From the NCBI GenBank assembly GCA_028694215.1, contig JAQUTW010000007.1:1-57159 (forward strand): a stretch of DNA of 57,159 nucleotides, in the 5' to 3' direction. The notes under the pieces were generated by a model. That model made no database searches and was not told where the DNA came from. It saw only the letters and a list, made by a program, of their open reading frames with translations. The position numbers and the translations under genes were made by a program. Positions 1-57,159 of the stretch are shown here, one piece after another. Position 1 is the first letter of the stretch; the number at the start of each line of letters is the position of its first letter. The DNA comes from Paludibacteraceae bacterium. GTDB lineage: Bacteria; Bacteroidota; Bacteroidia; Bacteroidales; Paludibacteraceae.

Positions 1-3000
1 GGGTCTGTTGCTCCAAATCCTGATATAATTTATCGGCATAGAACGGTGCAATCGGAGCCATCAGTTTGGCAACGGTTTTTCAGACAGGTGTAAAGTGTTT
101 GATAAGCCGACAGTTTGTCGGTATCCATTGTGCCGCCCCAGAAGCGTTTGCGGTTGAGGCGCACATACCAGTTGCTGAGGTTTTCGCCAACAAAATCCTG
201 AATGGCACGTCCGGCACGCGTAGGTTCGTAGTTTTCGTACTGCTCCGTAACCTCTTTTATCAAGCTGTTGAGCAACGACAAAATCCAGCGGTCGATTTCG
301 GGACGCTCGGACACCGGAATTTCTTTTTCTTCGCCCGTAAATTTGTCCACATTGGCATAAAGTGCAAAGAACGAATAGGTGTTGTAAAGCGTACCGAAGA
401 ATTTGCGGCGCACCTCTTCGATGCCTTCGGGGTCGAATTTCAAGTTGTCCCAGGGCGAAGCGTTGGTCATCATATACCAGCGCAACGGGTCGGAGCCGTA
501 TTTCTCGATAGTCGAGAACGGATCAACGGCATTGCCGAGACGTTTTGACATTTTATTGCCGTTTTTGTCCAACACCAAACCGTTTGAAATCACATTTTTA
601 AAGGCTACCGTACCGTCAATCATAGTGTGAATGGCGTGCAGGGTAAAGAACCAGCCGCGTGTTTGGTCAACTCCTTCACTTATAAAGTCGGCAGACCCCC
701 CAAGCCCCCCAAGGGGGGTGTTGGAAGTGTGTACGAACTCCTTAATGGTATTTAATACGAAATCAAGTTTGGCTGAAACTTCCTCATTTGTAAATCGAAT
801 TACACGATAGCCTTGTTTTTCTATGGCCTGTGTGCGCAAAGCGTCATATTCTTTTTGTTCGGGATTATTATGGTAACCGCCGTCCACTTCGATAACCAAT
901 TTTTTATCCAAGCAAGCAAAGTCGGCAATGCTATCACCTATGATATATTGTCGCGTAAAACGACAACCTTCTATATTTCTGCCACTTAAATATTGCCATA
1001 ATTTATCTTCTGCCGGTGTCGGATTTTTCCGTTGTTCTGCTGCCAACTCTTTCAAACGACCATATACTAACGGGTTGGCATCAGTGCAGCCCCCCATGGG
1101 GGGTTGGGGGGTCTGTGTCTCAAACGGATAATGCACCTGTGCATAAGGCATTGCGCCACTATCGAACCAAACGTCAATCAAATCGAGTTCGCGGTGCATT
1201 GGTTTGCCACCGGCAGAAACCAACACAATACCGTCCACGTAAGGGCGGTGCAAATCAATATTTTTCGGGTCGTAATTTCCCTTGCTGTAATCGCCGACCT
1301 TGAAATTTTTGTAGGGATTTTCTTTCATCACACCGGCGGCAATGGCTTTGTCTATTTCTGCAAAAAGTTCTTCGATGGAACCGATGCAGATTTCCTCTTT
1401 GCCGTCGTCGGTACGCCAAATGGGCAACGGAGTACCCCAATAGCGACTGCGGCTCAGGTTCCAGTCGTTCAGGTTTTCGAGCCACTTGCCAAAGCGTCCC
1501 GTGCCGGTCGATTCGGGCTTCCAATTGATGGTTTTGTTCAGTTCCATCATCTCTTCACGGCAAGCGGTACTCTTTATAAACCAGCTGTCTAACGGATAAT
1601 AAAGCACCGGTTTGTCTGTACGCCAGCAGTGCGGATAGTTGTGTACGTGCTTTTCGATACGGAAAGCGGTGCCTGCGGCTTTCATTTCCATACAAAGGCG
1701 GATATCAAGATTTTCGGCCTTTTGAGCAGCCGCTTCATCGTATTTTCCGGCTACAGTAAATTGTGGGTCGTAGGCATTTTTAACCCATTGACCTTCATAT
1801 TGTTTGTAAGCCTCTACGTTGACGCAGGCTTTTACAAATTCGGGGTTTAATTCGTCCAATTTCCAGTATTTTCCGGTGAAATCGACCATTGGGCGCGTTT
1901 CGTCTTTGTCGTTAATCATAAACAGCGACGGAATGCCGGCTTTTTTGGCCACAAAAGCATCGTCTGCGCCAAAGGTTGGTGCAATATGCACAATACCTGT
2001 ACCGTCTTCGGTGGTAACGTAGTCGCCGGCAATGACGCGGAAAGCATCGGCTTTGCGGTTGATGATTTTGCCGTCTGCCACTTCGCACGGATCCACCCAC
2101 GGAAAGAGCTGTTCGTATTCCAAACCTACCAAATCTGTACCTTTACATTCGCCAACAATTTCAAACGGTTCGGCTTTTTTCTCGCCAAAATAGTTATTTA
2201 CCAATGCTTTGGCAATGACATAAACAGCAGGCGCATCGGTATATGGATTTTGCGATTTCACCAAACAATAGTCGATTTTTGGTCCAACGCAAAGAGCTGT
2301 GTTCGAGGGCAATGTCCACGGAGTAGTTGTCCACGCAAGGAAGTAAGCATTATCGCCAAAACGATTACCTTTTATTTTAAACTGTGCCGTAACCGTGGTG
2401 TCTTTCACATCGCGATAGCAGCCGGGCTGGTTCAATTCGTGCGAACTCAAGCCTGTGCCGGCAGCCGGCGAATAGGGTTGAATGGTGTAACCTTTATAAA
2501 GCAATCCTTTGTTATACAGCTGTTTGAGCAGATACCAAAGGGTCTCTATGTATTTGTTGTCGTAGGTGATATACGGATTTTCCAAATCGACCCAATAGCC
2601 CATTTTTTGTGTCAGCGAAGTCCACTCTTTGGTGTATTTCATCACTTCGCGACGGCAGGCGGCATTGTATTCGTCCACACTGATTTTTTTGCCGATATCC
2701 TCTTTGGTAATGCCGAGCATTTTTTCTACACCGAGTTCCACCGGCAGTCCGTGTGTATCCCAACCTGCTTTGCGCTGCACCTGAAAACCCTGCATCGTTT
2801 TGTAGCGGCAAAATGTATCTTTGATGGTGCGCGCCATCACGTGGTGAATGCCGGGCATTCCGTTTGCCGATGGAGGACCTTCAAAAAACACGAACGAAGG
2901 GCAGCCCTCGCGGGTTTCGATACTTTGGTGGAATAAATCATTCTCCTCCCACTGTTTCAACATTTCTTTGTTGATTTCGGAGAGATTAAATTGGGTGTAC

Positions 3001-3017
3001 TCGTTAAACTTTTTCAT
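1..3017 (-). CDS. ileS: isoleucyl-tRNA synthetase with in-frame DUF559 insert; partial, frameshifted near 3' end
   Basis: Cytoplasmic class I synthetase that charges tRNA-Ile. Seen: the HIGH-type motif GIHH (residues 56-59), the editing domain with the TTPWTLPSN stretch, DVWFDSGAMPYAQ, and KMSKR near residues 821-825. The start ATG at 3017 lies about 40 bases behind a TAACTTTG promoter box. Two oddities. First, residues about 632-775 are a foreign DUF559 domain between HYPFE and ADFISEGVDQTRGWFF, where other IleS proteins have a short variable loop. Second, the open frame ends at base 30 with an unrelated tail (NRCQTDGSDCTVLCR), while the next frame continues the normal family sequence (TVAKLMAPIAPFYADKLYQDL) to the window edge. 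One extra A in the A5 run (76-80, minus strand) explains this. It is either a sequencing or assembly error or a real lesion. The rest of the anticodon-binding and zinc region lies outside the window. Confidence 0.95.
693..720. repeat. left terminal inverted repeat of the ileS cassette
   Basis: GC-rich 28-base end: AGACCCCCCAAG followed by the near-palindrome CCCCCCAAGGGGGG (705-718). It matches the reverse complement of 1087-1114 with one mismatch and two one-base gaps. None of its six reading frames contains a stop codon. On the coding strand of ileS it reads TPLGGLGG. Confidence 0.85.
1087..1114. repeat. right terminal inverted repeat of the ileS cassette
   Basis: Contains the perfect 14-base palindrome CCCCCCATGGGGGG (1090-1103) followed by TTGGGGGGTCT. 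It is the inverted partner of 693-720 and is also stop-free in all six frames. On the coding strand it encodes TPQPPMGG. The runs of six G or C stand out sharply from the AT-rich surroundings. Confidence 0.85.
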
Positions 3018-3054
3018 CTATCTTTAAATAAATTCTACGTAACAATTTAATCTG

Positions 3055-3062
3055 CAAAGTTA
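3055..3062 (-). promoter_or_regulatory. ileS promoter -7 box
   Basis: TAACTTTG on the minus strand matches the Bacteroidota -7 consensus TAnnTTTG and lies 37 bases before the ileS ATG. Confidence 0.6.
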
Positions 3063-3165
3063 CAAAAAATGATGGTTTATGACAAAACAAAAACACAAGA
3101 GTAGATTTAAGAGAAATTCAGAGAATAAATATCTGGCAAAATCAACTATATTTATTTTAAATTTA

Positions 3166-3196
3166 TTGGCAGTTTTAAATATTTCATCTATATTTG
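3166..3196 (+). promoter_or_regulatory. promoter of the 6S-like RNA
   Basis: TATATTTG at 3189-3196 fits TAnnTTTG. A TTGG at 3166-3169 sits 19 bases upstream in the -33 position. Predicted transcription start is near 3203, just before the structured RNA. Confidence 0.55.
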
Positions 3197-3202
3197 CAAC
3201 AA

Positions 3203-3450
3203 AATATTTGCCTATGGAATAAAACTGCGTTATTGTACGCACATTTTTAAACTTTTTGGGAAAAGCGTTTGCTTTGTATATGCCCTGAAACCTCAGAAAT
3301 TTCATAATATACACAAACCTAACAATTTATATAAGTCAACGCTCGTGCTGTTTTTAAGCGCGGGCAAAGTCTTATTTAATTGTTAGTGGGTTTTCTGAGG
3401 ACCTCAGGGCGTGGATAAGATTCTATCCGCGCTTTCTTTATGTGCGTAAA
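3203..3450 (+). ncRNA. ssrS: structured RNA, probable 6S RNA
   Basis: The 518-base gap between ileS and the PH gene holds a long, nearly closed rod. Closing stem: TACGCACAT (3236-3244) with ATGTGCGTA (3440-3448), plus AAAGCG (3262-3267) with CGCTTT (3430-3435). Terminal arm: GCCCTGA (3282) with TCAGGGC (3404), CCTCAGAAA (3291) with TTTCTGAGG (3392), CTAACAATT (3319) with AATTGTTAG (3378), and an apical GCTCGTGC (3341) with GCGCGGGC (3358). A small hairpin GGATA/TATCC (3413-3428) lies on the 3' side of the central open region. This is 6S architecture: closing stem, central bubble with a 3' hairpin, long terminal arm, about 210 bases. 6S RNA mimics an open promoter and binds RNA polymerase. The class is inferred from shape, not a database match. 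The short ORF across it on the minus strand is dismissed. Confidence 0.65.
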
Positions 3451-3535
3451 ACCTATACCCTTTTGGATGGAAAACCAACGGAGCATTCACTCTGCCAATT
3501 TTTAAAGTGAGTGAAAAATAAAATTTAAATGAATT

Positions 3536-3907
3536 ATGGGATCTTATATCAATAAAAATCTATTAAATGGGGAAACTGTTATCTTTGAAACAAAATACCA
3601 TTGGATTATTTTTTTGAAAATGTCATCGTTTCTTACACTTTTTATCAGACCTATTTTAAAAATGAAGTTTGATGAATTTGTTATCACCAACAAACGGGTT
3701 GTCGTAAAAACAGGTATCATCAAGAGAGAGACACTCGAATTGCTCAATAACAAAATTGAAGCCATTAATGTCAATCAAGGTATAATGGGACGTCTATTCA
3801 ACTATGGCACAATCATTATATGCGGCACAGGAGGTACAAAATCTGCCTTTCCACGCATTAGTAACCCTATAGAATTCAGGAAAGCATTTCAAAATACATT
3901 ATCATAA
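3536..3907 (+). CDS. PH-domain (bPH2/YdbS-like) protein, short
   Basis: 123 aa. The C-terminal two thirds is a bacterial PH domain (PF03703-like): FDEFVITNKRVVVKTGIIKRETLELLNNKI, then QGIMGRLFNYGTIIICGTGGTK and a closing NPIEFRKAF. Family members normally have two membrane helices between the N-terminal W and the PH fold. Here only about 22 residues (IIFLKMSSFLTLFIRPILKM) separate them, room for at most one weak helix. Role unknown: these domains are membrane-associated and may scaffold. It stands alone, downstream of the 6S-like RNA, with AT-rich sequence and no clear Shine-Dalgarno before the ATG, as is common in this phylum. A hairpin follows it. Confidence 0.85.
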   Translation: MGSYINKNLLNGETVIFETKYHWIIFLKMSSFLTLFIRPILKMKFDEFVITNKRVVVKTGIIKRETLELLNNKIEAINVNQGIMGRLFNYGTIIICGTGGTKSAFPRISNPIEFRKAFQNTLS

Positions 3908-3918
3908 TGTAGAAAGTT

Positions 3919-3947
3919 GTTCTCCAAACCATAATGATTTGGAGAAC
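3919..3947 (+). terminator. hairpin after the PH-domain gene
   Basis: GTTCTCCAAA (3919-3928) pairs perfectly with TTTGGAGAAC (3938-3947) over a nine-base loop, 12 bases after the stop codon. The T tract is poor, so termination strength is uncertain. Confidence 0.5.
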
Positions 3948-4015
3948 GTTTATGAAAGATAAATAGGGACTTCAAATTATCACTGTCTGGTAATTTTTTA
4001 GATAAGTCAAAAAAT

Positions 4016-4047
4016 AGGGCTGATTCCATGTTACAGGAACCAGCCCT
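4016..4047. repeat. hairpin at the left side of the transposase remnant
   Basis: AGGGCTG (4016-4022) pairs with CAGCCCT (4041-4047), and TTCC (4024) with GGAA (4036) inside. It lies 40 bases before the transposase fragment and is probably part of the old IS end, though its outer inverted-repeat partner is gone. Confidence 0.4.
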
Positions 4048-4088
4048 TTATGGTTACTTTGCTTTTACGGGCAAAACAACAAATAACA

Positions 4089-4338
4089 ATGAGCAAAAGT
4101 ACACATTTTAGCGGACAGTAGCTCTATAGTCAGATAATACAAAAGCTCTTCAAATCTATCGTGAAAATGAAGGGGAACGTTATATAAAACGCTTCGATGG
4201 CTGGACTCATTTAGTTGTAATGCTCTATGCCATAATATGCGTTTTGATTCTCTTCGTGAGATAAGCACTCCTCTACGAGCCGAAGCACGCAAACTTTTCC
4301 ATATAGGTATCAGTATGATGACATTGTCAGATGCATAA
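4089..4338 (+). pseudogene. decayed IS4-family (DUF4372-type) transposase, N-terminal fragment
   Basis: Translating the plus strand gives pieces of a transposase N-terminus in different frames. MSKSTHFSGQ is followed by a TAG; then IYRENEGERYIKRFDGWTHLVVMLYA in a second frame; then RFDSLREISTPLRAEARKLF and HIGISMMTLSDA in a third frame, ending in TAA. The order and wording match the start of IS4-family transposases with the DUF4372 domain (SERYVK.FDGWTHL...RFDSLREI pattern). Only about 80 residues remain. The catalytic DDE part is absent, and at least one stop and two frame changes make it non-functional. It fills most of the 486-base gap 3908-4393 and marks an old insertion. Confidence 0.8.
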
Positions 4339-4343
4339 AAAAA

Positions 4344-4372
4344 CTGTCGATTTTACAACCGACAGCCTTTTT
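4344..4372 (-). terminator. bidirectional terminator between IS remnant and T9SS cargo gene
   Basis: CTGTCG (4344-4349) pairs with CGACAG (4360-4365). There is a T tract after it on the plus strand (4368-4372) and an A run before it (4337-4343), which gives a T tract on the minus strand. It probably terminates the minus-strand gene ending at 4394. Confidence 0.7.
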
Positions 4373-4393
4373 ATGATTACCATTAAACCATTA

Positions 4394-5311
4394 TTATTTA
4401 CTGATTTTTTGAGTAAAAGACTTTCCATTTTGAGTCAACTGAACCATATAAATGCCGGTGTTCAAATCGGCAACATCGATTTGTGTATTTTGCGATACAC
4501 GTGTCTGTTTTACCAAGTTACCAATAACCGAATAAATGCGAATATCGGCGCAGCCATTCCATTCCGGCATAGTTACATTCAAATAATTATCTTTCGACAA
4601 ATAGACAGTACATTTATCAGCCAAAACCGTTTTTGTATCAACTGTTGATAGAAATTCCAGCCCGTCAACATACAGCGTGGAACCAATCTTTCCTGAAATA
4701 TTCCATTCATGACCACCTCTCGACAATGGTGAAACACTTGAAGTTATGTCAATAATACACGTATCCGGTATATCGGCATTCTCATAATCAAGTATAAGCG
4801 TAAGTTGAGTCCATTCTGAAACAGTTTCTGTAAGTTGGTATATTTTTTTAGCTATTTCTTGTCGTTCTGATTTAGATCCATCCCATTTTTGCAAAGATAC
4901 ATACACCTGAGCCGTGTCTATTCCGGCAGGCATATATTTGTACCACAACCGCAATGCCTGTGGTCTATCGGTAAACGAGAATCCAAATCGAGGTTCTCCT
5001 GTCTGTATTGCAGCCAGATAATCGGCAGTTGCCATTTGTGCCGTATTGATTCTACCCATACCAAAGTCACTCATATCGTACTCACGCGACACCAATTTGG
5101 CGGCATAAGTACCAACTTTGGCATCTGTAGTTTGAATAACACTGGCACCAAACATATTTATAGTACCCCAATCAACAGGTTCCTCCCAAGAGTATATTAA
5201 ATATCGAGACGTCTTCCAATTCTCAAAACTTGGATTTGGAATAGTATTTTGTGCATAAACAAGTGTTGCCACCACACAAAAAAGAGATAACAACATACTT
5301 TTTCTTTTCAT
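4394..5311 (-). CDS. exported protein with T9SS type-A sorting domain
   Basis: 305 aa. Residues 1-20 are a signal peptide ending at VYA-Q. The body opens NTIPNPSFENW and has the beta-rich, Asp/Gly/Trp look of PCMD-like or carbohydrate-binding jelly-roll domains (GTYAAKLVSREYD, STLYVDGLEF). The last about 75 residues are a classic type-A C-terminal domain: IRIYSVIGNLVKQTRV, then LNTGIYMVQLTQNGKSFTQKISK. Type-A domains direct proteins through the type IX system to the cell surface. The function of the body is unknown; glycan binding is a guess from fold appearance. It is transcribed alone, from a TATATTTG box at 5383-5390, and ends at a strong terminator. Confidence 0.85.
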   Translation of the reverse strand: MKRKSMLLSLFCVVATLVYAQNTIPNPSFENWKTSRYLIYSWEEPVDWGTINMFGASVIQTTDAKVGTYAAKLVSREYDMSDFGMGRINTAQMATADYLAAIQTGEPRFGFSFTDRPQALRLWYKYMPAGIDTAQVYVSLQKWDGSKSERQEIAKKIYQLTETVSEWTQLTLILDYENADIPDTCIIDITSSVSPLSRGGHEWNISGKIGSTLYVDGLEFLSTVDTKTVLADKCTVYLSKDNYLNVTMPEWNGCADIRIYSVIGNLVKQTRVSQNTQIDVADLNTGIYMVQLTQNGKSFTQKISK

Positions 5312-5382
5312 AATAATCGTCAGAGTTTACCGTGCTGACACTGCACTTTTATTTTTATCAGCTTTAGAACGTTTTCAGTTTG

Positions 5383-5390
5383 CAAATATA
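5383..5390 (-). promoter_or_regulatory. promoter -7 box of the T9SS cargo gene
   Basis: Minus-strand TATATTTG matches TAnnTTTG and leaves a leader of about 65 bases before the ATG at 5311. Confidence 0.5.
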
Positions 5391-5471
5391 TGGATTTTTT
5401 TTATAATTAAATAGAAATCACAAAAAAATATGATATTTATTAAAACATTACTTAACAAATAAGTCAATCAA

Positions 5472-6833
5472 TCATGTCAATGTAAGATGTTTATAAAAAC
5501 TTACCACAGCAACAATACCTTTACGAAATATATCAATATCAAAATTTTCATTTGGTGAATGAATGGCATCAGATTCCAAACCAAACCCCATAAGAATGGT
5601 TTTTACACCTAATATCTGCTCAAACGACGAAATAATGGGAATACTTCCGCCACGCCGTACCGCCAAAGGTTTCACTCCAAATGCTTCTGCAAAACCGGCT
5701 TCAGCTGCTTTGTATGCCGGCAAATCAATTGGACAAAGATACCCTTGTCCGCCATGCATGGGCGTAATTTTCACACGAACACCTTTTGGTGCAACAGCCT
5801 GCATATACTCTACAAACATATTGGATATTTTCTCATGATCCTGATTGGCCACCAAACGACACGACACTTTGGCATAGGCTTTCGACGGCAGAACGGTTTT
5901 TGCACCTTCGCCTGTATAACCGCCCCAAATGCCGCAAATATCAAACGATGGACGACAACTATTGCGCTCCAAAGTATGAAAACCAACTTCGCCTCCCAAC
6001 ACATCAACATCAATAGCTTTTTTATATTGCGTTTCATCAAACGGGATTTGACGAATCATTGCACGTTCTTTTTCCGACAACGGCACTACATCATCATAAA
6101 AATGCGGAATGGTAATTCGTCCGTCGCCATCGACCACACACGCCAACATACTGCACAACGCGTTAATCGGATTTATTACCGCTCCTCCGAAATGTCCTGA
6201 ATGTAAATCGCGATTTGGACCGGTTATCTCTATCTGCCAATATGCCAATCCACGCAAACCAGTTGTAAGACTGGGCGTTTCCTTGCCTATCATGCTCGTA
6301 TCGGAAACCAAAATAATATCCGACCTGAGCAATTTTTTATGCGTTTCGCAAAAATTTTCTAACGAAGGTGAGCCAATTTCTTCTTCACCTTCAAAGATAA
6401 ACTTCACATTACAAGCCAATTGACCACTTTTAACTAAATATTCAAAAGCCTTAACCTGTATAAACGATTGTCCTTTATCATCGTCCGCACCACGTGCCCA
6501 AATGCGACCATCTTTAATAATTGGTTCAAAAGGCTCCGAATGCCATTGCTCTAACGGTTCTGCCGGCATCACGTCATAATGCCCATACACCAAAACCGTT
6601 GGCAAATCTTCTCCGACTATTTTTTCGGCATACACCACCGAATTTCCATCGGTAGTCATTACCTCTGCCCTGTCGGCACCGGCTGCCAACAAAAGTTCCT
6701 GCCAACGATTGGCACACGCTATCATATCTCCTTTATGTTCCGGTTGCGCACTGACACTCGGAATACGTATCAACGAAAACAATTCGTCAAAAAATCGGGA
6801 TTCATTAGCCGATATATACGATTGAATAGTCAT
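5472..6833 (-). CDS. M20-family dipeptidase
   Basis: 453 aa from the ATG at 6833. An upstream in-frame extension to 6920 runs through the promoter and is rejected. Cytoplasmic zinc aminopeptidase/dipeptidase of the M20A class. Seen: metal-binding VLVYGHYDVMPAEP (H85, D87), ARGADDDKG (D118 or D119 as bridging Asp), catalytic FEGEEEIGSPS (E150/E151), the lid-domain sequence GPNRDLHSGHFGG, and a C-terminal DAIHSPNENF with the last metal histidine. Length and motif set are normal for the family (PepV/carnosinase-like subgroup). The TATCTTTG box ends only about 12 bases before the ATG, so the mRNA leader may be about five bases. Confidence 0.93.
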   Translation of the reverse strand: MTIQSYISANESRFFDELFSLIRIPSVSAQPEHKGDMIACANRWQELLLAAGADRAEVMTTDGNSVVYAEKIVGEDLPTVLVYGHYDVMPAEPLEQWHSEPFEPIIKDGRIWARGADDDKGQSFIQVKAFEYLVKSGQLACNVKFIFEGEEEIGSPSLENFCETHKKLLRSDIILVSDTSMIGKETPSLTTGLRGLAYWQIEITGPNRDLHSGHFGGAVINPINALCSMLACVVDGDGRITIPHFYDDVVPLSEKERAMIRQIPFDETQYKKAIDVDVLGGEVGFHTLERNSCRPSFDICGIWGGYTGEGAKTVLPSKAYAKVSCRLVANQDHEKISNMFVEYMQAVAPKGVRVKITPMHGGQGYLCPIDLPAYKAAEAGFAEAFGVKPLAVRRGGSIPIISSFEQILGVKTILMGFGLESDAIHSPNENFDIDIFRKGIVAVVSFYKHLTLT

Positions 6834-6844
6834 ATTTTTTTGTT

Positions 6845-6874
6845 CAAAGATACACTTTTTTCTAAGTTCTGCAA
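6845..6874 (-). promoter_or_regulatory. promoter of the M20 dipeptidase
   Basis: Minus-strand TTG (6872-6874), 19-base spacer, TATCTTTG (6845-6852). The predicted start, near 6838, leaves almost no untranslated leader before the ATG at 6833. Confidence 0.65.
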
Positions 6875-6895
6875 TCCATTTTTTTAAGTAAAAAG

Positions 6896-6925
6896 AGCAA
6901 GTGCAATAAAATAGTCGCACTTGCT
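6896..6925 (-). terminator. terminator of the YitT gene
   Basis: AGCAAGTGC (6896-6904) pairs perfectly with GCACTTGCT (6917-6925). On the minus strand it is followed by CTTTTTAC. It lies between the YitT stop and the dipeptidase promoter, separating the two units. Confidence 0.7.
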
Positions 6926-6953
6926 GTTTGAAAATAGATTATCAGAATAGAGT

Positions 6954-7835
6954 TTATTTCACTTTCATCACATCAAATCCCTGCCCATATACACCAATGG
7001 CAGACGATTGAGAGACAAACGCATTGGGATCAATTTTTTTAACCAACTTAAAAATCTTTGCTGATTCATTTTTGCGTGCCAAAACCGTAATCACTTTTAC
7101 CGGTTCCTTAGAATACCAGCCCTGACCATCAAGAATAGTTACGCCACGATGTACTTCAGTATTAATGGCATCGGCAATTTCTTCATATTTATGCGAAAAG
7201 ATAAAAAACTGCACAGACTGACGCACACCATTCACAACCATATCGAGTGTAAAAGTAGAAACCGCCATGGTCGTCAAACCGTAAACAATTTTTTCGATAC
7301 TACCGGTCGGTAAAAAATAGGACGAACAGATAATCAATACATCGCAATAGAGTAATGCGCGCCCCAATGTAATGTTGCGGTATTTGTTCACAATTTTGGC
7401 AATAATATCGGTACCACCGGAACTACCATTATTCAAAAACATAATACCCATGCCCGACCCTGCCAACAAACCTCCTAATACGCACGCCATAAATGGTTCT
7501 TGCGCGGACACAAACGTACCAATTTTTGCCTGTGGCAGAATTGCCAAAAAGCCTGTAAGTACCGCCACGCCATAAATAGTACGTACGCTAAATTTCCATC
7601 CCAATACTTTAACAGACGCAGCTAATAATACAATATTAATAAGAAAATAGGTCGCCGAAATCGGGAATCCTGTACCATACTGAACTATGGCACCAATGCC
7701 GGTAGCACCGCCACCGGTAATTTCGTGCGGTAACAGAAACCCTTTCCATGCCGACGAATACATCAATAAACCCAGTGCCACCATTAAATATTCTTTAATG
7801 GTAGTCCAAATTGCAGGTTTAATAGTTAATTTCAT
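6954..7835 (-). CDS. YitT family membrane protein (DUF161 + DUF2179)
   Basis: 293 aa inner-membrane protein. The N-terminal about 200 residues hold five hydrophobic segments (for example YLMVALGLLMYSSAWKGFLL and ATYFLINIVLLAASVKVLG) with the family motifs GGGATGIGAIVQY and NNGSSGGTDIIAKIVNKY. The C-terminal soluble DUF2179 domain runs from about 215 (EEIADAINTEVHRGVTILDGQGWYS) to the end. Family members are multi-pass proteins of uncertain transport function. It lies between leuS and the dipeptidase on the same strand, with its own terminator behind it. The gap to leuS is 55 bases, so co-transcription with leuS is possible. The substrate cannot be told from sequence. Confidence 0.9.
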   Translation of the reverse strand: MKLTIKPAIWTTIKEYLMVALGLLMYSSAWKGFLLPHEITGGGATGIGAIVQYGTGFPISATYFLINIVLLAASVKVLGWKFSVRTIYGVAVLTGFLAILPQAKIGTFVSAQEPFMACVLGGLLAGSGMGIMFLNNGSSGGTDIIAKIVNKYRNITLGRALLYCDVLIICSSYFLPTGSIEKIVYGLTTMAVSTFTLDMVVNGVRQSVQFFIFSHKYEEIADAINTEVHRGVTILDGQGWYSKEPVKVITVLARKNESAKIFKLVKKIDPNAFVSQSSAIGVYGQGFDVMKVK

Positions 7836-7890
7836 ATATTTCTATTTAAAGATTGTTTTATAGGCATTTTCTCAAAATCCAACAAACTTA

Positions 7891-10722
7891 TCACATCACA
7901 ATGTTTACAATTTTTCCGGGTACAACAATCACTTTTTTAGGCGTTTTCCCTTCCATAAATTTTGCAGTCTGTTCATTTTCGAGGGCTGTTTTCTCAACAT
8001 CTTCTTTACTCAAATCGGCAGGCATATCCATCATAAAACGCACTTTGCCATTAAATGAAATCGGATATTTTATGGTAGATTCGACCAACAACGTTTCGTC
8101 ACAAACCGGAAACGAAGCATCACAAATAGAAGTGGTATTACCCAAAACCCGCCATAATTCTTCAGCAATATGCGGAGCAAAAGGAGTCAGTAGAATCAAA
8201 ACAGGTTCTAAAACTGCACGTTTATTGCATTTCTGCTGTACCAACTCATTAACACAAATCATAAATGCAGCCACCGAAGTATTGAACGAGAAATTTTCTA
8301 TATCGTAAGTAATCTTTTTTATGGTTTTATGCAGTGTTTTCAGCTCTTCGGCTGTAGGCTGCGCATCGGTTACCGCCATTGTATCACCACTGTAAAACAA
8401 TCCCCATAATTTTTTCAAAAAACGATGAACACCGTCAATGCCATTTGTATCCCAAGGTTTTGACTGTTCCAACGGACCTAAAAACATTTCATAAAGTCGC
8501 AATGTATCGGCACCGTATTTTTCAACAATATCATCGGGATTGACAACATTGAACATCGATTTGGACATCTTTTCTACCGCCCATCCGCAAATGTATTTGC
8601 CGTCTTCCAAAATAAATTCGGCATCTTTGTATTCGGGCATCCAATTACGAAAAGCTTCCGTATCCAAAATATCGTTGCTCACAATATTCACATTAACATG
8701 AATCGGCTGTGTTTCATATTGGTTTTTCAAATTGTATGACACATATTTGTTCGTTCCTATAACACGATAAACAAAATTGCTCCGTCCTTGAATCATACCC
8801 TGATTGATTAATTTTTGGAATGGTTCATCTTTACAAACAAAACCTAAATCGAACAGAAATTTATTCCAAAAACGGCTATAAATCAAGTGTCCGGTAGCGT
8901 GTTCCGTACCGCCGATATACAAATCGACATTTTGCCAATAGTCATCGACCTCTTTGCCAACCAATGCTTTATCGTTGTGCGGATCCATATAGCGCAGATA
9001 ATACGCACTGGAACCTGCAAATCCAGGCATCGTGCAAAGTTCGAGAGGGAAAATGGTTTTATTGTCTATTTTTTCTGTGGCGGCAAGGCACTGATTCGGT
9101 TCGTCCCAAGCCCACTGTTTGGCGTGTCCGAGTGGCGGTTCACCTGTTTGGGTGGGCAAAAATTTGTCCACTTCGGGCAGTTCCAGCGGCAATTTATCCG
9201 AAGGAATCATATAGGGCATTCCGTCCTTGTAATAAACAGGAAACGGCTCGCCCCAATAACGCTGACGGCTGAAAATGGCATCGCGCAAGCGGTAATTGAC
9301 CTTTACCCGACCTAATTTTTGTTCTTCTACATATTTCTTTGTGGCAGCAATAGCCTCCTTTACTGTTAATCCGTTAAGCGACAAACTACAATAAGGTTTT
9401 ACGCCCTGACACGGAGAATTGCATACAATTCCTTCCTTGGCATCGAAACTGTCGTTGCTTATATCGCAGCCTTCAATTAACGGAATAATGGGCAGATTGA
9501 AATGTTTGGCAAAAGCGTAGTCGCGACTATCGTGCGCAGGCACCGCCATAATGGCTCCGGTACCGTAACCGGCTAATACATAATCGGAAATCCAGATGGG
9601 AACGGATTCGCCGGTAAACGGATTGATGGCAAATGAGCCACTGAAAACACCGGTTACCTGACGGTCGGCAATACGTTCACGCTCAGTGCGTTTTTTTGTT
9701 TGTAGCAGATAATCTTCCACCACCTGCTTTTGTGAAGCTGTTGTAACTTTGGCAACAAGTTCACTTTCAGGAGCCAAAACCATAAACGTAACGCCGAACA
9801 TGGTATCTGCACGGGTAGTAAATATGGTAAATGCCAAATCGCTGTCTTTTACTTTAAACAGGATCTCCGCACCTTCACTCCGTCCTATCCAGTTTTTCTG
9901 GGTCTCTTTGAGCGATTCCGTCCAGTCTATTTTATCCAAGCCATCGAGCAAACGCTGAGCATAAGCCGATACGCGCAAATTCCATTGACGCATTACGCGC
10001 TGTTCTACCGGATGACCGCCACGCACCGACAAACCCTCGCTCACTTCGTCGTTGGCCAGAACACAACCCAATGCAGGACAAAAATTCACCTTCGTATCAG
10101 CCAAGTAGGCAATGCGATAATTCATCAAAATTTCCTGCTGTTTTTTCTCACTCCAACCTTTCCATTCATCAGCCGAAAAAACAGGCGTTTCGTTTGCAAC
10201 GGCACGCACTTTGGCATTACCCTGTTCGGAGAAAATATCTATCAGCATCGAAATGGGACGTGCTGCATTGGCACGCAGACAATACCAATGCTCAAACATT
10301 TGCTGAAATGCCCACTGTGTCCATTTATAATATTCCGGTTGACAGGTGCGCACTTCACGACTCCAATCATAACAGAACCCGATTTTATCCAACTGTTCAC
10401 GATAACGAGCAATATTCTTTTTTGTAGTAATTTCGGGGTGCTGACCGGTTTGAATGGCATATTGTTCAGCCGGCAATCCATAAGCATCGTAGCCCATTGG
10501 GTGCAGCACATTAAAACCTTTCAAACGTTTGTAACGACTAAAAATATCACTGGCAATATAACCAAGCGGATGTCCTACGTGCAAGCCGGCTCCCGAAGGA
10601 TAGGGAAACATATCCAACACATAATATTTCGGACGTTTTTCGTCCACTTCAACTTTGTATGTAGCATTATCTATCCAATATTGCTGCCATTTTTTCTCGA
10701 TTTCTTTAAAATTATATTCCAT
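7891..10722 (-). CDS. leuS: leucyl-tRNA synthetase
   Basis: 943 aa from the ATG at 10722 ([12 protein letters not shown]). The frame extends four codons upstream to a TTG that is less likely. Class I synthetase that charges tRNA-Leu. Seen: HIGH motif HVGH (48-51) in [17 protein letters not shown], zinc-like segment [20 protein letters not shown]1 editing domain with [21 protein letters not shown] and [17 protein letters not shown], then KMSKS in [28 protein letters not shown] in the C-terminal third, and an anticodon-binding domain ending [15 protein letters not shown]. Length is normal for Bacteroidota LeuS and no insert like that in ileS is present. The long ORF on the opposite strand is a shadow. 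Confidence 0.97.
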
Positions 10723-10782
10723 TGTTATTACCAATTGTAAACTGCTTTCTTGTAAAGACTTTACTTAATTTATTTGAAAATG

Positions 10783-10790
10783 CAAATGTA
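10783..10790 (-). promoter_or_regulatory. leuS promoter -7 box
   Basis: Minus-strand TACATTTG fits TAnnTTTG, about 60 bases before the leuS ATG. Confidence 0.55.
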
Positions 10791-10962
10791 CGAATTTTTA
10801 ACGAGATTAAAGAAGCAGAAACATTGCAAATATTAAAAACATAAAGTACTAAAAATGTAACAATTAAAAAAATATTCTAACACAAGTTACAAATACAGCC
10901 AACTGTTTTTTTCAAAAAAGTCGGTAATTTTGCAAAATATAATAGAAGTCAAAAAAAAATAG

Positions 10963-10970
10963 TACTTTTG
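10963..10970 (+). promoter_or_regulatory. tRNA-Gly promoter -7 box
   Basis: TACTTTTG lies 13 bases before the first base of the tRNA. This fits a start about seven bases after the box. I see no good -33 element. The rest of the gap 10723-10962 is AT-rich and shows only the leuS promoter. Confidence 0.55.
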
Positions 10971-10983
10971 TAAACTATTTTCT

Positions 10984-11056
10984 GCGGCAGTAGCTCAGTT
11001 GGTAGAGCATCAGCTTCCCAAGCTGGGGGTCACGAGTTCGAGCCTCGCTTGCCGCT
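10984..11056 (+). tRNA. tRNA-Gly (CCC)
   Basis: 73 bases. Acceptor GCGGCAG pairs with TTGCCGC, with one G-U. D arm GCTC/GAGC, anticodon stem TCAGC/GCTGG with loop TTCCCAA (anticodon CCC), and T loop TTCGAGC on a CGAG/CTCG stem. CCA is not encoded. Confidence 0.95.
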
Positions 11057-11060
11057 CACA

Positions 11061-11098
11061 CAAAGGCGTTCCTTTATTGGTGCGCCTTTGCTGTTTTT
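11061..11098 (+). terminator. tRNA-Gly terminator
   Basis: CAAAGGCG (11061-11068) pairs with CGCCTTTG (11083-11090) and is followed by CTGTTTTTAT. Confidence 0.75.
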
Positions 11099-11104
11099 AT
11101 AGCA

Positions 11105-11140
11105 CAAAAAAAATCGGTTTGAAATACATCAAACCGATTT
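11105..11140 (-). terminator. terminator of the rprXY operon
   Basis: AAATCGGTTTGA (11111-11122) pairs perfectly with TCAAACCGATTT (11129-11140). On the minus strand a run of eight T follows, 28 bases after the rprY stop. Confidence 0.8.
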
Positions 11141-11167
11141 ATCAACAAAATCTTTTTTATAATTGAT

Positions 11168-11860
11168 TTAATCGTTTGGAATAATCAATTTATAACCTTT
11201 CCCGTGAATATTGATAACTTCCACATCAGGATCATCTGTCAATAATTTACGCAGTTTGGTAATGTAAACATCCATACTGCGAGCATTGAAATAGTTGTCT
11301 TCTACCCAAATGGTTTTCAGAGCATAATTACGTTCCAAAATATTATTGGCATTTTGTGCCAACAATGTCAATAATTCGCACTCTTTGGTAGTCAATTTTA
11401 CCGTTTTACCATTGATAATCAACAATTGTTTTTGTGTATCAAAGGTAAATTTACCCAACTTGTAATCGTTGGTAACACGGCTTTTCTTTATGCTGATACG
11501 TCTGAGAATAGCATCAATACGGAACAACAATTCTTCCATGCTAAACGGTTTCATTACATAATCATCTGCACCGATTTTAAAACCTTCCAAAACATCTTCT
11601 TTCAATGTTTTTGCGGTAAGAAATACAATGGGCACATTTGAATTCAGTTTGCGAATATCCTGAGCCAACGAAAATCCGTCTTTTTTAGGCATCATTACAT
11701 CTAAGATGCACAAATCGTATGAATCACTCGTGAAAGCTTTATACCCGGCTTCACCATCGGGGAACAAGGTTGCATCAAAACCCTTAGCTTGAAGGTATTC
11801 GTTCAACAACATACCTAAACTCTCGTCGTCTTCACATAACAAAATTTTTAGTTTTTCCAT
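11168..11860 (-). CDS. rprY: OmpR-family response regulator (RprY-like)
   Basis: 230 aa cytoplasmic transcription factor. Receiver domain about 4-120: acidic pocket D11/D12, phosphoacceptor D54 in CILDVMMPKKDG, T82 in LTAK, and K104 in VMKPFS. Winged-helix DNA-binding domain about 130-228: KLTTKECELLTLLAQNANNILER, then ARSMDVYITKLRKLL and VEVINIHGKGYKL. Wording is close to Bacteroides RprY (GEAGYKAF, DVLEGFKIGADDY). It starts four bases after the kinase gene, so the two form one operon and one signalling pair. RprY is a broad regulator in Bacteroides; the target set here is unknown. Confidence 0.92.
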   Translation of the reverse strand: MEKLKILLCEDDESLGMLLNEYLQAKGFDATLFPDGEAGYKAFTSDSYDLCILDVMMPKKDGFSLAQDIRKLNSNVPIVFLTAKTLKEDVLEGFKIGADDYVMKPFSMEELLFRIDAILRRISIKKSRVTNDYKLGKFTFDTQKQLLIINGKTVKLTTKECELLTLLAQNANNILERNYALKTIWVEDNYFNARSMDVYITKLRKLLTDDPDVEVINIHGKGYKLIIPND

Positions 11861-11864
11861 TTTT

Positions 11865-13376
11865 TTAGTTTTTTAAAGTTGGTATTTCAATAATAAATTT
11901 AGTTCCTATTCCAAATTCGCTTTCCAAGCGAATCGTTCCTTCGTGTGCATTTATAATTTTTTTCACATAAGCCAAACCAAGCCCAAAACCTTTAACATCA
12001 TGTCGATTGCCTGTTGAAACACGATAAAATTTCTCAAATACATGTTTCACATCTTCACTCTTTATACCAATACCGTTGTCTTCTATCGAGATGCCTATTT
12101 TATCTTTTTCATCCCATGTACGAACGGTAAGCACCAAGGGAACATCTTTGCAATATTTTGTGGCATTATCCATCAAATTGTAAATAACATTTGTAAAATG
12201 TATTTCGTCCACTCCAGCCAAAGTGTTGTGAGCTTTCAACAATGAAATTACCTTCCCTCCTTTAGACTCCACTTTAACCGAAAAATTCAATATAATAGTA
12301 TGTAACAAATCGTTAATATCCACATCAGTGAGATTCAACATCAAATCGTTTCTGTCCAACACAGATGTATATAATACTTTTTCTACCAGCGTGTTCAGGC
12401 GTTTTGTTTCATCTTTTATTACTTGAGCAAAACGTTGTGTTCGCTCAGGCGTTTTCGCCACAGCAGCATCATTCAACATTTGCGATGCTAACGAGATAGA
12501 CGAAATCGGCGTTTTGAGTTCATGTGTCATATTATTAATAAAATCCGTTTTCATGGCATTCAGCGTATTTTGGCGATGTACAGCAAACGCAGTAACCAAC
12601 AACATAACAGCCAAAATAATCATAAGTGCCAATGACGGAATCAATATATCAAACGCAACAAAAGCCGATCTTTCCTTTTCGGGCAGCATCACTTCCAAGT
12701 AGTAAAACTTTCCACCATGATCACTCGGAAATAGCTGCTGTTTATAATAAAAAACATCATCTGACCACACCTTACCATAGTTAGTTGACACAAAATAAAT
12801 ATTATTGTGAGTGTCAACTACTCGAAAACAGAAAGAAGTTTCTACACCATTATCATATAAACGATCTTTGATAGAATGTTCCAATATATCCAAATCTATT
12901 CGATTTCGAATATCCTTATCGGGAGATTGGTACGCAAAACGCACCAGCCATTCATCAACCAATGCACGAGAACGTAACAAACGATCGCTATTCTGTTGTA
13001 ACGTTTTCTCGGTTACCTTATCTATTGCCGAAACAGTTTCATCGATCGTTAAACGAAGGTTGGTTTCATTGTTTTCGGATTTTTCATCATAAAAAGTGTA
13101 TTTATGCAAAAAGCCTGCAGTCGTGGTTTTAAACAGCGATTTCGCTTTCTTAAGTTCCTCCGAATTACCATTCAAGCTGACATCTATATAATTTCTAAGT
13201 TCCCACTCCTCCAGTGAATTTGCAACTTCACGGAGCGAATTACGTACATTACGGTCAAATTGACTGGTCAAAACTTCCGATGTCTTTTTTATATACACCA
13301 ACTGGAAACTAATCAGTGTTAAAAATATCACCGAAACCATAGCTGCATATATATATAACGTGTAACGCTTCATCAC
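11865..13376 (-). CDS. rprX: sensor histidine kinase (RprX-like)
   Basis: 503 aa inner-membrane kinase, partner of the regulator downstream. TM1 about 8-28, a periplasmic sensor domain about 30-242 with no recognisable motif, TM2 about 244-266. Dimerisation domain with phospho-His H285 in NNMTHELKTPISSISLASQML. HATPase domain with N box IYNLMDNATKYC, G1 SIEDNGIGI, F box VFEKFYRV and G2 GFGLGLAYVKKII. All catalytic boxes are intact. A TATATTTG box (13396-13403) lies about 20 bases before the ATG. Confidence 0.93.
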   Translation of the reverse strand: MMKRYTLYIYAAMVSVIFLTLISFQLVYIKKTSEVLTSQFDRNVRNSLREVANSLEEWELRNYIDVSLNGNSEELKKAKSLFKTTTAGFLHKYTFYDEKSENNETNLRLTIDETVSAIDKVTEKTLQQNSDRLLRSRALVDEWLVRFAYQSPDKDIRNRIDLDILEHSIKDRLYDNGVETSFCFRVVDTHNNIYFVSTNYGKVWSDDVFYYKQQLFPSDHGGKFYYLEVMLPEKERSAFVAFDILIPSLALMIILAVMLLVTAFAVHRQNTLNAMKTDFINNMTHELKTPISSISLASQMLNDAAVAKTPERTQRFAQVIKDETKRLNTLVEKVLYTSVLDRNDLMLNLTDVDINDLLHTIILNFSVKVESKGGKVISLLKAHNTLAGVDEIHFTNVIYNLMDNATKYCKDVPLVLTVRTWDEKDKIGISIEDNGIGIKSEDVKHVFEKFYRVSTGNRHDVKGFGLGLAYVKKIINAHEGTIRLESEFGIGTKFIIEIPTLKN

Positions 13377-13395
13377 TTTTATATCATTTCCGGTG

Positions 13396-13403
13396 CAAAT
13401 ATA
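13396..13403 (-). promoter_or_regulatory. rprXY promoter -7 box
   Basis: Minus-strand TATATTTG. The predicted start near 13389 leaves a leader of about 13 bases. Confidence 0.55.
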
Positions 13404-13523
13404 GTAAACTTTTTTTTAACAGAGTATAAAAATTAAATAAGTTTAACTTTTCAGTTGTAAAAAATACTATTAATTTAACCGAATAATAACGTAAAAAGCC
13501 GATTATAATTGTAAAATTAACAA

Positions 13524-14450
13524 TTAAACGCGCCGAAGCAAAAAAGAACCGATAATCATTGGTAAGGCCGAATTTAATATCCAAATTAAAATACCGGCTA
13601 ATGCAATCCCAACTAAATTTGAAGAGTAACAACCAATTATCAGTATAGCATAAGAGCTACGCACAACTGCTTCCGAAAAAGCAATAGAAGGAGTATAAGT
13701 AACACACAAATAGACAATTGGAATAGATATACAGGCAGCAAACAACGACAATGAAACACCACAAAAACGCAACATTAAATAAAATTGGAATGAAAAAACC
13801 ACATAACGTAAAAAAGCGACGGCAACTATTTCTAAAATCTGAAAGCGGGAAAATGAAGATACACTTCTCCAAAAATCAGCAAAACGAGCTTGCTGCTTTT
13901 TACGCAAAATAAATGCCGCACTATCAGGCAAAAAGAAAAATACCACAAACGAAATCACAGCTACTGTCAAACATAAGCTAAAGAAAGCAACTGAAAACTC
14001 AAAATTCTGCCTAAAAAAACATAGTGCCACCAATCCGCAAACAGTTATTATAAAATTTTGAATAAAACTCCCAACAAAACCCATAGCGACAGCCGACAAA
14101 CGAACCTGAGATGGGAAACACATTACTCTCATAGGATATTCTCCTAAACGATTGGGAGTTGCAAAGCCACCGGTATGCCCTATCAATAAAGATTTTAAAG
14201 CAGCAATAAGCGAAATCGGGGTTAATTTAGCCACCAACAAACGCCATTTTTCCGATTCAAGCCACAGATTGACAGGCCACAACACTACTGCCAACAACAG
14301 CCACACAAATTGCGAAAGTTGGATAGAACGCAATCCCTCAAAAAACGTGGCATAATCATCAAACGTAATCAGTTTATAAGCCAAAAAACCATACGCCAAA
14401 ATCAAAACGACCCATTTTGCACACGCATAGAATTTAGAAGAAACACTCAT
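13524..14450 (-). CDS. flippase-like membrane protein (UPF0104 / LPG synthase TM family)
   Basis: 308 aa, almost wholly hydrophobic, about eight membrane segments. Family marks: WPVNLWLESEKWRLL, then SLLIGHTGGFATPNRLGEYPMRV with the G..TPNRLGE pattern typical of UPF0104 (PF03706) integral membrane proteins. The soluble acyltransferase domain of full MprF is absent, so only the flippase-type core is present. Role unknown; related proteins move or modify lipids. It starts three bases after the GtrA-like gene, so the two are likely co-transcribed and may act together on a lipid-linked intermediate (inference). Confidence 0.85.
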   Translation of the reverse strand: MSVSSKFYACAKWVVLILAYGFLAYKLITFDDYATFFEGLRSIQLSQFVWLLLAVVLWPVNLWLESEKWRLLVAKLTPISLIAALKSLLIGHTGGFATPNRLGEYPMRVMCFPSQVRLSAVAMGFVGSFIQNFIITVCGLVALCFFRQNFEFSVAFFSLCLTVAVISFVVFFFLPDSAAFILRKKQQARFADFWRSVSSFSRFQILEIVAVAFLRYVVFSFQFYLMLRFCGVSLSLFAACISIPIVYLCVTYTPSIAFSEAVVRSSYAILIIGCYSSNLVGIALAGILIWILNSALPMIIGSFLLRRV

Positions 14451-14453
14451 AGA

Positions 14454-14945
14454 TTAGTGCTTAAACGAAAAATACTTATTGGAAAAATAACTAAAAATTG
14501 CCGCTATAATAGATGTTAGAATATTTGAAGGCGTAGGATAAAAGCCACAAACTTCAACAAATAACTTCAAACCTGCATAATTAATCAAAATACAACCTCC
14601 AACGACCAACAGATAACGAACAATTTGTACGCGCCCACGCAACTGCGAATCAGAAAAGCTCACATGGCGCGACAGCCAAAAACCTGTTAAAAACGTAATT
14701 GGGAACTTAAATACAAATGACGCAATGTGTGGAGTAAAAGCTACAAAACCCAGATCTACAACCTGCTTGTGAAAAATAAAATTATAAAAAATAAAATAAA
14801 GAACCCAGTCTATACACATATTCAGCCCGCCACAAAAACCGTAGCGGAAAAATTGCAAACTAATTGTCTTCTGAAAAGGAGTATACAAAAAATCAATCAC
14901 AGACCACAATAGTTGCTGTATTTTTTTTTCGGCGCGTAATCTCAT
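14454..14945 (-). CDS. GtrA-family membrane protein
   Basis: 163 aa with four membrane helices (about 33-53, 66-92, 105-125, 135-158). Typical GtrA features: FFRYGFCGGLNMCIDWVLYFIFYN at the start and FPITFLTGFWLSRHVSF in the middle, closing with FSYFSNKYFSF. GtrA proteins are linked to flipping or transfer of lipid-bound sugars in cell-surface glycan synthesis. It is first in a two-gene unit with the UPF0104 protein and divergent from rsmA. No glycosyltransferase is adjacent. Confidence 0.88.
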   Translation of the reverse strand: MRLRAEKKIQQLLWSVIDFLYTPFQKTISLQFFRYGFCGGLNMCIDWVLYFIFYNFIFHKQVVDLGFVAFTPHIASFVFKFPITFLTGFWLSRHVSFSDSQLRGRVQIVRYLLVVGGCILINYAGLKLFVEVCGFYPTPSNILTSIIAAIFSYFSNKYFSFKH

Positions 14946-14960
14946 AAAAAAGAATTATCG

Positions 14961-14992
14961 TTTGGCAGTATAAAATTTAATTCATATCTTTG
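14961..14992 (+). promoter_or_regulatory. rsmA promoter
   Basis: Near-ideal Bacteroidota promoter: TTTG (14961-14964), 20-base spacer, TATCTTTG (14985-14992). The leader of about 95 bases contains a small CTGTC/GACAG hairpin (15005-15020). Confidence 0.7.
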
Positions 14993-15092
14993 CCCCAATA
15001 TTCACTGTCTAATTTGACAGACAAAGGTAAACATTTTTTTTTGCTGTAGAAATTAAAAAAATCGACAGAAATGCCAGACGACCCGTTACAAA

Positions 15093-15866
15093 ATGATCCA
15101 AGTAAAACCCAAAAAATATTTTGGGCAGCATTTCTTAACCGATTTGCAAATTGCCCATAATATTGTCGAGAGTCTTCCTTCCGACATTTCTTCCGTTCTT
15201 GAAATTGGTCCGGGAACCGGCGTTCTTACACAATTCTTAATCAATAATAAGGATATCAATTTTTCAGCAATAGAAATTGATACCGAAGCCATTGCGTTTT
15301 TGCACGAAAAATTCCCGAACCTGCATCTAATTGAAGGTGATTTTCTGAAAATGGATTTGCAAAAAGAATTCGGCAAACAACAATTTTCCATTATCGGTAA
15401 TTTTCCATACAATATTTCCAGTCAAATTTTCTTCAAAGTTTTAGAAAACCGCGACCAAATTCCATACGTTGTAGGAATGATTCAAAAAGAGGTAGCCGAA
15501 CGCATTGCAGCCAAACACGGCAATAAGACATACGGCATTACCAGCGTATTACTTCAATCTTTTTATACAATAGAGTATCTGTTTACGGTCAACGAACATG
15601 TTTTTGACCCTCCTCCCAAGGTCAAATCGGCCGTTATCCGACTGTCTCGAAATAATGTACAAAAGCTCAACTGTAACGAAACATTATTCGTCCGAACGGT
15701 AAAAACGGCCTTCAACCAACGCCGCAAAACACTCCGTAACTCACTAAAACCACTTTTAAATGGTTTACCAACGCCGGAACCAATATTCAATTTACGACCG
15801 GAGCAATTGAGTGTCAGCGATTTTATTTTTCTCACCAACTTATTGGAAGAAAAATTAGGAAAATAA
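15093..15866 (+). CDS. rsmA: 16S rRNA dimethyladenosine transferase
   Basis: 257 aa (KsgA). Dimethylates two adjacent adenines near the 3' end of 16S rRNA in late 30S assembly. Seen: N-terminal KPKKYFGQHFL, SAM-binding motif VLEIGPGTGVLT, acidic IEIDTEAIAF, catalytic NFPYNISSQI (NLPY-type motif with F), and C-terminal FNQRRKTLRNSLKPLL. An ATG at 15069 opens another frame and is not the start; MIQVKPKKYF at 15093 aligns with the family. Next gene (corA) starts 33 bases on. Confidence 0.96.
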   Translation: MIQVKPKKYFGQHFLTDLQIAHNIVESLPSDISSVLEIGPGTGVLTQFLINNKDINFSAIEIDTEAIAFLHEKFPNLHLIEGDFLKMDLQKEFGKQQFSIIGNFPYNISSQIFFKVLENRDQIPYVVGMIQKEVAERIAAKHGNKTYGITSVLLQSFYTIEYLFTVNEHVFDPPPKVKSAVIRLSRNNVQKLNCNETLFVRTVKTAFNQRRKTLRNSLKPLLNGLPTPEPIFNLRPEQLSVSDFIFLTNLLEEKLGK

Positions 15867-15899
15867 CTTAAGTAAAAAACTTCTAAAAACGCCAATATC

Positions 15900-16847
15900 A
15901 TGTCAGAAGTAAAATTATTTTACCGAGAAGGTAACAGACTCAAAATATCGCGCTCCATAGATGCCTTGAAAAAAATTCCATTATCCAATTTTTTATGGAT
16001 AGACCTCAACGATGTAGAGGTTGAAGTAGAAAGTGAATTAGAACAGTTTCTCAAAATCTATATTCAGGATGATGAGGAAATGGAAGAAATTGAGCTCAGC
16101 TCACGTTACATTGAAACAGAAGACACCATTGTTGCCAACTCCGATTTCTTGCTTGACAATTTTGAAGAAGAAGCAATTTCTTTTATTGTAAAAAACAACA
16201 TCTTGGTTTCTGTACGTGACCGCGATCTCAAATCATTCAATGAAACAGTCAAAAAAATGTTTGCCAACCCACGCAACTACCCTACCGGTCATCATGTTTT
16301 AGTTGCACTATTGGAAACTCGTGTGGAATATGATGCCGATATGATAGAAGACATCACACGAGACGTAACAAAACTAAGCAATACCTTACAAGGAAGTAGC
16401 GAAGTAAACGACAGTATTTTGTTATCAATAAACGAATTGCAAGAAAAAAGTATGTCGATACGCGAAAATATTGTTGATAAACAACGTGTTGTTTCCAATA
16501 TGCTTAAGAGCCAACTCTTTCCTGAAGAACTTAAACCCCGACTTACAATTATTCTTAAAGACATCAATTCTTTATTTGAACATACACGCTTCAGCTTCGA
16601 CCGTTTGGAATATTTGCAGGATACTCTGTTAGGTTTGGTAAACATACAACAAAACAAAATCATCAAAATATTTACAATTGTTTCCGTTATCTTCATGCCA
16701 CCCACATTAATTGCCAGTATGTATGGTATGAATTTCAAATTTATGCCGGAACTACAATGGAAATACGGATATTTATTCTCAATAGGTCTGATGATTTTTT
16801 GCGTACTCGCTATTTTGTTTATTTTCCGAAGAAAAAAATGGTTGTAG
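15900..16847 (+). CDS. corA: CorA-family magnesium/cobalt transporter
   Basis: 315 aa. Long acidic cytoplasmic N-terminal funnel domain (about 1-245) and two C-terminal helices. TM1 ends with the selectivity motif GMN in ASMYGMNFKFMPEL; TM2 is YGYLFSIGLMIFCVLAILFIF, then a basic tail RRKKWL. Works as a homopentameric Mg2+ channel in the inner membrane. Length and motifs are normal. Probably co-transcribed with rsmA. ilvC downstream has its own promoter. Confidence 0.94.
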   Translation: MSEVKLFYREGNRLKISRSIDALKKIPLSNFLWIDLNDVEVEVESELEQFLKIYIQDDEEMEEIELSSRYIETEDTIVANSDFLLDNFEEEAISFIVKNNILVSVRDRDLKSFNETVKKMFANPRNYPTGHHVLVALLETRVEYDADMIEDITRDVTKLSNTLQGSSEVNDSILLSINELQEKSMSIRENIVDKQRVVSNMLKSQLFPEELKPRLTIILKDINSLFEHTRFSFDRLEYLQDTLLGLVNIQQNKIIKIFTIVSVIFMPPTLIASMYGMNFKFMPELQWKYGYLFSIGLMIFCVLAILFIFRRKKWL

Positions 16848-16898
16848 CAAACAAATAGAGATGCCACCAAAAGAAAAATATAAAAAACCATTGAAAAA

Positions 16899-16930
16899 AT
16901 TGACTTTATTACAGAAAAATCGTACTTTTG
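16899..16930 (+). promoter_or_regulatory. ilvC promoter
   Basis: ATTG (16899-16902), 20-base spacer, TACTTTTG (16923-16930), 36 bases before the ATG. I see no leader peptide or attenuator in the short leader. Confidence 0.65.
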
Positions 16931-16966
16931 CAGCAGAATTAGTGTTAATTTAAAAATAAAATAAAA

Positions 16967-18013
16967 ATGGCAATCATGAATTTTGGCGGTGTAAACGAGA
17001 ATGTAGTTACCCGCGACGAATTTTCTTTGGAAAAAGCACGTGAAGTATTAAAAAACGAAACAATAGCCATTATTGGTTATGGTGTTCAAGGACCGGGACA
17101 ATCATTAAACCTGCGAGATAATGGTTTTAACGTAATCGTAGGACAACGCAAAGGCGGGAAAACATGGGACAAAGCCATCGCAGACGGATGGGTTCCCGGA
17201 GAAACTCTATTTGAAATAGACGAAGCCTGCCAACGTGGCACCATCATTGAATACTTGCTATCCGATGCAGCACAAATAGAAGTTTGGCCACGCGTCAAAA
17301 AACATCTTACTGCCGGAAAAGCTCTCTATTTTTCTCACGGTTTCGGAATCACTTATAAAGAACGTACAGGTATTGTTCCACCTAAAGATGTTGACGTAAT
17401 TATGGTTGCACCTAAAGGATCAGGAACCTCATTGCGCCGTATGTTTCTGCAAGGACGCGGACTAAATTCCTCTTACGCCATTTTTCAAGACGCTACAGGC
17501 AATGCCTATAACCGTGTTATTGCCTTAGGTATTGGCGTTGGCTCAGGTTATCTTTTTGAAACAACATTTAAACGCGAAGTGTACTCTGACCTTACAGGTG
17601 AACGTGGCACTCTTATGGGAGCCATTCAAGGATTGCTTTTGGCACAATACGAAACTTTGCGCGAAAACGGACATACGCCATCGGAAGCTTTCAACGAAAC
17701 AGTTGAAGAACTGACACAATCATTAATGCCGCTGTTTGCAGAAAACGGTATGGATTGGATGTATGCCAACTGTTCCACAACTGCTCAAAGAGGTGCATTG
17801 GACTGGATGGGAAAGTTCCATGACGCCAGCAAACCCGTTTTCGAAAAATTATATCAAGAAGTAGCCTGTGGCAATGAAGCACAACGCTCTATTGACACCA
17901 ATTCCAAACCAAATTATCGTGAAGGGTTAGAAAAAGAATTAAAAGCATTGCGCGAAAGTGAAATGTGGCAAGCCGGTGCTGTAGTACGCAAGCTTCGCCC
18001 AGAAAATAACTAA
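16967..18013 (+). CDS. ilvC: ketol-acid reductoisomerase
   Basis: 348 aa. Converts acetolactate (or acetohydroxybutyrate) to the dihydroxy acid in valine, leucine and isoleucine synthesis, using NAD(P)H and Mg2+. Rossmann motif IAIIGYGVQGPGQSLNLRDNG, then VGQRKGGKTW, catalytic-domain segments VAPKGSGTSLRRMFLQGRG and DLTGERGTLMGAIQGLL with metal-binding acidic residues, and NCSTTAQRGALDWMGKF. The Bacteroidota form has the cofactor loop GQRKGGKTW. Monocistronic-looking promoter; no other ilv genes adjacent. Confidence 0.96.
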   Translation: MAIMNFGGVNENVVTRDEFSLEKAREVLKNETIAIIGYGVQGPGQSLNLRDNGFNVIVGQRKGGKTWDKAIADGWVPGETLFEIDEACQRGTIIEYLLSDAAQIEVWPRVKKHLTAGKALYFSHGFGITYKERTGIVPPKDVDVIMVAPKGSGTSLRRMFLQGRGLNSSYAIFQDATGNAYNRVIALGIGVGSGYLFETTFKREVYSDLTGERGTLMGAIQGLLLAQYETLRENGHTPSEAFNETVEELTQSLMPLFAENGMDWMYANCSTTAQRGALDWMGKFHDASKPVFEKLYQEVACGNEAQRSIDTNSKPNYREGLEKELKALRESEMWQAGAVVRKLRPENN

Positions 18014-18018
18014 AAAAC

Positions 18019-18441
18019 ATGAAAGGGCGTGTCCTAATCATATTCTCATTATTACTCCTGACGGTTTCCTGTAAAAAGGAATCGCCGGGAGTTTATGATA
18101 ATTTTTTAGGTACATGGTATCTGTCGGCAGCATATAAAGATGGAGAATCCGTTAATTGGCTGCGAACTATTATTCTCTTCGACTCGTGTGTAAAAAACTC
18201 CAATATCACATTTACCAACAACGCTACTTTTAGCACACAAAGTTCATGTGAAGGAGGTTCAACTTATGGATTTTACGAAGTTTCTGGCGATTCTTTGTTT
18301 GCTACAGATTCCACAAAAACTGAAGTTTTTCTATTTTTGAACGGCAGCCTTCTCAAAAACGTGGAATTCCACGACGTTCCATTTTTGGGAAATTTTACCT
18401 GTAACCTCGAATTTAAGAAAACAGAAGAATTGACTGAATAA
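18019..18441 (+). CDS. small lipoprotein, lipocalin-like
   Basis: 140 aa. Signal peptide with lipobox LLLLTVSCKK (acylated Cys at 18). The mature part has the pattern of small Bacteroidota lipocalin-like lipoproteins: NFLGTWYLSAAY near the start, then beta-strand-like segments ITFTNNATFSTQSSCEGG and YGFYEVSGDSLFATDS. Two internal cysteines (in FDSCVKN and SSCEGG) could pair. It follows ilvC by five bases, so it is probably co-transcribed, but a functional link is not evident. No specific function assigned. Confidence 0.8.
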   Translation: MKGRVLIIFSLLLLTVSCKKESPGVYDNFLGTWYLSAAYKDGESVNWLRTIILFDSCVKNSNITFTNNATFSTQSSCEGGSTYGFYEVSGDSLFATDSTKTEVFLFLNGSLLKNVEFHDVPFLGNFTCNLEFKKTEELTE

Positions 18442-18531
18442 CATATCATTGCAATATATGATTGGAAATCAATGTATTAAAAATATCTTCTAAAAAAAGT
18501 ATTTTTTTTTGCTCTTAATAAAAAAATATTG

Positions 18532-18539
18532 TACCTTTG
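18532..18539 (+). promoter_or_regulatory. tRNA-Glu/rpsT promoter -7 box
   Basis: TACCTTTG, 22 bases before the tRNA. The tRNA and rpsT may share this transcript. Confidence 0.55.
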
Positions 18540-18561
18540 CAACCGCCTTTTAACGGAATAA

Positions 18562-18633
18562 GGCCCATTCGTCTATCGGTTAGGACGCAAGATTTTCATT
18601 CTTGAAAGAGCGGTTCGATTCCGCTATGGGCTA
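18562..18633 (+). tRNA. tRNA-Glu (TTC)
   Basis: 72 bases. Acceptor GGCCCAT/ATGGGCT, anticodon stem-loop CAAGA-TTTTCAT-TCTTG with anticodon TTC, T arm GCGG-TTCGATT-CCGC. No encoded CCA. Confidence 0.95.
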
Positions 18634-18661
18634 CTATTAATTTATAAATTTGTTATAACAA

Positions 18662-18916
18662 ATGGCAAATCACAGTTCATCAATCAAAAGAATACGACAA
18701 ATTAACAGTCGTCGTCTGCATAACAAATATTATGCAAAAACCGCCCGTAATGCAGTCCGCAACTTACGTGAGTTAACAGACAAAAAAGAAGCCGAAGCAC
18801 TTTTGAAAAAAGTGTCAAGTATGTTGGATAAATTGGCAAAAAAACATATTATCCACAAAAACAAAGCAGGCAACTTAAAATCAAAATTGACTTTAAAAGT
18901 CAACAAGTTGGCATAA
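18662..18916 (+). CDS. rpsT: 30S ribosomal protein S20
   Basis: 84 aa, very basic, all alpha-helical. Starts [13 protein letters not shown], then [13 protein letters not shown]-like sequence and closing [20 protein letters not shown], as in all S20 proteins. Binds 16S rRNA early in 30S assembly. It starts 28 bases after tRNA-Glu and ends before a strong terminator. Confidence 0.96.
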
Positions 18917-18937
18917 GCAGACACATAAGTCAGATAT

Positions 18938-18974
18938 AGAAGCTTTTCCTATTTGGAAGGGCTTCTATTTTTTT
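18938..18974 (+). terminator. rpsT terminator
   Basis: AGAAGC (18938) pairs with GCTTCT (18961), continued by TTCC/GGAA, followed by ATTTTTTTG. The radC -33 element lies within its apical part. Confidence 0.75.
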
Positions 18975-18983
18975 GTATCTTTA
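18952..18983 (+). promoter_or_regulatory. probable radC promoter, overlapping the rpsT terminator
   Basis: TTTG (18952-18955), 20-base spacer, TATCTTTA (18976-18983; last base off consensus). The ATG is 20 bases further on. Confidence 0.5.
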
Positions 18984-19003
18984 CCCCCAATTTTAAAGCG
19001 TAA

Positions 19004-19699
19004 ATGGCAACCGAAAGATTAAATCTGAAAGCTTGGTCAGACGAAGACAAACCTCGTGAAAAAATGCTGACAAAGGGAATTTCTGCATTGTCAGACACAG
19101 ATTTACTCGCCATTTTGTTACGCACCGGCACCAAAGAAGAAACAGTAGTAGAACTTGCGCGACGGCTTTTGGGGTCTGTTCACAACAACTTAGATGAATT
19201 AGGGAAACTATCAATCAGAGATTTGTGCACAAATTTTAAAGGCATTGGCGCAACAAAAGCCATTACGTTGACCGCAGCTTTAGAACTTGGACGTAGGCGC
19301 AAACAATCCAATATCTTAGATAAACAACAAATCACAAGCTCTCACGACGCATATACCTATTTTGCTCCTCTGATGGAAGATTTGCCACACGAAGAATTTT
19401 GGATTCTACTGTTAAATCATAGCAATAAAATTATTAATGCCACTCGCATCAGTTCGGGAGGTGTAACAGCGACCACCGTCGATGTCAAATTAATTCTCAA
19501 AGAAGCAGTGAACCGCTTGGCAAGTGGCATCATTATGGCACACAATCACCCATCAGGAAATATAGTGCCAAGCAATGAAGACAAATTGTTAACTAACAAA
19601 ATACACCGCGCCTGCCAATTGTTTGATATTCGACTACTTGACCATATTATCGTTGGCCACAACCATTTTTTTAGTTTTACCGACAATGGAGAATTATAG
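19004..19699 (+). CDS. radC: RadC/JAB-domain protein
   Basis: 231 aa. N-terminal UPF0758 helix-hairpin-helix part (PREKMLTKGISALSDTDLLAILLRTGTK; LCTNFKGIGATKAITLTAALELGRR) and a C-terminal JAB/MPN domain with the metalloprotease-like HNHPSGNIVPSNED. The old DNA repair label is not well supported; biochemical role unclear. Its stop codon overlaps the region of possible proB starts, so translation of the two may be coupled. Confidence 0.93.
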   Translation: MATERLNLKAWSDEDKPREKMLTKGISALSDTDLLAILLRTGTKEETVVELARRLLGSVHNNLDELGKLSIRDLCTNFKGIGATKAITLTAALELGRRRKQSNILDKQQITSSHDAYTYFAPLMEDLPHEEFWILLLNHSNKIINATRISSGGVTATTVDVKLILKEAVNRLASGIIMAHNHPSGNIVPSNEDKLLTNKIHRACQLFDIRLLDHIIVGHNHFFSFTDNGEL

Positions 19700-19703
19700 A
19701 AAT

Positions 19704-20783
19704 ATGATACAAAATCACGCTAAAATTGCCATCAAAATCGGCAGTAATGTACTGACACAGTCTGACGGCACATTAGATCTGCAACGTATGGCTGCTTTAA
19801 CAGATCAAATTGCCAATTTGCATCAACAAGGAATTGAAATTATTATTATTTCATCGGGTGCAGTAGCATCCGGGCGCAGCGAATTGAAATTAAGTAAAAA
19901 GCTGGATAGTGTAGAACAGCGACAACTATTTTCTGCTGTAGGACAAGCAAAACTCATCAACAGGTATTATGAACTTTTTCGCAAGCACGATATCGCAGTC
20001 GGACAAGTTTTGACGACAAAAGAGAACTTCTCCACCCGCCGCCATTATCTTAATCAACGCAACTGCATCCAAGTAATGATTGACAACGGCGTTATCCCCA
20101 TTGTCAACGAAAATGACACTATTTCCGTATCCGAACTAATGTTTACCGACAACGATGAATTATCCGGATTAATTGCCTCAATGATAGATGCAAAACTACT
20201 TATTATTCTAACTAATGTGGACGGCATTTTTGACGGGGATCCTTCCCTGCCTACTTCAAAAACAATTCCCGTTATACAACACAACGACAATCTTTCCAAT
20301 TATATAAAAACTTCAAAATCAACCTTTGGAAGAGGTGGCATGCTTACCAAAACAACCATCGCCCACAAAATAGCCGATGAAGGAATTGAAGTTGTCATTG
20401 CAAATGGAAAACGCGATCATGTATTAACAGATTTGTTAACGGGGAACAATGTTCCATGCACCCGTTTTGTGCCATCAGCCGACAATGTTTCGAGCATCAA
20501 GAAATGGATTGCCCACTCCGAAGGATTTGCCAAAGGCGAACTTCATGTTAATGCACTCGCAGCCAAAGCACTTTGTGGCGATAAAGCTGTCAGTCTATTA
20601 CCAATCGGCATAGAAGATGTTGTTGGCAATTTTGAGAAAGACGACATTGTAAAAATTATTGCCCCCGGACAACATTCATTAGGTGTCGGAAAAGTACAAA
20701 TAGACAGTACCAAAGCACGTTCCCTGATTGGTAAAAAAAGGCAAAAACCGATTGTGCATTATGATTATTTATATTTGGATTAA
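19704..20783 (+). CDS. proB: glutamate 5-kinase
   Basis: 359 aa from the ATG at 19704 (MIQNHAKIAIKIGSN), which matches family length. Longer in-frame starts (19623, 19686) overlap radC and are less likely. First step of proline synthesis: glutamate to glutamyl 5-phosphate. Amino-acid kinase domain about 1-250: KIGSNVLT, IIISSGAVASGRSEL, PIVNENDTISVSE, FTDNDELSGLIA, FGRGGMLTKTTIA. C-terminal PUA domain from about 270 (GEGFAKG-type start, then VVGNFEKDDIVKI). proA is not adjacent. Confidence 0.94.
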   Translation: MIQNHAKIAIKIGSNVLTQSDGTLDLQRMAALTDQIANLHQQGIEIIIISSGAVASGRSELKLSKKLDSVEQRQLFSAVGQAKLINRYYELFRKHDIAVGQVLTTKENFSTRRHYLNQRNCIQVMIDNGVIPIVNENDTISVSELMFTDNDELSGLIASMIDAKLLIILTNVDGIFDGDPSLPTSKTIPVIQHNDNLSNYIKTSKSTFGRGGMLTKTTIAHKIADEGIEVVIANGKRDHVLTDLLTGNNVPCTRFVPSADNVSSIKKWIAHSEGFAKGELHVNALAAKALCGDKAVSLLPIGIEDVVGNFEKDDIVKIIAPGQHSLGVGKVQIDSTKARSLIGKKRQKPIVHYDYLYLD

Positions 20784-20797
20784 AAACGTACAACAAC

Positions 20798-22021
20798 ATG
20801 ATTAACAAAAATAAAATCATTAACGACCCTGTATTTGGCTTTATCACCATTCCAAATGCTTTCTTGTACGATTTAATACAACATCCTTATTTTCAGAGGC
20901 TAAACCGAATAAAACAGTTAGGCGTTGCTTATTTTGTTTATCCCGGTGCGCAACATACACGTTTCCAGCATTCTTTGGGAGCAATGTATCTGATGAACGA
21001 AACTATAAAGCAACTAAGATTCAAAGAGCAGGACATTTCGGATATGGAAGCTACCGGACTGTTGTCAGCTATTTTGCTACACGATATTGGTCACGGACCA
21101 TTTTCACACGTTTTAGAACACACTTTAACCAAAGGCATTTCACACGAAGACATTACACTTATGTTAATGCAAAAAATTAATGCTGAATACCATGAAGATT
21201 TAGACATTGCCATTCAAATTTTCAACAATCAGTATTCACGAAAATTTATGCATCAATTGGTAAGCGGTCAATTAGACATGGACAGATTAGATTATCTGCG
21301 CCGCGACAGCTTCTTTACAGGTGTAACGGAAGGAAGCATCGGATCAGCACGCATCATTAAAATGTTAAATGTGAAAGATGATAAATTAGTAGTTGAAGCC
21401 AAAGGAATTTATTCTATCGAAAATTTTCTTATTGCAAGACGTTTTATGTATTGGCAGGTTTATTTACATAAAACTTCGGTAGCTGCCGAAAAATTGCTAA
21501 TTAAAATTTTGGAACGCGCCCAATTTTTATGCTCGCAAGGAGAAAAACTTTTTGCAGTACCGGCATTGTCGTATTTTATTCAGCAAAATATTACAAAGGA
21601 TATGTTTATGACGAATGACGATGCCATTAAAAATTTTATTGCTCTTGACGATTCGGATCTTATTTCTGCCATTAAAATTTGGGTAAATCATTCAGACATT
21701 GTCCTTTCCACATTAAGCCAGGCCTTTGTAAACAGAAAACTTTTCAAAGTAAAACGACAAGAGTTATCGGAAGACATCAAAGCCGACTTAATAAAAAATT
21801 ATGTAAAACACTTCAAAATATCGCCACACGACGCCTCATATTTCTTTGATATAGAACCATTAAGCACTTCTGCAACATACCACAGAGGATCCGACCAAAT
21901 CTTAATTCTTGCCAACAACAAATCCGTCATCGACATTACAGACGCTTCGGATATGCTTGATATCAATATTCTCGATAAGACTGTAACCAAAAATTATTTC
22001 TGCTATTATCCGATAGGATAA
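20798..22021 (+). CDS. HD-domain phosphohydrolase
   Basis: 407 aa. Opens DPVFGFITIPN and QHPYFQRLNRIKQLG, then H58 in TRFQHSLG and the HD pair H95-D96 in LLHDIGHGPFSHVLEH, with D of QLDMDRLDYLRRDSFFTG as the last metal ligand. This is the dGTPase/SAMHD1-like subgroup of HD hydrolases, probably acting on nucleotides; the substrate is not clear from sequence. It starts 14 bases after proB. HD protein followed by lpxD, lpxC-fabZ and lpxA is a conserved Bacteroidales order. Confidence 0.9.
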   Translation: MINKNKIINDPVFGFITIPNAFLYDLIQHPYFQRLNRIKQLGVAYFVYPGAQHTRFQHSLGAMYLMNETIKQLRFKEQDISDMEATGLLSAILLHDIGHGPFSHVLEHTLTKGISHEDITLMLMQKINAEYHEDLDIAIQIFNNQYSRKFMHQLVSGQLDMDRLDYLRRDSFFTGVTEGSIGSARIIKMLNVKDDKLVVEAKGIYSIENFLIARRFMYWQVYLHKTSVAAEKLLIKILERAQFLCSQGEKLFAVPALSYFIQQNITKDMFMTNDDAIKNFIALDDSDLISAIKIWVNHSDIVLSTLSQAFVNRKLFKVKRQELSEDIKADLIKNYVKHFKISPHDASYFFDIEPLSTSATYHRGSDQILILANNKSVIDITDASDMLDINILDKTVTKNYFCYYPIG

Positions 22022-22140
22022 CGAGTATAATTCAACACTTTACAGAAAAAAATCATTTATGCAAAAAAGCTAATATTTTTATGTGTATTCATGCAACGTT
22101 TTTTTTCAAAAAAACATCATAAATATAAAGCTTATTTTTC

Positions 22141-23181
22141 ATGAAATTTTCAGCCCAACAAATAGCCGATTATCTTTCGGGCGAAGTAGTCGGAAACCCT
22201 AATGTTTTTGTAAATAATTTCTCAAAAATAGAAGAAGGACAGCCTGGAACACTTACCTTTCTCTCCAATCCCAAATACACACCGTTTATCTATACAACCA
22301 AAGCCGACATTGTGTTGGTGGATGCAACATTTGAAGCTGAAGCTCCCATTTCTGCCACTCTGATAAAAGTTGAAAGTGCTTACCAAGCATTAGCCAAACT
22401 TTTGCAACTAAGTGAAAGTCTGAAACCTAAAAAAAATGGCATACACACGTTAGCCTTTATTGACGAAACGGCACACTTGGGAAAAGACGTTTACGTTGGA
22501 GCTTTTGTGTCAATCGGGAAAAATGTGTGCATTGGCGACAATACCCGTATTTATGCAAGTGTAGTAATGGAAGACGGCGCATCTGTAGGCAATAACAGCA
22601 TTCTTTATCCTCATGTAACACTTTATGAAAATTGTAAAGTGGGCAACAATTGCATTATTCATGCAGGAGCGGTAATTGGAGCAGATGGTTTTGGTTTTGC
22701 ACCGGACAACGAAGGACACTATAACAAAATTCCACAAATTGGTAACGTTGTCATAGAAGATGATGTAGAGATTGGTGCCAACACCACCATCGACCGTGCA
22801 ACTATGGAATCTACCATCATTCGGCGTGGAACCAAAATTGATAACTTGGTACAAATCGCTCACAATGTTGAAATTGGAGAATATTCAGGTATGGCTGCAC
22901 AAACAGGTATTGCCGGTTCCACAAAAATAGGCAAGCATTGTATTTTGGCTGGTCAGGTAGGTATTGCCGGTCATCTTGACATCGCAGATGGCTCAATATT
23001 TTTAGCTCAAACCGGAGTACCAAATTCCATAAAACAACCTAATCAAATGTGGCAAGGCTATCCTGCAGTTCCGGTTGCAACGTTCCGACGTTCTTCGGTA
23101 GTATATAAAAACCTATCGGACTTACAACGAAAAATATATGCTTTGGAAAAGCAAATAAACCAATTAACCGCCACTAAATAA
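22141..23181 (+). CDS. lpxD: UDP-3-O-acylglucosamine N-acyltransferase
   Basis: 346 aa. Third step of lipid A synthesis: N-acylation of UDP-3-O-acylglucosamine. N-terminal uridine-binding domain about 1-100 ([34 protein letters not shown]), then a left-handed beta helix of hexapeptide repeats about 105-310, with catalytic His in [25 protein letters not shown], and a C-terminal helix. The 119-base gap before it is AT-rich and contains no clear promoter. 26 bases separate it from lpxC-fabZ. Confidence 0.96.
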
Positions 23182-23207
23182 ATCAAGTATCAAACACATA
23201 CATCCTT

Positions 23208-24593
23208 ATGGCAAAACAAACCACACTCAAATCATCTTTTCAACTTACAGGTAAAGGATTACATACAGGTTTAAAGATAATTCTGACCATAAAACCTGCA
23301 GCAGAAAATACAGGTTACATCATTCGAAGAATTGATTTAGAAGGTCATCCTGAAATTCCGGCATTAGCCGATTATGTGGACAAAACAACCAGAGGAACTG
23401 TTTTAAAAAAGGGCGAAATTCAAGTCAGTACGGTAGAACACGGTTTGGCTGCATTGTATGCAATGGGTATTGACAATTGCATCATAGAAGTTGATGCTCC
23501 TGAATTTCCCATTTTAGATGGTAGTGCAAAATATTATGTAGAAAAAATTAATGAAGTAGGTATTCAGACACAAAATCAGGAAAAAGATTTTTTTGTCGTA
23601 AAAGAGAAAATGACTTACCAACTTCCAAACAGCCCTTCGTCTATTACACTTTTGCCTGATGATGCTTTTAGCGTACAAACTCTTATAGGTTACGACTCTC
23701 CCATTTTAAGTAACCAATATGCAATTTTAGACAACATGTCCAATTTTGCAACCGAAATAGCACCATGTCGTACTTTTGTTTTCGTACGTGAACTGGAACC
23801 ACTGTTAAAAATGAATCTTATCAAAGGTGGAGATTTAAATAATGCCGTGGTCATTTACGACAAGCAAATTTCAGAAGTCGAATTGCAGCGGATTGCAGAG
23901 GTTATGAATCAACCTTGTCCACACGTCGCTTCTTTGGGATATCTTAATACCAATTTGCTCTTCAACAACGAACCAGCCAGACATAAAATGCTGGATATCA
24001 TAGGCGATTTGGCACTTATAGGAAAACCAATAAAAGGACGTGTCATTGCAGTGCACCCGGGACATTCGACCAATACTGCGTTAGCAAAACAAATTCGCAA
24101 AGAGATGAAACGACAAGATGTTTCTCTTCCTTTGTACACTCCGGATGCAACACCTCTAATGGACACCAATCAGATAAAAAAACTACTTCCCCATCGTTAT
24201 CCATTTTTATTAGTTGACAAAGTAGTGGAAATCAGTGATAATTATATTGTAGGCGTTAAAAACATCACAGCCAATGAGGTACAATTTTTAGGACATTTTC
24301 CACAAGAATCGGTAATGCCCGGCGTTTTAATTATCGAAGCAATGGCACAAACAGCCGGTCTGTTTGTCCTAAATTCACTAAAAGATGCCAGCGCTTTCTC
24401 AACATACCTTCTGAAATTGGATAACGTAAAATTCAGAAAAAAAGTCGTTCCCGGCGATGTACTTGTAATGAAAGTTCTACTTACTTCACCTATACGTCGT
24501 GGGGTTTCCAATATTAAAGGTTATGCTTTTGTCGGTAATAAAATTGCGGCCGAAGCAGAAATGATAGCACAATTAACAGACAATAAAAAATAA
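23208..24593 (+). CDS. lpxC/fabZ: LpxC-FabZ fusion: UDP-3-O-acyl-GlcNAc deacetylase / 3-hydroxyacyl-ACP dehydratase
   Basis: 461 aa fusion typical of Bacteroidota. LpxC part about 1-315: STVEHGLAALYAMGIDN with a zinc His, ARHKMLDIIGDLALIG with the second zinc His and Asp, and HPGHSTNTALAKQ with the catalytic His. It performs the committed deacetylation of lipid A synthesis. FabZ hot-dog domain from about 319 (MDTNQIKKLLPHRYPFLLVDKVVEI) with active-site GHFPQESVMPG and EAMAQTAG; it dehydrates 3-hydroxyacyl-ACP. The fusion couples two enzymes that compete for the hydroxyacyl-ACP pool. Confidence 0.97.
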   Translation: MAKQTTLKSSFQLTGKGLHTGLKIILTIKPAAENTGYIIRRIDLEGHPEIPALADYVDKTTRGTVLKKGEIQVSTVEHGLAALYAMGIDNCIIEVDAPEFPILDGSAKYYVEKINEVGIQTQNQEKDFFVVKEKMTYQLPNSPSSITLLPDDAFSVQTLIGYDSPILSNQYAILDNMSNFATEIAPCRTFVFVRELEPLLKMNLIKGGDLNNAVVIYDKQISEVELQRIAEVMNQPCPHVASLGYLNTNLLFNNEPARHKMLDIIGDLALIGKPIKGRVIAVHPGHSTNTALAKQIRKEMKRQDVSLPLYTPDATPLMDTNQIKKLLPHRYPFLLVDKVVEISDNYIVGVKNITANEVQFLGHFPQESVMPGVLIIEAMAQTAGLFVLNSLKDASAFSTYLLKLDNVKFRKKVVPGDVLVMKVLLTSPIRRGVSNIKGYAFVGNKIAAEAEMIAQLTDNKK

Positions 24594-24608
24594 TAATCTC
24601 TCAATTTT

Positions 24609-25391
24609 ATGAAACAACCATTAGCATACATACATCCCGAAGCAAAAATTGCTCCCAATGTAGTTATAGATCCGTTTGTAACCATTGATAAAAATGTTGT
24701 AATAGGCGATGGAACTCGTATCGGTTCTAATGTAACTATTTTAGAGAATACGACCATAGGAAAAAACTGCGTTATTTTCCCGGGTGCAGTCATAGGTGCA
24801 GTACCACAGGATCTTAAATTTAATGGTGAAGAAACTTTTGTCGTTATTGGCGACAACACTGTAATTCGCGAATGTGTAACCATTCACCGTGGCACCGCTT
24901 CAAAACAAAAAACAGTTGTCGGTAGCAACTGTCTGATTATGGCTTACTGTCATGTCGCCCACGATTGTATTATTGGTAATAATATCATCATGTCCAATGT
25001 TACGCAATTGGCAGGCGAAGTGCAAATTGGTGATTATGCCGTATTAGGTGGCGGTTCTTTAATACATCAATTTACGCATATTGGTAAGCACGTAATGCTA
25101 CAAGGTGGTTCCAGAGTAAACAAAGACATTCCACCATTTATCACAGCAGCCAGAGAACCTGTTTCTTACGCCGGCGTCAATTCTATCGGCTTGCGCAGAA
25201 GAGGTTTTACAAATGAACAAATATGCGACATCCAAAACGTATATCGCATTCTATTTCAATCCGGTAAAAACCGTACCATGGCATTAGAACAGGTAGAAAC
25301 GGAATTACCTGCATCTGCAGAACGTGACGAAATCGTTTTGTTTATAAGAAATTCGGCGCGTGGTATTTTAAAAGGATATCTGGAAAAATAA
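24609..25391 (+). CDS. lpxA: UDP-N-acetylglucosamine O-acyltransferase
   Basis: 260 aa. First step of lipid A synthesis: 3-O-acylation of UDP-GlcNAc. Left-handed beta helix of hexapeptide repeats about 10-190 ([34 protein letters not shown]), catalytic His in [37 protein letters not shown], then a helical C-terminal domain with [11 protein letters not shown]. It ends the lpxD-lpxC/fabZ-lpxA unit and is followed by a strong terminator. Confidence 0.97.
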
Positions 25392-25406
25392 ATTCGGCTA
25401 TGTCAT

Positions 25407-25434
25407 AAAAAAGGACGCTAACGCGTCCTTTTTT
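25407..25434. terminator. bidirectional terminator between lpxA and ung
   Basis: AAAAAAGGACGC pairs with GCGTCCTTTTTT around CTAAC. A and T tracts on both sides serve the two convergent genes. Confidence 0.85.
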
Positions 25435-26098
25435 ATTCCCAATTTATAGGCTTCAATCCATGTGCAACCAAATACTTGTTGGCATCACAAAAATGCCCAC
25501 AACCAAAAAATCCCCGATAAGCAGACAATGGCGACGGATGTGCTGATGTCAAAATCAAATGTCGATTTGCGTCAATATATTTTGCTTTTTGTTGAGCGTA
25601 ATTTCCCCATAACAAAAAGACAATATGTTCTTTTTTATCAGCAAGTGTCTTTATGACAGAATCGGTAAATTGCTCCCAGCCTTTACCTTGATGTGATCCT
25701 GCCACATGTGCTCGCACGGTCAGAGTTGCATTCAGCAGTAGCACACCTTGTTTTGCCCAACGTTCCAAATTACCGGTTGGTAATGTCTTAATGCCAAATT
25801 CGTTTTCTATCTCTTTGTAAATATTTACCAATGATGGAGGAAGTTCAATACCATTATTTACGGAAAAACTTAAACCATGTGCCTGACCAATATTATGATA
25901 AGGATCTTGACCTAAAATTACTACCTTAACCTGATTAAATGGACACAGATTGAAGGCATTAAAAATCAACTTTCCGGGAGGGAAAATAGTATTGGTAGCG
26001 TATTCTTCTTTTACAAACTGTGTCAACTGTTCAAAATACGGAAGTTGAAATTCATCATTTAATACTTCCTTCCAACTTTGCTCTATTGTTACATTCAT
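25433..26098 (-). CDS. ung: uracil-DNA glycosylase (family 1)
   Basis: 221 aa. Removes uracil from DNA. Catalytic water-activating Asp in VVILGQDPYHNIGQAHGLSFSV, uracil-binding Asn in LLLNATLTVRAHVAGSHQGKGW, VFLLWGNYAQQK, and DNA-intercalation loop HPSPLSAYRGFFGCGHF. Normal length. It is alone, convergent with lpxA, and separated from the upstream glycoside-hydrolase-like operon by a terminator. Confidence 0.97.
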   Translation of the reverse strand: MNVTIEQSWKEVLNDEFQLPYFEQLTQFVKEEYATNTIFPPGKLIFNAFNLCPFNQVKVVILGQDPYHNIGQAHGLSFSVNNGIELPPSLVNIYKEIENEFGIKTLPTGNLERWAKQGVLLLNATLTVRAHVAGSHQGKGWEQFTDSVIKTLADKKEHIVFLLWGNYAQQKAKYIDANRHLILTSAHPSPLSAYRGFFGCGHFCDANKYLVAHGLKPINWE

Positions 26099-26108
26099 AG
26101 CATAATAG

Positions 26109-26134
26109 AAAAGCCTCCCTTTCGAGAGGCTTTT
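26109..26134 (-). terminator. terminator of the GHL10 operon
   Basis: AAAAGCCTC (26109-26117) pairs with GAGGCTTTT (26126-26134), just after the stop of the last operon gene on the minus strand. Confidence 0.7.
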
Positions 26135-26139
26135 TAAAA

Positions 26140-29100
26140 TTAACGAATAACCTTAAATATCTGATTATCAACTTTTACAATATAAACACCTCGTTGTAAA
26201 GAGAAATCTGTAGTAGTGGCAATTTGTTGTTTCTTTACCAAAATACCACGAATATCGTAAATTTCTACCAAAGCATCGGCAGGAACTTCTACACGTACAC
26301 CATCAAAGATATTATAAACATGATAGCTTGAGTTCGGAGAAACATTATCTACTGTTGCTGCATAAATAGTCAATTCATAAGCTGCCAAACCATTATTTGG
26401 TGCAAAAACATAAATCATTGCCTTATCTGATGTCACATTAGAACATAAACCTATTGTATATGTGTCATTGGTATTGGAACCTAAAGCCGCAGTAGGATTA
26501 ATAACTTCTTTGGCATTTTCTATGCCATCGGTAATTTCAAATACTTCTATACTTCCATATTGTCCATAAGGAGTAACCATAAATTTACGTCCCTTAAAAT
26601 CAAACACTGTCAATCCTGAAATATCGGTATTTGGTTTAATTGTAGCAAAAGAGTTCAGCAATGTTCCATTAGGTGAAGAATGCAAAGTCGGTATATATTC
26701 GGTCGTTTGCGTATAAAACTCTGTAGAACTTATCGGAAATGTTTTAGAACTCTTCCCTGTAGGAATAGACGCATTAGCAATAATTTCAGGAGTACCAAAA
26801 TTGCCATTAGAAGCAGGAACCCGAACTACCTTATTACTCGTATTACTTAATGCAAACAGATAACCTCCGGCTGCCGTATTAAAGTCGCCATAATAAGCAA
26901 AATAATCACTACGACCAAAATTAGTTGATAAGGATGTCGTATTCGATAGTCCTCCGGAAGTTCTGTCACTAACATTAACCGTAATATTATAACTACCAAT
27001 TAATGAACTACCAAACATAATCTGCCCATCATTGCTTATAGCAACATTCATCATGTTCCACTTATCAGTAAAATTAGTTACTTTAATGGTAGATTGTCGA
27101 AGACCTGTGGAAGCATTAATAACATCGCACAAACCTTCCGTTGAAATTTTTGGAATATACAACTTATTATCGTAATAAGCCATACTGCGTTGCACATTGC
27201 CTGTATAAATATAATCGACAGCAGTAATCGGTTTTGTCCACACATTGGTAATGGTAACCGTACCATTTAGAACAGCAGGATCTTGAGTTGTAATCAACGA
27301 TTTTTCAGAACCATAATACGTTCCTGTTGCCGTTTTTGCATAAGCTCTATACGTATAACTTGTACTGTAATCCAATCCCGAAAGACTTGCCGTCAAAGAA
27401 GTTCCTGACAAAACAGCACTGACTTGAGTATATGTTCCACCCGAAGTTGTTTTCCATTCAAATCCCTTTGCCAAAATTGTTTCACTTCCGGTAACAAGTG
27501 TCCCGTTCAACGTTGCCGATTGTCCTTGAACATCTGTAGCGTCTGCTGTGGTAACAGTAGGCGCAACTATTGCTATTGTATTGAATGTCAACTCACTGCC
27601 ATAATAAGTTCCGGTTGCCGTTGTAGCATAAGCACGAAAGGTATAACCTGTACCATTCGTCAACGCTGTAAGACTTACCGTCAATGTTGTACCCGACAAT
27701 GTTCCTGCAACAGATGTATAAGTACCTCCTGTCTTTTTATATTCAAATCCTTTAGCCGTAATAGTTTCATCACCTTTTACAATCGAACCTTTCAAAGTAG
27801 CCGTTGTCTCCATCACATTAGCCGAGGATGTTGTTGTTACCGTAGGAGGTGTGTAGTTAGAGGTTGTAAAAGTTTTTGTATCACCATAAACAGTACCTGC
27901 TGCAGTAGTTACAAATGCTCTAAATGTATAACTTGTGCCTGCCGTTAAACCTGTCAAAGAATATGAAAGTACCCCGGCAGCTAACGTACCGTACACTGTA
28001 GTATAATTTGTCTTAGAAGTCAATCTCCATTGGAAACCTTTTGCGGTAACATCTGTATTTGAAGCATTCGTGGTACCATTTAATACTGCTGTTGTTTTAG
28101 CTATATTGCTGGCGTCATTGGTTGTTACAGTTGTTGGGTTATAAGCATTGTAGTATGCCGCACTAAATTCATTTCCATATCTGTCCATTGTACAAACCGC
28201 ATACGTATAAGACGAATTGTAACTTGATGATAATGTAAATGATGGAGAATAAGACATTCCCAAAAGATAGGCCGGATTTGCCATGGCAGTCGCAGCATCA
28301 GTTCCTTTAGGATAACAATAAATTGAAAAACGAGCTTCCGTATTGGCAGCAGATGACGATTTATATTGCCACGTCATACTTGTACCACTAACCGCGAGGT
28401 TTGTTGGTGCAGGTAAAGTTGAATGGGTTTTCCAGTCTATGGCAGGAGGCAATGCCTGACGATAAAATTTACCGGAAGAACTCGATAATTCCGTAGGATA
28501 ACTGTTTAGTTTAAAATTAGTTGTATTGTAAAATATGGCACCCGGGGCACTCATAACATCACTTGTTCGATTACGTTCTATCTGCAAATTCGATTCCGAA
28601 TTCTCAGTACTCGAGCGTGTCATACTTGAATAGAAATGAATTTTTTTGCCGTCAGTTCTTCGGTCTGTCATTGTCTTTGCCAATTTCGACCACCAAGGGC
28701 ATAACACATCATAATCTTGACCGGAACTTGTTGTTTTCCAATATAATTGCGGAGAAATATAATCCACTGTTCCGGCTTCCATCCACGCTACCGGATCGCA
28801 ATAAATTTGTTCGTACATATCACTACCCGTAATACCACTTGGCAATGTTAAACTATGAGCAGAAGCAACTGATGACTGGGTTGTCCAAATACCAAACGGA
28901 GAAACACCAAAACGAACCCACGGTTTTGTCGCCTGAATGGCATTATATACAGAAGCCACCATTGTATTTACATTTGACCGCCTCCAATTGGAAACAGACA
29001 TACCGGAAGGTTTATACAAATTCTGCGAATAACTATCCAACGTACTGGAAGTTCCTGCATAAGCATAGAAATAATCGTCGAAAATAACACCATCAATATC

Positions 29101-29631
29101 GTATTTTCCCAAAATATCTTTAATAATATTCGTAATATGGTTAACAACAGAAGGATTTCCAGGGTCTAAAATAACCCCACTGGAATAGGTCAGTAACCAT
29201 TCCGGATGATTGACACGAATATCCATGTTACCATTGCTCCCATTCGTCGATTCATAACGATACGGATTAATCCAGACATGCAACTCCATTCCCAAGCGAT
29301 GTGCTTCTTCTATGGCTACAGCCAAAGGATCATAACCGGGGTTGGAACCACGTGTCCCTGTTAAATAAGAACTCCATGGTTCATAAGCGGAATTATACAT
29401 GGCATCACACATAGACCGTACCTGAAAACAAGCTGCGTTACAATTGGCTCCTTTCAAAACACCAAGAATTGTTTTTAATTCAGCCTGTTGATTTGTAGAA
29501 CCAGAGGTTTTCGGCCAGTCAATAGACCAAACAGTTGTCAGCCAAGTAGCTCTAAACTCACGTTTTGGCTGAGCAGTTATGCTTATAAAAGCAAAAGCTG
29601 AACATAATAAAAGCAGTAAATGTTTTTTCAT
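26140..29631 (-). CDS. secreted GHL10-type glycoside hydrolase-like protein, three FN3-like modules (paralogue 4)
   Basis: 1163 aa, last gene of a four-gene paralogous array. Signal peptide 1-20 (ends SITAQ). GHL10 (DUF187, PF02638) TIM-barrel-like domain about 22-400: PKREFRATWLTTVWSIDWP, CFQVRSMCDAMYNS, ELHVWINPYRYE and the acidic DIDGVIFDDYFY, which likely carries the active-site carboxylates. Three similar FN3-like modules begin near residues 500, 596 and 694 (pattern LNGT...GFEWK...L.GL...Y.FRAY..T..GT.YG). A beta-rich region (about 784-1095, DUF4623-like; tentative) starts with YIYTGNVQRSMAYYDNKLYIP. The tail (about 1096-1163) resembles a type-A-like sorting domain (EIYDIRGILVKKQ, RGVYIVKVDNQIFKVIR). 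Likely cell-surface glycan or peptidoglycan-fragment hydrolysis; substrate unknown. Confidence 0.85.
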   Translation of the reverse strand: MKKHLLLLLCSAFAFISITAQPKREFRATWLTTVWSIDWPKTSGSTNQQAELKTILGVLKGANCNAACFQVRSMCDAMYNSAYEPWSSYLTGTRGSNPGYDPLAVAIEEAHRLGMELHVWINPYRYESTNGSNGNMDIRVNHPEWLLTYSSGVILDPGNPSVVNHITNIIKDILGKYDIDGVIFDDYFYAYAGTSSTLDSYSQNLYKPSGMSVSNWRRSNVNTMVASVYNAIQATKPWVRFGVSPFGIWTTQSSVASAHSLTLPSGITGSDMYEQIYCDPVAWMEAGTVDYISPQLYWKTTSSGQDYDVLCPWWSKLAKTMTDRRTDGKKIHFYSSMTRSSTENSESNLQIERNRTSDVMSAPGAIFYNTTNFKLNSYPTELSSSSGKFYRQALPPAIDWKTHSTLPAPTNLAVSGTSMTWQYKSSSAANTEARFSIYCYPKGTDAATAMANPAYLLGMSYSPSFTLSSSYNSSYTYAVCTMDRYGNEFSAAYYNAYNPTTVTTNDASNIAKTTAVLNGTTNASNTDVTAKGFQWRLTSKTNYTTVYGTLAAGVLSYSLTGLTAGTSYTFRAFVTTAAGTVYGDTKTFTTSNYTPPTVTTTSSANVMETTATLKGSIVKGDETITAKGFEYKKTGGTYTSVAGTLSGTTLTVSLTALTNGTGYTFRAYATTATGTYYGSELTFNTIAIVAPTVTTADATDVQGQSATLNGTLVTGSETILAKGFEWKTTSGGTYTQVSAVLSGTSLTASLSGLDYSTSYTYRAYAKTATGTYYGSEKSLITTQDPAVLNGTVTITNVWTKPITAVDYIYTGNVQRSMAYYDNKLYIPKISTEGLCDVINASTGLRQSTIKVTNFTDKWNMMNVAISNDGQIMFGSSLIGSYNITVNVSDRTSGGLSNTTSLSTNFGRSDYFAYYGDFNTAAGGYLFALSNTSNKVVRVPASNGNFGTPEIIANASIPTGKSSKTFPISSTEFYTQTTEYIPTLHSSPNGTLLNSFATIKPNTDISGLTVFDFKGRKFMVTPYGQYGSIEVFEITDGIENAKEVINPTAALGSNTNDTYTIGLCSNVTSDKAMIYVFAPNNGLAAYELTIYAATVDNVSPNSSYHVYNIFDGVRVEVPADALVEIYDIRGILVKKQQIATTTDFSLQRGVYIVKVDNQIFKVIR

Positions 29632-29653
29632 AAAATATAATTTTTAGTTAAAG

Positions 29654-32383
29654 TTAATAGACTATCGTTTTTTGTACTTCGCCATCTACAGCCACTAAAA
29701 ATAGGCCTTTAGGCAAAGCATATTCCATGCTGCCGTTAACAAATGTATTATACAATAACATACCATTGATAGAATATATTTGCACCGATACCTTTTTGTC
29801 TGTCTCTATACGTATACCTTGATGTTGAGAAATAATTTTGTAATGGTTGATTGTCATGTCTTGTATATCGGTAGTAGCTATGGTTAATTTATAAGCGACT
29901 ATGCCATTATTTGGAGCCATAATATATACCATTACATAATTATTTTTAACTTCTGAACAAATGGGAACAGTTGCCGTACCATTTGCCGTACTACCCAAAT
30001 TTGGTGTAGCCTCACCCACCTTTGTAGCATTTGCCAACCCCTCTGTAATTTCAAATACTTCCACGCTTCCAAACGCATTTGCAGCTGTTACCATAAACTT
30101 ACGTCCCTTAAATGTAAACACATTAAAACCTGACGCACTGGCAATTGACGGCCTCACTGTACCAAATTCTGCAATTTTAGTTCCATCACTAAATCGATAC
30201 AAAGCAGGAATATTAGTCGCATTCATGGCATAAAAATTAGCAGTCCCTTCAGGAACAACAAGCGCAGAAGAACCTGCCGGTAATGTACTGCACGTTATAA
30301 TAGAAGGTGTACCAAAAGTTCCATTTGTAATCGGAATTCTTAATGCTTTACCACCAGCATTGCTGGCTGCCACCAAATAGCCGCCACTTGCAGTATGATA
30401 ATCGGCATACAAAGCAAAATAATCAGAACGTCCAAAACCTGTAATATCAATTTCGGGTATCGTTTCCATTCCGCCACTTGTTCTATCTGATTTCGTCAAA
30501 AACAGTGTATTCGAACCGGTTTTTGTGCTACCAAAAAGTATTTGGCCATCAGCAGAAATCGCAACATTATTCATATTCCATGCACCACTTACCGTACCAA
30601 CAGTACGCGTTGCAACACGCGTACCATTCGTGCCGTTAATCACATCAAACGTGGCAGCCGTATTTTGTTGGGGAATATAAAGATAATCCTCATACACCGC
30701 CATACTTCTTTGTAAATTGCCGGTCACCAAATATCCGGAAGCCGACTGAGTTTTCGACCACTGCTTTACAAATTCAACCGTCCCTGTTACCGGAGCTGGC
30801 GGATCAGGTGTCACGCTATTATTCCAAAAACCTGCCACATATTCATTCCCATAACGGTCAAAAGGACGAACTGCCCACGTATAATTACTATTGGCTTTAG
30901 AAGAATATGAAGAGATATCCATACTTTTTGTATAAGTATACCCTACCAAATAGGAAGAATTTTCCAAAGCTGCCGTAGCATCTGTACCTTTAGGATAAAC
31001 ATATACCGAAAAACGCATATTACTTGCCGAATGACTCCACGATATTGTGGTACTACTAACCACCACATTGGTAGGAGCCGACTGTGTGGTGGCATTCTTC
31101 CACGTCATTGCAGGCGGTAAAGCTTTACTCGCATATTTATTTTGTGATAAATTTGTATGGTATCCTTCCGAACTGTTTGCAAAATAGCTGTTATGACTAT
31201 ACATATTAAAAAAATAACGCGAATTATAAAAAACAGACCCAGTACAACTATTCTTTCTATTGACATCTATCTGATTTTGAATATCTGCAGGAGGATTAAA
31301 TCGTCCTCCATCATTATTCACAACATCATGGCTTGTAAAAACATGACGACCAAAACGTTTGGCAATACTTCCCCACCATGTACACAGATTGTTATAATTG
31401 GTTGATGCTGAATAAGCAGGAGAAGTTGACAATGAAGGTCTGTAAATTTGAGGAGATATATAATCTAATATTCCTCTATACAAACACGTTACTCCATCAA
31501 AATAGACATCATCATACGAAAAATAGCCCGACACGCCATACACCGGTTGGATATTAAGATACGAACTTCTATCCTCTGGATAAACACGATGAGGTGTTGC
31601 ACTCCAAATGCCGGGAGGAGCTATTCCAAACCGCACCCAAGGTTTGCCTGAAGATGCAATGCTTTGATAAACAGATTTAACAAATGACGTAATATTTTCA
31701 CGTCGCCAATCACCCAAACTTAAATTATTCGGATTATTAGCTGACGTCATAACCGTTTCATTAGTTACCTGTTCCGATTTAGGCATTTGATTATAGAAAT
31801 AATCATCGAAAGCGATACCATCAATATCATATTTAGTCAAAATATCTTTTATCACCTTCAATACGTATGCCTGAACATTCGGATTTCCCGGATCGAGAAA
31901 ATATTGAGAGTCATTTTCTGTATGAGTCAATATCCATGAATTTTGTATATAAGATGAACGATTCGGCGTAATATTTGCAACTCTGTAAGGATTTATCCAC
32001 GCATGCAGTTCCAATCCGCGTTTATGTGCTTCTGTTATGGCAAATGCCAATGGGTCGTAACCGGGATTTACGCCCTGTGTTCCTGTCAGTGCACGCGACC
32101 AAGGTTCATACGCCGAATTGTACATGGCATCACAGAAACTCCGCACCTGGAACAAAACGGCATTCATATTGCCTTGTTTGGCTCTATCCAGTAATGCCGT
32201 CAATTTAGCTTTTTGAGCTGCTATTTGAGTAGCATTACCGGGTGTCGTTACCGTTAGTTGATAAGGCCAATCAATGCTCCATGCCGTTGTTATGTAAGCT
32301 GCACGAAACTCTTGTTTAGGTGTCTGCGCCAACAACAATACAGAACACAACGTGAATAATATAACGGTTAAACGTTTTTCCAT
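29654..32383 (-). CDS. secreted GHL10-type glycoside hydrolase-like protein without FN3 modules (paralogue 3)
   Basis: 909 aa. Signal peptide 1-19 (ends LLAQ). GHL10 domain about 22-425: PKQEFRAAYITTAWSIDWPY, FQVRSFCDAMYNSAYEPWS, ELHAWINPYRV, DIDGIAFDDYFYNQ, RFGIAPPGIWSA. It passes straight through a PKGTDATAALENSSYLVGY linker module to the beta-rich region from about 531 (TGTVEFVKQWSK, YLVTGNLQRSMAVYEDYLYIP), then a shorter sorting-type tail (QIYSINGMLLYN, LPKGLFLVAVDG). Compared with its neighbours it lacks the FN3-like repeats. It starts three bases after the stop of paralogue 2 and ends 22 bases before paralogue 4. Confidence 0.85.
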   Translation of the reverse strand: MEKRLTVILFTLCSVLLLAQTPKQEFRAAYITTAWSIDWPYQLTVTTPGNATQIAAQKAKLTALLDRAKQGNMNAVLFQVRSFCDAMYNSAYEPWSRALTGTQGVNPGYDPLAFAITEAHKRGLELHAWINPYRVANITPNRSSYIQNSWILTHTENDSQYFLDPGNPNVQAYVLKVIKDILTKYDIDGIAFDDYFYNQMPKSEQVTNETVMTSANNPNNLSLGDWRRENITSFVKSVYQSIASSGKPWVRFGIAPPGIWSATPHRVYPEDRSSYLNIQPVYGVSGYFSYDDVYFDGVTCLYRGILDYISPQIYRPSLSTSPAYSASTNYNNLCTWWGSIAKRFGRHVFTSHDVVNNDGGRFNPPADIQNQIDVNRKNSCTGSVFYNSRYFFNMYSHNSYFANSSEGYHTNLSQNKYASKALPPAMTWKNATTQSAPTNVVVSSTTISWSHSASNMRFSVYVYPKGTDATAALENSSYLVGYTYTKSMDISSYSSKANSNYTWAVRPFDRYGNEYVAGFWNNSVTPDPPAPVTGTVEFVKQWSKTQSASGYLVTGNLQRSMAVYEDYLYIPQQNTAATFDVINGTNGTRVATRTVGTVSGAWNMNNVAISADGQILFGSTKTGSNTLFLTKSDRTSGGMETIPEIDITGFGRSDYFALYADYHTASGGYLVAASNAGGKALRIPITNGTFGTPSIITCSTLPAGSSALVVPEGTANFYAMNATNIPALYRFSDGTKIAEFGTVRPSIASASGFNVFTFKGRKFMVTAANAFGSVEVFEITEGLANATKVGEATPNLGSTANGTATVPICSEVKNNYVMVYIMAPNNGIVAYKLTIATTDIQDMTINHYKIISQHQGIRIETDKKVSVQIYSINGMLLYNTFVNGSMEYALPKGLFLVAVDGEVQKTIVY

Positions 32384-32386
32384 TTT

Positions 32387-35300
32387 TTATCTGACAAATT
32401 TAAATGGCACACCATCTACACAAATTACATAAATACCTTGATGCAAAGGTATCTCCACATCTGCATTACAACGTTTCTGATAGATGCAGTTTCCTCCAAT
32501 ATTATAGACTTGAATTAACGCAGATTGGTTTAATTTAACTCTTACTCCTTCTTTCATTGCTATTAACATCACATTATCATTTGATATATTCGAAACATCT
32601 GTGGTGGAAATAAACACTTTATAAGCTACCAATCCATTATTGGGAACCAAGACGTAAACATAAGCCGTATCGTTTGCTGTATAGGAACACATACCCACCG
32701 TATAAGTACTGTTTTCTGTTATTCCTATGTCGGAAGTCGATTTAGCCACTTTTTTTGCGGCATCCAAGCCATTGGTAATATCAAAAAAGTCAATGCTACC
32801 CAATTTGCTCGCCGGTGTTACCATAAATTTATGTCCCTGCAAAGAGAAAATAGTCATACCCGATGTCCCTTCCGGATCTTCAACAGGAGCAACAGCTCCA
32901 AAGGATTCCAATAAACTGCCATTAGACAAAATGTGTCGTTGAGGAATTGTAGTACTTGTCTGCAAATAAAGTTCCGATTCGCCCAACGCCAAAGTTTTTG
33001 TGCTTAATCCTGTCGGGATATCTGTACTTGTAATGGTAGCCGGAGTTCCAAACTCACCATTGGTAACAGGAATTTTAGCCACTTTACGTGTGGTATTGCT
33101 CAAAGCCAAAACATAACCACCCGCTTCAGTTGCAAAATCGCCATAGTAAGAGAAATAATCACAACGACCGAAACTCGGTAATGAGAATGTTTTGGTCACA
33201 GAACAGCCTCCATTATCTTTATCACTCACATTAATCGTAATATCCGAAGCTTTAATCAGTGAACTTCCAAACATAATTTGACCATCATTACTGATAGCAA
33301 CACTCATCATATTCCATTCACTATCAAACGTTTTTACCGTTTTTGTCGCCACTTTGCCTCCTGTTGCCGCATCTACTACAACAAACTCTCCGGACGTTGA
33401 AATTCTTGGAATATAAAGTTTCCCGTCATAATAAGCCATACTGCGCTGTACATTACCGGTATAAATATAATCTACATCAGAACGCTGTTTTTTCCACAAC
33501 TGTTCTACTGTTAAAGTTTCCGTTATTTCCCCACCTGAAGAAGTAATAAACTGTTTTTCTTCTCCATACGTTATTCCGGATTCAGTTTGAGCAAAAGCCC
33601 TAACGATATACACCGTTCGATAAGCTAAACCCGTCAATGACGAACTCAACGCCGAACCGACAAGAGTCCCTTCTATTTGTTGATAAGATCCCGTTTCTGT
33701 TTTCCACTCAAAGCCTTGTTTTATAAGAGGTTCTCCTCCTATTACAACTGTTCCGTTCAACGTAGCACCGGTTCCCAAAATATTAGTAGCAGCTAAAGTT
33801 ACAACTTGTGGAGGTAGATTTCCGGATGTTGTAAAAGGAACTTCCTGACCATAAATAGTACCACTTTCGTTAGTTAAATAGGCACGATAAACATAATTTG
33901 TATTTAATGTCAATCCTGACAAATCAGCGGAGAGATAACCACTTTCCAAAGTGCCTGTTATTTTAGCATAAATACCTGTATCAGGCTTCCACTCAAAACC
34001 TTTAGCCGATATGGCAGTTTTTGACATGGCTGTACCATTCAGTTTTACAGATGTTTTGGTAATATTGCTTGCCGCCGAAGTTGTAATAATATCGGTTGCC
34101 GTATGAATATAAAAAGCAGGATTTGACTCATTGGCAAAACCATCCATAGAACGAACAGCAAATTTATGTGTAGCCAACCGGCTACTGTAAGCCGAAATAT
34201 CAAACGCATTTACATACGTTACTCCCAACAAATTAGTTGCTTTTTCCATCTCTTTCAAATCATCAGTTGAAGTCAATGGTATGATATAAACACTATATTT
34301 TAAAGCTCCGCCATCCCATTTTAAAGAATCATTATTGTATGTCAAATTGGCAACTGCAGCCAAAGTTTTTGCCTCTTTCCAATCAATGACGGGACGTAAA
34401 GCAGGTGAAGTGAAACAGTTTGCTTGTAAATATGTTCCATATTGACCTAAATTTTTATCGCTGAAGACGATTGCACCCGGAGCGATAGAATCAGTGGTAC
34501 GATTACGATCTATTTCCAACTTATATTCTTCGTTTTCCCATAAACGATAAAGTCCCATACTCGAATAGAAATGACGATTGTATTTTTTAGCAATACCATG
34601 CCACCATGGGCACAAAATATCATAATCTTGTCCCGAACTTGTGGTTGCCCAATAAAGTTGTGGCGAAATATAATCTATTGTTCCTGACGAAAGCCACGCC
34701 AAAGCATCACAATAAATAGAATTGTAATTATCCGATCCGGTTATACCCTGTGGTAACTCCACACCATATTTACTGGCTGCCTCCTGACTTGTCGACCAAA
34801 TGCCACGCGGTGAGATACCGAACAGAATTTCAGGATTACAGGATTGAATAGTATCGTAAACCTCTTGTACTGTTTTATTTACATTATCTCTCCGCCAATC
34901 ATCTAACGACAAATTATTCGGGTTATACGCTTTATAGGCAGCATTATCCTGTGAAGTAATGGACGAAATATAAAAATAATCGTCCCACACTATACCATCA
35001 ATATCAGAATACTTTGTAATAATTTCTTTGGTAACATCTGCAATATGTTTGCGGACCTCCGGCAAACCCGGATTCAAAATAACACTTCCGCTCATATTCA
35101 GCAGCCAGTCGGAATGCTGCACCTGCATATAATCATCAGTAGGATACGTAGGAAATGTAGAATTTCTATATCGATAAGGATTCATCCAGCCATGAATTTC
35201 AATACCACGTTTATGAGCTTCATCAATAGCAAAACGCAACGGATCATAACCGGGAGCTTTCCCGCGAGTTCCTGTCAGATAAGATGACCATGTGGTGATT

Positions 35301-35575
35301 TCCGTAGAATAAAGAGCATCGGCTGCCGGACGGATTTGGAAGAAAGCAACATTCATATTTGTTGCCACAAGTCGATCCAAAATATCAATCAACTCCTGTT
35401 TTTGAGCGGTAATTTGTTGTTCGGCTGCTGTACCCGTACCTGTGATTTTTGTGCTTGGCCAATCAATATTCTCGACTGTTGCCACCCAACTGGCACGAAT
35501 TTCACGTTTGGGAGAATCAGCAAATACGCATATCGCAAACGCAACAAAACAACTCACTAAAAAGGTTTTTTTCAT
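32387..35575 (-). CDS. secreted GHL10-type glycoside hydrolase-like protein, two FN3-like modules (paralogue 2)
   Basis: 1062 aa. Signal peptide 1-19 (ends CVFADS). GHL10 domain about 22-395: PKREIRASWVATVENIDWPS, FQIRPAADALYSTEITTWS, EIHGWMNPYRYRN, DIDGIVWDDYFYISS, LFGISPRGIWSTS. FN3-like modules start near residues 493 and 590. The beta-rich region begins about 688 (EQLWKKQRSDVDYIYTGNVQRSMAYYDGKLYIP), and the tail from about 990 has QVYNIGGNCIYQKRCNA and LHQGIYVICVDGVPFKFVR. The GNVQRSMAYYD block is nearly identical to that in paralogue 4, suggesting recent duplication or exchange. Confidence 0.85.
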   Translation of the reverse strand: MKKTFLVSCFVAFAICVFADSPKREIRASWVATVENIDWPSTKITGTGTAAEQQITAQKQELIDILDRLVATNMNVAFFQIRPAADALYSTEITTWSSYLTGTRGKAPGYDPLRFAIDEAHKRGIEIHGWMNPYRYRNSTFPTYPTDDYMQVQHSDWLLNMSGSVILNPGLPEVRKHIADVTKEIITKYSDIDGIVWDDYFYISSITSQDNAAYKAYNPNNLSLDDWRRDNVNKTVQEVYDTIQSCNPEILFGISPRGIWSTSQEAASKYGVELPQGITGSDNYNSIYCDALAWLSSGTIDYISPQLYWATTSSGQDYDILCPWWHGIAKKYNRHFYSSMGLYRLWENEEYKLEIDRNRTTDSIAPGAIVFSDKNLGQYGTYLQANCFTSPALRPVIDWKEAKTLAAVANLTYNNDSLKWDGGALKYSVYIIPLTSTDDLKEMEKATNLLGVTYVNAFDISAYSSRLATHKFAVRSMDGFANESNPAFYIHTATDIITTSAASNITKTSVKLNGTAMSKTAISAKGFEWKPDTGIYAKITGTLESGYLSADLSGLTLNTNYVYRAYLTNESGTIYGQEVPFTTSGNLPPQVVTLAATNILGTGATLNGTVVIGGEPLIKQGFEWKTETGSYQQIEGTLVGSALSSSLTGLAYRTVYIVRAFAQTESGITYGEEKQFITSSGGEITETLTVEQLWKKQRSDVDYIYTGNVQRSMAYYDGKLYIPRISTSGEFVVVDAATGGKVATKTVKTFDSEWNMMSVAISNDGQIMFGSSLIKASDITINVSDKDNGGCSVTKTFSLPSFGRCDYFSYYGDFATEAGGYVLALSNTTRKVAKIPVTNGEFGTPATITSTDIPTGLSTKTLALGESELYLQTSTTIPQRHILSNGSLLESFGAVAPVEDPEGTSGMTIFSLQGHKFMVTPASKLGSIDFFDITNGLDAAKKVAKSTSDIGITENSTYTVGMCSYTANDTAYVYVLVPNNGLVAYKVFISTTDVSNISNDNVMLIAMKEGVRVKLNQSALIQVYNIGGNCIYQKRCNADVEIPLHQGIYVICVDGVPFKFVR

Positions 35576-35631
35576 AAATATTAGATTAAGTTTTATTTAT
35601 GGTTAAGAATCGTTCCTGATTTCAAAGGAAA

Positions 35632-37338
35632 TCAATGAACTATTTTATACAACACCGCATCAATTTGTATTACATAACAACCTCTTTCCAAAAGTATTTC
35701 GACCAAACCATCGTAAGAATTACTACTTATAAGTTGTCCGGCGGTTGTATAAACTGCCACTATCGATGGTTGTAAAAGTTCAAATGCAACGCCATTTTTC
35801 GTGTTTATCATTACCGGATTCCCGTCCATTGTCGTATTTTCCACTGCGGACACTATTTCTACAACCGGCGACGATTCGTTACCCATACGATCGAGCGTAC
35901 GAACAGCAAAACGATGCGTTCCAAAATTATCAGCATAGTCCGACACATCCATTGAAGTTCCAAATGCTGTCCCAATCAAATAGGTTGCCGTGTTATAATT
36001 TCTCATGTTATTTTCCATACCGGCAGGCAAATGATAAATGGCAAATTTACGCCCGTTCGCAGGTGCTGTCCAACTTAAAGTATTTCCACTACGCACAACA
36101 TTGGAAGCAACACCCAAATTTTCAGAATTTTTAAAACTGATAACCGGCGTAAGGGACGTCTGTTGGAAACGATTTGCAGGCAAATAGGTATTCATATATT
36201 CGTTAATATAATATTTCAAACAAAAGAACACAGAACCTGGCGCAGTAGCATCAAGTTCGCGGTTTTTATCTATTTGCAGCCAGCAATCTTCACGTGTAAA
36301 AGGATAACTTGTACTCATATCGTACAACAATCCCTGACTTGTATACATGTGACGTCCGAATTTTTTCGCCATCTGCGACCACCACGTAGTCAACGATATA
36401 TAATCCGGTTTAGGATTATCGGTACGCCAATAAACCTGTGGTGAAATATAATCTATTGTATTGGCTTTCAACCAAGCCAAACCGTCAGCATAAATGGAAT
36501 TATAAACATCCCAACAGGCTGTTACATTGTTAGGCAAAGAAACACCATATTTTGCTGCAGCCGAAGAACTGGTTGACCAAATACCCGGAGGCGATATACC
36601 AAAACGAATGCCAGGATTGATGCTTTGAATCATGTTAAACGTTTGTTCTACAGTCTTGTTCACATTATCGCGTCGCCAATCAGCAAGTGCCAAATTGTTT
36701 GGGTTGTTGGCTTTAAAGCTAGCATTATCCTGCGATGACATACCCTTAACATAAAAATAATCATCCCACACAATGCCATCAATATCGGGATAATTGGTAA
36801 TAATTTCTTTGGTAACATTAGCAATATGTGTACGAACGGCAGGAAGTCCCGGATTTAAAATAGATTCCGAACCTATTCCCAAAATCCAATCGGGATGTTG
36901 TACACGCATATAATCATCTGTAGGGTGAGTGACAGTAGAAGATTCGTAACGAAACGGATTGAGCCACGCGTGCAATTCCAAACCGCGTTTATGGCATTCT
37001 TCAATGGCAAAAGCCAGAGGATCGTAACCGGGATCAACACCACGTGCACAAATATACGCCGACCACGTAGTTAAAGTTGTTGGATAAAAAGCATCAGCCA
37101 TGGCACGTACATGCAAAAACACTGCATTCAGATTACCGGCTTTTACCTTATCCAAATATGTCGTTAACTGTTTCTTTTGCTGATTGATTTGTGCTGTATT
37201 TCCCGGAATAGTAATAGGCGATGTCGGCCAGTCTCCTGATACAGGAGATATCCACACTGCACGAAACTCACGTTTGGGTGATGCGAAAGAAAACGCAGCA
37301 ATAGATAACAAAAAAACAAAAAGTGTAAGTTTTTTCAT
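35632..37338 (-). CDS. secreted GHL10-type glycoside hydrolase-like protein, short form (paralogue 1)
   Basis: 568 aa from the ATG at 37338; an in-frame TTG three codons earlier is less likely. First gene of the operon. Signal peptide 1-20 (ends FSFAS). GHL10 domain about 22-390: PKREFRAVWISPVSGDWP, LHVRAMADAFYPTTLTTWS, ELHAWLNPFRYES, DIDGIVWDDYFYVKG, RFGISPPGIWSTS. The following module (about 400-495, LSWTAPANGRKFAIYHLPAG, RFAVRTLDRMGNESSPV) is shared with the others. It then goes directly to a tail (AVYTTAGQLISSN, LERGCYVIQIDAVLYKIVH), with neither extra FN3 repeats nor the beta-rich region. Closest to the minimal ancestral architecture. Confidence 0.87.
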   Translation of the reverse strand: MKKLTLFVFLLSIAAFSFASPKREFRAVWISPVSGDWPTSPITIPGNTAQINQQKKQLTTYLDKVKAGNLNAVFLHVRAMADAFYPTTLTTWSAYICARGVDPGYDPLAFAIEECHKRGLELHAWLNPFRYESSTVTHPTDDYMRVQHPDWILGIGSESILNPGLPAVRTHIANVTKEIITNYPDIDGIVWDDYFYVKGMSSQDNASFKANNPNNLALADWRRDNVNKTVEQTFNMIQSINPGIRFGISPPGIWSTSSSAAAKYGVSLPNNVTACWDVYNSIYADGLAWLKANTIDYISPQVYWRTDNPKPDYISLTTWWSQMAKKFGRHMYTSQGLLYDMSTSYPFTREDCWLQIDKNRELDATAPGSVFFCLKYYINEYMNTYLPANRFQQTSLTPVISFKNSENLGVASNVVRSGNTLSWTAPANGRKFAIYHLPAGMENNMRNYNTATYLIGTAFGTSMDVSDYADNFGTHRFAVRTLDRMGNESSPVVEIVSAVENTTMDGNPVMINTKNGVAFELLQPSIVAVYTTAGQLISSNSYDGLVEILLERGCYVIQIDAVLYKIVH

Positions 37339-37369
37339 AAAATCCAATCATTATAAATAAAAAGATTTA

Positions 37370-37377
37370 CAAAAGTA
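37370..37377 (-). promoter_or_regulatory. promoter -7 box of the GHL10 operon
   Basis: Minus-strand TACTTTTG, about 30 bases before the first ATG. No similar box precedes the other three genes; the intergenic gaps are 56, 3 and 22 bases. Confidence 0.55.
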
Positions 37378-37429
37378 ATGTTTTTATTTTAATTAAATGC
37401 GTTAATAATATCTAAAAATATCGTTTTCT

Positions 37430-39343
37430 TCAATTTTCTTCGTTAATTTCTGTCAATTCTAACCATTTTGTCATTTTTTTATCCAAAACAGCAGAAATTT
37501 CCGAGAAACGTTGAGTCGATTTTACCAAAGTTGCATTATCCAATTCTACGCCCGACGAAAAGACCGTTTCCAACTCTTTTTTTTCCAATTCCAATGCGGT
37601 GATATCCTGTTCCAATTGTTCCAATTCGCGTTTCTCGTTGAAACTTAATTTTCGTTTACCAGCATTGTTCGATTTATCAGGCTGTGGACGAGTTTGGACT
37701 TTCGCCACATTATTTGATTTCGGTTTTTGCTCTGCCATTTCTGCCTCTTTCAATTTCTGCCATTGACGATAATCGGTATAATTTCCGGGAAAGTCCTGAA
37801 TTTTTCCAGCACCATGAAATACCAATAAATGATCAACCACTTTATCCATAAAAAAACGGTCGTGACTAACCACAATTACACATCCTTTGAATGTTGCCAA
37901 ATAATCTTCCAACACATTTAGCGTGGCAATGTCCAAATCATTAGTTGGTTCATCTAAGACAAGAAAATTTGGATTGCGCATTAAAACCGTGCATAAATAG
38001 AGTCGTCGCTTTTCTCCACCACTCAAATTGGCAATAAAATCATATTGTTTTTGTGGTGAAAACAGGAAGTACATCAAAAACTGCGAAGCCGTCATCTTAC
38101 GTCCATTGCCCAAATCAATTTCTTCTGCAATCGCACGCACGGCATCAATAGCTTTCATGTTATCATCAAAATTTAATCCGGATTGGCTGTAATAAGCAAA
38201 CACAACCGTTTCGCCAATATCAAATTTGCCACTATCAGGCGGTACTTCGCCAAGCAACATTTTCAGAAATGTGGATTTTCCTGTTCCGTTTTTTCCTGTG
38301 ATACCCAATTTTTCGTAACGCGAAAAATTATAATAGAAATTATCTAAAATGACATAATTACCGAAGGATTTAGACACATACTGTGCTTCAAAAATTTTAG
38401 AACCCAAATATGACGATTTTACACCCAACGAAAGTTGCTTCTCTTCGATACGCCTTTTAGCACGGGATTCTATCTCGTAAAAAGCATCTATTCGACTTTG
38501 TGCTTTGGTACCACGAGCCTGCGGTTGGCGGCGCATCCAATCCAATTCTTTACGATACAGATTTTTAGCTCTGTCGGTTTCGGCATTAAAATTACTAATA
38601 CGCGCCTCACGCTGTTCCAAATAGTAACTGTAATTTCCTTTGTAATGGAACAATTTGTTTTGGTCTATTTCCAAAATATCGGAACAAACCCGATCGAGAA
38701 AATAGCGGTCGTGCGTTACCATGAGCAGCGTCATTTTGGAGTGATTGAGAAAATCTTCCAGCCACTCTATCATTTCCAAATCAAGGTGATTCGTCGGCTC
38801 ATCAAGCAACAACAAATCAGGTTCGGTAATCAGCACATTCGCCAAAGCCAAGCGTTTCTGCTGTCCGCCGCTCAACAGATTAACCGGTTTTTCGAAATCG
38901 TGAATATCCAATTTACCCAAAATCTGTTTGATACGCGTTTCGTAGTCCCACGCATGGAGTCTGTCCATATCTGCCAAAACAGCTTGAAATTCATCGGCAT
39001 ACCGAACATTATCCTGTTCATGCAAAGTCAAAAGGCGTTCATACTTGGCAATAGTTTTTACCACATCATTTTCGGACATAAAGCACGCTTCCATAACGGT
39101 TCCACCATAAGGGAAAAGCGGCTCTTGAGGCAAAAATCCCACCCTCAAATCCTTACGAAACGTAATAATGCCATCATCAGGCGACTCCTTGTCCACTAAA
39201 ATCTTTAGTAAAGTTGTTTTCCCTGCGCCATTTCGAGCAACCAGCGCCAAACGCTGCCCCTGTTCTATGCCAAACGAAATATTCTCAAACAATACCTTGT
39301 CGCCAAACGATTTTGTAAGATTTTCAACCTGAAGATATACCAT
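37430..39343 (-). CDS. ABC-F family ATPase (Uup-like)
   Basis: 637 aa soluble protein with two ABC domains and no membrane part. Domain 1: Walker A ARNGAGKTTLL, signature LLSGGQQKRLALA, Walker B LLLLDEPTNHLDLEMIEWLE. Linker helices about 245-310 (EQREARISNFNAETDRAKNLYRKELDWMRRQPQARGTKAQ). Domain 2: GKNGTGKSTFLK, LSGGEKRRLYL, FLVLDEPTNDLDIATLN. C-terminal coiled coil about 575-637 rich in Glu and Lys, as in Uup. ABC-F proteins act on the ribosome or on branched DNA/RNA intermediates; resistance-type function is not implied. It has its own promoter box (39412-39419) and an inverted repeat ending on its start codon. Confidence 0.92.
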   Translation of the reverse strand: MVYLQVENLTKSFGDKVLFENISFGIEQGQRLALVARNGAGKTTLLKILVDKESPDDGIITFRKDLRVGFLPQEPLFPYGGTVMEACFMSENDVVKTIAKYERLLTLHEQDNVRYADEFQAVLADMDRLHAWDYETRIKQILGKLDIHDFEKPVNLLSGGQQKRLALANVLITEPDLLLLDEPTNHLDLEMIEWLEDFLNHSKMTLLMVTHDRYFLDRVCSDILEIDQNKLFHYKGNYSYYLEQREARISNFNAETDRAKNLYRKELDWMRRQPQARGTKAQSRIDAFYEIESRAKRRIEEKQLSLGVKSSYLGSKIFEAQYVSKSFGNYVILDNFYYNFSRYEKLGITGKNGTGKSTFLKMLLGEVPPDSGKFDIGETVVFAYYSQSGLNFDDNMKAIDAVRAIAEEIDLGNGRKMTASQFLMYFLFSPQKQYDFIANLSGGEKRRLYLCTVLMRNPNFLVLDEPTNDLDIATLNVLEDYLATFKGCVIVVSHDRFFMDKVVDHLLVFHGAGKIQDFPGNYTDYRQWQKLKEAEMAEQKPKSNNVAKVQTRPQPDKSNNAGKRKLSFNEKRELEQLEQDITALELEKKELETVFSSGVELDNATLVKSTQRFSEISAVLDKKMTKWLELTEINEEN

Positions 39344-39382
39344 AATGTAATAGTTAGTGCGTTGACAAAATTGTTACATTAT
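39342..39382 (-). promoter_or_regulatory. inverted repeat in the ABC-F leader, overlapping the start codon
   Basis: ATAATGTAA (39342-39350) is the exact complement of TTACATTAT (39374-39382) with a 23-base loop. In the minus-strand mRNA the stem ends on the first two bases of the AUG. It could sequester the start, but it is AT-only apart from one pair and weak. Confidence 0.35.
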
Positions 39383-39411
39383 ATATCTGTAACCAGTCTT
39401 TTTGCCGAACG

Positions 39412-39419
39412 CAAAATTA
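39412..39419 (-). promoter_or_regulatory. promoter -7 box of the ABC-F gene
   Basis: Minus-strand TAATTTTG, about 70 bases before the ATG, divergent from the gldB promoter. Confidence 0.5.
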
Positions 39420-39493
39420 CAAAAAATACCCAGTTATAAATCAATTACACTAAAAATCAAAACAATTTTATTCTTTTTTGTCCACAAATTCAT

Positions 39494-39501
39494 TAACTTT
39501 G
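39494..39501 (+). promoter_or_regulatory. promoter -7 box of the gldB-like gene
   Basis: TAACTTTG, 21 bases before the ATG at 39523. The -33 region is not clear. Confidence 0.5.
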
Positions 39502-39522
39502 CACATCTAATTTTAATGTGCA

Positions 39523-40533
39523 ATGAAACTTCTCAAACAAGCAGTATGGATATTGGCATTAACAGTAACGCTGTATAGCTGTTCCAACGCCAAACGTTCT
39601 GCCGATATTTCCAATATTGATTTGAAAATAGAAATCGGGCGTTTCGACCGCGATTTTTGGAATTTGGACAGTGCCGATTTACAAAATGATTTGCTGCGTT
39701 TGGGAAAGAAATACCCCGAACTGCTGCCTATTTATTTGGAACGCATTGTAGAATTTGGAAAAATAACAGACACTGTTACAATCAGCACAATTCATAAATT
39801 TCATAAAGACACATCAGTAATTCATCTCTACACTGACGCGCTGAACAAATATCAAGATGTAAGCGACATAGAGAACAAACTGACCGATGCTTTCAAACGT
39901 GCCAAATATTTTTTTCCCGATGCTGAAACACCACAAATCTGTATGCACGTTTCAGGACTGAACCAAAGCATAGTAGTAGGCGAACATTTTATTTCGTTGA
40001 GCACGGACAACTATATGGGAAGTGATTATCCGCTGTACAAACGTGTGATGATTTACAACTATCTGCGTCCAAACATGTGTCGCGAAAAAATCACTTCCGA
40101 TTATGTTACAGCATTTCTCTCTGCCGAATTCCCATTTTTCTCGCAAAAACGATTACTCCTTGACGAAATGATTTACAAAGGTAAAATTATTTATGCCTTG
40201 TCACTGCTAATGCCAAACGAACCGGAGCATTGGCTGATAGGTTACACACAGGAGCAGTTGGCTTGGGCAAACCACTATGAAAAAGATATTTGGCTAACCA
40301 TGCTTAAACAGCAACAACTTTTTTCACACGACCCAATGCTGACAGTACAATATATGAACGATGCTCCTTTTACGGCTCCTATTGCACAAGACTCTCCCGG
40401 ACGATTAGGCGTATTTATGGGCTGGAAAATAGTGGAAAGTTATATGCGTAAAGAACAGGATATTTCTCCTTTGGAGTTAATGAAAAACACGGATTATTCA
40501 AAAATTTTGGAACAATCGGGCTACAGACCGTAA
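39523..40533 (+). CDS. gldB: GldB-like gliding/T9SS-associated lipoprotein
   Basis: 336 aa. Signal peptide with lipobox TLYSCSN (Cys 20). The body fits GldB: IGRFDRDFWNLD near the start, then LGKKYPELLPIYLERIVEFG, FFPDAETPQICMHVSGLNQSIVVGEHFISLSTDNYMGSDYPLYK, ending PGRLGVFMGWKIVESYM. GldB is needed for gliding in Flavobacterium, but homologues occur in non-gliding Bacteroidales with a type IX system; exact role unknown. Some M-like zinc-site letters seen in related families are not evident. Four bases separate it from the Fur-family gene, so the two are one operon. Confidence 0.85.
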   Translation: MKLLKQAVWILALTVTLYSCSNAKRSADISNIDLKIEIGRFDRDFWNLDSADLQNDLLRLGKKYPELLPIYLERIVEFGKITDTVTISTIHKFHKDTSVIHLYTDALNKYQDVSDIENKLTDAFKRAKYFFPDAETPQICMHVSGLNQSIVVGEHFISLSTDNYMGSDYPLYKRVMIYNYLRPNMCREKITSDYVTAFLSAEFPFFSQKRLLLDEMIYKGKIIYALSLLMPNEPEHWLIGYTQEQLAWANHYEKDIWLTMLKQQQLFSHDPMLTVQYMNDAPFTAPIAQDSPGRLGVFMGWKIVESYMRKEQDISPLELMKNTDYSKILEQSGYRP

Positions 40534-40537
40534 AAAT

Positions 40538-40993
40538 ATGGAAGCAGAAGAAGAATTATACGCAGCACATAAAATTTTAACTGACTTTTTGTCGGTAAAA
40601 AAAATGCGACAGACTATTGAACGAGAAAAAATTTTAGACTGCATCTATGCCTACAACGGACATTTTAAGCCGAACACCATTTATGAGTTGATGCAAAACG
40701 ATTTTCGGGTAAGCAAAGCAACGGTTTACAACACGTTTGAAACCTTACTGGAATGTAATCTGATTGTCAGTCACCATTTCTTGCACGATCGAGTGGAATA
40801 CGAAAAAACAACTGCCAATGCGACACACCATCACCGCATTTGTACAAAATGTGGCGAAGTGCAGGAATTTTCGGATTTGAAAATAAAGCGAGCCATCAAA
40901 AACCGCACATTTACTACATTTGACACGGAATATTCGACGGTTTACCTGTATGGCATCTGCAAAAAATGTAAGAAAAAATACCGATTGAAATAA
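40538..40993 (+). CDS. Fur-family metal-responsive regulator
   Basis: 151 aa. N-terminal winged helix about 15-90 (MRQTIEREKILDCIYAYNGHFKPNTIYELM, VSKATVYNTFETLLECNLI) and C-terminal dimerisation domain with the HHHRICTKCGEVQEF metal-site segment and two CxxC pairs (CTKC, CKKC) for the structural zinc. It is of the Fur/PerR/Zur superfamily; which metal or peroxide it senses is not certain. Translationally close to gldB. Candidate target operators could not be identified by eye. Confidence 0.9.
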   Translation: MEAEEELYAAHKILTDFLSVKKMRQTIEREKILDCIYAYNGHFKPNTIYELMQNDFRVSKATVYNTFETLLECNLIVSHHFLHDRVEYEKTTANATHHHRICTKCGEVQEFSDLKIKRAIKNRTFTTFDTEYSTVYLYGICKKCKKKYRLK

Positions 40994-41082
40994 CAAAAAT
41001 CAGCCACTCAAAATTTGTTGGCAAGATTTTTGACAATAAAAACACGAAAAACAAGTTTTTTATTCACTAAACAAAAAAAATT

Positions 41083-41763
41083 ATGAGTATTTATTGGATT
41101 CTTTTCATAGGAATTACCCTTGCAAGTTGGTTGGTTCAACGCAACCTACAATCTAAGTTTAAACGCTACTCCGGCATGCCTCTGTCAAATGGCATGACAG
41201 GCGCAGATGTGGCACGTAAAATGCTAAAAGATAACGGCATTACTGATGTTTCCGTAACCTCTACAAGTGGTTCGCTTACCGATCATTATAATCCGGCCAA
41301 CAAAACCGTCAATTTAAGCGAGAGTGTTTATGGCAGTTGCAGCATAGCGGCAGCAGCAGTAGCGGCTCACGAATGTGGTCATGCCGTACAGCATGCGCAT
41401 GCGTATGCACCACTGAAAATGCGCTCGGCACTTGTCCCTGCTGTCAGTTTTGCTTCCAAATGGGTTATGTGGGTTTTATTGGCAGGCATGTTACTAATCA
41501 ACGTTTTCCCGCAACTGCTATGGGCAGGCATTGTGCTGTTTGCTTTAACAACATTATTCAGTTTTATCACGTTACCGGTAGAAATCAACGCCAGCAAACG
41601 TGCATTGGTATGGCTCGACAGTGCCGGCATTACAACTTTTGATACCCAAGAGCAAGCCAAAGATGCGTTGAAATCGGCAGCCTATACGTATGTCGTTGCG
41701 GCACTCGGTTCTTTGGCTACCTTACTCTACTACATAATGATTGCTTTGGGGCGCAGAAACTAA
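41083..41763 (+). CDS. membrane zinc metallopeptidase (YugP-type, Zn_peptidase_2)
   Basis: 226 aa. An N-terminal membrane segment (about 2-18), then NGMTGADVARKMLKDNGI, the linker TDHYNPANKTVNLSESVYG, and zinc motif HECGH (96-100) in AVAAHECGHAVQHAHAYAP. Three further helices (about 118-140, 143-165, 205-222). This matches the PF04298 neutral zinc peptidase family. Substrate unknown. Alone between Fur and folA, gaps of 89 and 33 bases. Confidence 0.92.
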   Translation: MSIYWILFIGITLASWLVQRNLQSKFKRYSGMPLSNGMTGADVARKMLKDNGITDVSVTSTSGSLTDHYNPANKTVNLSESVYGSCSIAAAAVAAHECGHAVQHAHAYAPLKMRSALVPAVSFASKWVMWVLLAGMLLINVFPQLLWAGIVLFALTTLFSFITLPVEINASKRALVWLDSAGITTFDTQEQAKDALKSAAYTYVVAALGSLATLLYYIMIALGRRN

Positions 41764-41796
41764 AAAAATAATTATTCATTATATCAACTTCATTTT

Positions 41797-42282
41797 ATGA
41801 TTTCCATTATTGTAGCAATTGCCCAAAATCAGGCTATCGGCAAAAACAATGATCTGTTATGGCATTTATCGGCAGATTTGAAACACTTTAAAGAATTGAC
41901 TTCCGGCAATACGGTCATCATGGGCAAACGCACATTTTTTTCCCTGCCGGTTCACCCGCTTCCAAAACGCCGCAATATTGTTATTACCGACATTCCCGAC
42001 GAGAAAATAGAGGGCTGCGAAATGGCTTATTCCATTGACGGTGCCATAAAATTATGCAACCCTGAAGAAACCAATTATATTATTGGCGGAGGCAGCATTT
42101 ACAAACAATTTCTACCATTTGCCGACAAGTTGGAAATCACATGGGTTTATAAAGATTTTGATGCCGACACATTTTTTCCGATAATTGACGAAAACGAATG
42201 GAAAGTAGCAGCACAGTCAGAAAAAATGCACGATGAAAAAACCGGATTGGATTTCGCTTTTTTCACTTATACCCGCAGGTAA
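41797..42282 (+). CDS. folA: dihydrofolate reductase
   Basis: 161 aa. Reduces dihydrofolate with NADPH. Seen: MISIIVAIAQNQAIGKNNDLLWHLSADLKHFK (catalytic acidic residue in the SADLKHF segment), NTVIMGKRTFFSLP, LPKRRNIVITD, NYIIGGGSIYKQFLPFADKLEITWV, DADTFFPIID. LLWHL replaces the common LPWHL and MGKRTFFSLP the common MGRKTFESLP. No thyA adjacent. Confidence 0.95.
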   Translation: MISIIVAIAQNQAIGKNNDLLWHLSADLKHFKELTSGNTVIMGKRTFFSLPVHPLPKRRNIVITDIPDEKIEGCEMAYSIDGAIKLCNPEETNYIIGGGSIYKQFLPFADKLEITWVYKDFDADTFFPIIDENEWKVAAQSEKMHDEKTGLDFAFFTYTRR

Positions 42283-42305
42283 CCGGTTTATTCAACTAAA
42301 AACAT

Positions 42306-42313
42306 TAACTTTG
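42306..42313 (+). promoter_or_regulatory. promoter -7 box of the degenerate M23 gene
   Basis: TAACTTTG, 24 bases before the GTG start at 42338. Its position supports that start. Confidence 0.5.
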
Positions 42314-42337
42314 TCACCTCTAAATCAGACAGTTTAA

Positions 42338-43207
42338 GTGGAAAAAAAGACAAGACATCATAACAAAAGAACATTTCTTCAACGCATCAGTTTTAAATAT
42401 AGATTTTCCATCTTAAACGAAAACACGTTGGAAGAAGCCTTTCACATACACCTGTCGAGGTTGTCGGTATTTTTGTATGTGTGTTTGTTTGCTGTCATCT
42501 CATTCGCCGTAATTTCGCTGTTGATTTTTTATACGCCCATCAAACATTTTTTGCCCGGTTATTCCGACGCCTCTATTCGTTCGGATTTGGTACAGAAATC
42601 GTTGGAGCTGGATTCTCTACAAACGACAATGCAGTTTCAAGATGCACAGCTGGCTGTTATTAAATCTGTCTTAAGCGGAACCATACCTGTCGATTCGGTC
42701 ACAGAGTTAGATTCTATCAAGTTAGAAAATCTGACAAAAGTATTTGATGTTAAAACTGAAGCGGAGGCTAACTTTTGCAAAAACTTTGAGGAGACCGAAA
42801 AATACAACACCATCAATGTAAAACAAGTACCGGACGGACAAATGATGGTATTTATGAAACCTGTTAACGGTGTTGTAGGCGAATCGTATAATCTGAATCT
42901 GTCGTTTGGCATTAAAATAATGGTAACGCCCAATGCTTCTATAAAATCGATACAAAACGGTACCATTATTTCCACCGATTATACATTAGAAAACGGTTAT
43001 ACAATTGTCGTTCAGCATAATGATGGTTATATTTCCGTTTACAAAAACATAACACAATTGTTTAAACAAACAGGCGATGAAGTAAAATCGGGCGAAGTAA
43101 CAGGCATTATCGAAGATGCCGCAGACATACATAACGAATCGTATCTCTATTTTGAAATGTGGCGAAACGGGAAGCCTTTAAATCCTGCAGATTATATCAT
43201 ATTTTAA
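42338..43207 (+). CDS. M23/LytM-like protein, zinc site lost
   Basis: 289 aa with a GTG start. Cytoplasmic N-terminus about 1-45, one membrane helix about 46-68 (VFLYVCLFAVISFAVISLLIFY), coiled-coil-like stretch about 85-130, and a C-terminal LytM fold about 175-289: NLSFGIKIMVTPNASIKSIQNGTIIS, VQHNDGYISVYKNITQLFKQTGDEVKSGEVTGII, SYLYFEMWRNGKPLNPADYI. In active M23 enzymes the first segment is HxGxDI and the last HLHFEI; here they read SFGIKI and YLYFEM. All the expected zinc ligands there are replaced, so the protein should be inactive, possibly an activator or scaffold like EnvC or NlpD (inference). dxr follows by 21 bases. Confidence 0.85.
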   Translation: MEKKTRHHNKRTFLQRISFKYRFSILNENTLEEAFHIHLSRLSVFLYVCLFAVISFAVISLLIFYTPIKHFLPGYSDASIRSDLVQKSLELDSLQTTMQFQDAQLAVIKSVLSGTIPVDSVTELDSIKLENLTKVFDVKTEAEANFCKNFEETEKYNTINVKQVPDGQMMVFMKPVNGVVGESYNLNLSFGIKIMVTPNASIKSIQNGTIISTDYTLENGYTIVVQHNDGYISVYKNITQLFKQTGDEVKSGEVTGIIEDAADIHNESYLYFEMWRNGKPLNPADYIIF

Positions 43208-43228
43208 CTGCATAAAAAAATCAAACCA

Positions 43229-44392
43229 TTGAACTCTTCTATTTCTAAACAAATTCTGGCAATTTTAGGTTCTACGGGGTCTATCGGAACACAAACTTTG
43301 GACGTTGTAGCCGCCAATCCAGATCTTTTTGAAATTTATGCACTAACGGCGAACAACAATGCCGACCTGCTGATAGCGCAAGCTCGAAAATTTACTCCGG
43401 AAGTTGTAGTTATTGCCAACGAAAAACATTATCAGAAAGTAAAAGAAGCATTGGCAGATTTGCCGATGAAAGTATTTACGGGAAACGATTCCATTGCCGA
43501 AGTGGCAAAAATGGCTCCCATAACCACCGTAGTAACTGCCATGGTAGGTTATTCGGGACTGTTGCCCACCATTGAAGCCATAAAAGCCGGAAAAAAAATA
43601 GCGTTAGCCAACAAAGAAACATTGGTAGTGGCAGGCGAACTCATCACACGACTTGCCATGGAAAACAGGGCGGCCATTTTGCCCGTCGATTCGGAACACG
43701 GAGCCATATTTCAATGTTTGGTGGGCGAAAATGCCGACGAAGTGGAAAAAATTATTCTTACAGCATCCGGCGGACCTTTTCGTACCAAAACTTTGGACGA
43801 ACTGAAATCGGTTACGGCAGCCGATGCACTCAAACATCCCACTTGGAACATGGGCGCAAAAATAACCATCGACTCTGCCGGTCTTATGAATAAAGGCTTT
43901 GAAGTGATTGAGGCAAAATGGTTGTTTGGTATTCAACCGAAACAAATAGAAGTGGTTGTACATCCACAAAGCATTATTCATTCCATGGTGCAGTTTCGCG
44001 ACGGCAGCATAAAAGCACAAATGGGAGTTCCCGATATGCGCTTACCTATTGAATACGCTCTGACTTTCCCGAAACGTTTAACGACCAATTTTGAGCGCCT
44101 CGATTTTTCGAAATGCACCGCTCTGACTTTTGAAAAACCCGATATCAAGCGATTTCGCAATTTGGCATTGGCATTTGAGGCAATGGCACAAGGAGGAAAT
44201 ATGCCTTGTGTGCTCAACGCTGCCAACGAAGTGGTTGTCAGTGCATTTCTTAAGAATAAAATCGGATTCTTGCAAATGAGTGATATTATAGAAGACGTTA
44301 TGCAGAAAGCTACTTTCATAAAAACACCCACTTACAACGACTATGTGGCTTGCGATGCCGAAACACGCCGCCTGACACAAGAGAAACTATAA
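43229..44392 (+). CDS. dxr: 1-deoxy-D-xylulose 5-phosphate reductoisomerase
   Basis: 387 aa with a TTG start at 43229. The next in-frame stop is seven codons upstream and no ATG is available, so the TTG is well supported. Second step of the MEP isoprenoid pathway. NADPH motif ILGSTGSIGTQTLDVV, LANKETLVVAGELI, metal and substrate site PVDSEHGAIFQCL, TASGGPFR, HPTWNMGAKITIDSAGLMNKGFEVIEA, HPQSIIHSMVQF, CVLNAANEVVVSAFL. Immediately upstream of rseP, as in many bacteria. Confidence 0.96.
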   Translation: MNSSISKQILAILGSTGSIGTQTLDVVAANPDLFEIYALTANNNADLLIAQARKFTPEVVVIANEKHYQKVKEALADLPMKVFTGNDSIAEVAKMAPITTVVTAMVGYSGLLPTIEAIKAGKKIALANKETLVVAGELITRLAMENRAAILPVDSEHGAIFQCLVGENADEVEKIILTASGGPFRTKTLDELKSVTAADALKHPTWNMGAKITIDSAGLMNKGFEVIEAKWLFGIQPKQIEVVVHPQSIIHSMVQFRDGSIKAQMGVPDMRLPIEYALTFPKRLTTNFERLDFSKCTALTFEKPDIKRFRNLALAFEAMAQGGNMPCVLNAANEVVVSAFLKNKIGFLQMSDIIEDVMQKATFIKTPTYNDYVACDAETRRLTQEKL

Positions 44393-44423
44393 ATTATCTA
44401 AATTATAACATCAAAAAAATTAT

Positions 44424-45908
44424 ATGGAAACTTTTTTAATTAAAGCATTACAACTTATTCTCAGCCTTTCGTTGCTGGTTTTTGTACACGAACTCGGACA
44501 TTTTATGTGGGCACGCATATTCAAAACCCGTGTCGATAAATTTTATCTCTTTTTCAATCCGACTTTCTCTATTTTGCGCGCAAAAAAGATAAAAGGTAAA
44601 TGGCAGGTGCGCTGGTTTGCAAAAAATCTTCCCGACCATTTGCAACCGCTTTTGGACGAAGACGGAATGCCTAAAACCGACAAAAAAGGCAAAACCATTA
44701 TGGTTCCCGCACCGACGGACGAGTTGGCAGACGACGACTGGCGCAAATATCCCGAAACAACCGAGTGGGGCATTGGCTGGCTGCCATTAGGCGGTTACTG
44801 CAAAATTGCAGGTATGGTAGATGAATCGATGGATGCCGCCACAATAAACAGCAAACCACAATCTTGGGAATATCGTTCAAAACCCGCATGGCAACGCCTC
44901 TTTATCATTACAGGCGGCGTACTGAACAATTTTATTGCTGCCATCATTATCTATGCCATGATTTTGTTCACTTGGGGAAAAGAATTTTTACCCGTAGAAA
45001 ATGCCTATTTGGGTTATAACTATTGCCAAACAGCATTGGACAACGGTTTTCAGAACGGTGATGTTATTCTCTCCGTAGATAACCATAACGTAAAAACCGA
45101 ACGCGATATTTTGGAAAAAATCATTATCGACGGGAAATGCCATGTGGTGGTAAACCGCGAAGGAAAAGAAGTCGTTGTTGATTTGCCTGCCGATTTTAGC
45201 GAACAAGTGGTTGCCTCACAAGAGAAACAATTTTTAATGGTACGCGTTCCTTTTGTGATAGAATCGGTGGTAAACGGTTCGCCTGCTGCTGCCATCAATC
45301 TGCAAAACGGCGACAGCATTGTAGGGCTTAACGGCAAAAATATCTCTGTATATCAAGATATTGCAGCAGAACTGACACAGTGTGCCGACAAAAAAATTGC
45401 CATTGCCTTTGTGCGCAATCATCAACTGATGACCGACAGCCTTACCGTTGATGCCAACGGAAAAATGGGCGTACAACTGAAAGATCCGCTCAAATTTTTC
45501 AAAACCGAACGACAGGAATTCGGATTTTTCACTTCCATACCTGCCGGATGCAAAACTGGCGTAGAAACATTGAGCAGCTACATCAAACAGTTCCGTTTGG
45601 TATTTACCAAAGCCGGAGCACAAAGTTTAGGCGGATTCGGAGCCATAGGCAACCTCTTCCCTGCCACATGGGACTGGAGCATTTTCTGGAATATGACTGC
45701 ATTTTTATCGGTTATCCTTGCATTTATGAATATCCTCCCCATTCCCATTTTAGACGGCGGTTACGTACTTTTCATTCTGTATGAGATGATTACGGGACGC
45801 AAGCCAAGCGACAAATTTATGGAAATTTCGTTGAACATCGGCATGTTCTTGTTGCTGGCACTGCTGGTTTATGCCAATGGAAACGACATTATACGCCTTT
45901 TCAAATAA
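44424..45908 (+). CDS. rseP: site-2 (RIP) metalloprotease RseP
   Basis: 494 aa inner-membrane zinc protease. N-terminal HExxH in LLVFVHELGHFMWARIF, with about 70 charged residues (KDKKGKTIMVPAPTDELADDDWRKY region) before the next conserved GWLPLGGYCKIAGMVDESMD. Two PDZ-like regions about 195-345 (GFQNGDVILSVDNHNV; AINLQNGDSIVGLNGKNI), then FLSVILAFMNILPIPILDGGYVLF with the third zinc ligand. It cleaves membrane-anchored proteins such as anti-sigma factors. Length is on the long side, from the basic insert near residues 50-100. Ends before a strong terminator. Confidence 0.94.
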   Translation: METFLIKALQLILSLSLLVFVHELGHFMWARIFKTRVDKFYLFFNPTFSILRAKKIKGKWQVRWFAKNLPDHLQPLLDEDGMPKTDKKGKTIMVPAPTDELADDDWRKYPETTEWGIGWLPLGGYCKIAGMVDESMDAATINSKPQSWEYRSKPAWQRLFIITGGVLNNFIAAIIIYAMILFTWGKEFLPVENAYLGYNYCQTALDNGFQNGDVILSVDNHNVKTERDILEKIIIDGKCHVVVNREGKEVVVDLPADFSEQVVASQEKQFLMVRVPFVIESVVNGSPAAAINLQNGDSIVGLNGKNISVYQDIAAELTQCADKKIAIAFVRNHQLMTDSLTVDANGKMGVQLKDPLKFFKTERQEFGFFTSIPAGCKTGVETLSSYIKQFRLVFTKAGAQSLGGFGAIGNLFPATWDWSIFWNMTAFLSVILAFMNILPIPILDGGYVLFILYEMITGRKPSDKFMEISLNIGMFLLLALLVYANGNDIIRLFK

Positions 45909-45930
45909 ACACATTACGCATATATTTTTA

Positions 45931-45963
45931 AAAACGACAGCAAAAAATTGCTGTCGTTTTTTT
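45931..45963 (+). terminator. rseP terminator
   Basis: AAAACGACAGCAA (45931-45943) pairs with TTGCTGTCGTTTT (45948-45960), followed by more T. 23 bases after the stop. Confidence 0.88.
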
Positions 45964-46068
45964 GTGCATTAAATTATTACACAAATTAGCAACCAAATTA
46001 CGCACCAAAAACAAGTACTAACAAGGACTTTGCTTTATGTTTTTTTTTCGTTTTTCTTTGTAGTGTGA

Positions 46069-46106
46069 AATTTTTCAAAAATCAACGGCCGTATTTTTGA
46101 GAAATT
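46069..46106. repeat. inverted repeat before the repeat-bearing lipoprotein
   Basis: AATTTTTCAAAAAT (46069-46082) and ATTTTTGAGAAATT (46093-46106) are complementary with one mismatch around CAACGGCCGT. It lies between the rseP terminator and the lipoprotein ATG; role unknown. Confidence 0.5.
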
Positions 46107-46151
46107 AAACAGTATTTATTTTTTTACAAACCATTTAAAATAAAAAGAAAA

Positions 46152-46823
46152 ATGAAAAAATCAAATGTATTTAATGCTTTGCTAATTTTATTGTTATCAT
46201 TAGCTATTTTACCCTCTTGCACAAAAAAAGAGGAACAATTCAAAATGCTTCCTGTTTCAGCAATTAAATTGACAGGAGAACACAGTGATTTAATAAAAAT
46301 TAATGCAGATTCTGTCAAAATTATGTTAGTCAAATTAAATGAGGATGATGGATGGACTGTCCGTGCTCTTATTCCTATCAGTAATACTTCTACATGGAGT
46401 GATGTTAATGTAGAAAAATATGTTGAGGGAAGAAAGGCTAAAAAAGGTATGACATTTGGCTATCAACCTTCAATGTCTCCTTCTGTATCTTTTTATGATG
46501 CGAATGGCAACGAAATAGACTTAAAAATGAGTTTATATGATTCTGAAGATGCATTCAGAAATGTTCTATCTTCAAATGCCCTAATTACAGACAATGCTTT
46601 AATTAAAAGTGCCTACGAAAGCATCTATGCTGAATACGAAAGAAACAAAGCTGTTTTTGATAAAGTGGCAGAGATTAAAATTACCAATTTAGAATTAGAT
46701 AAAGAAGATTATCCAAAAGAACCCAAACCAGAATCTTTTGAAGATGCCTATAATAGAGCTGCTAAACAATACGAAGATGCCTATAATAGAGCCGCCAAAC
46801 AATTAGAAGATGCAGGATTTTAA
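46152..46823 (+). CDS. lipoprotein of unknown function with C-terminal 11-residue repeats
   Basis: 223 aa. Signal peptide with lipobox AILPSCTKK (Cys 23). No domain recognised. A central GYQPSMSPSVSFYDANGNEIDLKMSLYD looks beta-rich; the C-terminal about 60 residues are charged and helical. The end is a tandem repeat: EDAYNRAAKQY then EDAYNRAAKQL then EDA, encoded by two 33-base copies (from about 46739) that differ at only five positions. The strong DNA identity suggests recent slippage duplication. It is followed at 12 bases by the CCC-motif membrane gene. Composition is AT-richer than its neighbours. Confidence 0.75.
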   Translation: MKKSNVFNALLILLLSLAILPSCTKKEEQFKMLPVSAIKLTGEHSDLIKINADSVKIMLVKLNEDDGWTVRALIPISNTSTWSDVNVEKYVEGRKAKKGMTFGYQPSMSPSVSFYDANGNEIDLKMSLYDSEDAFRNVLSSNALITDNALIKSAYESIYAEYERNKAVFDKVAEIKITNLELDKEDYPKEPKPESFEDAYNRAAKQYEDAYNRAAKQLEDAGF

Positions 46824-46834
46824 TTCATTACATT

Positions 46835-47155
46835 ATGAGCGAAGAAATTAAAACTCAACAAACCGTGCCTTATGCCATTGCGGTATTGGTTTTGGGAATT
46901 TGTTCCCTTGTTTTCGGATGTGTTTTTGTGGGACTGATATGCGGCATCGTTGGCTGTATATTGGCTTCCAAGGGCAATCAAATTTACCAACAAAATCCGG
47001 AAGCCTACACCAATTACGGAATGCTCAATGCAGGACGCATCATGTCTATTATCGGCATTGTATTTGGGGCACTTTATACAGTTTATTACATCATTTTTGT
47101 AGCCATTTTGGGATCGGCAGTTGCCGGCCTCGGATTATTGGATAGCTTGATGTAA
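46835..47155 (+). CDS. CCC-motif membrane protein
   Basis: 106 aa with two or three membrane helices (about 11-43 with LGICSLVFGCVFVGLICGIVGCILASKGN, and 68-100). Three spaced cysteines in the first helix pair (GICSLVFGC...ICGIVGC) and IYQQNPEAYTNYGMLNAGRIMSIIG are typical of the Bacteroidota CCC-motif family, which is regularly followed by a DUF2752 gene. Function unknown. Its TAA overlaps the ATG of the next gene by one base, so translation is coupled. Confidence 0.85.
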   Translation: MSEEIKTQQTVPYAIAVLVLGICSLVFGCVFVGLICGIVGCILASKGNQIYQQNPEAYTNYGMLNAGRIMSIIGIVFGALYTVYYIIFVAILGSAVAGLGLLDSLM

Positions 47156-47439
47156 TGTTAAATTGGTTAGAAGCACATCTTTTACCTTGTGCCTATAAAC
47201 AACTTTTGGGAATCAGCTGCCCGCTGTGCGGAAGTCAGCGGGCAGTTATTTTACTTCTACAGGGTCGGATATGGAAAGCAATCATGCAGTTCCCGCCATT
47301 ACCAATAATTATATTCACTATCGGATTCTTGATTGTTGAGAGAAAACATTTAACCAAAAAACAATATCAACCCATTATTTTTTTCAATCTGATTATTCTG
47401 TTCCTAAACTGTATTTATCAAAATTTATATTGGAAATAA
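47155..47439 (+). CDS. DUF2752 membrane protein
   Basis: 94 aa. Central motif CPLCGSQRAVILLLQGRIWKAI (CPxCGxxRA type, as in DUF2752/PF10825), one helix about 41-58 and one about 68-85. Function unknown; possibly metal or thiol chemistry at the membrane from the paired cysteines (inference). Coupled to the CCC-motif gene through a TAATG overlap. Confidence 0.85.
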   Translation: MLNWLEAHLLPCAYKQLLGISCPLCGSQRAVILLLQGRIWKAIMQFPPLPIIIFTIGFLIVERKHLTKKQYQPIIFFNLIILFLNCIYQNLYWK

Positions 47440-47481
47440 ATGTGATCGGAACATGAAATTTATTTTTTCAAAAAAAACACT

Positions 47482-47489
47482 TATCTTTG
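47482..47489 (+). promoter_or_regulatory. promoter -7 box, possible leaderless start
   Basis: TATCTTTG ends seven bases before the ATG at 47497, so transcription and translation may begin at nearly the same base. Confidence 0.5.
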
Positions 47490-47496
47490 TAATGCT

Positions 47497-48069
47497 ATGA
47501 CAAAAAACTGCCCTGAAATAGTGGAATTACGACAAATAGTGGAAAATTCCGTATCGCGACGCATGAAAACGCCATCCGACTTTGAATTTTTGGCCGGTGC
47601 CATATGGGAACGCATACACGAATCCATAAGCCCGACAACTCTCAAACGCTTGTGGGGCTACATAGACGGAGCAGATACCACGCGCAACTGCACCTTACAG
47701 ATTTTATCCCGTTTTGCAGGATTTGCCGATTGGGACGCATTTCTGAATATGTTATCAAAACAAAACGATGTACAGTCTGACTTCTTTTTGGCGTCAGACA
47801 CACTGCAAGCTGCAAACCTTACAACCGACGACCGAATAGAAATAGCATGGCAACCCAATCGCCATTGCATTTTACGCTATCTTGGAGACAATCGCTTTGA
47901 AGTGGAGAAATCCGAAAACAGCAAACTCCATGCAGGCAACACGTTCTGTTGTTCCTTATTTATTCTTGGGCAACCGTTATACATCGATCAACTGATACAA
48001 AATGGTCACGAACCTGTAGCATTTGTCGCGGGTAACAAGGGCGGACTTACCATTGTACGTAAACTGTAA
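47497..48069 (+). CDS. conserved Bacteroidota protein of unknown function, paired with kinase
   Basis: 190 aa, no signal peptide and no membrane helix, so cytoplasmic. N-terminal helical part (about 1-90: VELRQIVENSVSRRMKTPSDFEFLAGAIWERI, SISPTTLKRLWGYIDG, ILSRFAGFADWDAFLNML) has the look of a small regulator or DNA-binding helical domain: the SPTTLKRLWGYIDG segment could be a helix-turn-helix recognition region (inference). C-terminal about 100-190 is beta-rich (DRIEIAWQPNRHCILRYLGDNRFEV, GNTFCCSLFILGQPLY, GLTIVRKL). Similar proteins are frequent in Bacteroides next to kinases or phosphatases. Own promoter; the kinase gene starts 57 bases after it. Confidence 0.75.
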   Translation: MTKNCPEIVELRQIVENSVSRRMKTPSDFEFLAGAIWERIHESISPTTLKRLWGYIDGADTTRNCTLQILSRFAGFADWDAFLNMLSKQNDVQSDFFLASDTLQAANLTTDDRIEIAWQPNRHCILRYLGDNRFEVEKSENSKLHAGNTFCCSLFILGQPLYIDQLIQNGHEPVAFVAGNKGGLTIVRKL

Positions 48070-48111
48070 ATTTTTCACAGTACTAAAAAAATTGTTATAC
48101 ATTTTTTTTGG

Positions 48112-48119
48112 TATCTTTG
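48112..48119 (+). promoter_or_regulatory. kinase promoter -7 box, leaderless start likely
   Basis: TATCTTTG ends seven bases before the ATG at 48127. The predicted first transcribed base is at or next to the A of the start codon. Confidence 0.5.
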
Positions 48120-48126
48120 TCGGATT

Positions 48127-50106
48127 ATGTCCAACGAATCTTCTTTTTCCTCTTCAGGTTTTATAGAAATACCTCAAGGTCTTTCCGAAAACCAATTTAC
48201 CGAATGTACGGCATTGACATGTAATGGTTTTAATCAACTCATTCGTGCCAAACGATTCGGCAAATGGTTTATGCTGAAAGGATTAAAACCGGAATATCAA
48301 ACACAGACCATTTATGTGGAGATGCTCGCCAAAGAATTTGAACTCGGCGTACAACTCACCCACCCCAACATTGTACAGGTTATCGGCAAAGAAATGGTTC
48401 CGAAATTCGGACCGTGTATCATTATGGAATACATCGACGGCGAAACGTTAGATAAATTTTTACAAAGCCACCCGTCTGTAGATACACGAAAAAAAATAGT
48501 CCGCGAGCTATTAGATGCGATGAGCTATTTTCACAGTAAACAAATTATTCATCGCGACCTCAAACCGGGCAATATTCTTATAACACACAATGGCAGTAAT
48601 CTGAAAATCATCGACTTTGGCCTGTCCGATACCGACTATCATACCATTTTGAAACAGCCGGCAGGCACTGCCAAATATATTGCTCCTGAACAAAAACAAA
48701 ATGGAGTTACACTCGATTGCCGCGCCGATATTTATGCGTTTGGACTGATTCTGCAACGTATTTTTCCAAACAAATACCGACACATTGTACGCAAATGTAC
48801 ACAACTCGACCGTGAAAAACGCTACAACAACACAACAGAAATTATCGCCGCTTTCAATCGTAAACCATTGGTTCTCCCGATTATTGCCGTTTCCATACTT
48901 GTTATTCTTACTATTCTGATTCTTTTTAAAAACAATTTTAACGCAAATCAAACGCCTGAACTTATTGTACCGGCACAAGACACCGATATTGTTGATTTAC
49001 AGCAAATTGACAGCACAACAACCACACCGCAGGAGATCATACGTGAAAAACCAACTACAGAGAAAGAAAACATAACTGCAACCAAAACTTCTACGATACA
49101 AGTGGAAGAAAAGCCTACTGTAATGCCGCCTGCCACTTCAGACGAAACCATTGATTCGTTAAGACGCTCACAAATGTATGGCGAACCCGATGAAAATGCC
49201 TTAATGGATTCCATCGAAAAAAACTACGAAACCATTTACGAAAACGAAATCAAATTATGTTATAACACCGATTCTTATACCAAAGATTTACTTGAAACCA
49301 TCTCGGATAAATGTGAAATACAATTCAACACTATAACTTATGAAGTAGAATCGGAACGTTTAATATTCAAATTAAAACGGTTTGCAGAAGATTGTCATGA
49401 TAAATTTTTAGAAAAATACAGAAGTAGAATTAACTCATGCGAAGCACTTATAGCAAAAAGAGATTATATTGAAACAGAAAAGCAAAGAACAAAAAATGAA
49501 CGTAGTAGTGCCATAAAAGATGCTGTCGATATTTACATTAACAACGAGTTTGGAGCTTATCCTAATGATTGGCGGGTACAAAAATTGACACCGGAACGAT
49601 TTCAAGAAATACAAAAAGAGTATCCTTGGGAAGCAAGACAAGCCAAACTGTTATTTAACCATATGTTACCCATTTATCGCCAAACTCTTAAAAAATTAGA
49701 AGCCTGCAAAAGCCTTAGCGCACAATTAGATGTATTAAAGAATCATTTCAAAGAAGTTTATATATGTCAATCACAGTTAGAAGCAAATTTAACCTCACGT
49801 GGAGACACTGTAATTTTTCAGTATGGTTTTTATAGTGCATTTCCCAAACTACATAAGCGCGTAATTGCCCCACACGATGAATTTGTAATTAAGTTTTCCG
49901 TAGAATCACATTACATTCTTCTTTTGTATGTTGACGAAGATTACTATGCAAGATCACCACTATTTCGTCCGACAACCGACGAAGAACGCAATAAATATAT
50001 TACAAAACGTCCACGTGGATTTCAATACGGTCCTAACGAAATTCCTTATATACTACACAAAATTTACACCATTCCCACCAAACAATATGTAATACTATTT
50101 ACGTGA
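48127..50106 (+). CDS. membrane-anchored Ser/Thr protein kinase
   Basis: 659 aa. Hanks-type kinase domain about 27-245: Lys K51 in FMLKGL, E70 of helix C, HRDLKPGNIL (HRD 142-144), DFG 163-165, activation-segment APE 186-188 in YIAPEQ. The Gly-rich loop is degenerate (ALTCNGFNQLIRAKR), otherwise all catalytic residues are present. One membrane helix about 248-267 (LVLPIIAVSILVILTILILF), then a 390-residue extracytoplasmic part: a Thr/Glu/Pro-rich stalk about 275-350 and a helical domain about 370-659 that I do not recognise. Topology suggests an envelope-sensing kinase. The stalk contains many TTT/EKPT residues like a flexible linker. Substrates unknown; the neighbour at 47497 is a candidate partner. 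Confidence 0.9.
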   Translation: MSNESSFSSSGFIEIPQGLSENQFTECTALTCNGFNQLIRAKRFGKWFMLKGLKPEYQTQTIYVEMLAKEFELGVQLTHPNIVQVIGKEMVPKFGPCIIMEYIDGETLDKFLQSHPSVDTRKKIVRELLDAMSYFHSKQIIHRDLKPGNILITHNGSNLKIIDFGLSDTDYHTILKQPAGTAKYIAPEQKQNGVTLDCRADIYAFGLILQRIFPNKYRHIVRKCTQLDREKRYNNTTEIIAAFNRKPLVLPIIAVSILVILTILILFKNNFNANQTPELIVPAQDTDIVDLQQIDSTTTTPQEIIREKPTTEKENITATKTSTIQVEEKPTVMPPATSDETIDSLRRSQMYGEPDENALMDSIEKNYETIYENEIKLCYNTDSYTKDLLETISDKCEIQFNTITYEVESERLIFKLKRFAEDCHDKFLEKYRSRINSCEALIAKRDYIETEKQRTKNERSSAIKDAVDIYINNEFGAYPNDWRVQKLTPERFQEIQKEYPWEARQAKLLFNHMLPIYRQTLKKLEACKSLSAQLDVLKNHFKEVYICQSQLEANLTSRGDTVIFQYGFYSAFPKLHKRVIAPHDEFVIKFSVESHYILLLYVDEDYYARSPLFRPTTDEERNKYITKRPRGFQYGPNEIPYILHKIYTIPTKQYVILFT

Positions 50107-50222
50107 TTGACATAAAAAAACGGCACACATCATTTTTGCAACTACAATCGCTATTTTCAAGTCATTTTACATTGTTTTTTAAATTTTTCGTTCTTTTGGG
50201 CGTTTCTTTTTAAAGAAAAATG

Positions 50223-50230
50223 TACATTTG
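50223..50230 (+). promoter_or_regulatory. promoter -7 box of the bifunctional nuclease family gene
   Basis: TACATTTG, 22 bases before the ATG at 50253. It overlaps the upstream in-frame ATG at 50220, which argues for the later start. Confidence 0.5.
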
Positions 50231-50252
50231 TAGTCTTTTTGTCCTGAACTTT

Positions 50253-50816
50253 ATGGAAAAAGCACAAATACGCGTTATTGGTATATCCGAGAACAAAGTT
50301 TCATCGGAATTTTTATTGTTGCTTTTGGGCGAAATAGAAGGTGAGCGCAAATTTCCCATTCTCATCGGAAAAACGGAAGCAAATGCTATTTCCATGAAAC
50401 TGCATGGCATAGAACCGCCACGCCCACTGATATACAATGTAATGTTAGATTGTGCAAGTCGGGCGAATGTCAGTCTGCAAGAAGCAATGGTTTATAAAAT
50501 AGAAAAGGAAATTTTTTATACCAAACTTATTTGGCGGAAAGAGGGCGAAACTTTCGAAACGGAAGCTCGCATTTCCGATGGCATAGCATTGGCAATTTAT
50601 GCCAAACGACCCATTTTTATCGATAATCAACTGCTCAATCAACTTTGCCAACATCTTGCCCAAAGTAAAAACAAGATGACAGAAAAAACAACTGTTGAAG
50701 ATATGAACGAAACGGAGCTGACAGATCTTCTGCAAAAATGTATCGACAACGAAGATTATGAACAAGCCGCCAAAATACGCGACGCCATAGAACAATGTAA
50801 AAACACGAACAAATAA
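50253..50816 (+). CDS. bifunctional nuclease (DUF151) family protein with UVR motif
   Basis: 187 aa from the ATG at 50253; an upstream in-frame ATG (50220) overlaps the promoter. DUF151 domain about 1-125: VIGISENKVSSEFLLLLLGEIEGERKFPILIGKTEANAISMKLHGIEPPRPLIYNVM, with ARISDGIALAIYAKRPIF. C-terminal UVR-type helical motif about 150-187 (LTDLLQKCIDNEDYEQAAKIRDAIEQ). Family members were named for a plant nuclease; bacterial activity is not well established. Next gene (permease) starts 22 bases on. Confidence 0.9.
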   Translation: MEKAQIRVIGISENKVSSEFLLLLLGEIEGERKFPILIGKTEANAISMKLHGIEPPRPLIYNVMLDCASRANVSLQEAMVYKIEKEIFYTKLIWRKEGETFETEARISDGIALAIYAKRPIFIDNQLLNQLCQHLAQSKNKMTEKTTVEDMNETELTDLLQKCIDNEDYEQAAKIRDAIEQCKNTNK

Positions 50817-50838
50817 TAATCACTTTAAATCTTAAATT

Positions 50839-52149
50839 ATGAACATGAAAATTCGTTTGATTGTAATGAACTTCCTGCAATATGGAATTTGGGGAGCTTA
50901 TTTAACTTGTATGGGAGCCTATTTGGCATCGCACGGATTAGCCGGAAACATCGGTATATTCTATTCCATTCAGGGAATTGTGTCACTATTTATGCCTGCA
51001 CTCATTGGTATAGCGGCCGACCGCTGGATTCCCGCTCAAAAAATGTTGGGTATCTGCCACGGATTGGCAGGCGCATTTATGATTGCCGCAGGAATTTACG
51101 CCCTTTCCGCAGGAACCGCTGTTGAATTTGCTCCATTATTTACACTTTACACATTGTCGGTAGCATTTTATATGCCCACCATCGCTTTATCAAATTCGGT
51201 AGCCTATTGCGCTCTCAACAAGGCCGGATTAGATACCGTTAAAGATTTTCCGCCTATCCGCGTTTTCGGAACTGTCGGTTTTATCTGTTCCATGTGGGCT
51301 GTCGATTTGCTTGGCTTCCAAACCACTCCCATGCAATTCGTCATCAGTGGCGGACTTGGCATTTTATTGGCATTATACGCATTTACATTACCAAATTGCC
51401 CTGTAAATAAATCGGCTGAGAAAAAATCGTTTGTTGAAGCACTTGGCTTGCAAGCCTTTTCACTCTTCAAACAAAAAAAGATGGCCATTTTCTTCATCTT
51501 TTCAATGTTATTGGGTGTATCATTGCAAATTACAAATGGCTTTGCGAACCCATTCTTGCAAAGTTTTGGACACTTAAAAGAATATGCCGACACTTTTGGC
51601 GTTCAGCATGCCAATATTCTTATTTCCATCTCACAAATTTCGGAAACACTCTGCATTCTCCTTATCCCGTTTGCATTGAAAAAATTCGGCATCAAGAATG
51701 TAATGTTAATGGCAATGTTTGCATGGGTGTTACGTTTCGGTCTTTTCGGACTCGGTAACCCCGGAAGTGGTGTCTGGTTGTTTATCGCTTCATGTATTGT
51801 GTACGGGTTTGCATTCGACTTTTTCAACATTTCAGGTTCGCTCTACGTTGATCAGGAAACAGAACCGGGCATTCGTTCTTCGGCACAAGGTTTGTTTATG
51901 ATGATGACTAACGGCGTTGGTGCCACCATTGGTACTTTGAGCGCACAAGCCGTTGTTAATAAATTTGTACCATCTGTCGAAAATTGGGACTTGGTTGCTG
52001 ACATTCATACACAAGCAATGGAAATCTGGCAAGGTTGGCAAACAACTTGGTATATTTTTGCAGCTTATGCGTTGGTTGTAACTATTTTATTTGCTATTTT
52101 ATTCAAATACAAACACGATCCGAACGCAGTTCAAGGTATAAAACATTAA
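50839..52149 (+). CDS. nucleoside:H+ symporter (NupG-like, MFS)
   Basis: 436 aa, twelve predicted membrane helices. Opens MKIRLIVMNFLQYGIWGAYLTCMGAYLASHG, as Bacteroidota nucleoside permeases of the NHS family do, with FMPALIGIAADRWIPAQK, FPPIRVFGTVGFICSMW and RSSAQGLFMMMTNGVGATIG. Likely imports nucleosides at the inner membrane. It follows the bifunctional nuclease gene and precedes lptB by 40 bases. The 5'-nucleotidase pair nearby could supply its substrate (inference). Confidence 0.9.
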   Translation: MNMKIRLIVMNFLQYGIWGAYLTCMGAYLASHGLAGNIGIFYSIQGIVSLFMPALIGIAADRWIPAQKMLGICHGLAGAFMIAAGIYALSAGTAVEFAPLFTLYTLSVAFYMPTIALSNSVAYCALNKAGLDTVKDFPPIRVFGTVGFICSMWAVDLLGFQTTPMQFVISGGLGILLALYAFTLPNCPVNKSAEKKSFVEALGLQAFSLFKQKKMAIFFIFSMLLGVSLQITNGFANPFLQSFGHLKEYADTFGVQHANILISISQISETLCILLIPFALKKFGIKNVMLMAMFAWVLRFGLFGLGNPGSGVWLFIASCIVYGFAFDFFNISGSLYVDQETEPGIRSSAQGLFMMMTNGVGATIGTLSAQAVVNKFVPSVENWDLVADIHTQAMEIWQGWQTTWYIFAAYALVVTILFAILFKYKHDPNAVQGIKH

Positions 52150-52189
52150 ACGTAAAAACGTACAATTTACGTCTTTTACATAAAAAACT

Positions 52190-52942
52190 ATGGAAAATTT
52201 AGGCATGGTGCTCCGCACCGAACATCTGATAAAAACTTATGGGAAACGTACTGTTGTAAATGACGTTTCCATAGATGTCAAACAAGGCGAAATTGTTGGC
52301 TTGCTTGGACCTAACGGTGCCGGCAAAACCACCACGTTTTATATGACAACGGGGTTAGTAACTCCTAATCAGGGACAAATTTTTCTGAACGATAAAAATA
52401 TCACCAAATATCCCGTATATAAACGTGCACAGGCAGGCATAGGCTATTTGGCACAAGAAGCTTCAGTCTTCAGAAAAATGACGGTAGAAGACAATATTCG
52501 TGCAGTGCTGGAAATGACTAAATTTTCAAAACAAAAACAACGTGAAAAATTAGAAAGTCTGATAGAGGAATTTCACTTGGAAAAGGTGCGCAAAAATATT
52601 GGCGACAGACTTTCGGGAGGCGAACGCCGCCGAACGGAAATTGCCCGCTGTTTGGCTATCGAACCAAGTTTCATCATGCTTGACGAACCGTTTGCCGGCG
52701 TAGATCCTATTGCTGTGCAGGATATTCAAGATATTGTTTGGCATCTGAAAGATAGAAATATCGGAATTTTGATTACCGACCACAATGTGGACGAAACTTT
52801 GTCCATTACCGACAGAGCTTACCTGCTTTTCGAAGGTCGTATTTTATTTCAAGGTACACCTGCCGAATTGGCTGCGAACCCGATTGTACGCGAGAAATAT
52901 CTTGGTCGCGATTTTGAACTTAAGAAAAAAACACGCATATAA
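52190..52942 (+). CDS. lptB: LPS export ABC transporter ATPase
   Basis: 250 aa. ATPase of the LptB2FG complex that extracts LPS from the inner membrane. Walker [18 protein letters not shown]-loop [18 protein letters not shown], signature [14 protein letters not shown], Walker [22 protein letters not shown]-loop [17 protein letters not shown]. These details ([18 protein letters not shown]) are specific to LptB. lptF/G and lptA are not adjacent. Confidence 0.95.
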
Positions 52943-52953
52943 CCTAAATTTTT

Positions 52954-53691
52954 ATGAAAGCACATACTTTAATAGTTATTTTCGCTCTTGTAAGCCTTTT
53001 TGCCTGCGGGAGAACAAATCCGAAAATCGTTTCCTCCGACTTTATTCCGGTTTCGGCTGTAACACCTGTCGATACCGCTTTCCACAAGCAATTAGATGCG
53101 TTCAAACAACAAATGTCACACGAAATGGATGTCGAAATTGGTGTATCTTCACAAAACATGACTGCCGAACTTCCTGAAGGATTACTAAATAATTTTGTAG
53201 CCGAAACCATGTTGGAATATGGCAACACCATAAAACACACCGATATAGCCATTTCAAATATGGGAGGTTTACGACGCGATTTGCCGGAAGGGAATATTAC
53301 AGTTGGAATAATTTATGAATTAATGCCATTTTACAACAAGTTGGTTTTTCTCGAATTGAAAGGCAGTGAGGTTGATTCTCTTTGTCAAACCATTGCCAAA
53401 AAAGGAGGCGATGTGGTAGCCGGTGTTTCTCTGATGATAACACAAAACCACCAAGCGACAAACATCAAGGTAGAAGGCAAACCGATAAACCCTGACAAAA
53501 CTTATCGAATTATTACCACCGACTATTTATCTGAAGGCATGGATCATCTTGCGCCATTAGCCAATTATCAAAAAATTGAACATTTGAATATTGTGATGTC
53601 GCAAATGATGATAGATGCCATAAAAACAAAAACAGCTAAAAAACAACTTATTAAAACGACTCTAAAAAATAATATTTATGTGGAAAAATAA
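52954..53691 (+). CDS. 5'-nucleotidase C-terminal-domain lipoprotein
   Basis: 245 aa. Signal peptide with lipobox SLFACGR (Cys 18). The mature part is only the substrate-binding C-terminal domain of periplasmic 5'-nucleotidases (PF02872): AELPEGLLNNFVAETMLEYG, IAISNMGGLRRDLPEGNITVGIIYELMPFYNKLVFLELKG, GVSLMI, NPDKTYRIITTDYLSEGMD. The catalytic metallophosphatase domain is encoded by the next gene, whose ORF overlaps by 14 bases. The domain order is therefore the reverse of a single-chain UshA-type enzyme. Confidence 0.92.
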   Translation: MKAHTLIVIFALVSLFACGRTNPKIVSSDFIPVSAVTPVDTAFHKQLDAFKQQMSHEMDVEIGVSSQNMTAELPEGLLNNFVAETMLEYGNTIKHTDIAISNMGGLRRDLPEGNITVGIIYELMPFYNKLVFLELKGSEVDSLCQTIAKKGGDVVAGVSLMITQNHQATNIKVEGKPINPDKTYRIITTDYLSEGMDHLAPLANYQKIEHLNIVMSQMMIDAIKTKTAKKQLIKTTLKNNIYVEK

Positions 53692-54484
53692 TATGTTCAC
53701 CATTATTTGTTGCCTGTTTTTAGCAACTTCCTGCTCACAACACCCACGCCAATTGGTTATTTTACACACCAACGATTGCCATAGTCGTGTAGAGCCGACT
53801 TCCAAAAATATGGGAGGATTTGAATATCGCAAACAGCTGATAGACAGCATACGCGCCACAAACGCCAATGTTTTGGTATTAGATGCCGGCGATTTGGTAC
53901 AAGGGACTCCTTATTTCAATATCTATGGTGGCAAAGTGGAAGTAGAAGCGTACAATGCCATGGGATACGATGCCATAACACTTGGTAATCATGAATTTGA
54001 CAATGGAATAGACAGCCTTGCAAAAATGCTGCAATCTGCAAAATTTAAAGTGGTCTGTTCTAATTACGATGTCGTCGGTACCGCCCTCGAAAATAACGTA
54101 GAAAAATATTTGGTTCTCGACAAAGAAGGACTAAAAGTAGGTATCATCGGCTTAGGTGTAACGCCGGACAAAGTTATTCTGCCCAACAATTTTCAAGGTA
54201 TAAAATACCAAGATCCCATAGAATGTACCAATCATTGCGCACAATTTTTGAAAACAGAAAAAAAATGTGACTTCATAATCGTTTTATCGCATTTGGGCTA
54301 TACGGGCGAAATGGGAGATTCCGTTTTGGCAACAAAAACTCAAAATGTAGATTTAATTTTAGGTGGACATACACACAATATTCGTGGAACCTTTAAAATT
54401 CCAAATCTCCACGGTGACACCATTACAGTAGCGCAATCAACCAAATCGTGCGAAGAAATGACTAAAACTATTGTGGAATATTAA
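53678..54484 (+). CDS. 5'-nucleotidase metallophosphatase-domain lipoprotein
   Basis: 268 aa. Signal peptide with lipobox FLATSCSQ (Cys 17). Calcineurin-like metallophosphatase with all metal motifs: LVILHTNDCHSRVEP, DAGDLVQGTPYFNIYGG, LGNHEFDNGIDSL, FIIVLSHLGYTGEMGDS, LILGGHTHNIRG. No C-terminal 5'-nucleotidase domain follows; that is in the upstream, overlapping gene. Both are lipoproteins, so they probably act together on nucleotides at the membrane surface. Confidence 0.93.
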   Translation: MWKNNMFTIICCLFLATSCSQHPRQLVILHTNDCHSRVEPTSKNMGGFEYRKQLIDSIRATNANVLVLDAGDLVQGTPYFNIYGGKVEVEAYNAMGYDAITLGNHEFDNGIDSLAKMLQSAKFKVVCSNYDVVGTALENNVEKYLVLDKEGLKVGIIGLGVTPDKVILPNNFQGIKYQDPIECTNHCAQFLKTEKKCDFIIVLSHLGYTGEMGDSVLATKTQNVDLILGGHTHNIRGTFKIPNLHGDTITVAQSTKSCEEMTKTIVEY

Positions 54485-54523
54485 ATTTGTACACTAATTT
54501 AAAAAATCAAACAAAAAATAAAC

Positions 54524-54531
54524 TACCTTTG
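54524..54531 (+). promoter_or_regulatory. promoter -7 box of the CofE-like gene
   Basis: TACCTTTG, 24 bases before the ATG at 54556. Confidence 0.5.
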
Positions 54532-54555
54532 TCGATTCAATAAAAACAAGCAAAA

Positions 54556-55251
54556 ATGGAAAAATTACAAGCAAACGAAGGAAAAAACCTCGAAATTGAG
54601 GTAAACGGCATCAAATATCTACGCATTCCCGTTAAAACACACGTGGTAATGAAAGAAGATGACCTTTTTGAAGTGGTTAACAAATATACAAAAGATATCC
54701 GTAAACCTGACGATATTATTTTTTGCAGTGAAAAAGTAATTGCCATCACACAAGGTCGTGCATTTCCTATTTCAGAAATTAAACCAAGTTGGTTTGCAAA
54801 ATTTTTAGTAAAATTTGTCTATAAATCGCCTTATGGCATTGGATTGGGCAGCCCTTACACCATGCAATTGGCCATCAAAGACGTTGGTATTCCACGGCTG
54901 CTTTTGGGGTGTGCCGCCGCATTGGTTACAAAACCGTTTGGCGTACGTGGCGCATTTTACAAAGTGTGCGGACAACGGGCTTATGCCATCGATGGTCCTT
55001 GTGATTGCACTATCCCGCCATACAACCGTTATGCCAAAATGGCTCCAAAAAATCCCGATAAAGTAGCACGCCAAATGAAAGAAAAATTGGGAAATGAATT
55101 TATTGTATTGGATGCCAACGATTTGAATGTAGATATTCTTGGAAAATCATCAAAAAATTTGGACGTGAAATTTTTAAAAGCACTGTTTAAAGACAATCCG
55201 CTCGGACAAAATTCACAACAAACGCCTATTGCCATCGTACGAAAAGTTTAA
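54556..55251 (+). CDS. coenzyme F420-0:L-glutamate ligase-like (CofE family) protein
   Basis: 231 aa. The match is to the CofE/FbiB N-terminal family (PF01996): LRIPVKTHVVMKEDDLFEVVNKYTKDIRKPDDIIFCSEKVIAITQGRAFP, then an SPYGIGLGSPYTMQLAIKDVGIPRLLLGCAAALVTKPFGVRGAFYKVCGQRAYAIDGP stretch. True F420 ligases add glutamate to F420-0 in archaea and actinobacteria. Bacteroidota are not known for F420, and no other F420 gene is in the window, so another gamma-glutamyl or amide-forming substrate is more likely (inference). lgt follows six bases later. Confidence 0.85.
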   Translation: MEKLQANEGKNLEIEVNGIKYLRIPVKTHVVMKEDDLFEVVNKYTKDIRKPDDIIFCSEKVIAITQGRAFPISEIKPSWFAKFLVKFVYKSPYGIGLGSPYTMQLAIKDVGIPRLLLGCAAALVTKPFGVRGAFYKVCGQRAYAIDGPCDCTIPPYNRYAKMAPKNPDKVARQMKEKLGNEFIVLDANDLNVDILGKSSKNLDVKFLKALFKDNPLGQNSQQTPIAIVRKV

Positions 55252-55257
55252 ACCATC

Positions 55258-56166
55258 ATGCTATCATTTATCACTTGGAATCCGGATCCCGAAATTTTTA
55301 GAATTGGCTCGTTGGCTGTACGTTGGTACGGATTGATTTATGCCACAGGTTTTTTTGTGGGTATCACTATTTTGGGCAAAATGTTCAAGCACGACAATGC
55401 TCCCGACAGTTGGGTTGACAAAGTCTTTGTTTACATCGTTTTAGCAGTGATAATAGGTGCACGTTTGGGACACGTTTTCTTCTACGACTGGGAATATTAT
55501 CGTGAGAATATCGGAGAAATTTTTAAAATTTGGCATGGCGGTTTAGCAAGTCATGGCGGCGCATTGATGATGGTTGTGGCCTGTTGGCTGCTCTCAAAAT
55601 ACCTCACGAAACAAAGCATTTGGTGGCTTGGCGATCGTTTGTTTGTACCATCCGCATTAGTTGCCTGCATGATTCGCATCGGCAACTTAATGAATTCTGA
55701 AATATACGGAACACCTACCGATTTGCCTTGGGGATTTGTATTTCTGCGCGGACAAGAACAATTTTGTGGAACAGTAGAAGCCTATTCACCTTGTGCCGCC
55801 CCTTCGCTGTGCTGCCCATCAACAGAATGGCTGCCCTGTCATCCCACACAACTTTATGAGGCTGCCGCCTATCTCCTACTCTTTATTCTGATGATGTGGC
55901 TTTATTGGAAAAAAGACGCAGGCTGTTTCAATGGTTTACTCTCCGGCATTGGTTTTACGGGAGTTTTTATGGCACGCCAATTTATAGAAATTCTAAAAAA
56001 CAATCAATCCGCTTTCGAAAGCAACATGACTTTCAATATGGGACAATGGTTGAGTGTCCCGTTTGTGATTTTAGGTATATTACTCATTATTCATGCCTTA
56101 AAAAAAGGCAAAGTAACGTATGTTCTGCCTCAAGAAAAAAAGCCTCTGACAAAAAAGAAACCGTGA
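55258..56166 (+). CDS. lgt: prolipoprotein diacylglyceryl transferase
   Basis: 302 aa inner-membrane enzyme that adds diacylglycerol to lipobox cysteines. Seven hydrophobic segments. Motifs: LAVRWYGLIYATGF, GARLGHVFFYDW, IWHGGLASHGGALM, and IGNLMNSEIYGTPTDLPWGFVF (the Lgt signature). Just before the conserved HPTQLYEAAAY there is a loop with five cysteines (in EQFCGTVEAYSPC, PSLCCPS, WLPCHPTQ), longer and more Cys-rich than usual. The many lipoprotein genes in this window depend on it. Confidence 0.95.
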   Translation: MLSFITWNPDPEIFRIGSLAVRWYGLIYATGFFVGITILGKMFKHDNAPDSWVDKVFVYIVLAVIIGARLGHVFFYDWEYYRENIGEIFKIWHGGLASHGGALMMVVACWLLSKYLTKQSIWWLGDRLFVPSALVACMIRIGNLMNSEIYGTPTDLPWGFVFLRGQEQFCGTVEAYSPCAAPSLCCPSTEWLPCHPTQLYEAAAYLLLFILMMWLYWKKDAGCFNGLLSGIGFTGVFMARQFIEILKNNQSAFESNMTFNMGQWLSVPFVILGILLIIHALKKGKVTYVLPQEKKPLTKKKP

Positions 56167-56181
56167 TCTCACTTCATTGAA

Positions 56182-56676
56182 ATGATAACACCCAACGAAA
56201 TTGCAGCGGTAGGATATGTAACTAAAACACATGGAATTAAAGGCGAATTAACACTCGTTTTTGATGCCAATTTCGATTTTGAATCCTGTGATTATTTCGT
56301 ATTCGACATGGATGGAATTTTTGTCCCATTTTTCATTGACGAATATCGTTTCAAAAATGACACAACTGCTTTTGTTACATTTGACGGCATATCGGAGGAA
56401 TGTTCTGCTCGTGAATTTTGCGGAAAAACAATTTATGTCAAACATGAACTTCTAAACGATGACACAGCTGTTTCCATTAACTATTTTGTAGGCTTCTCCG
56501 TTGAGACGAATTCTGAAAAATTAGGCACAATAGATGCCATAGACGATTCTACAGCTAATCCTCTTTTAATCATCGGCGACAGACTTATTCCTTTCAACGA
56601 ATCTTTTATTCGAAATATAGATTCGCAAAAACGCATTTTATATATGAATCTTCCGGAAGGATTACTCGATTTATGA
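56182..56676 (+). CDS. rimM: 16S rRNA processing protein RimM
   Basis: 164 aa. 30S maturation factor that binds S19. N-terminal RimM beta-barrel about 6-90 (IAAVGYVTKTHGIKGELTLVFD, FFIDEYRFKNDTTAFVTFDGI, AREFCGKTIYV) and C-terminal PRC-like barrel about 95-164 (YFVGFSVETNSEKLGTIDAIDD, PLLIIGDRLIPFNESFIRNID, LPEGLLDL). It starts 15 bases after lgt. Confidence 0.94.
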   Translation: MITPNEIAAVGYVTKTHGIKGELTLVFDANFDFESCDYFVFDMDGIFVPFFIDEYRFKNDTTAFVTFDGISEECSAREFCGKTIYVKHELLNDDTAVSINYFVGFSVETNSEKLGTIDAIDDSTANPLLIIGDRLIPFNESFIRNIDSQKRILYMNLPEGLLDL

Positions 56677-56841
56677 ACAGACACCACATCCCTATTTAAA
56701 TAGAATTAATTGTGTATCATTTATATCTTTTATTACATATTCTGTCACAACGTATTTACCTAAAAAATGAGATGGAATATCATATAAAAACGATTCTTTT
56801 AAAAAAAACAGTAAAATTGTTCTTTGTAACAAATAAAATTA

Positions 56842-56849
56842 TAACTTTG
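56842..56849 (+). promoter_or_regulatory. promoter -7 box of the right-edge gene
   Basis: TAACTTTG, about 40 bases before the ATG at 56891. A TTG at 56817-56819 lies 22 bases upstream. Confidence 0.5.
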
Positions 56850-56890
56850 TAAATTAAAAAAATATTTTTCTTCTTTGTTAAACTAAACCC

Positions 56891-57159
56891 ATGAATGCTA
56901 TGAGACGATTTTTCCTCCTTTTTGGAATAGGATTAATTTTTCCTATTGCCTTATTCGCACAATTTAGTCCCGGAACAATTACGCCACAGACAAAACCGGA
57001 CACATTCAGTTTCAACACTTTGCCAAAAATTATAGAAGTTCTCTCCGTTACTCCGGCAACAGGTGGAGACGGAAACTACACCTATCAATGGAAAATAAAT
57101 GATGTAGTAATAGACACGGCAAATACAGAAAATTACAGACCGCTATTTACTACAGTCGG
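56891..57159 (+). CDS. secreted protein, N-terminal part, cut by the window edge
   Basis: At least 89 codons, open at the right edge. Signal peptide about 1-25 (MRRFFLLFGIGLIFPIALFAQ), then FSPGTITPQTKPDTFSFNTLPKIIEVLSVTPATGGDGNYTYQWKINDVVID. The last part has the Ig-like pattern seen in large Bacteroidota surface proteins (GDGNYTYQWK type repeats). Exported, possibly a T9SS cargo; full length and function cannot be judged here. Confidence 0.75.
   Translation, partial: MNAMRRFFLLFGIGLIFPIALFAQFSPGTITPQTKPDTFSFNTLPKIIEVLSVTPATGGDGNYTYQWKINDVVIDTANTENYRPLFTTV

Follow-up and report, generated by a model that had tools for sequence, protein, structure and literature searches.

The window, by which we mean the whole analysed stretch of 57,159 nt from a Paludibacteraceae genome, carries a complete DUF559 nuclease domain in frame inside its isoleucyl-tRNA synthetase gene (ileS), within an element that is bounded by hairpin-bearing inverted repeats and that has counterparts in many other conserved genes. 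The reading that we favour, with a probability of roughly 0.6, is that of a homing-type mobile nuclease element which would be made, without any splicing, as one domain of the protein that hosts it and would spread by cutting insert-free alleles. From the comparisons given below, the mobility of this putative protein-resident element is well supported and homing by cleavage appears to be its most likely mechanism, and we infer both its stable translation without removal and the movement of hairpin ends by the nuclease. The ileS ORF runs on the minus strand from 3017 to 30, toward the window start, and the features of the region are as follows.

30..3017, minus strand: ileS isoleucyl-tRNA synthetase ORF, the host gene (ORF list, Pfam and contig overlap)
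692..1115, minus strand: complete 424-nt inserted element, copy 1, at IleS site A, between HYPFE(T) and ADFISEG
1087..1115, minus strand: gene-5′ element end, tail CAGACCCCCCAA plus hairpin CCCCCCATGGGGGG, translated QTPQPPMGG
732..1055, minus strand: DUF559 nuclease domain (PF04480), with candidate catalytic D699, E710 and D712 of the ORF
692..720, minus strand: gene-3′ element end, hairpin CCCCCCTTGGGGGG plus tail CTTGGGGGGTCTG, translated NTPLGGLGGS
1..7, minus strand: outermost part of the copy 2 end repeat (site C), the rest of which lies on contig C3
76..80, no strand assigned: run of five T, against four T in contig C3; an indel that truncates the ORF

In the predicted protein, PF04480 matches residues 655-762 (E 4.7e-31; 107.3 bits against a cut-off of 20.6 in Pfam) and splits the synthetase Pfam match in two, and the ORF is continuous across it, which bears out the initial annotation of a complete DUF559 domain residing in frame inside ileS. 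With its score above the cut-off and the D/E/D residues intact, the window copy belongs to DUF559. The ORF translation also confirmed the proposed catalytic acids and the 46 residues that separate the insert from KMSKR, and the bounding repeats noted at the outset were recovered as an inverted repeat of 29 nt that is 83% complementary (692-720 and 1087-1115). Each repeat arm has its own short hairpin, CCCCCC-NN-GGGGGG, and each element end its outer tail (CAGACCCCCCAA and TTGGGGGGTCTG), and both ends are translated in frame with the host (QTPQPPMGG ... NTPLGGLGGS). When one mismatch was allowed, the hairpin was confined, within the 2.06-Mb assembly, to the ends of the two ileS elements, and the reversed control pattern was absent from that assembly; the inverted repeat therefore goes beyond chance.

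The second copy lies near the 3′ end of ileS on the neighbouring contig C3, between KLYQDLEQQ and VHLTKFP in the C-terminal part of the protein, and is identical to the first at 410 of 424 positions (96.7%). As the end of C3 and the window start overlap by 202 nt, with the T-run indel as the single difference, both copies belong to one ileS, and the end of the ORF at window position 30 is due to this indel at 76-80. We infer that the contig break was caused by the repeated element itself. At the site of the second copy, the 17 of 29 relatives whose loop could be read by pattern have 4-11 residues and no insert. Four DUF559 matches were found in this genome, namely the window copy, the one on C3 and two free-standing genes (C38 and C48), neither of which passed an end-repeat test.

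PF04480 matched in 46 of 120 relatives at E≤0.001 and in 136 of 393 genomes of the order at E≤1e-9. From the 120 relatives, 37 matches outside the window's genome with an open frame of >200 aa were examined, nine of which were ordinary multidomain proteins (L066-L074) and were dropped, and 28 were taken as inserts; the order-wide set, among the matches listed, added another 27 whose frames reach ≥300 aa. A scan of named genomes matched at least 591 stretches, with 566 of those listed being relatives, and its best 80 were kept (49 in ORFs of >250 aa and 31 free-standing). Altogether 106 embedded copies were considered, including the two own copies; two loci, L054 and L114, are counted twice in the totals of 106 and 105, since they recur as L264 and L298, which were kept out of the Mantel comparison. 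The 106 also include L261, whose ORF stops with DUF559 and gave no match to a further Pfam family.

The in-frame cassettes reside in ileS, leuS, valS, metG, metH, recG, uvrA, purL, prmC and mazG, and further hosts are a SpoIID-domain protein, sugar aminotransferases, a WbcJ-like reductase, an aldehyde dehydrogenase-MaoC protein, GH31 and restriction-modification proteins. For 18 scanned proteins the host names come from NCBIfam or Pfam; the others were assigned by similarity or by eye. A 'cupin' label for L104, L118 and L272 was given up in favour of the WbcJ-like reductase match of L104. Among the best 80 of the 566 relatives, embedded copies were found in Flavobacterium, Tenacibaculum, Winogradskyella, Pedobacter and Prevotella among others. 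Inserts in recG or metH are also present in records from isolates, namely of Tenacibaculum, Flavobacterium and Winogradskyella; one cultured carrier is Winogradskyella sediminis DSM 28134, with its insert in metH. The hosts are chiefly Bacteroidota, with one exception noted, the metH of one Ignavibacterium MAG. DUF559 was also seen inside restriction-modification genes (L060, L063, L105, L108, L109 and L124-L127), with L060, L124, L125 and L127 labelled by eye or by likeness to scanned ones.

The same sites are used repeatedly. Site A of ileS (HYPFE / ADFI-EG) is occupied in 14 distinct loci, and many leuS inserts, together with the valS and ileS site B inserts, stand directly before the TTRPxT / TTTPWT motif, a position which we take to be homologous across the three synthetases. 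In all eight carrier genomes tested (completeness 88% for the window's and 97-100% for the other seven), the insert-bearing ileS was the sole ileS at E≤1e-20. As read from the predicted frames, in-frame residence in a single-copy essential gene and recurrence at the same sites across genes and families are thus established.

The candidate catalytic residues, D59, E70 and D72 of the alignment, are intact in 102 of 105 embedded copies, a fraction biased upwards because selection favoured good domain scores and long open frames, which partly builds in both the intact acids and the open frame. All three copies with changed acids are in leuS, and the weak, left-out leuS copy L065, which has no second acidic motif, would be a fourth. 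These three copies (L064, L119 and L121) stay in frame despite the changed residues, which may point to decay or domestication. The dN/dS ratio of the insert was estimable in 9 of 14 pairs, one of them with saturated dS, and lay at 0.05-0.24; judged from these ratios the nuclease is under constraint. The predicted structure of the domain (mean pLDDT 84.6) matched best a putative endonuclease (3hrl) and the catalytic domain of I-Bth0305I (3r3p; Foldseek probability 1.00), and in profile searches the same two were found with E 4.8e-32 and 1.9e-6, respectively. The homing endonuclease I-Bth0305I is the nearest characterised relative of the domain, which is thus related in fold and sequence to the EDxHD homing endonucleases. 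Modelled at full length, the chimeric IleS gave a low-quality fold (mean pLDDT 69.7, pTM 0.49), which was set aside as evidence.

Alignment of IleS with and without the insert, which the initial annotation had suggested, found full, empty and scar states at one and the same site. Within the genus of G275, site A is full in G275, empty in G460, G462 and G463, and reduced to an end scar in G461. The three empty species have a plain loop, FE-NKEILDNKTVYP or near it, of which the full element of G275 replaces about nine codons; G461 (80% complete) retains the right-end tail only, as FE-GDLGGR-YP (DNA GGGGGATTTAGGGGGCC). At the same codon G001, a congener of the window's genome with no PF04480 match, has the left-end remnant FE-DPQPPKEGIKT, and G025 has at site A what looks like a right-end remnant. 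Vertical carriage of the insert by all close relatives, which had been named as evidence against mobility, is therefore not what is seen, as empty and scar species occur within genera. Inspection by eye of both ileS copies, and of G275 against G462, brought out no clear target-site duplication of the kind that DDE-type insertion sequences leave; loop codons are replaced instead. The ileS of G071 (L054) is full at site A and, before FLAWTTTPWT at site B, contains a 36-residue in-frame double palindrome without DUF559 (LSPSLSKGEG...APPSEDLGGL), apparently a deleted, non-autonomous element.

The descent of the inserts was compared with that of their hosts. A quick tree of 92 DUF559 domains, with L065 left out, rests on few columns and leaves 43 of its 89 inner branches open. 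One clade (SH-aLRT 100) unites 32 of the 36 free copies with 6 of the 9 restriction-modification copies, the housekeeping inserts lying outside, and host-gene labels change 21 times on the tree, compared with 51.2 times in shuffles (0 of 200 as low). Site A of ileS requires four changes, three of them forced by starred branches, so the site-A inserts are not one lineage, and after its own copy 2 the nearest neighbours of the window insert are inserts of spoIID, prmC and uvrA. On these placements, site specificity is loose.

Mantel comparisons, which were site-matched and covered four genes (L064 and L065 of leuS and L039 and L292 of valS were left out), gave no significant correlation between the ileS site A insert and a 160-residue host segment (r 0.14, p 0.20; 14 copies), and none for valS (r −0.27; 6 of 8 copies), compared with r 0.57 (p 0.0005; 21 copies) for leuS and r 0.64 (p 0.04; 6 copies) for recG. 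For metH and degT, an all-pairs comparison is unreliable, the pairs not being site-matched and host identity falling to 0.19; its same-site part was set aside as well. At site A of G051 and G071, which belong to one genus, the host segments are 0.89 identical and the inserts 0.56, so the insert was not simply inherited. By these measures, insert and host descent at ileS are discordant. Of 8 close pairs taken from the 14 dN/dS pairs, four had a smaller silent-site difference in the insert than in any same-length host window, the other four lying inside the host range, and a flank gradient, possibly from co-conversion, was seen in one pair on one side only (leuS L115/L116). Given the leuS and recG correlations and the four pairs with no silent-site deficit, much of the inheritance is vertical, and the descent results as a whole thus indicate vertical persistence together with lateral entry.

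Pairs of flanking repeats, which the initial annotation had proposed to look for at other DUF559 domains, proved common in other proteins and at free-standing genes. Counting an inverted repeat when it scored >5 above the best of 30 shuffles, we found such ends in 61 of 106 embedded copies, compared with 4 of 318 control positions of equal spacing in the same loci, and in 44 of 64 free-standing copies (three more without flanks were left out); the other 45 embedded copies had no end repeat detectable in this way. Other flank lengths and shuffle numbers gave ends in 16 of 36 and 26 of 31 free copies and in 21 of 49 embedded ones. The usual plan of an end is a C/G-run hairpin with a G-rich tail, such as TTTAGGGGGCT or GGGGTGAGGT.

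Hairpins also occur alone. Solo hairpins of the end family of the metH element were found in G031 and G024, and 17 of the 21 hairpins in the 20 stretches examined in G031 have the tail of this family. Fifteen of these 17 lie outside any open frame of >122 codons; the other two are in frame in longer ones, namely in purL, which also bears a DUF559 element, and in an aminotransferase-like frame (labelled by eye). In that purL (L216, L044), the DUF559 element lies 0.8 kb from the solo hairpin and has ends of another family. Among the 120 relatives, from which 11 weak-match genomes were dropped, five or more hairpins were found in 10 of 35 clear DUF559 carriers and in 0 of 74 non-carriers (Fisher 4e-6; Mann-Whitney p 0.0012), and the reversed-pattern control showed no such enrichment (p 0.32). 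Each element adds at most two hairpins, a number that 8 genomes exceed. In G014, 6 of the 8 DUF559-type hairpins examined (L336, L357-L363) adjoin a different hairpin that is also present near the Y1 gene of that genome, so its hairpin count is probably Y1-related, with one hairpin family possibly hijacked by another mover; this second hairpin is CCCAGGGT...ACCCTGGG. The solo hairpins of G091 are of a different family from the leuS element end with which they were compared. In view of the mixing in G014 and the mismatch in G091, cognate solo hairpins are supported in two genomes only, G031 and G024.

REP and REPIN repeats are linked to RAYT, and a composite REP-type element, whose REP-like ends would be moved by a Y1 (RAYT-like) transposase with DUF559 as a passenger, is an explanation that we consider unlikely, if worth weighing. 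Of the 120 relatives 79 have Y1_Tnp matches, as do 9 of the 10 genomes rich in hairpins, the paired hairpins of G014 fit a Y1 mover, and a DUF559-type hairpin is present in 3 of 20 Y1 stretches (L336, L345 and L350, the last stretch chosen for a known one). However, with the same 11 weak-match genomes dropped, five or more hairpins were found in 9 of 33 Y1-positive genomes with DUF559 and in 0 of 37 without it, and among genomes lacking DUF559 the presence of Y1 had no significant bearing on hairpin number (p 0.73). Moreover, the 20 Y1 stretches yielded 18 hairpins, 15 of them of other types, and 11 stretches had none, by a filter that misses stems of <75% G+C, and Y1 transposition would leave the conservation of the DUF559 catalytic site unexplained. 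The Y1 results lower this explanation without removing it. Insertion might otherwise have been untargeted, with survival in tolerant loops only and the nuclease serving another purpose, for example defence; the loop lengths of empty alleles place the sites in variable linkers, some DUF559 copies sit in restriction-modification genes, and shared sites could mirror tolerant loops rather than cutting specificity. We regard this as improbable, as the site A junction falls at nearly the same codon in many genera whose elements have different ends, and as the inserts cluster by host gene on the tree.

The low dN/dS values and the partial tracking of hosts by leuS and recG inserts would also suit an ordinary accessory domain with a cellular role that is inherited vertically with IleS, but the many unrelated hosts, the patchiness within genera, the scars, the inverted repeats, the two copies in one protein and the failure of ileS inserts to track their hosts make this decidedly improbable. 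For ileS, vertical inheritance as the sole explanation was rejected on the full, empty and scar states and the Mantel result; some old leuS or metH inserts could be accessory domains of this kind. That the host gene is essential would be compatible with removal of the insert from RNA or protein, since inteins too favour conserved genes, but no Rfam match was found at E≤1 in window positions 300-1600, no intein or Hint domain was among the Pfam matches (E≤0.01), and the insert and its ends form one open frame with the host; on these grounds group I/II intron and intein identities were rejected, and removal is very improbable. An assembly artefact could be suspected from the MAG origin, the contig boundary at the second copy and the indel at 76-80, and is scarcely credible when the same site is occupied in other assemblies and recG and metH inserts are present in the isolate records of the three genera named above.

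In the favoured homing-type reading, the element would be a Vsr/I-Bth0305I-type (DUF559) endonuclease gene between hairpin inverted repeats with G-rich tails, seated in frame where conserved housekeeping proteins have linkers and translated along with them, unspliced, as an added domain, so that it would need no promoter or start codon of its own. The nuclease would cut insert-free alleles at the cognate site and repair would copy the element in, replacing a few loop codons. New sites would be reached occasionally, as possibly exemplified by the second copy in the window's ileS; loss by deletion would leave an in-frame end scar, and decay after loss of the catalytic residues would be an alternative fate. 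The original suggestion of a mobile DNA element resident as a protein insert is supported: repeat pairs are widespread, and those contrary findings that could be looked for did not turn up. For the nuclease driving its own spread by cutting empty alleles, which the initial annotation offered as an open idea, the support is indirect and comes from the silent-site comparison of insert and host, the disagreement of insert and host similarity at ileS, the full, empty and scar states, and the relationship to I-Bth0305I.

Selfish nucleases within genes are usually thought harmless only when they have a splicing partner; Dassa et al. reportedly wrote in 2009 on 'Fractured genes'. The present comparisons point to a possibly undescribed kind of mobile DNA that resides within the proteins of its host, and the apparent survival of a nuclease as a permanent domain of an essential enzyme suggests that protein loops are a habitat for mobile DNA. 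This would account for long insertions in LeuS, IleS, MetH and RecG of Bacteroidota, would give a candidate cognate enzyme for the G/C-run palindrome family, and would reveal one way in which core enzymes gain new peptide segments. More tentatively, and at somewhat less than even odds, there could be a whole class of selfish elements living permanently inside host proteins, in which a homing nuclease serves as a domain of essential enzymes, converts empty alleles phylum-wide, jumps between genes and mobilises its hairpin ends as solos, and in which in-frame scars reshape the loops of aminoacyl-tRNA synthetases and core enzymes.

As far as the available parts of the published accounts go, several known systems share some of these properties. 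We found no description of in-frame DUF559 elements in the portions of the open-licence literature searched, which did not include bioRxiv. I-Bth0305I (PDB 3r3p), of the EDxHD or Vsr-like type, resembles the present element in its nuclease fold and in having full, empty and decayed states, and has an extended, multi-domain DNA-binding form (PMC3943268, in part). By its PDB name it is a mobile intron protein, whereas for the present nuclease no intron or intein was found, and it is a domain of the host protein and lies between hairpin inverted repeats. DUF559 has been assigned to the EDxHD homing family in Thermosynechococcus, according to the part of that account available (PMC9403480). A LAGLIDADG homing endonuclease fused in frame to mitochondrial rps3 in Ophiostomatales offers a similar in-frame arrangement, there with a ribosomal protein gene; it differs in being of fungal mitochondria and of another nuclease family, and palindromic ends and spread through many genes go unmentioned in the available portion of that text (PMC7902536). 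Free-standing DUF559 genes (PF04480; NCBIfam PRK09767) have the same domain and, in the 44 of 64 copies given above, end repeats, and for the most part (32 of 36) they group on the tree in a clade that the housekeeping inserts lie outside.

Rickettsia palindromic elements, of about 150 bp, encode a short conserved peptide and are translated within host proteins (PMC10969869, in part). The present element is like them in that palindromic sequence occurs in frame inside many unrelated genes and is translated with the host protein, and unlike them in having a complete nuclease domain at recurrent homologous sites, where the available excerpt of that paper mentions no enzyme. The short tailed hairpins and the solos in trans of an enzyme gene recall REP and REPIN sequences, as described in excerpts of PMC3116915 and PMC3733652. 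Unlike those of REP/RAYT, the present hairpins have DUF559 as their associated enzyme, and in the set tested their abundance goes with DUF559 and not with Y1. In G024 (C1:3132915-3133903), six CTCTCCATTTGGAGAG hairpins lie mostly about 126 nt apart, possibly as a tandem array.
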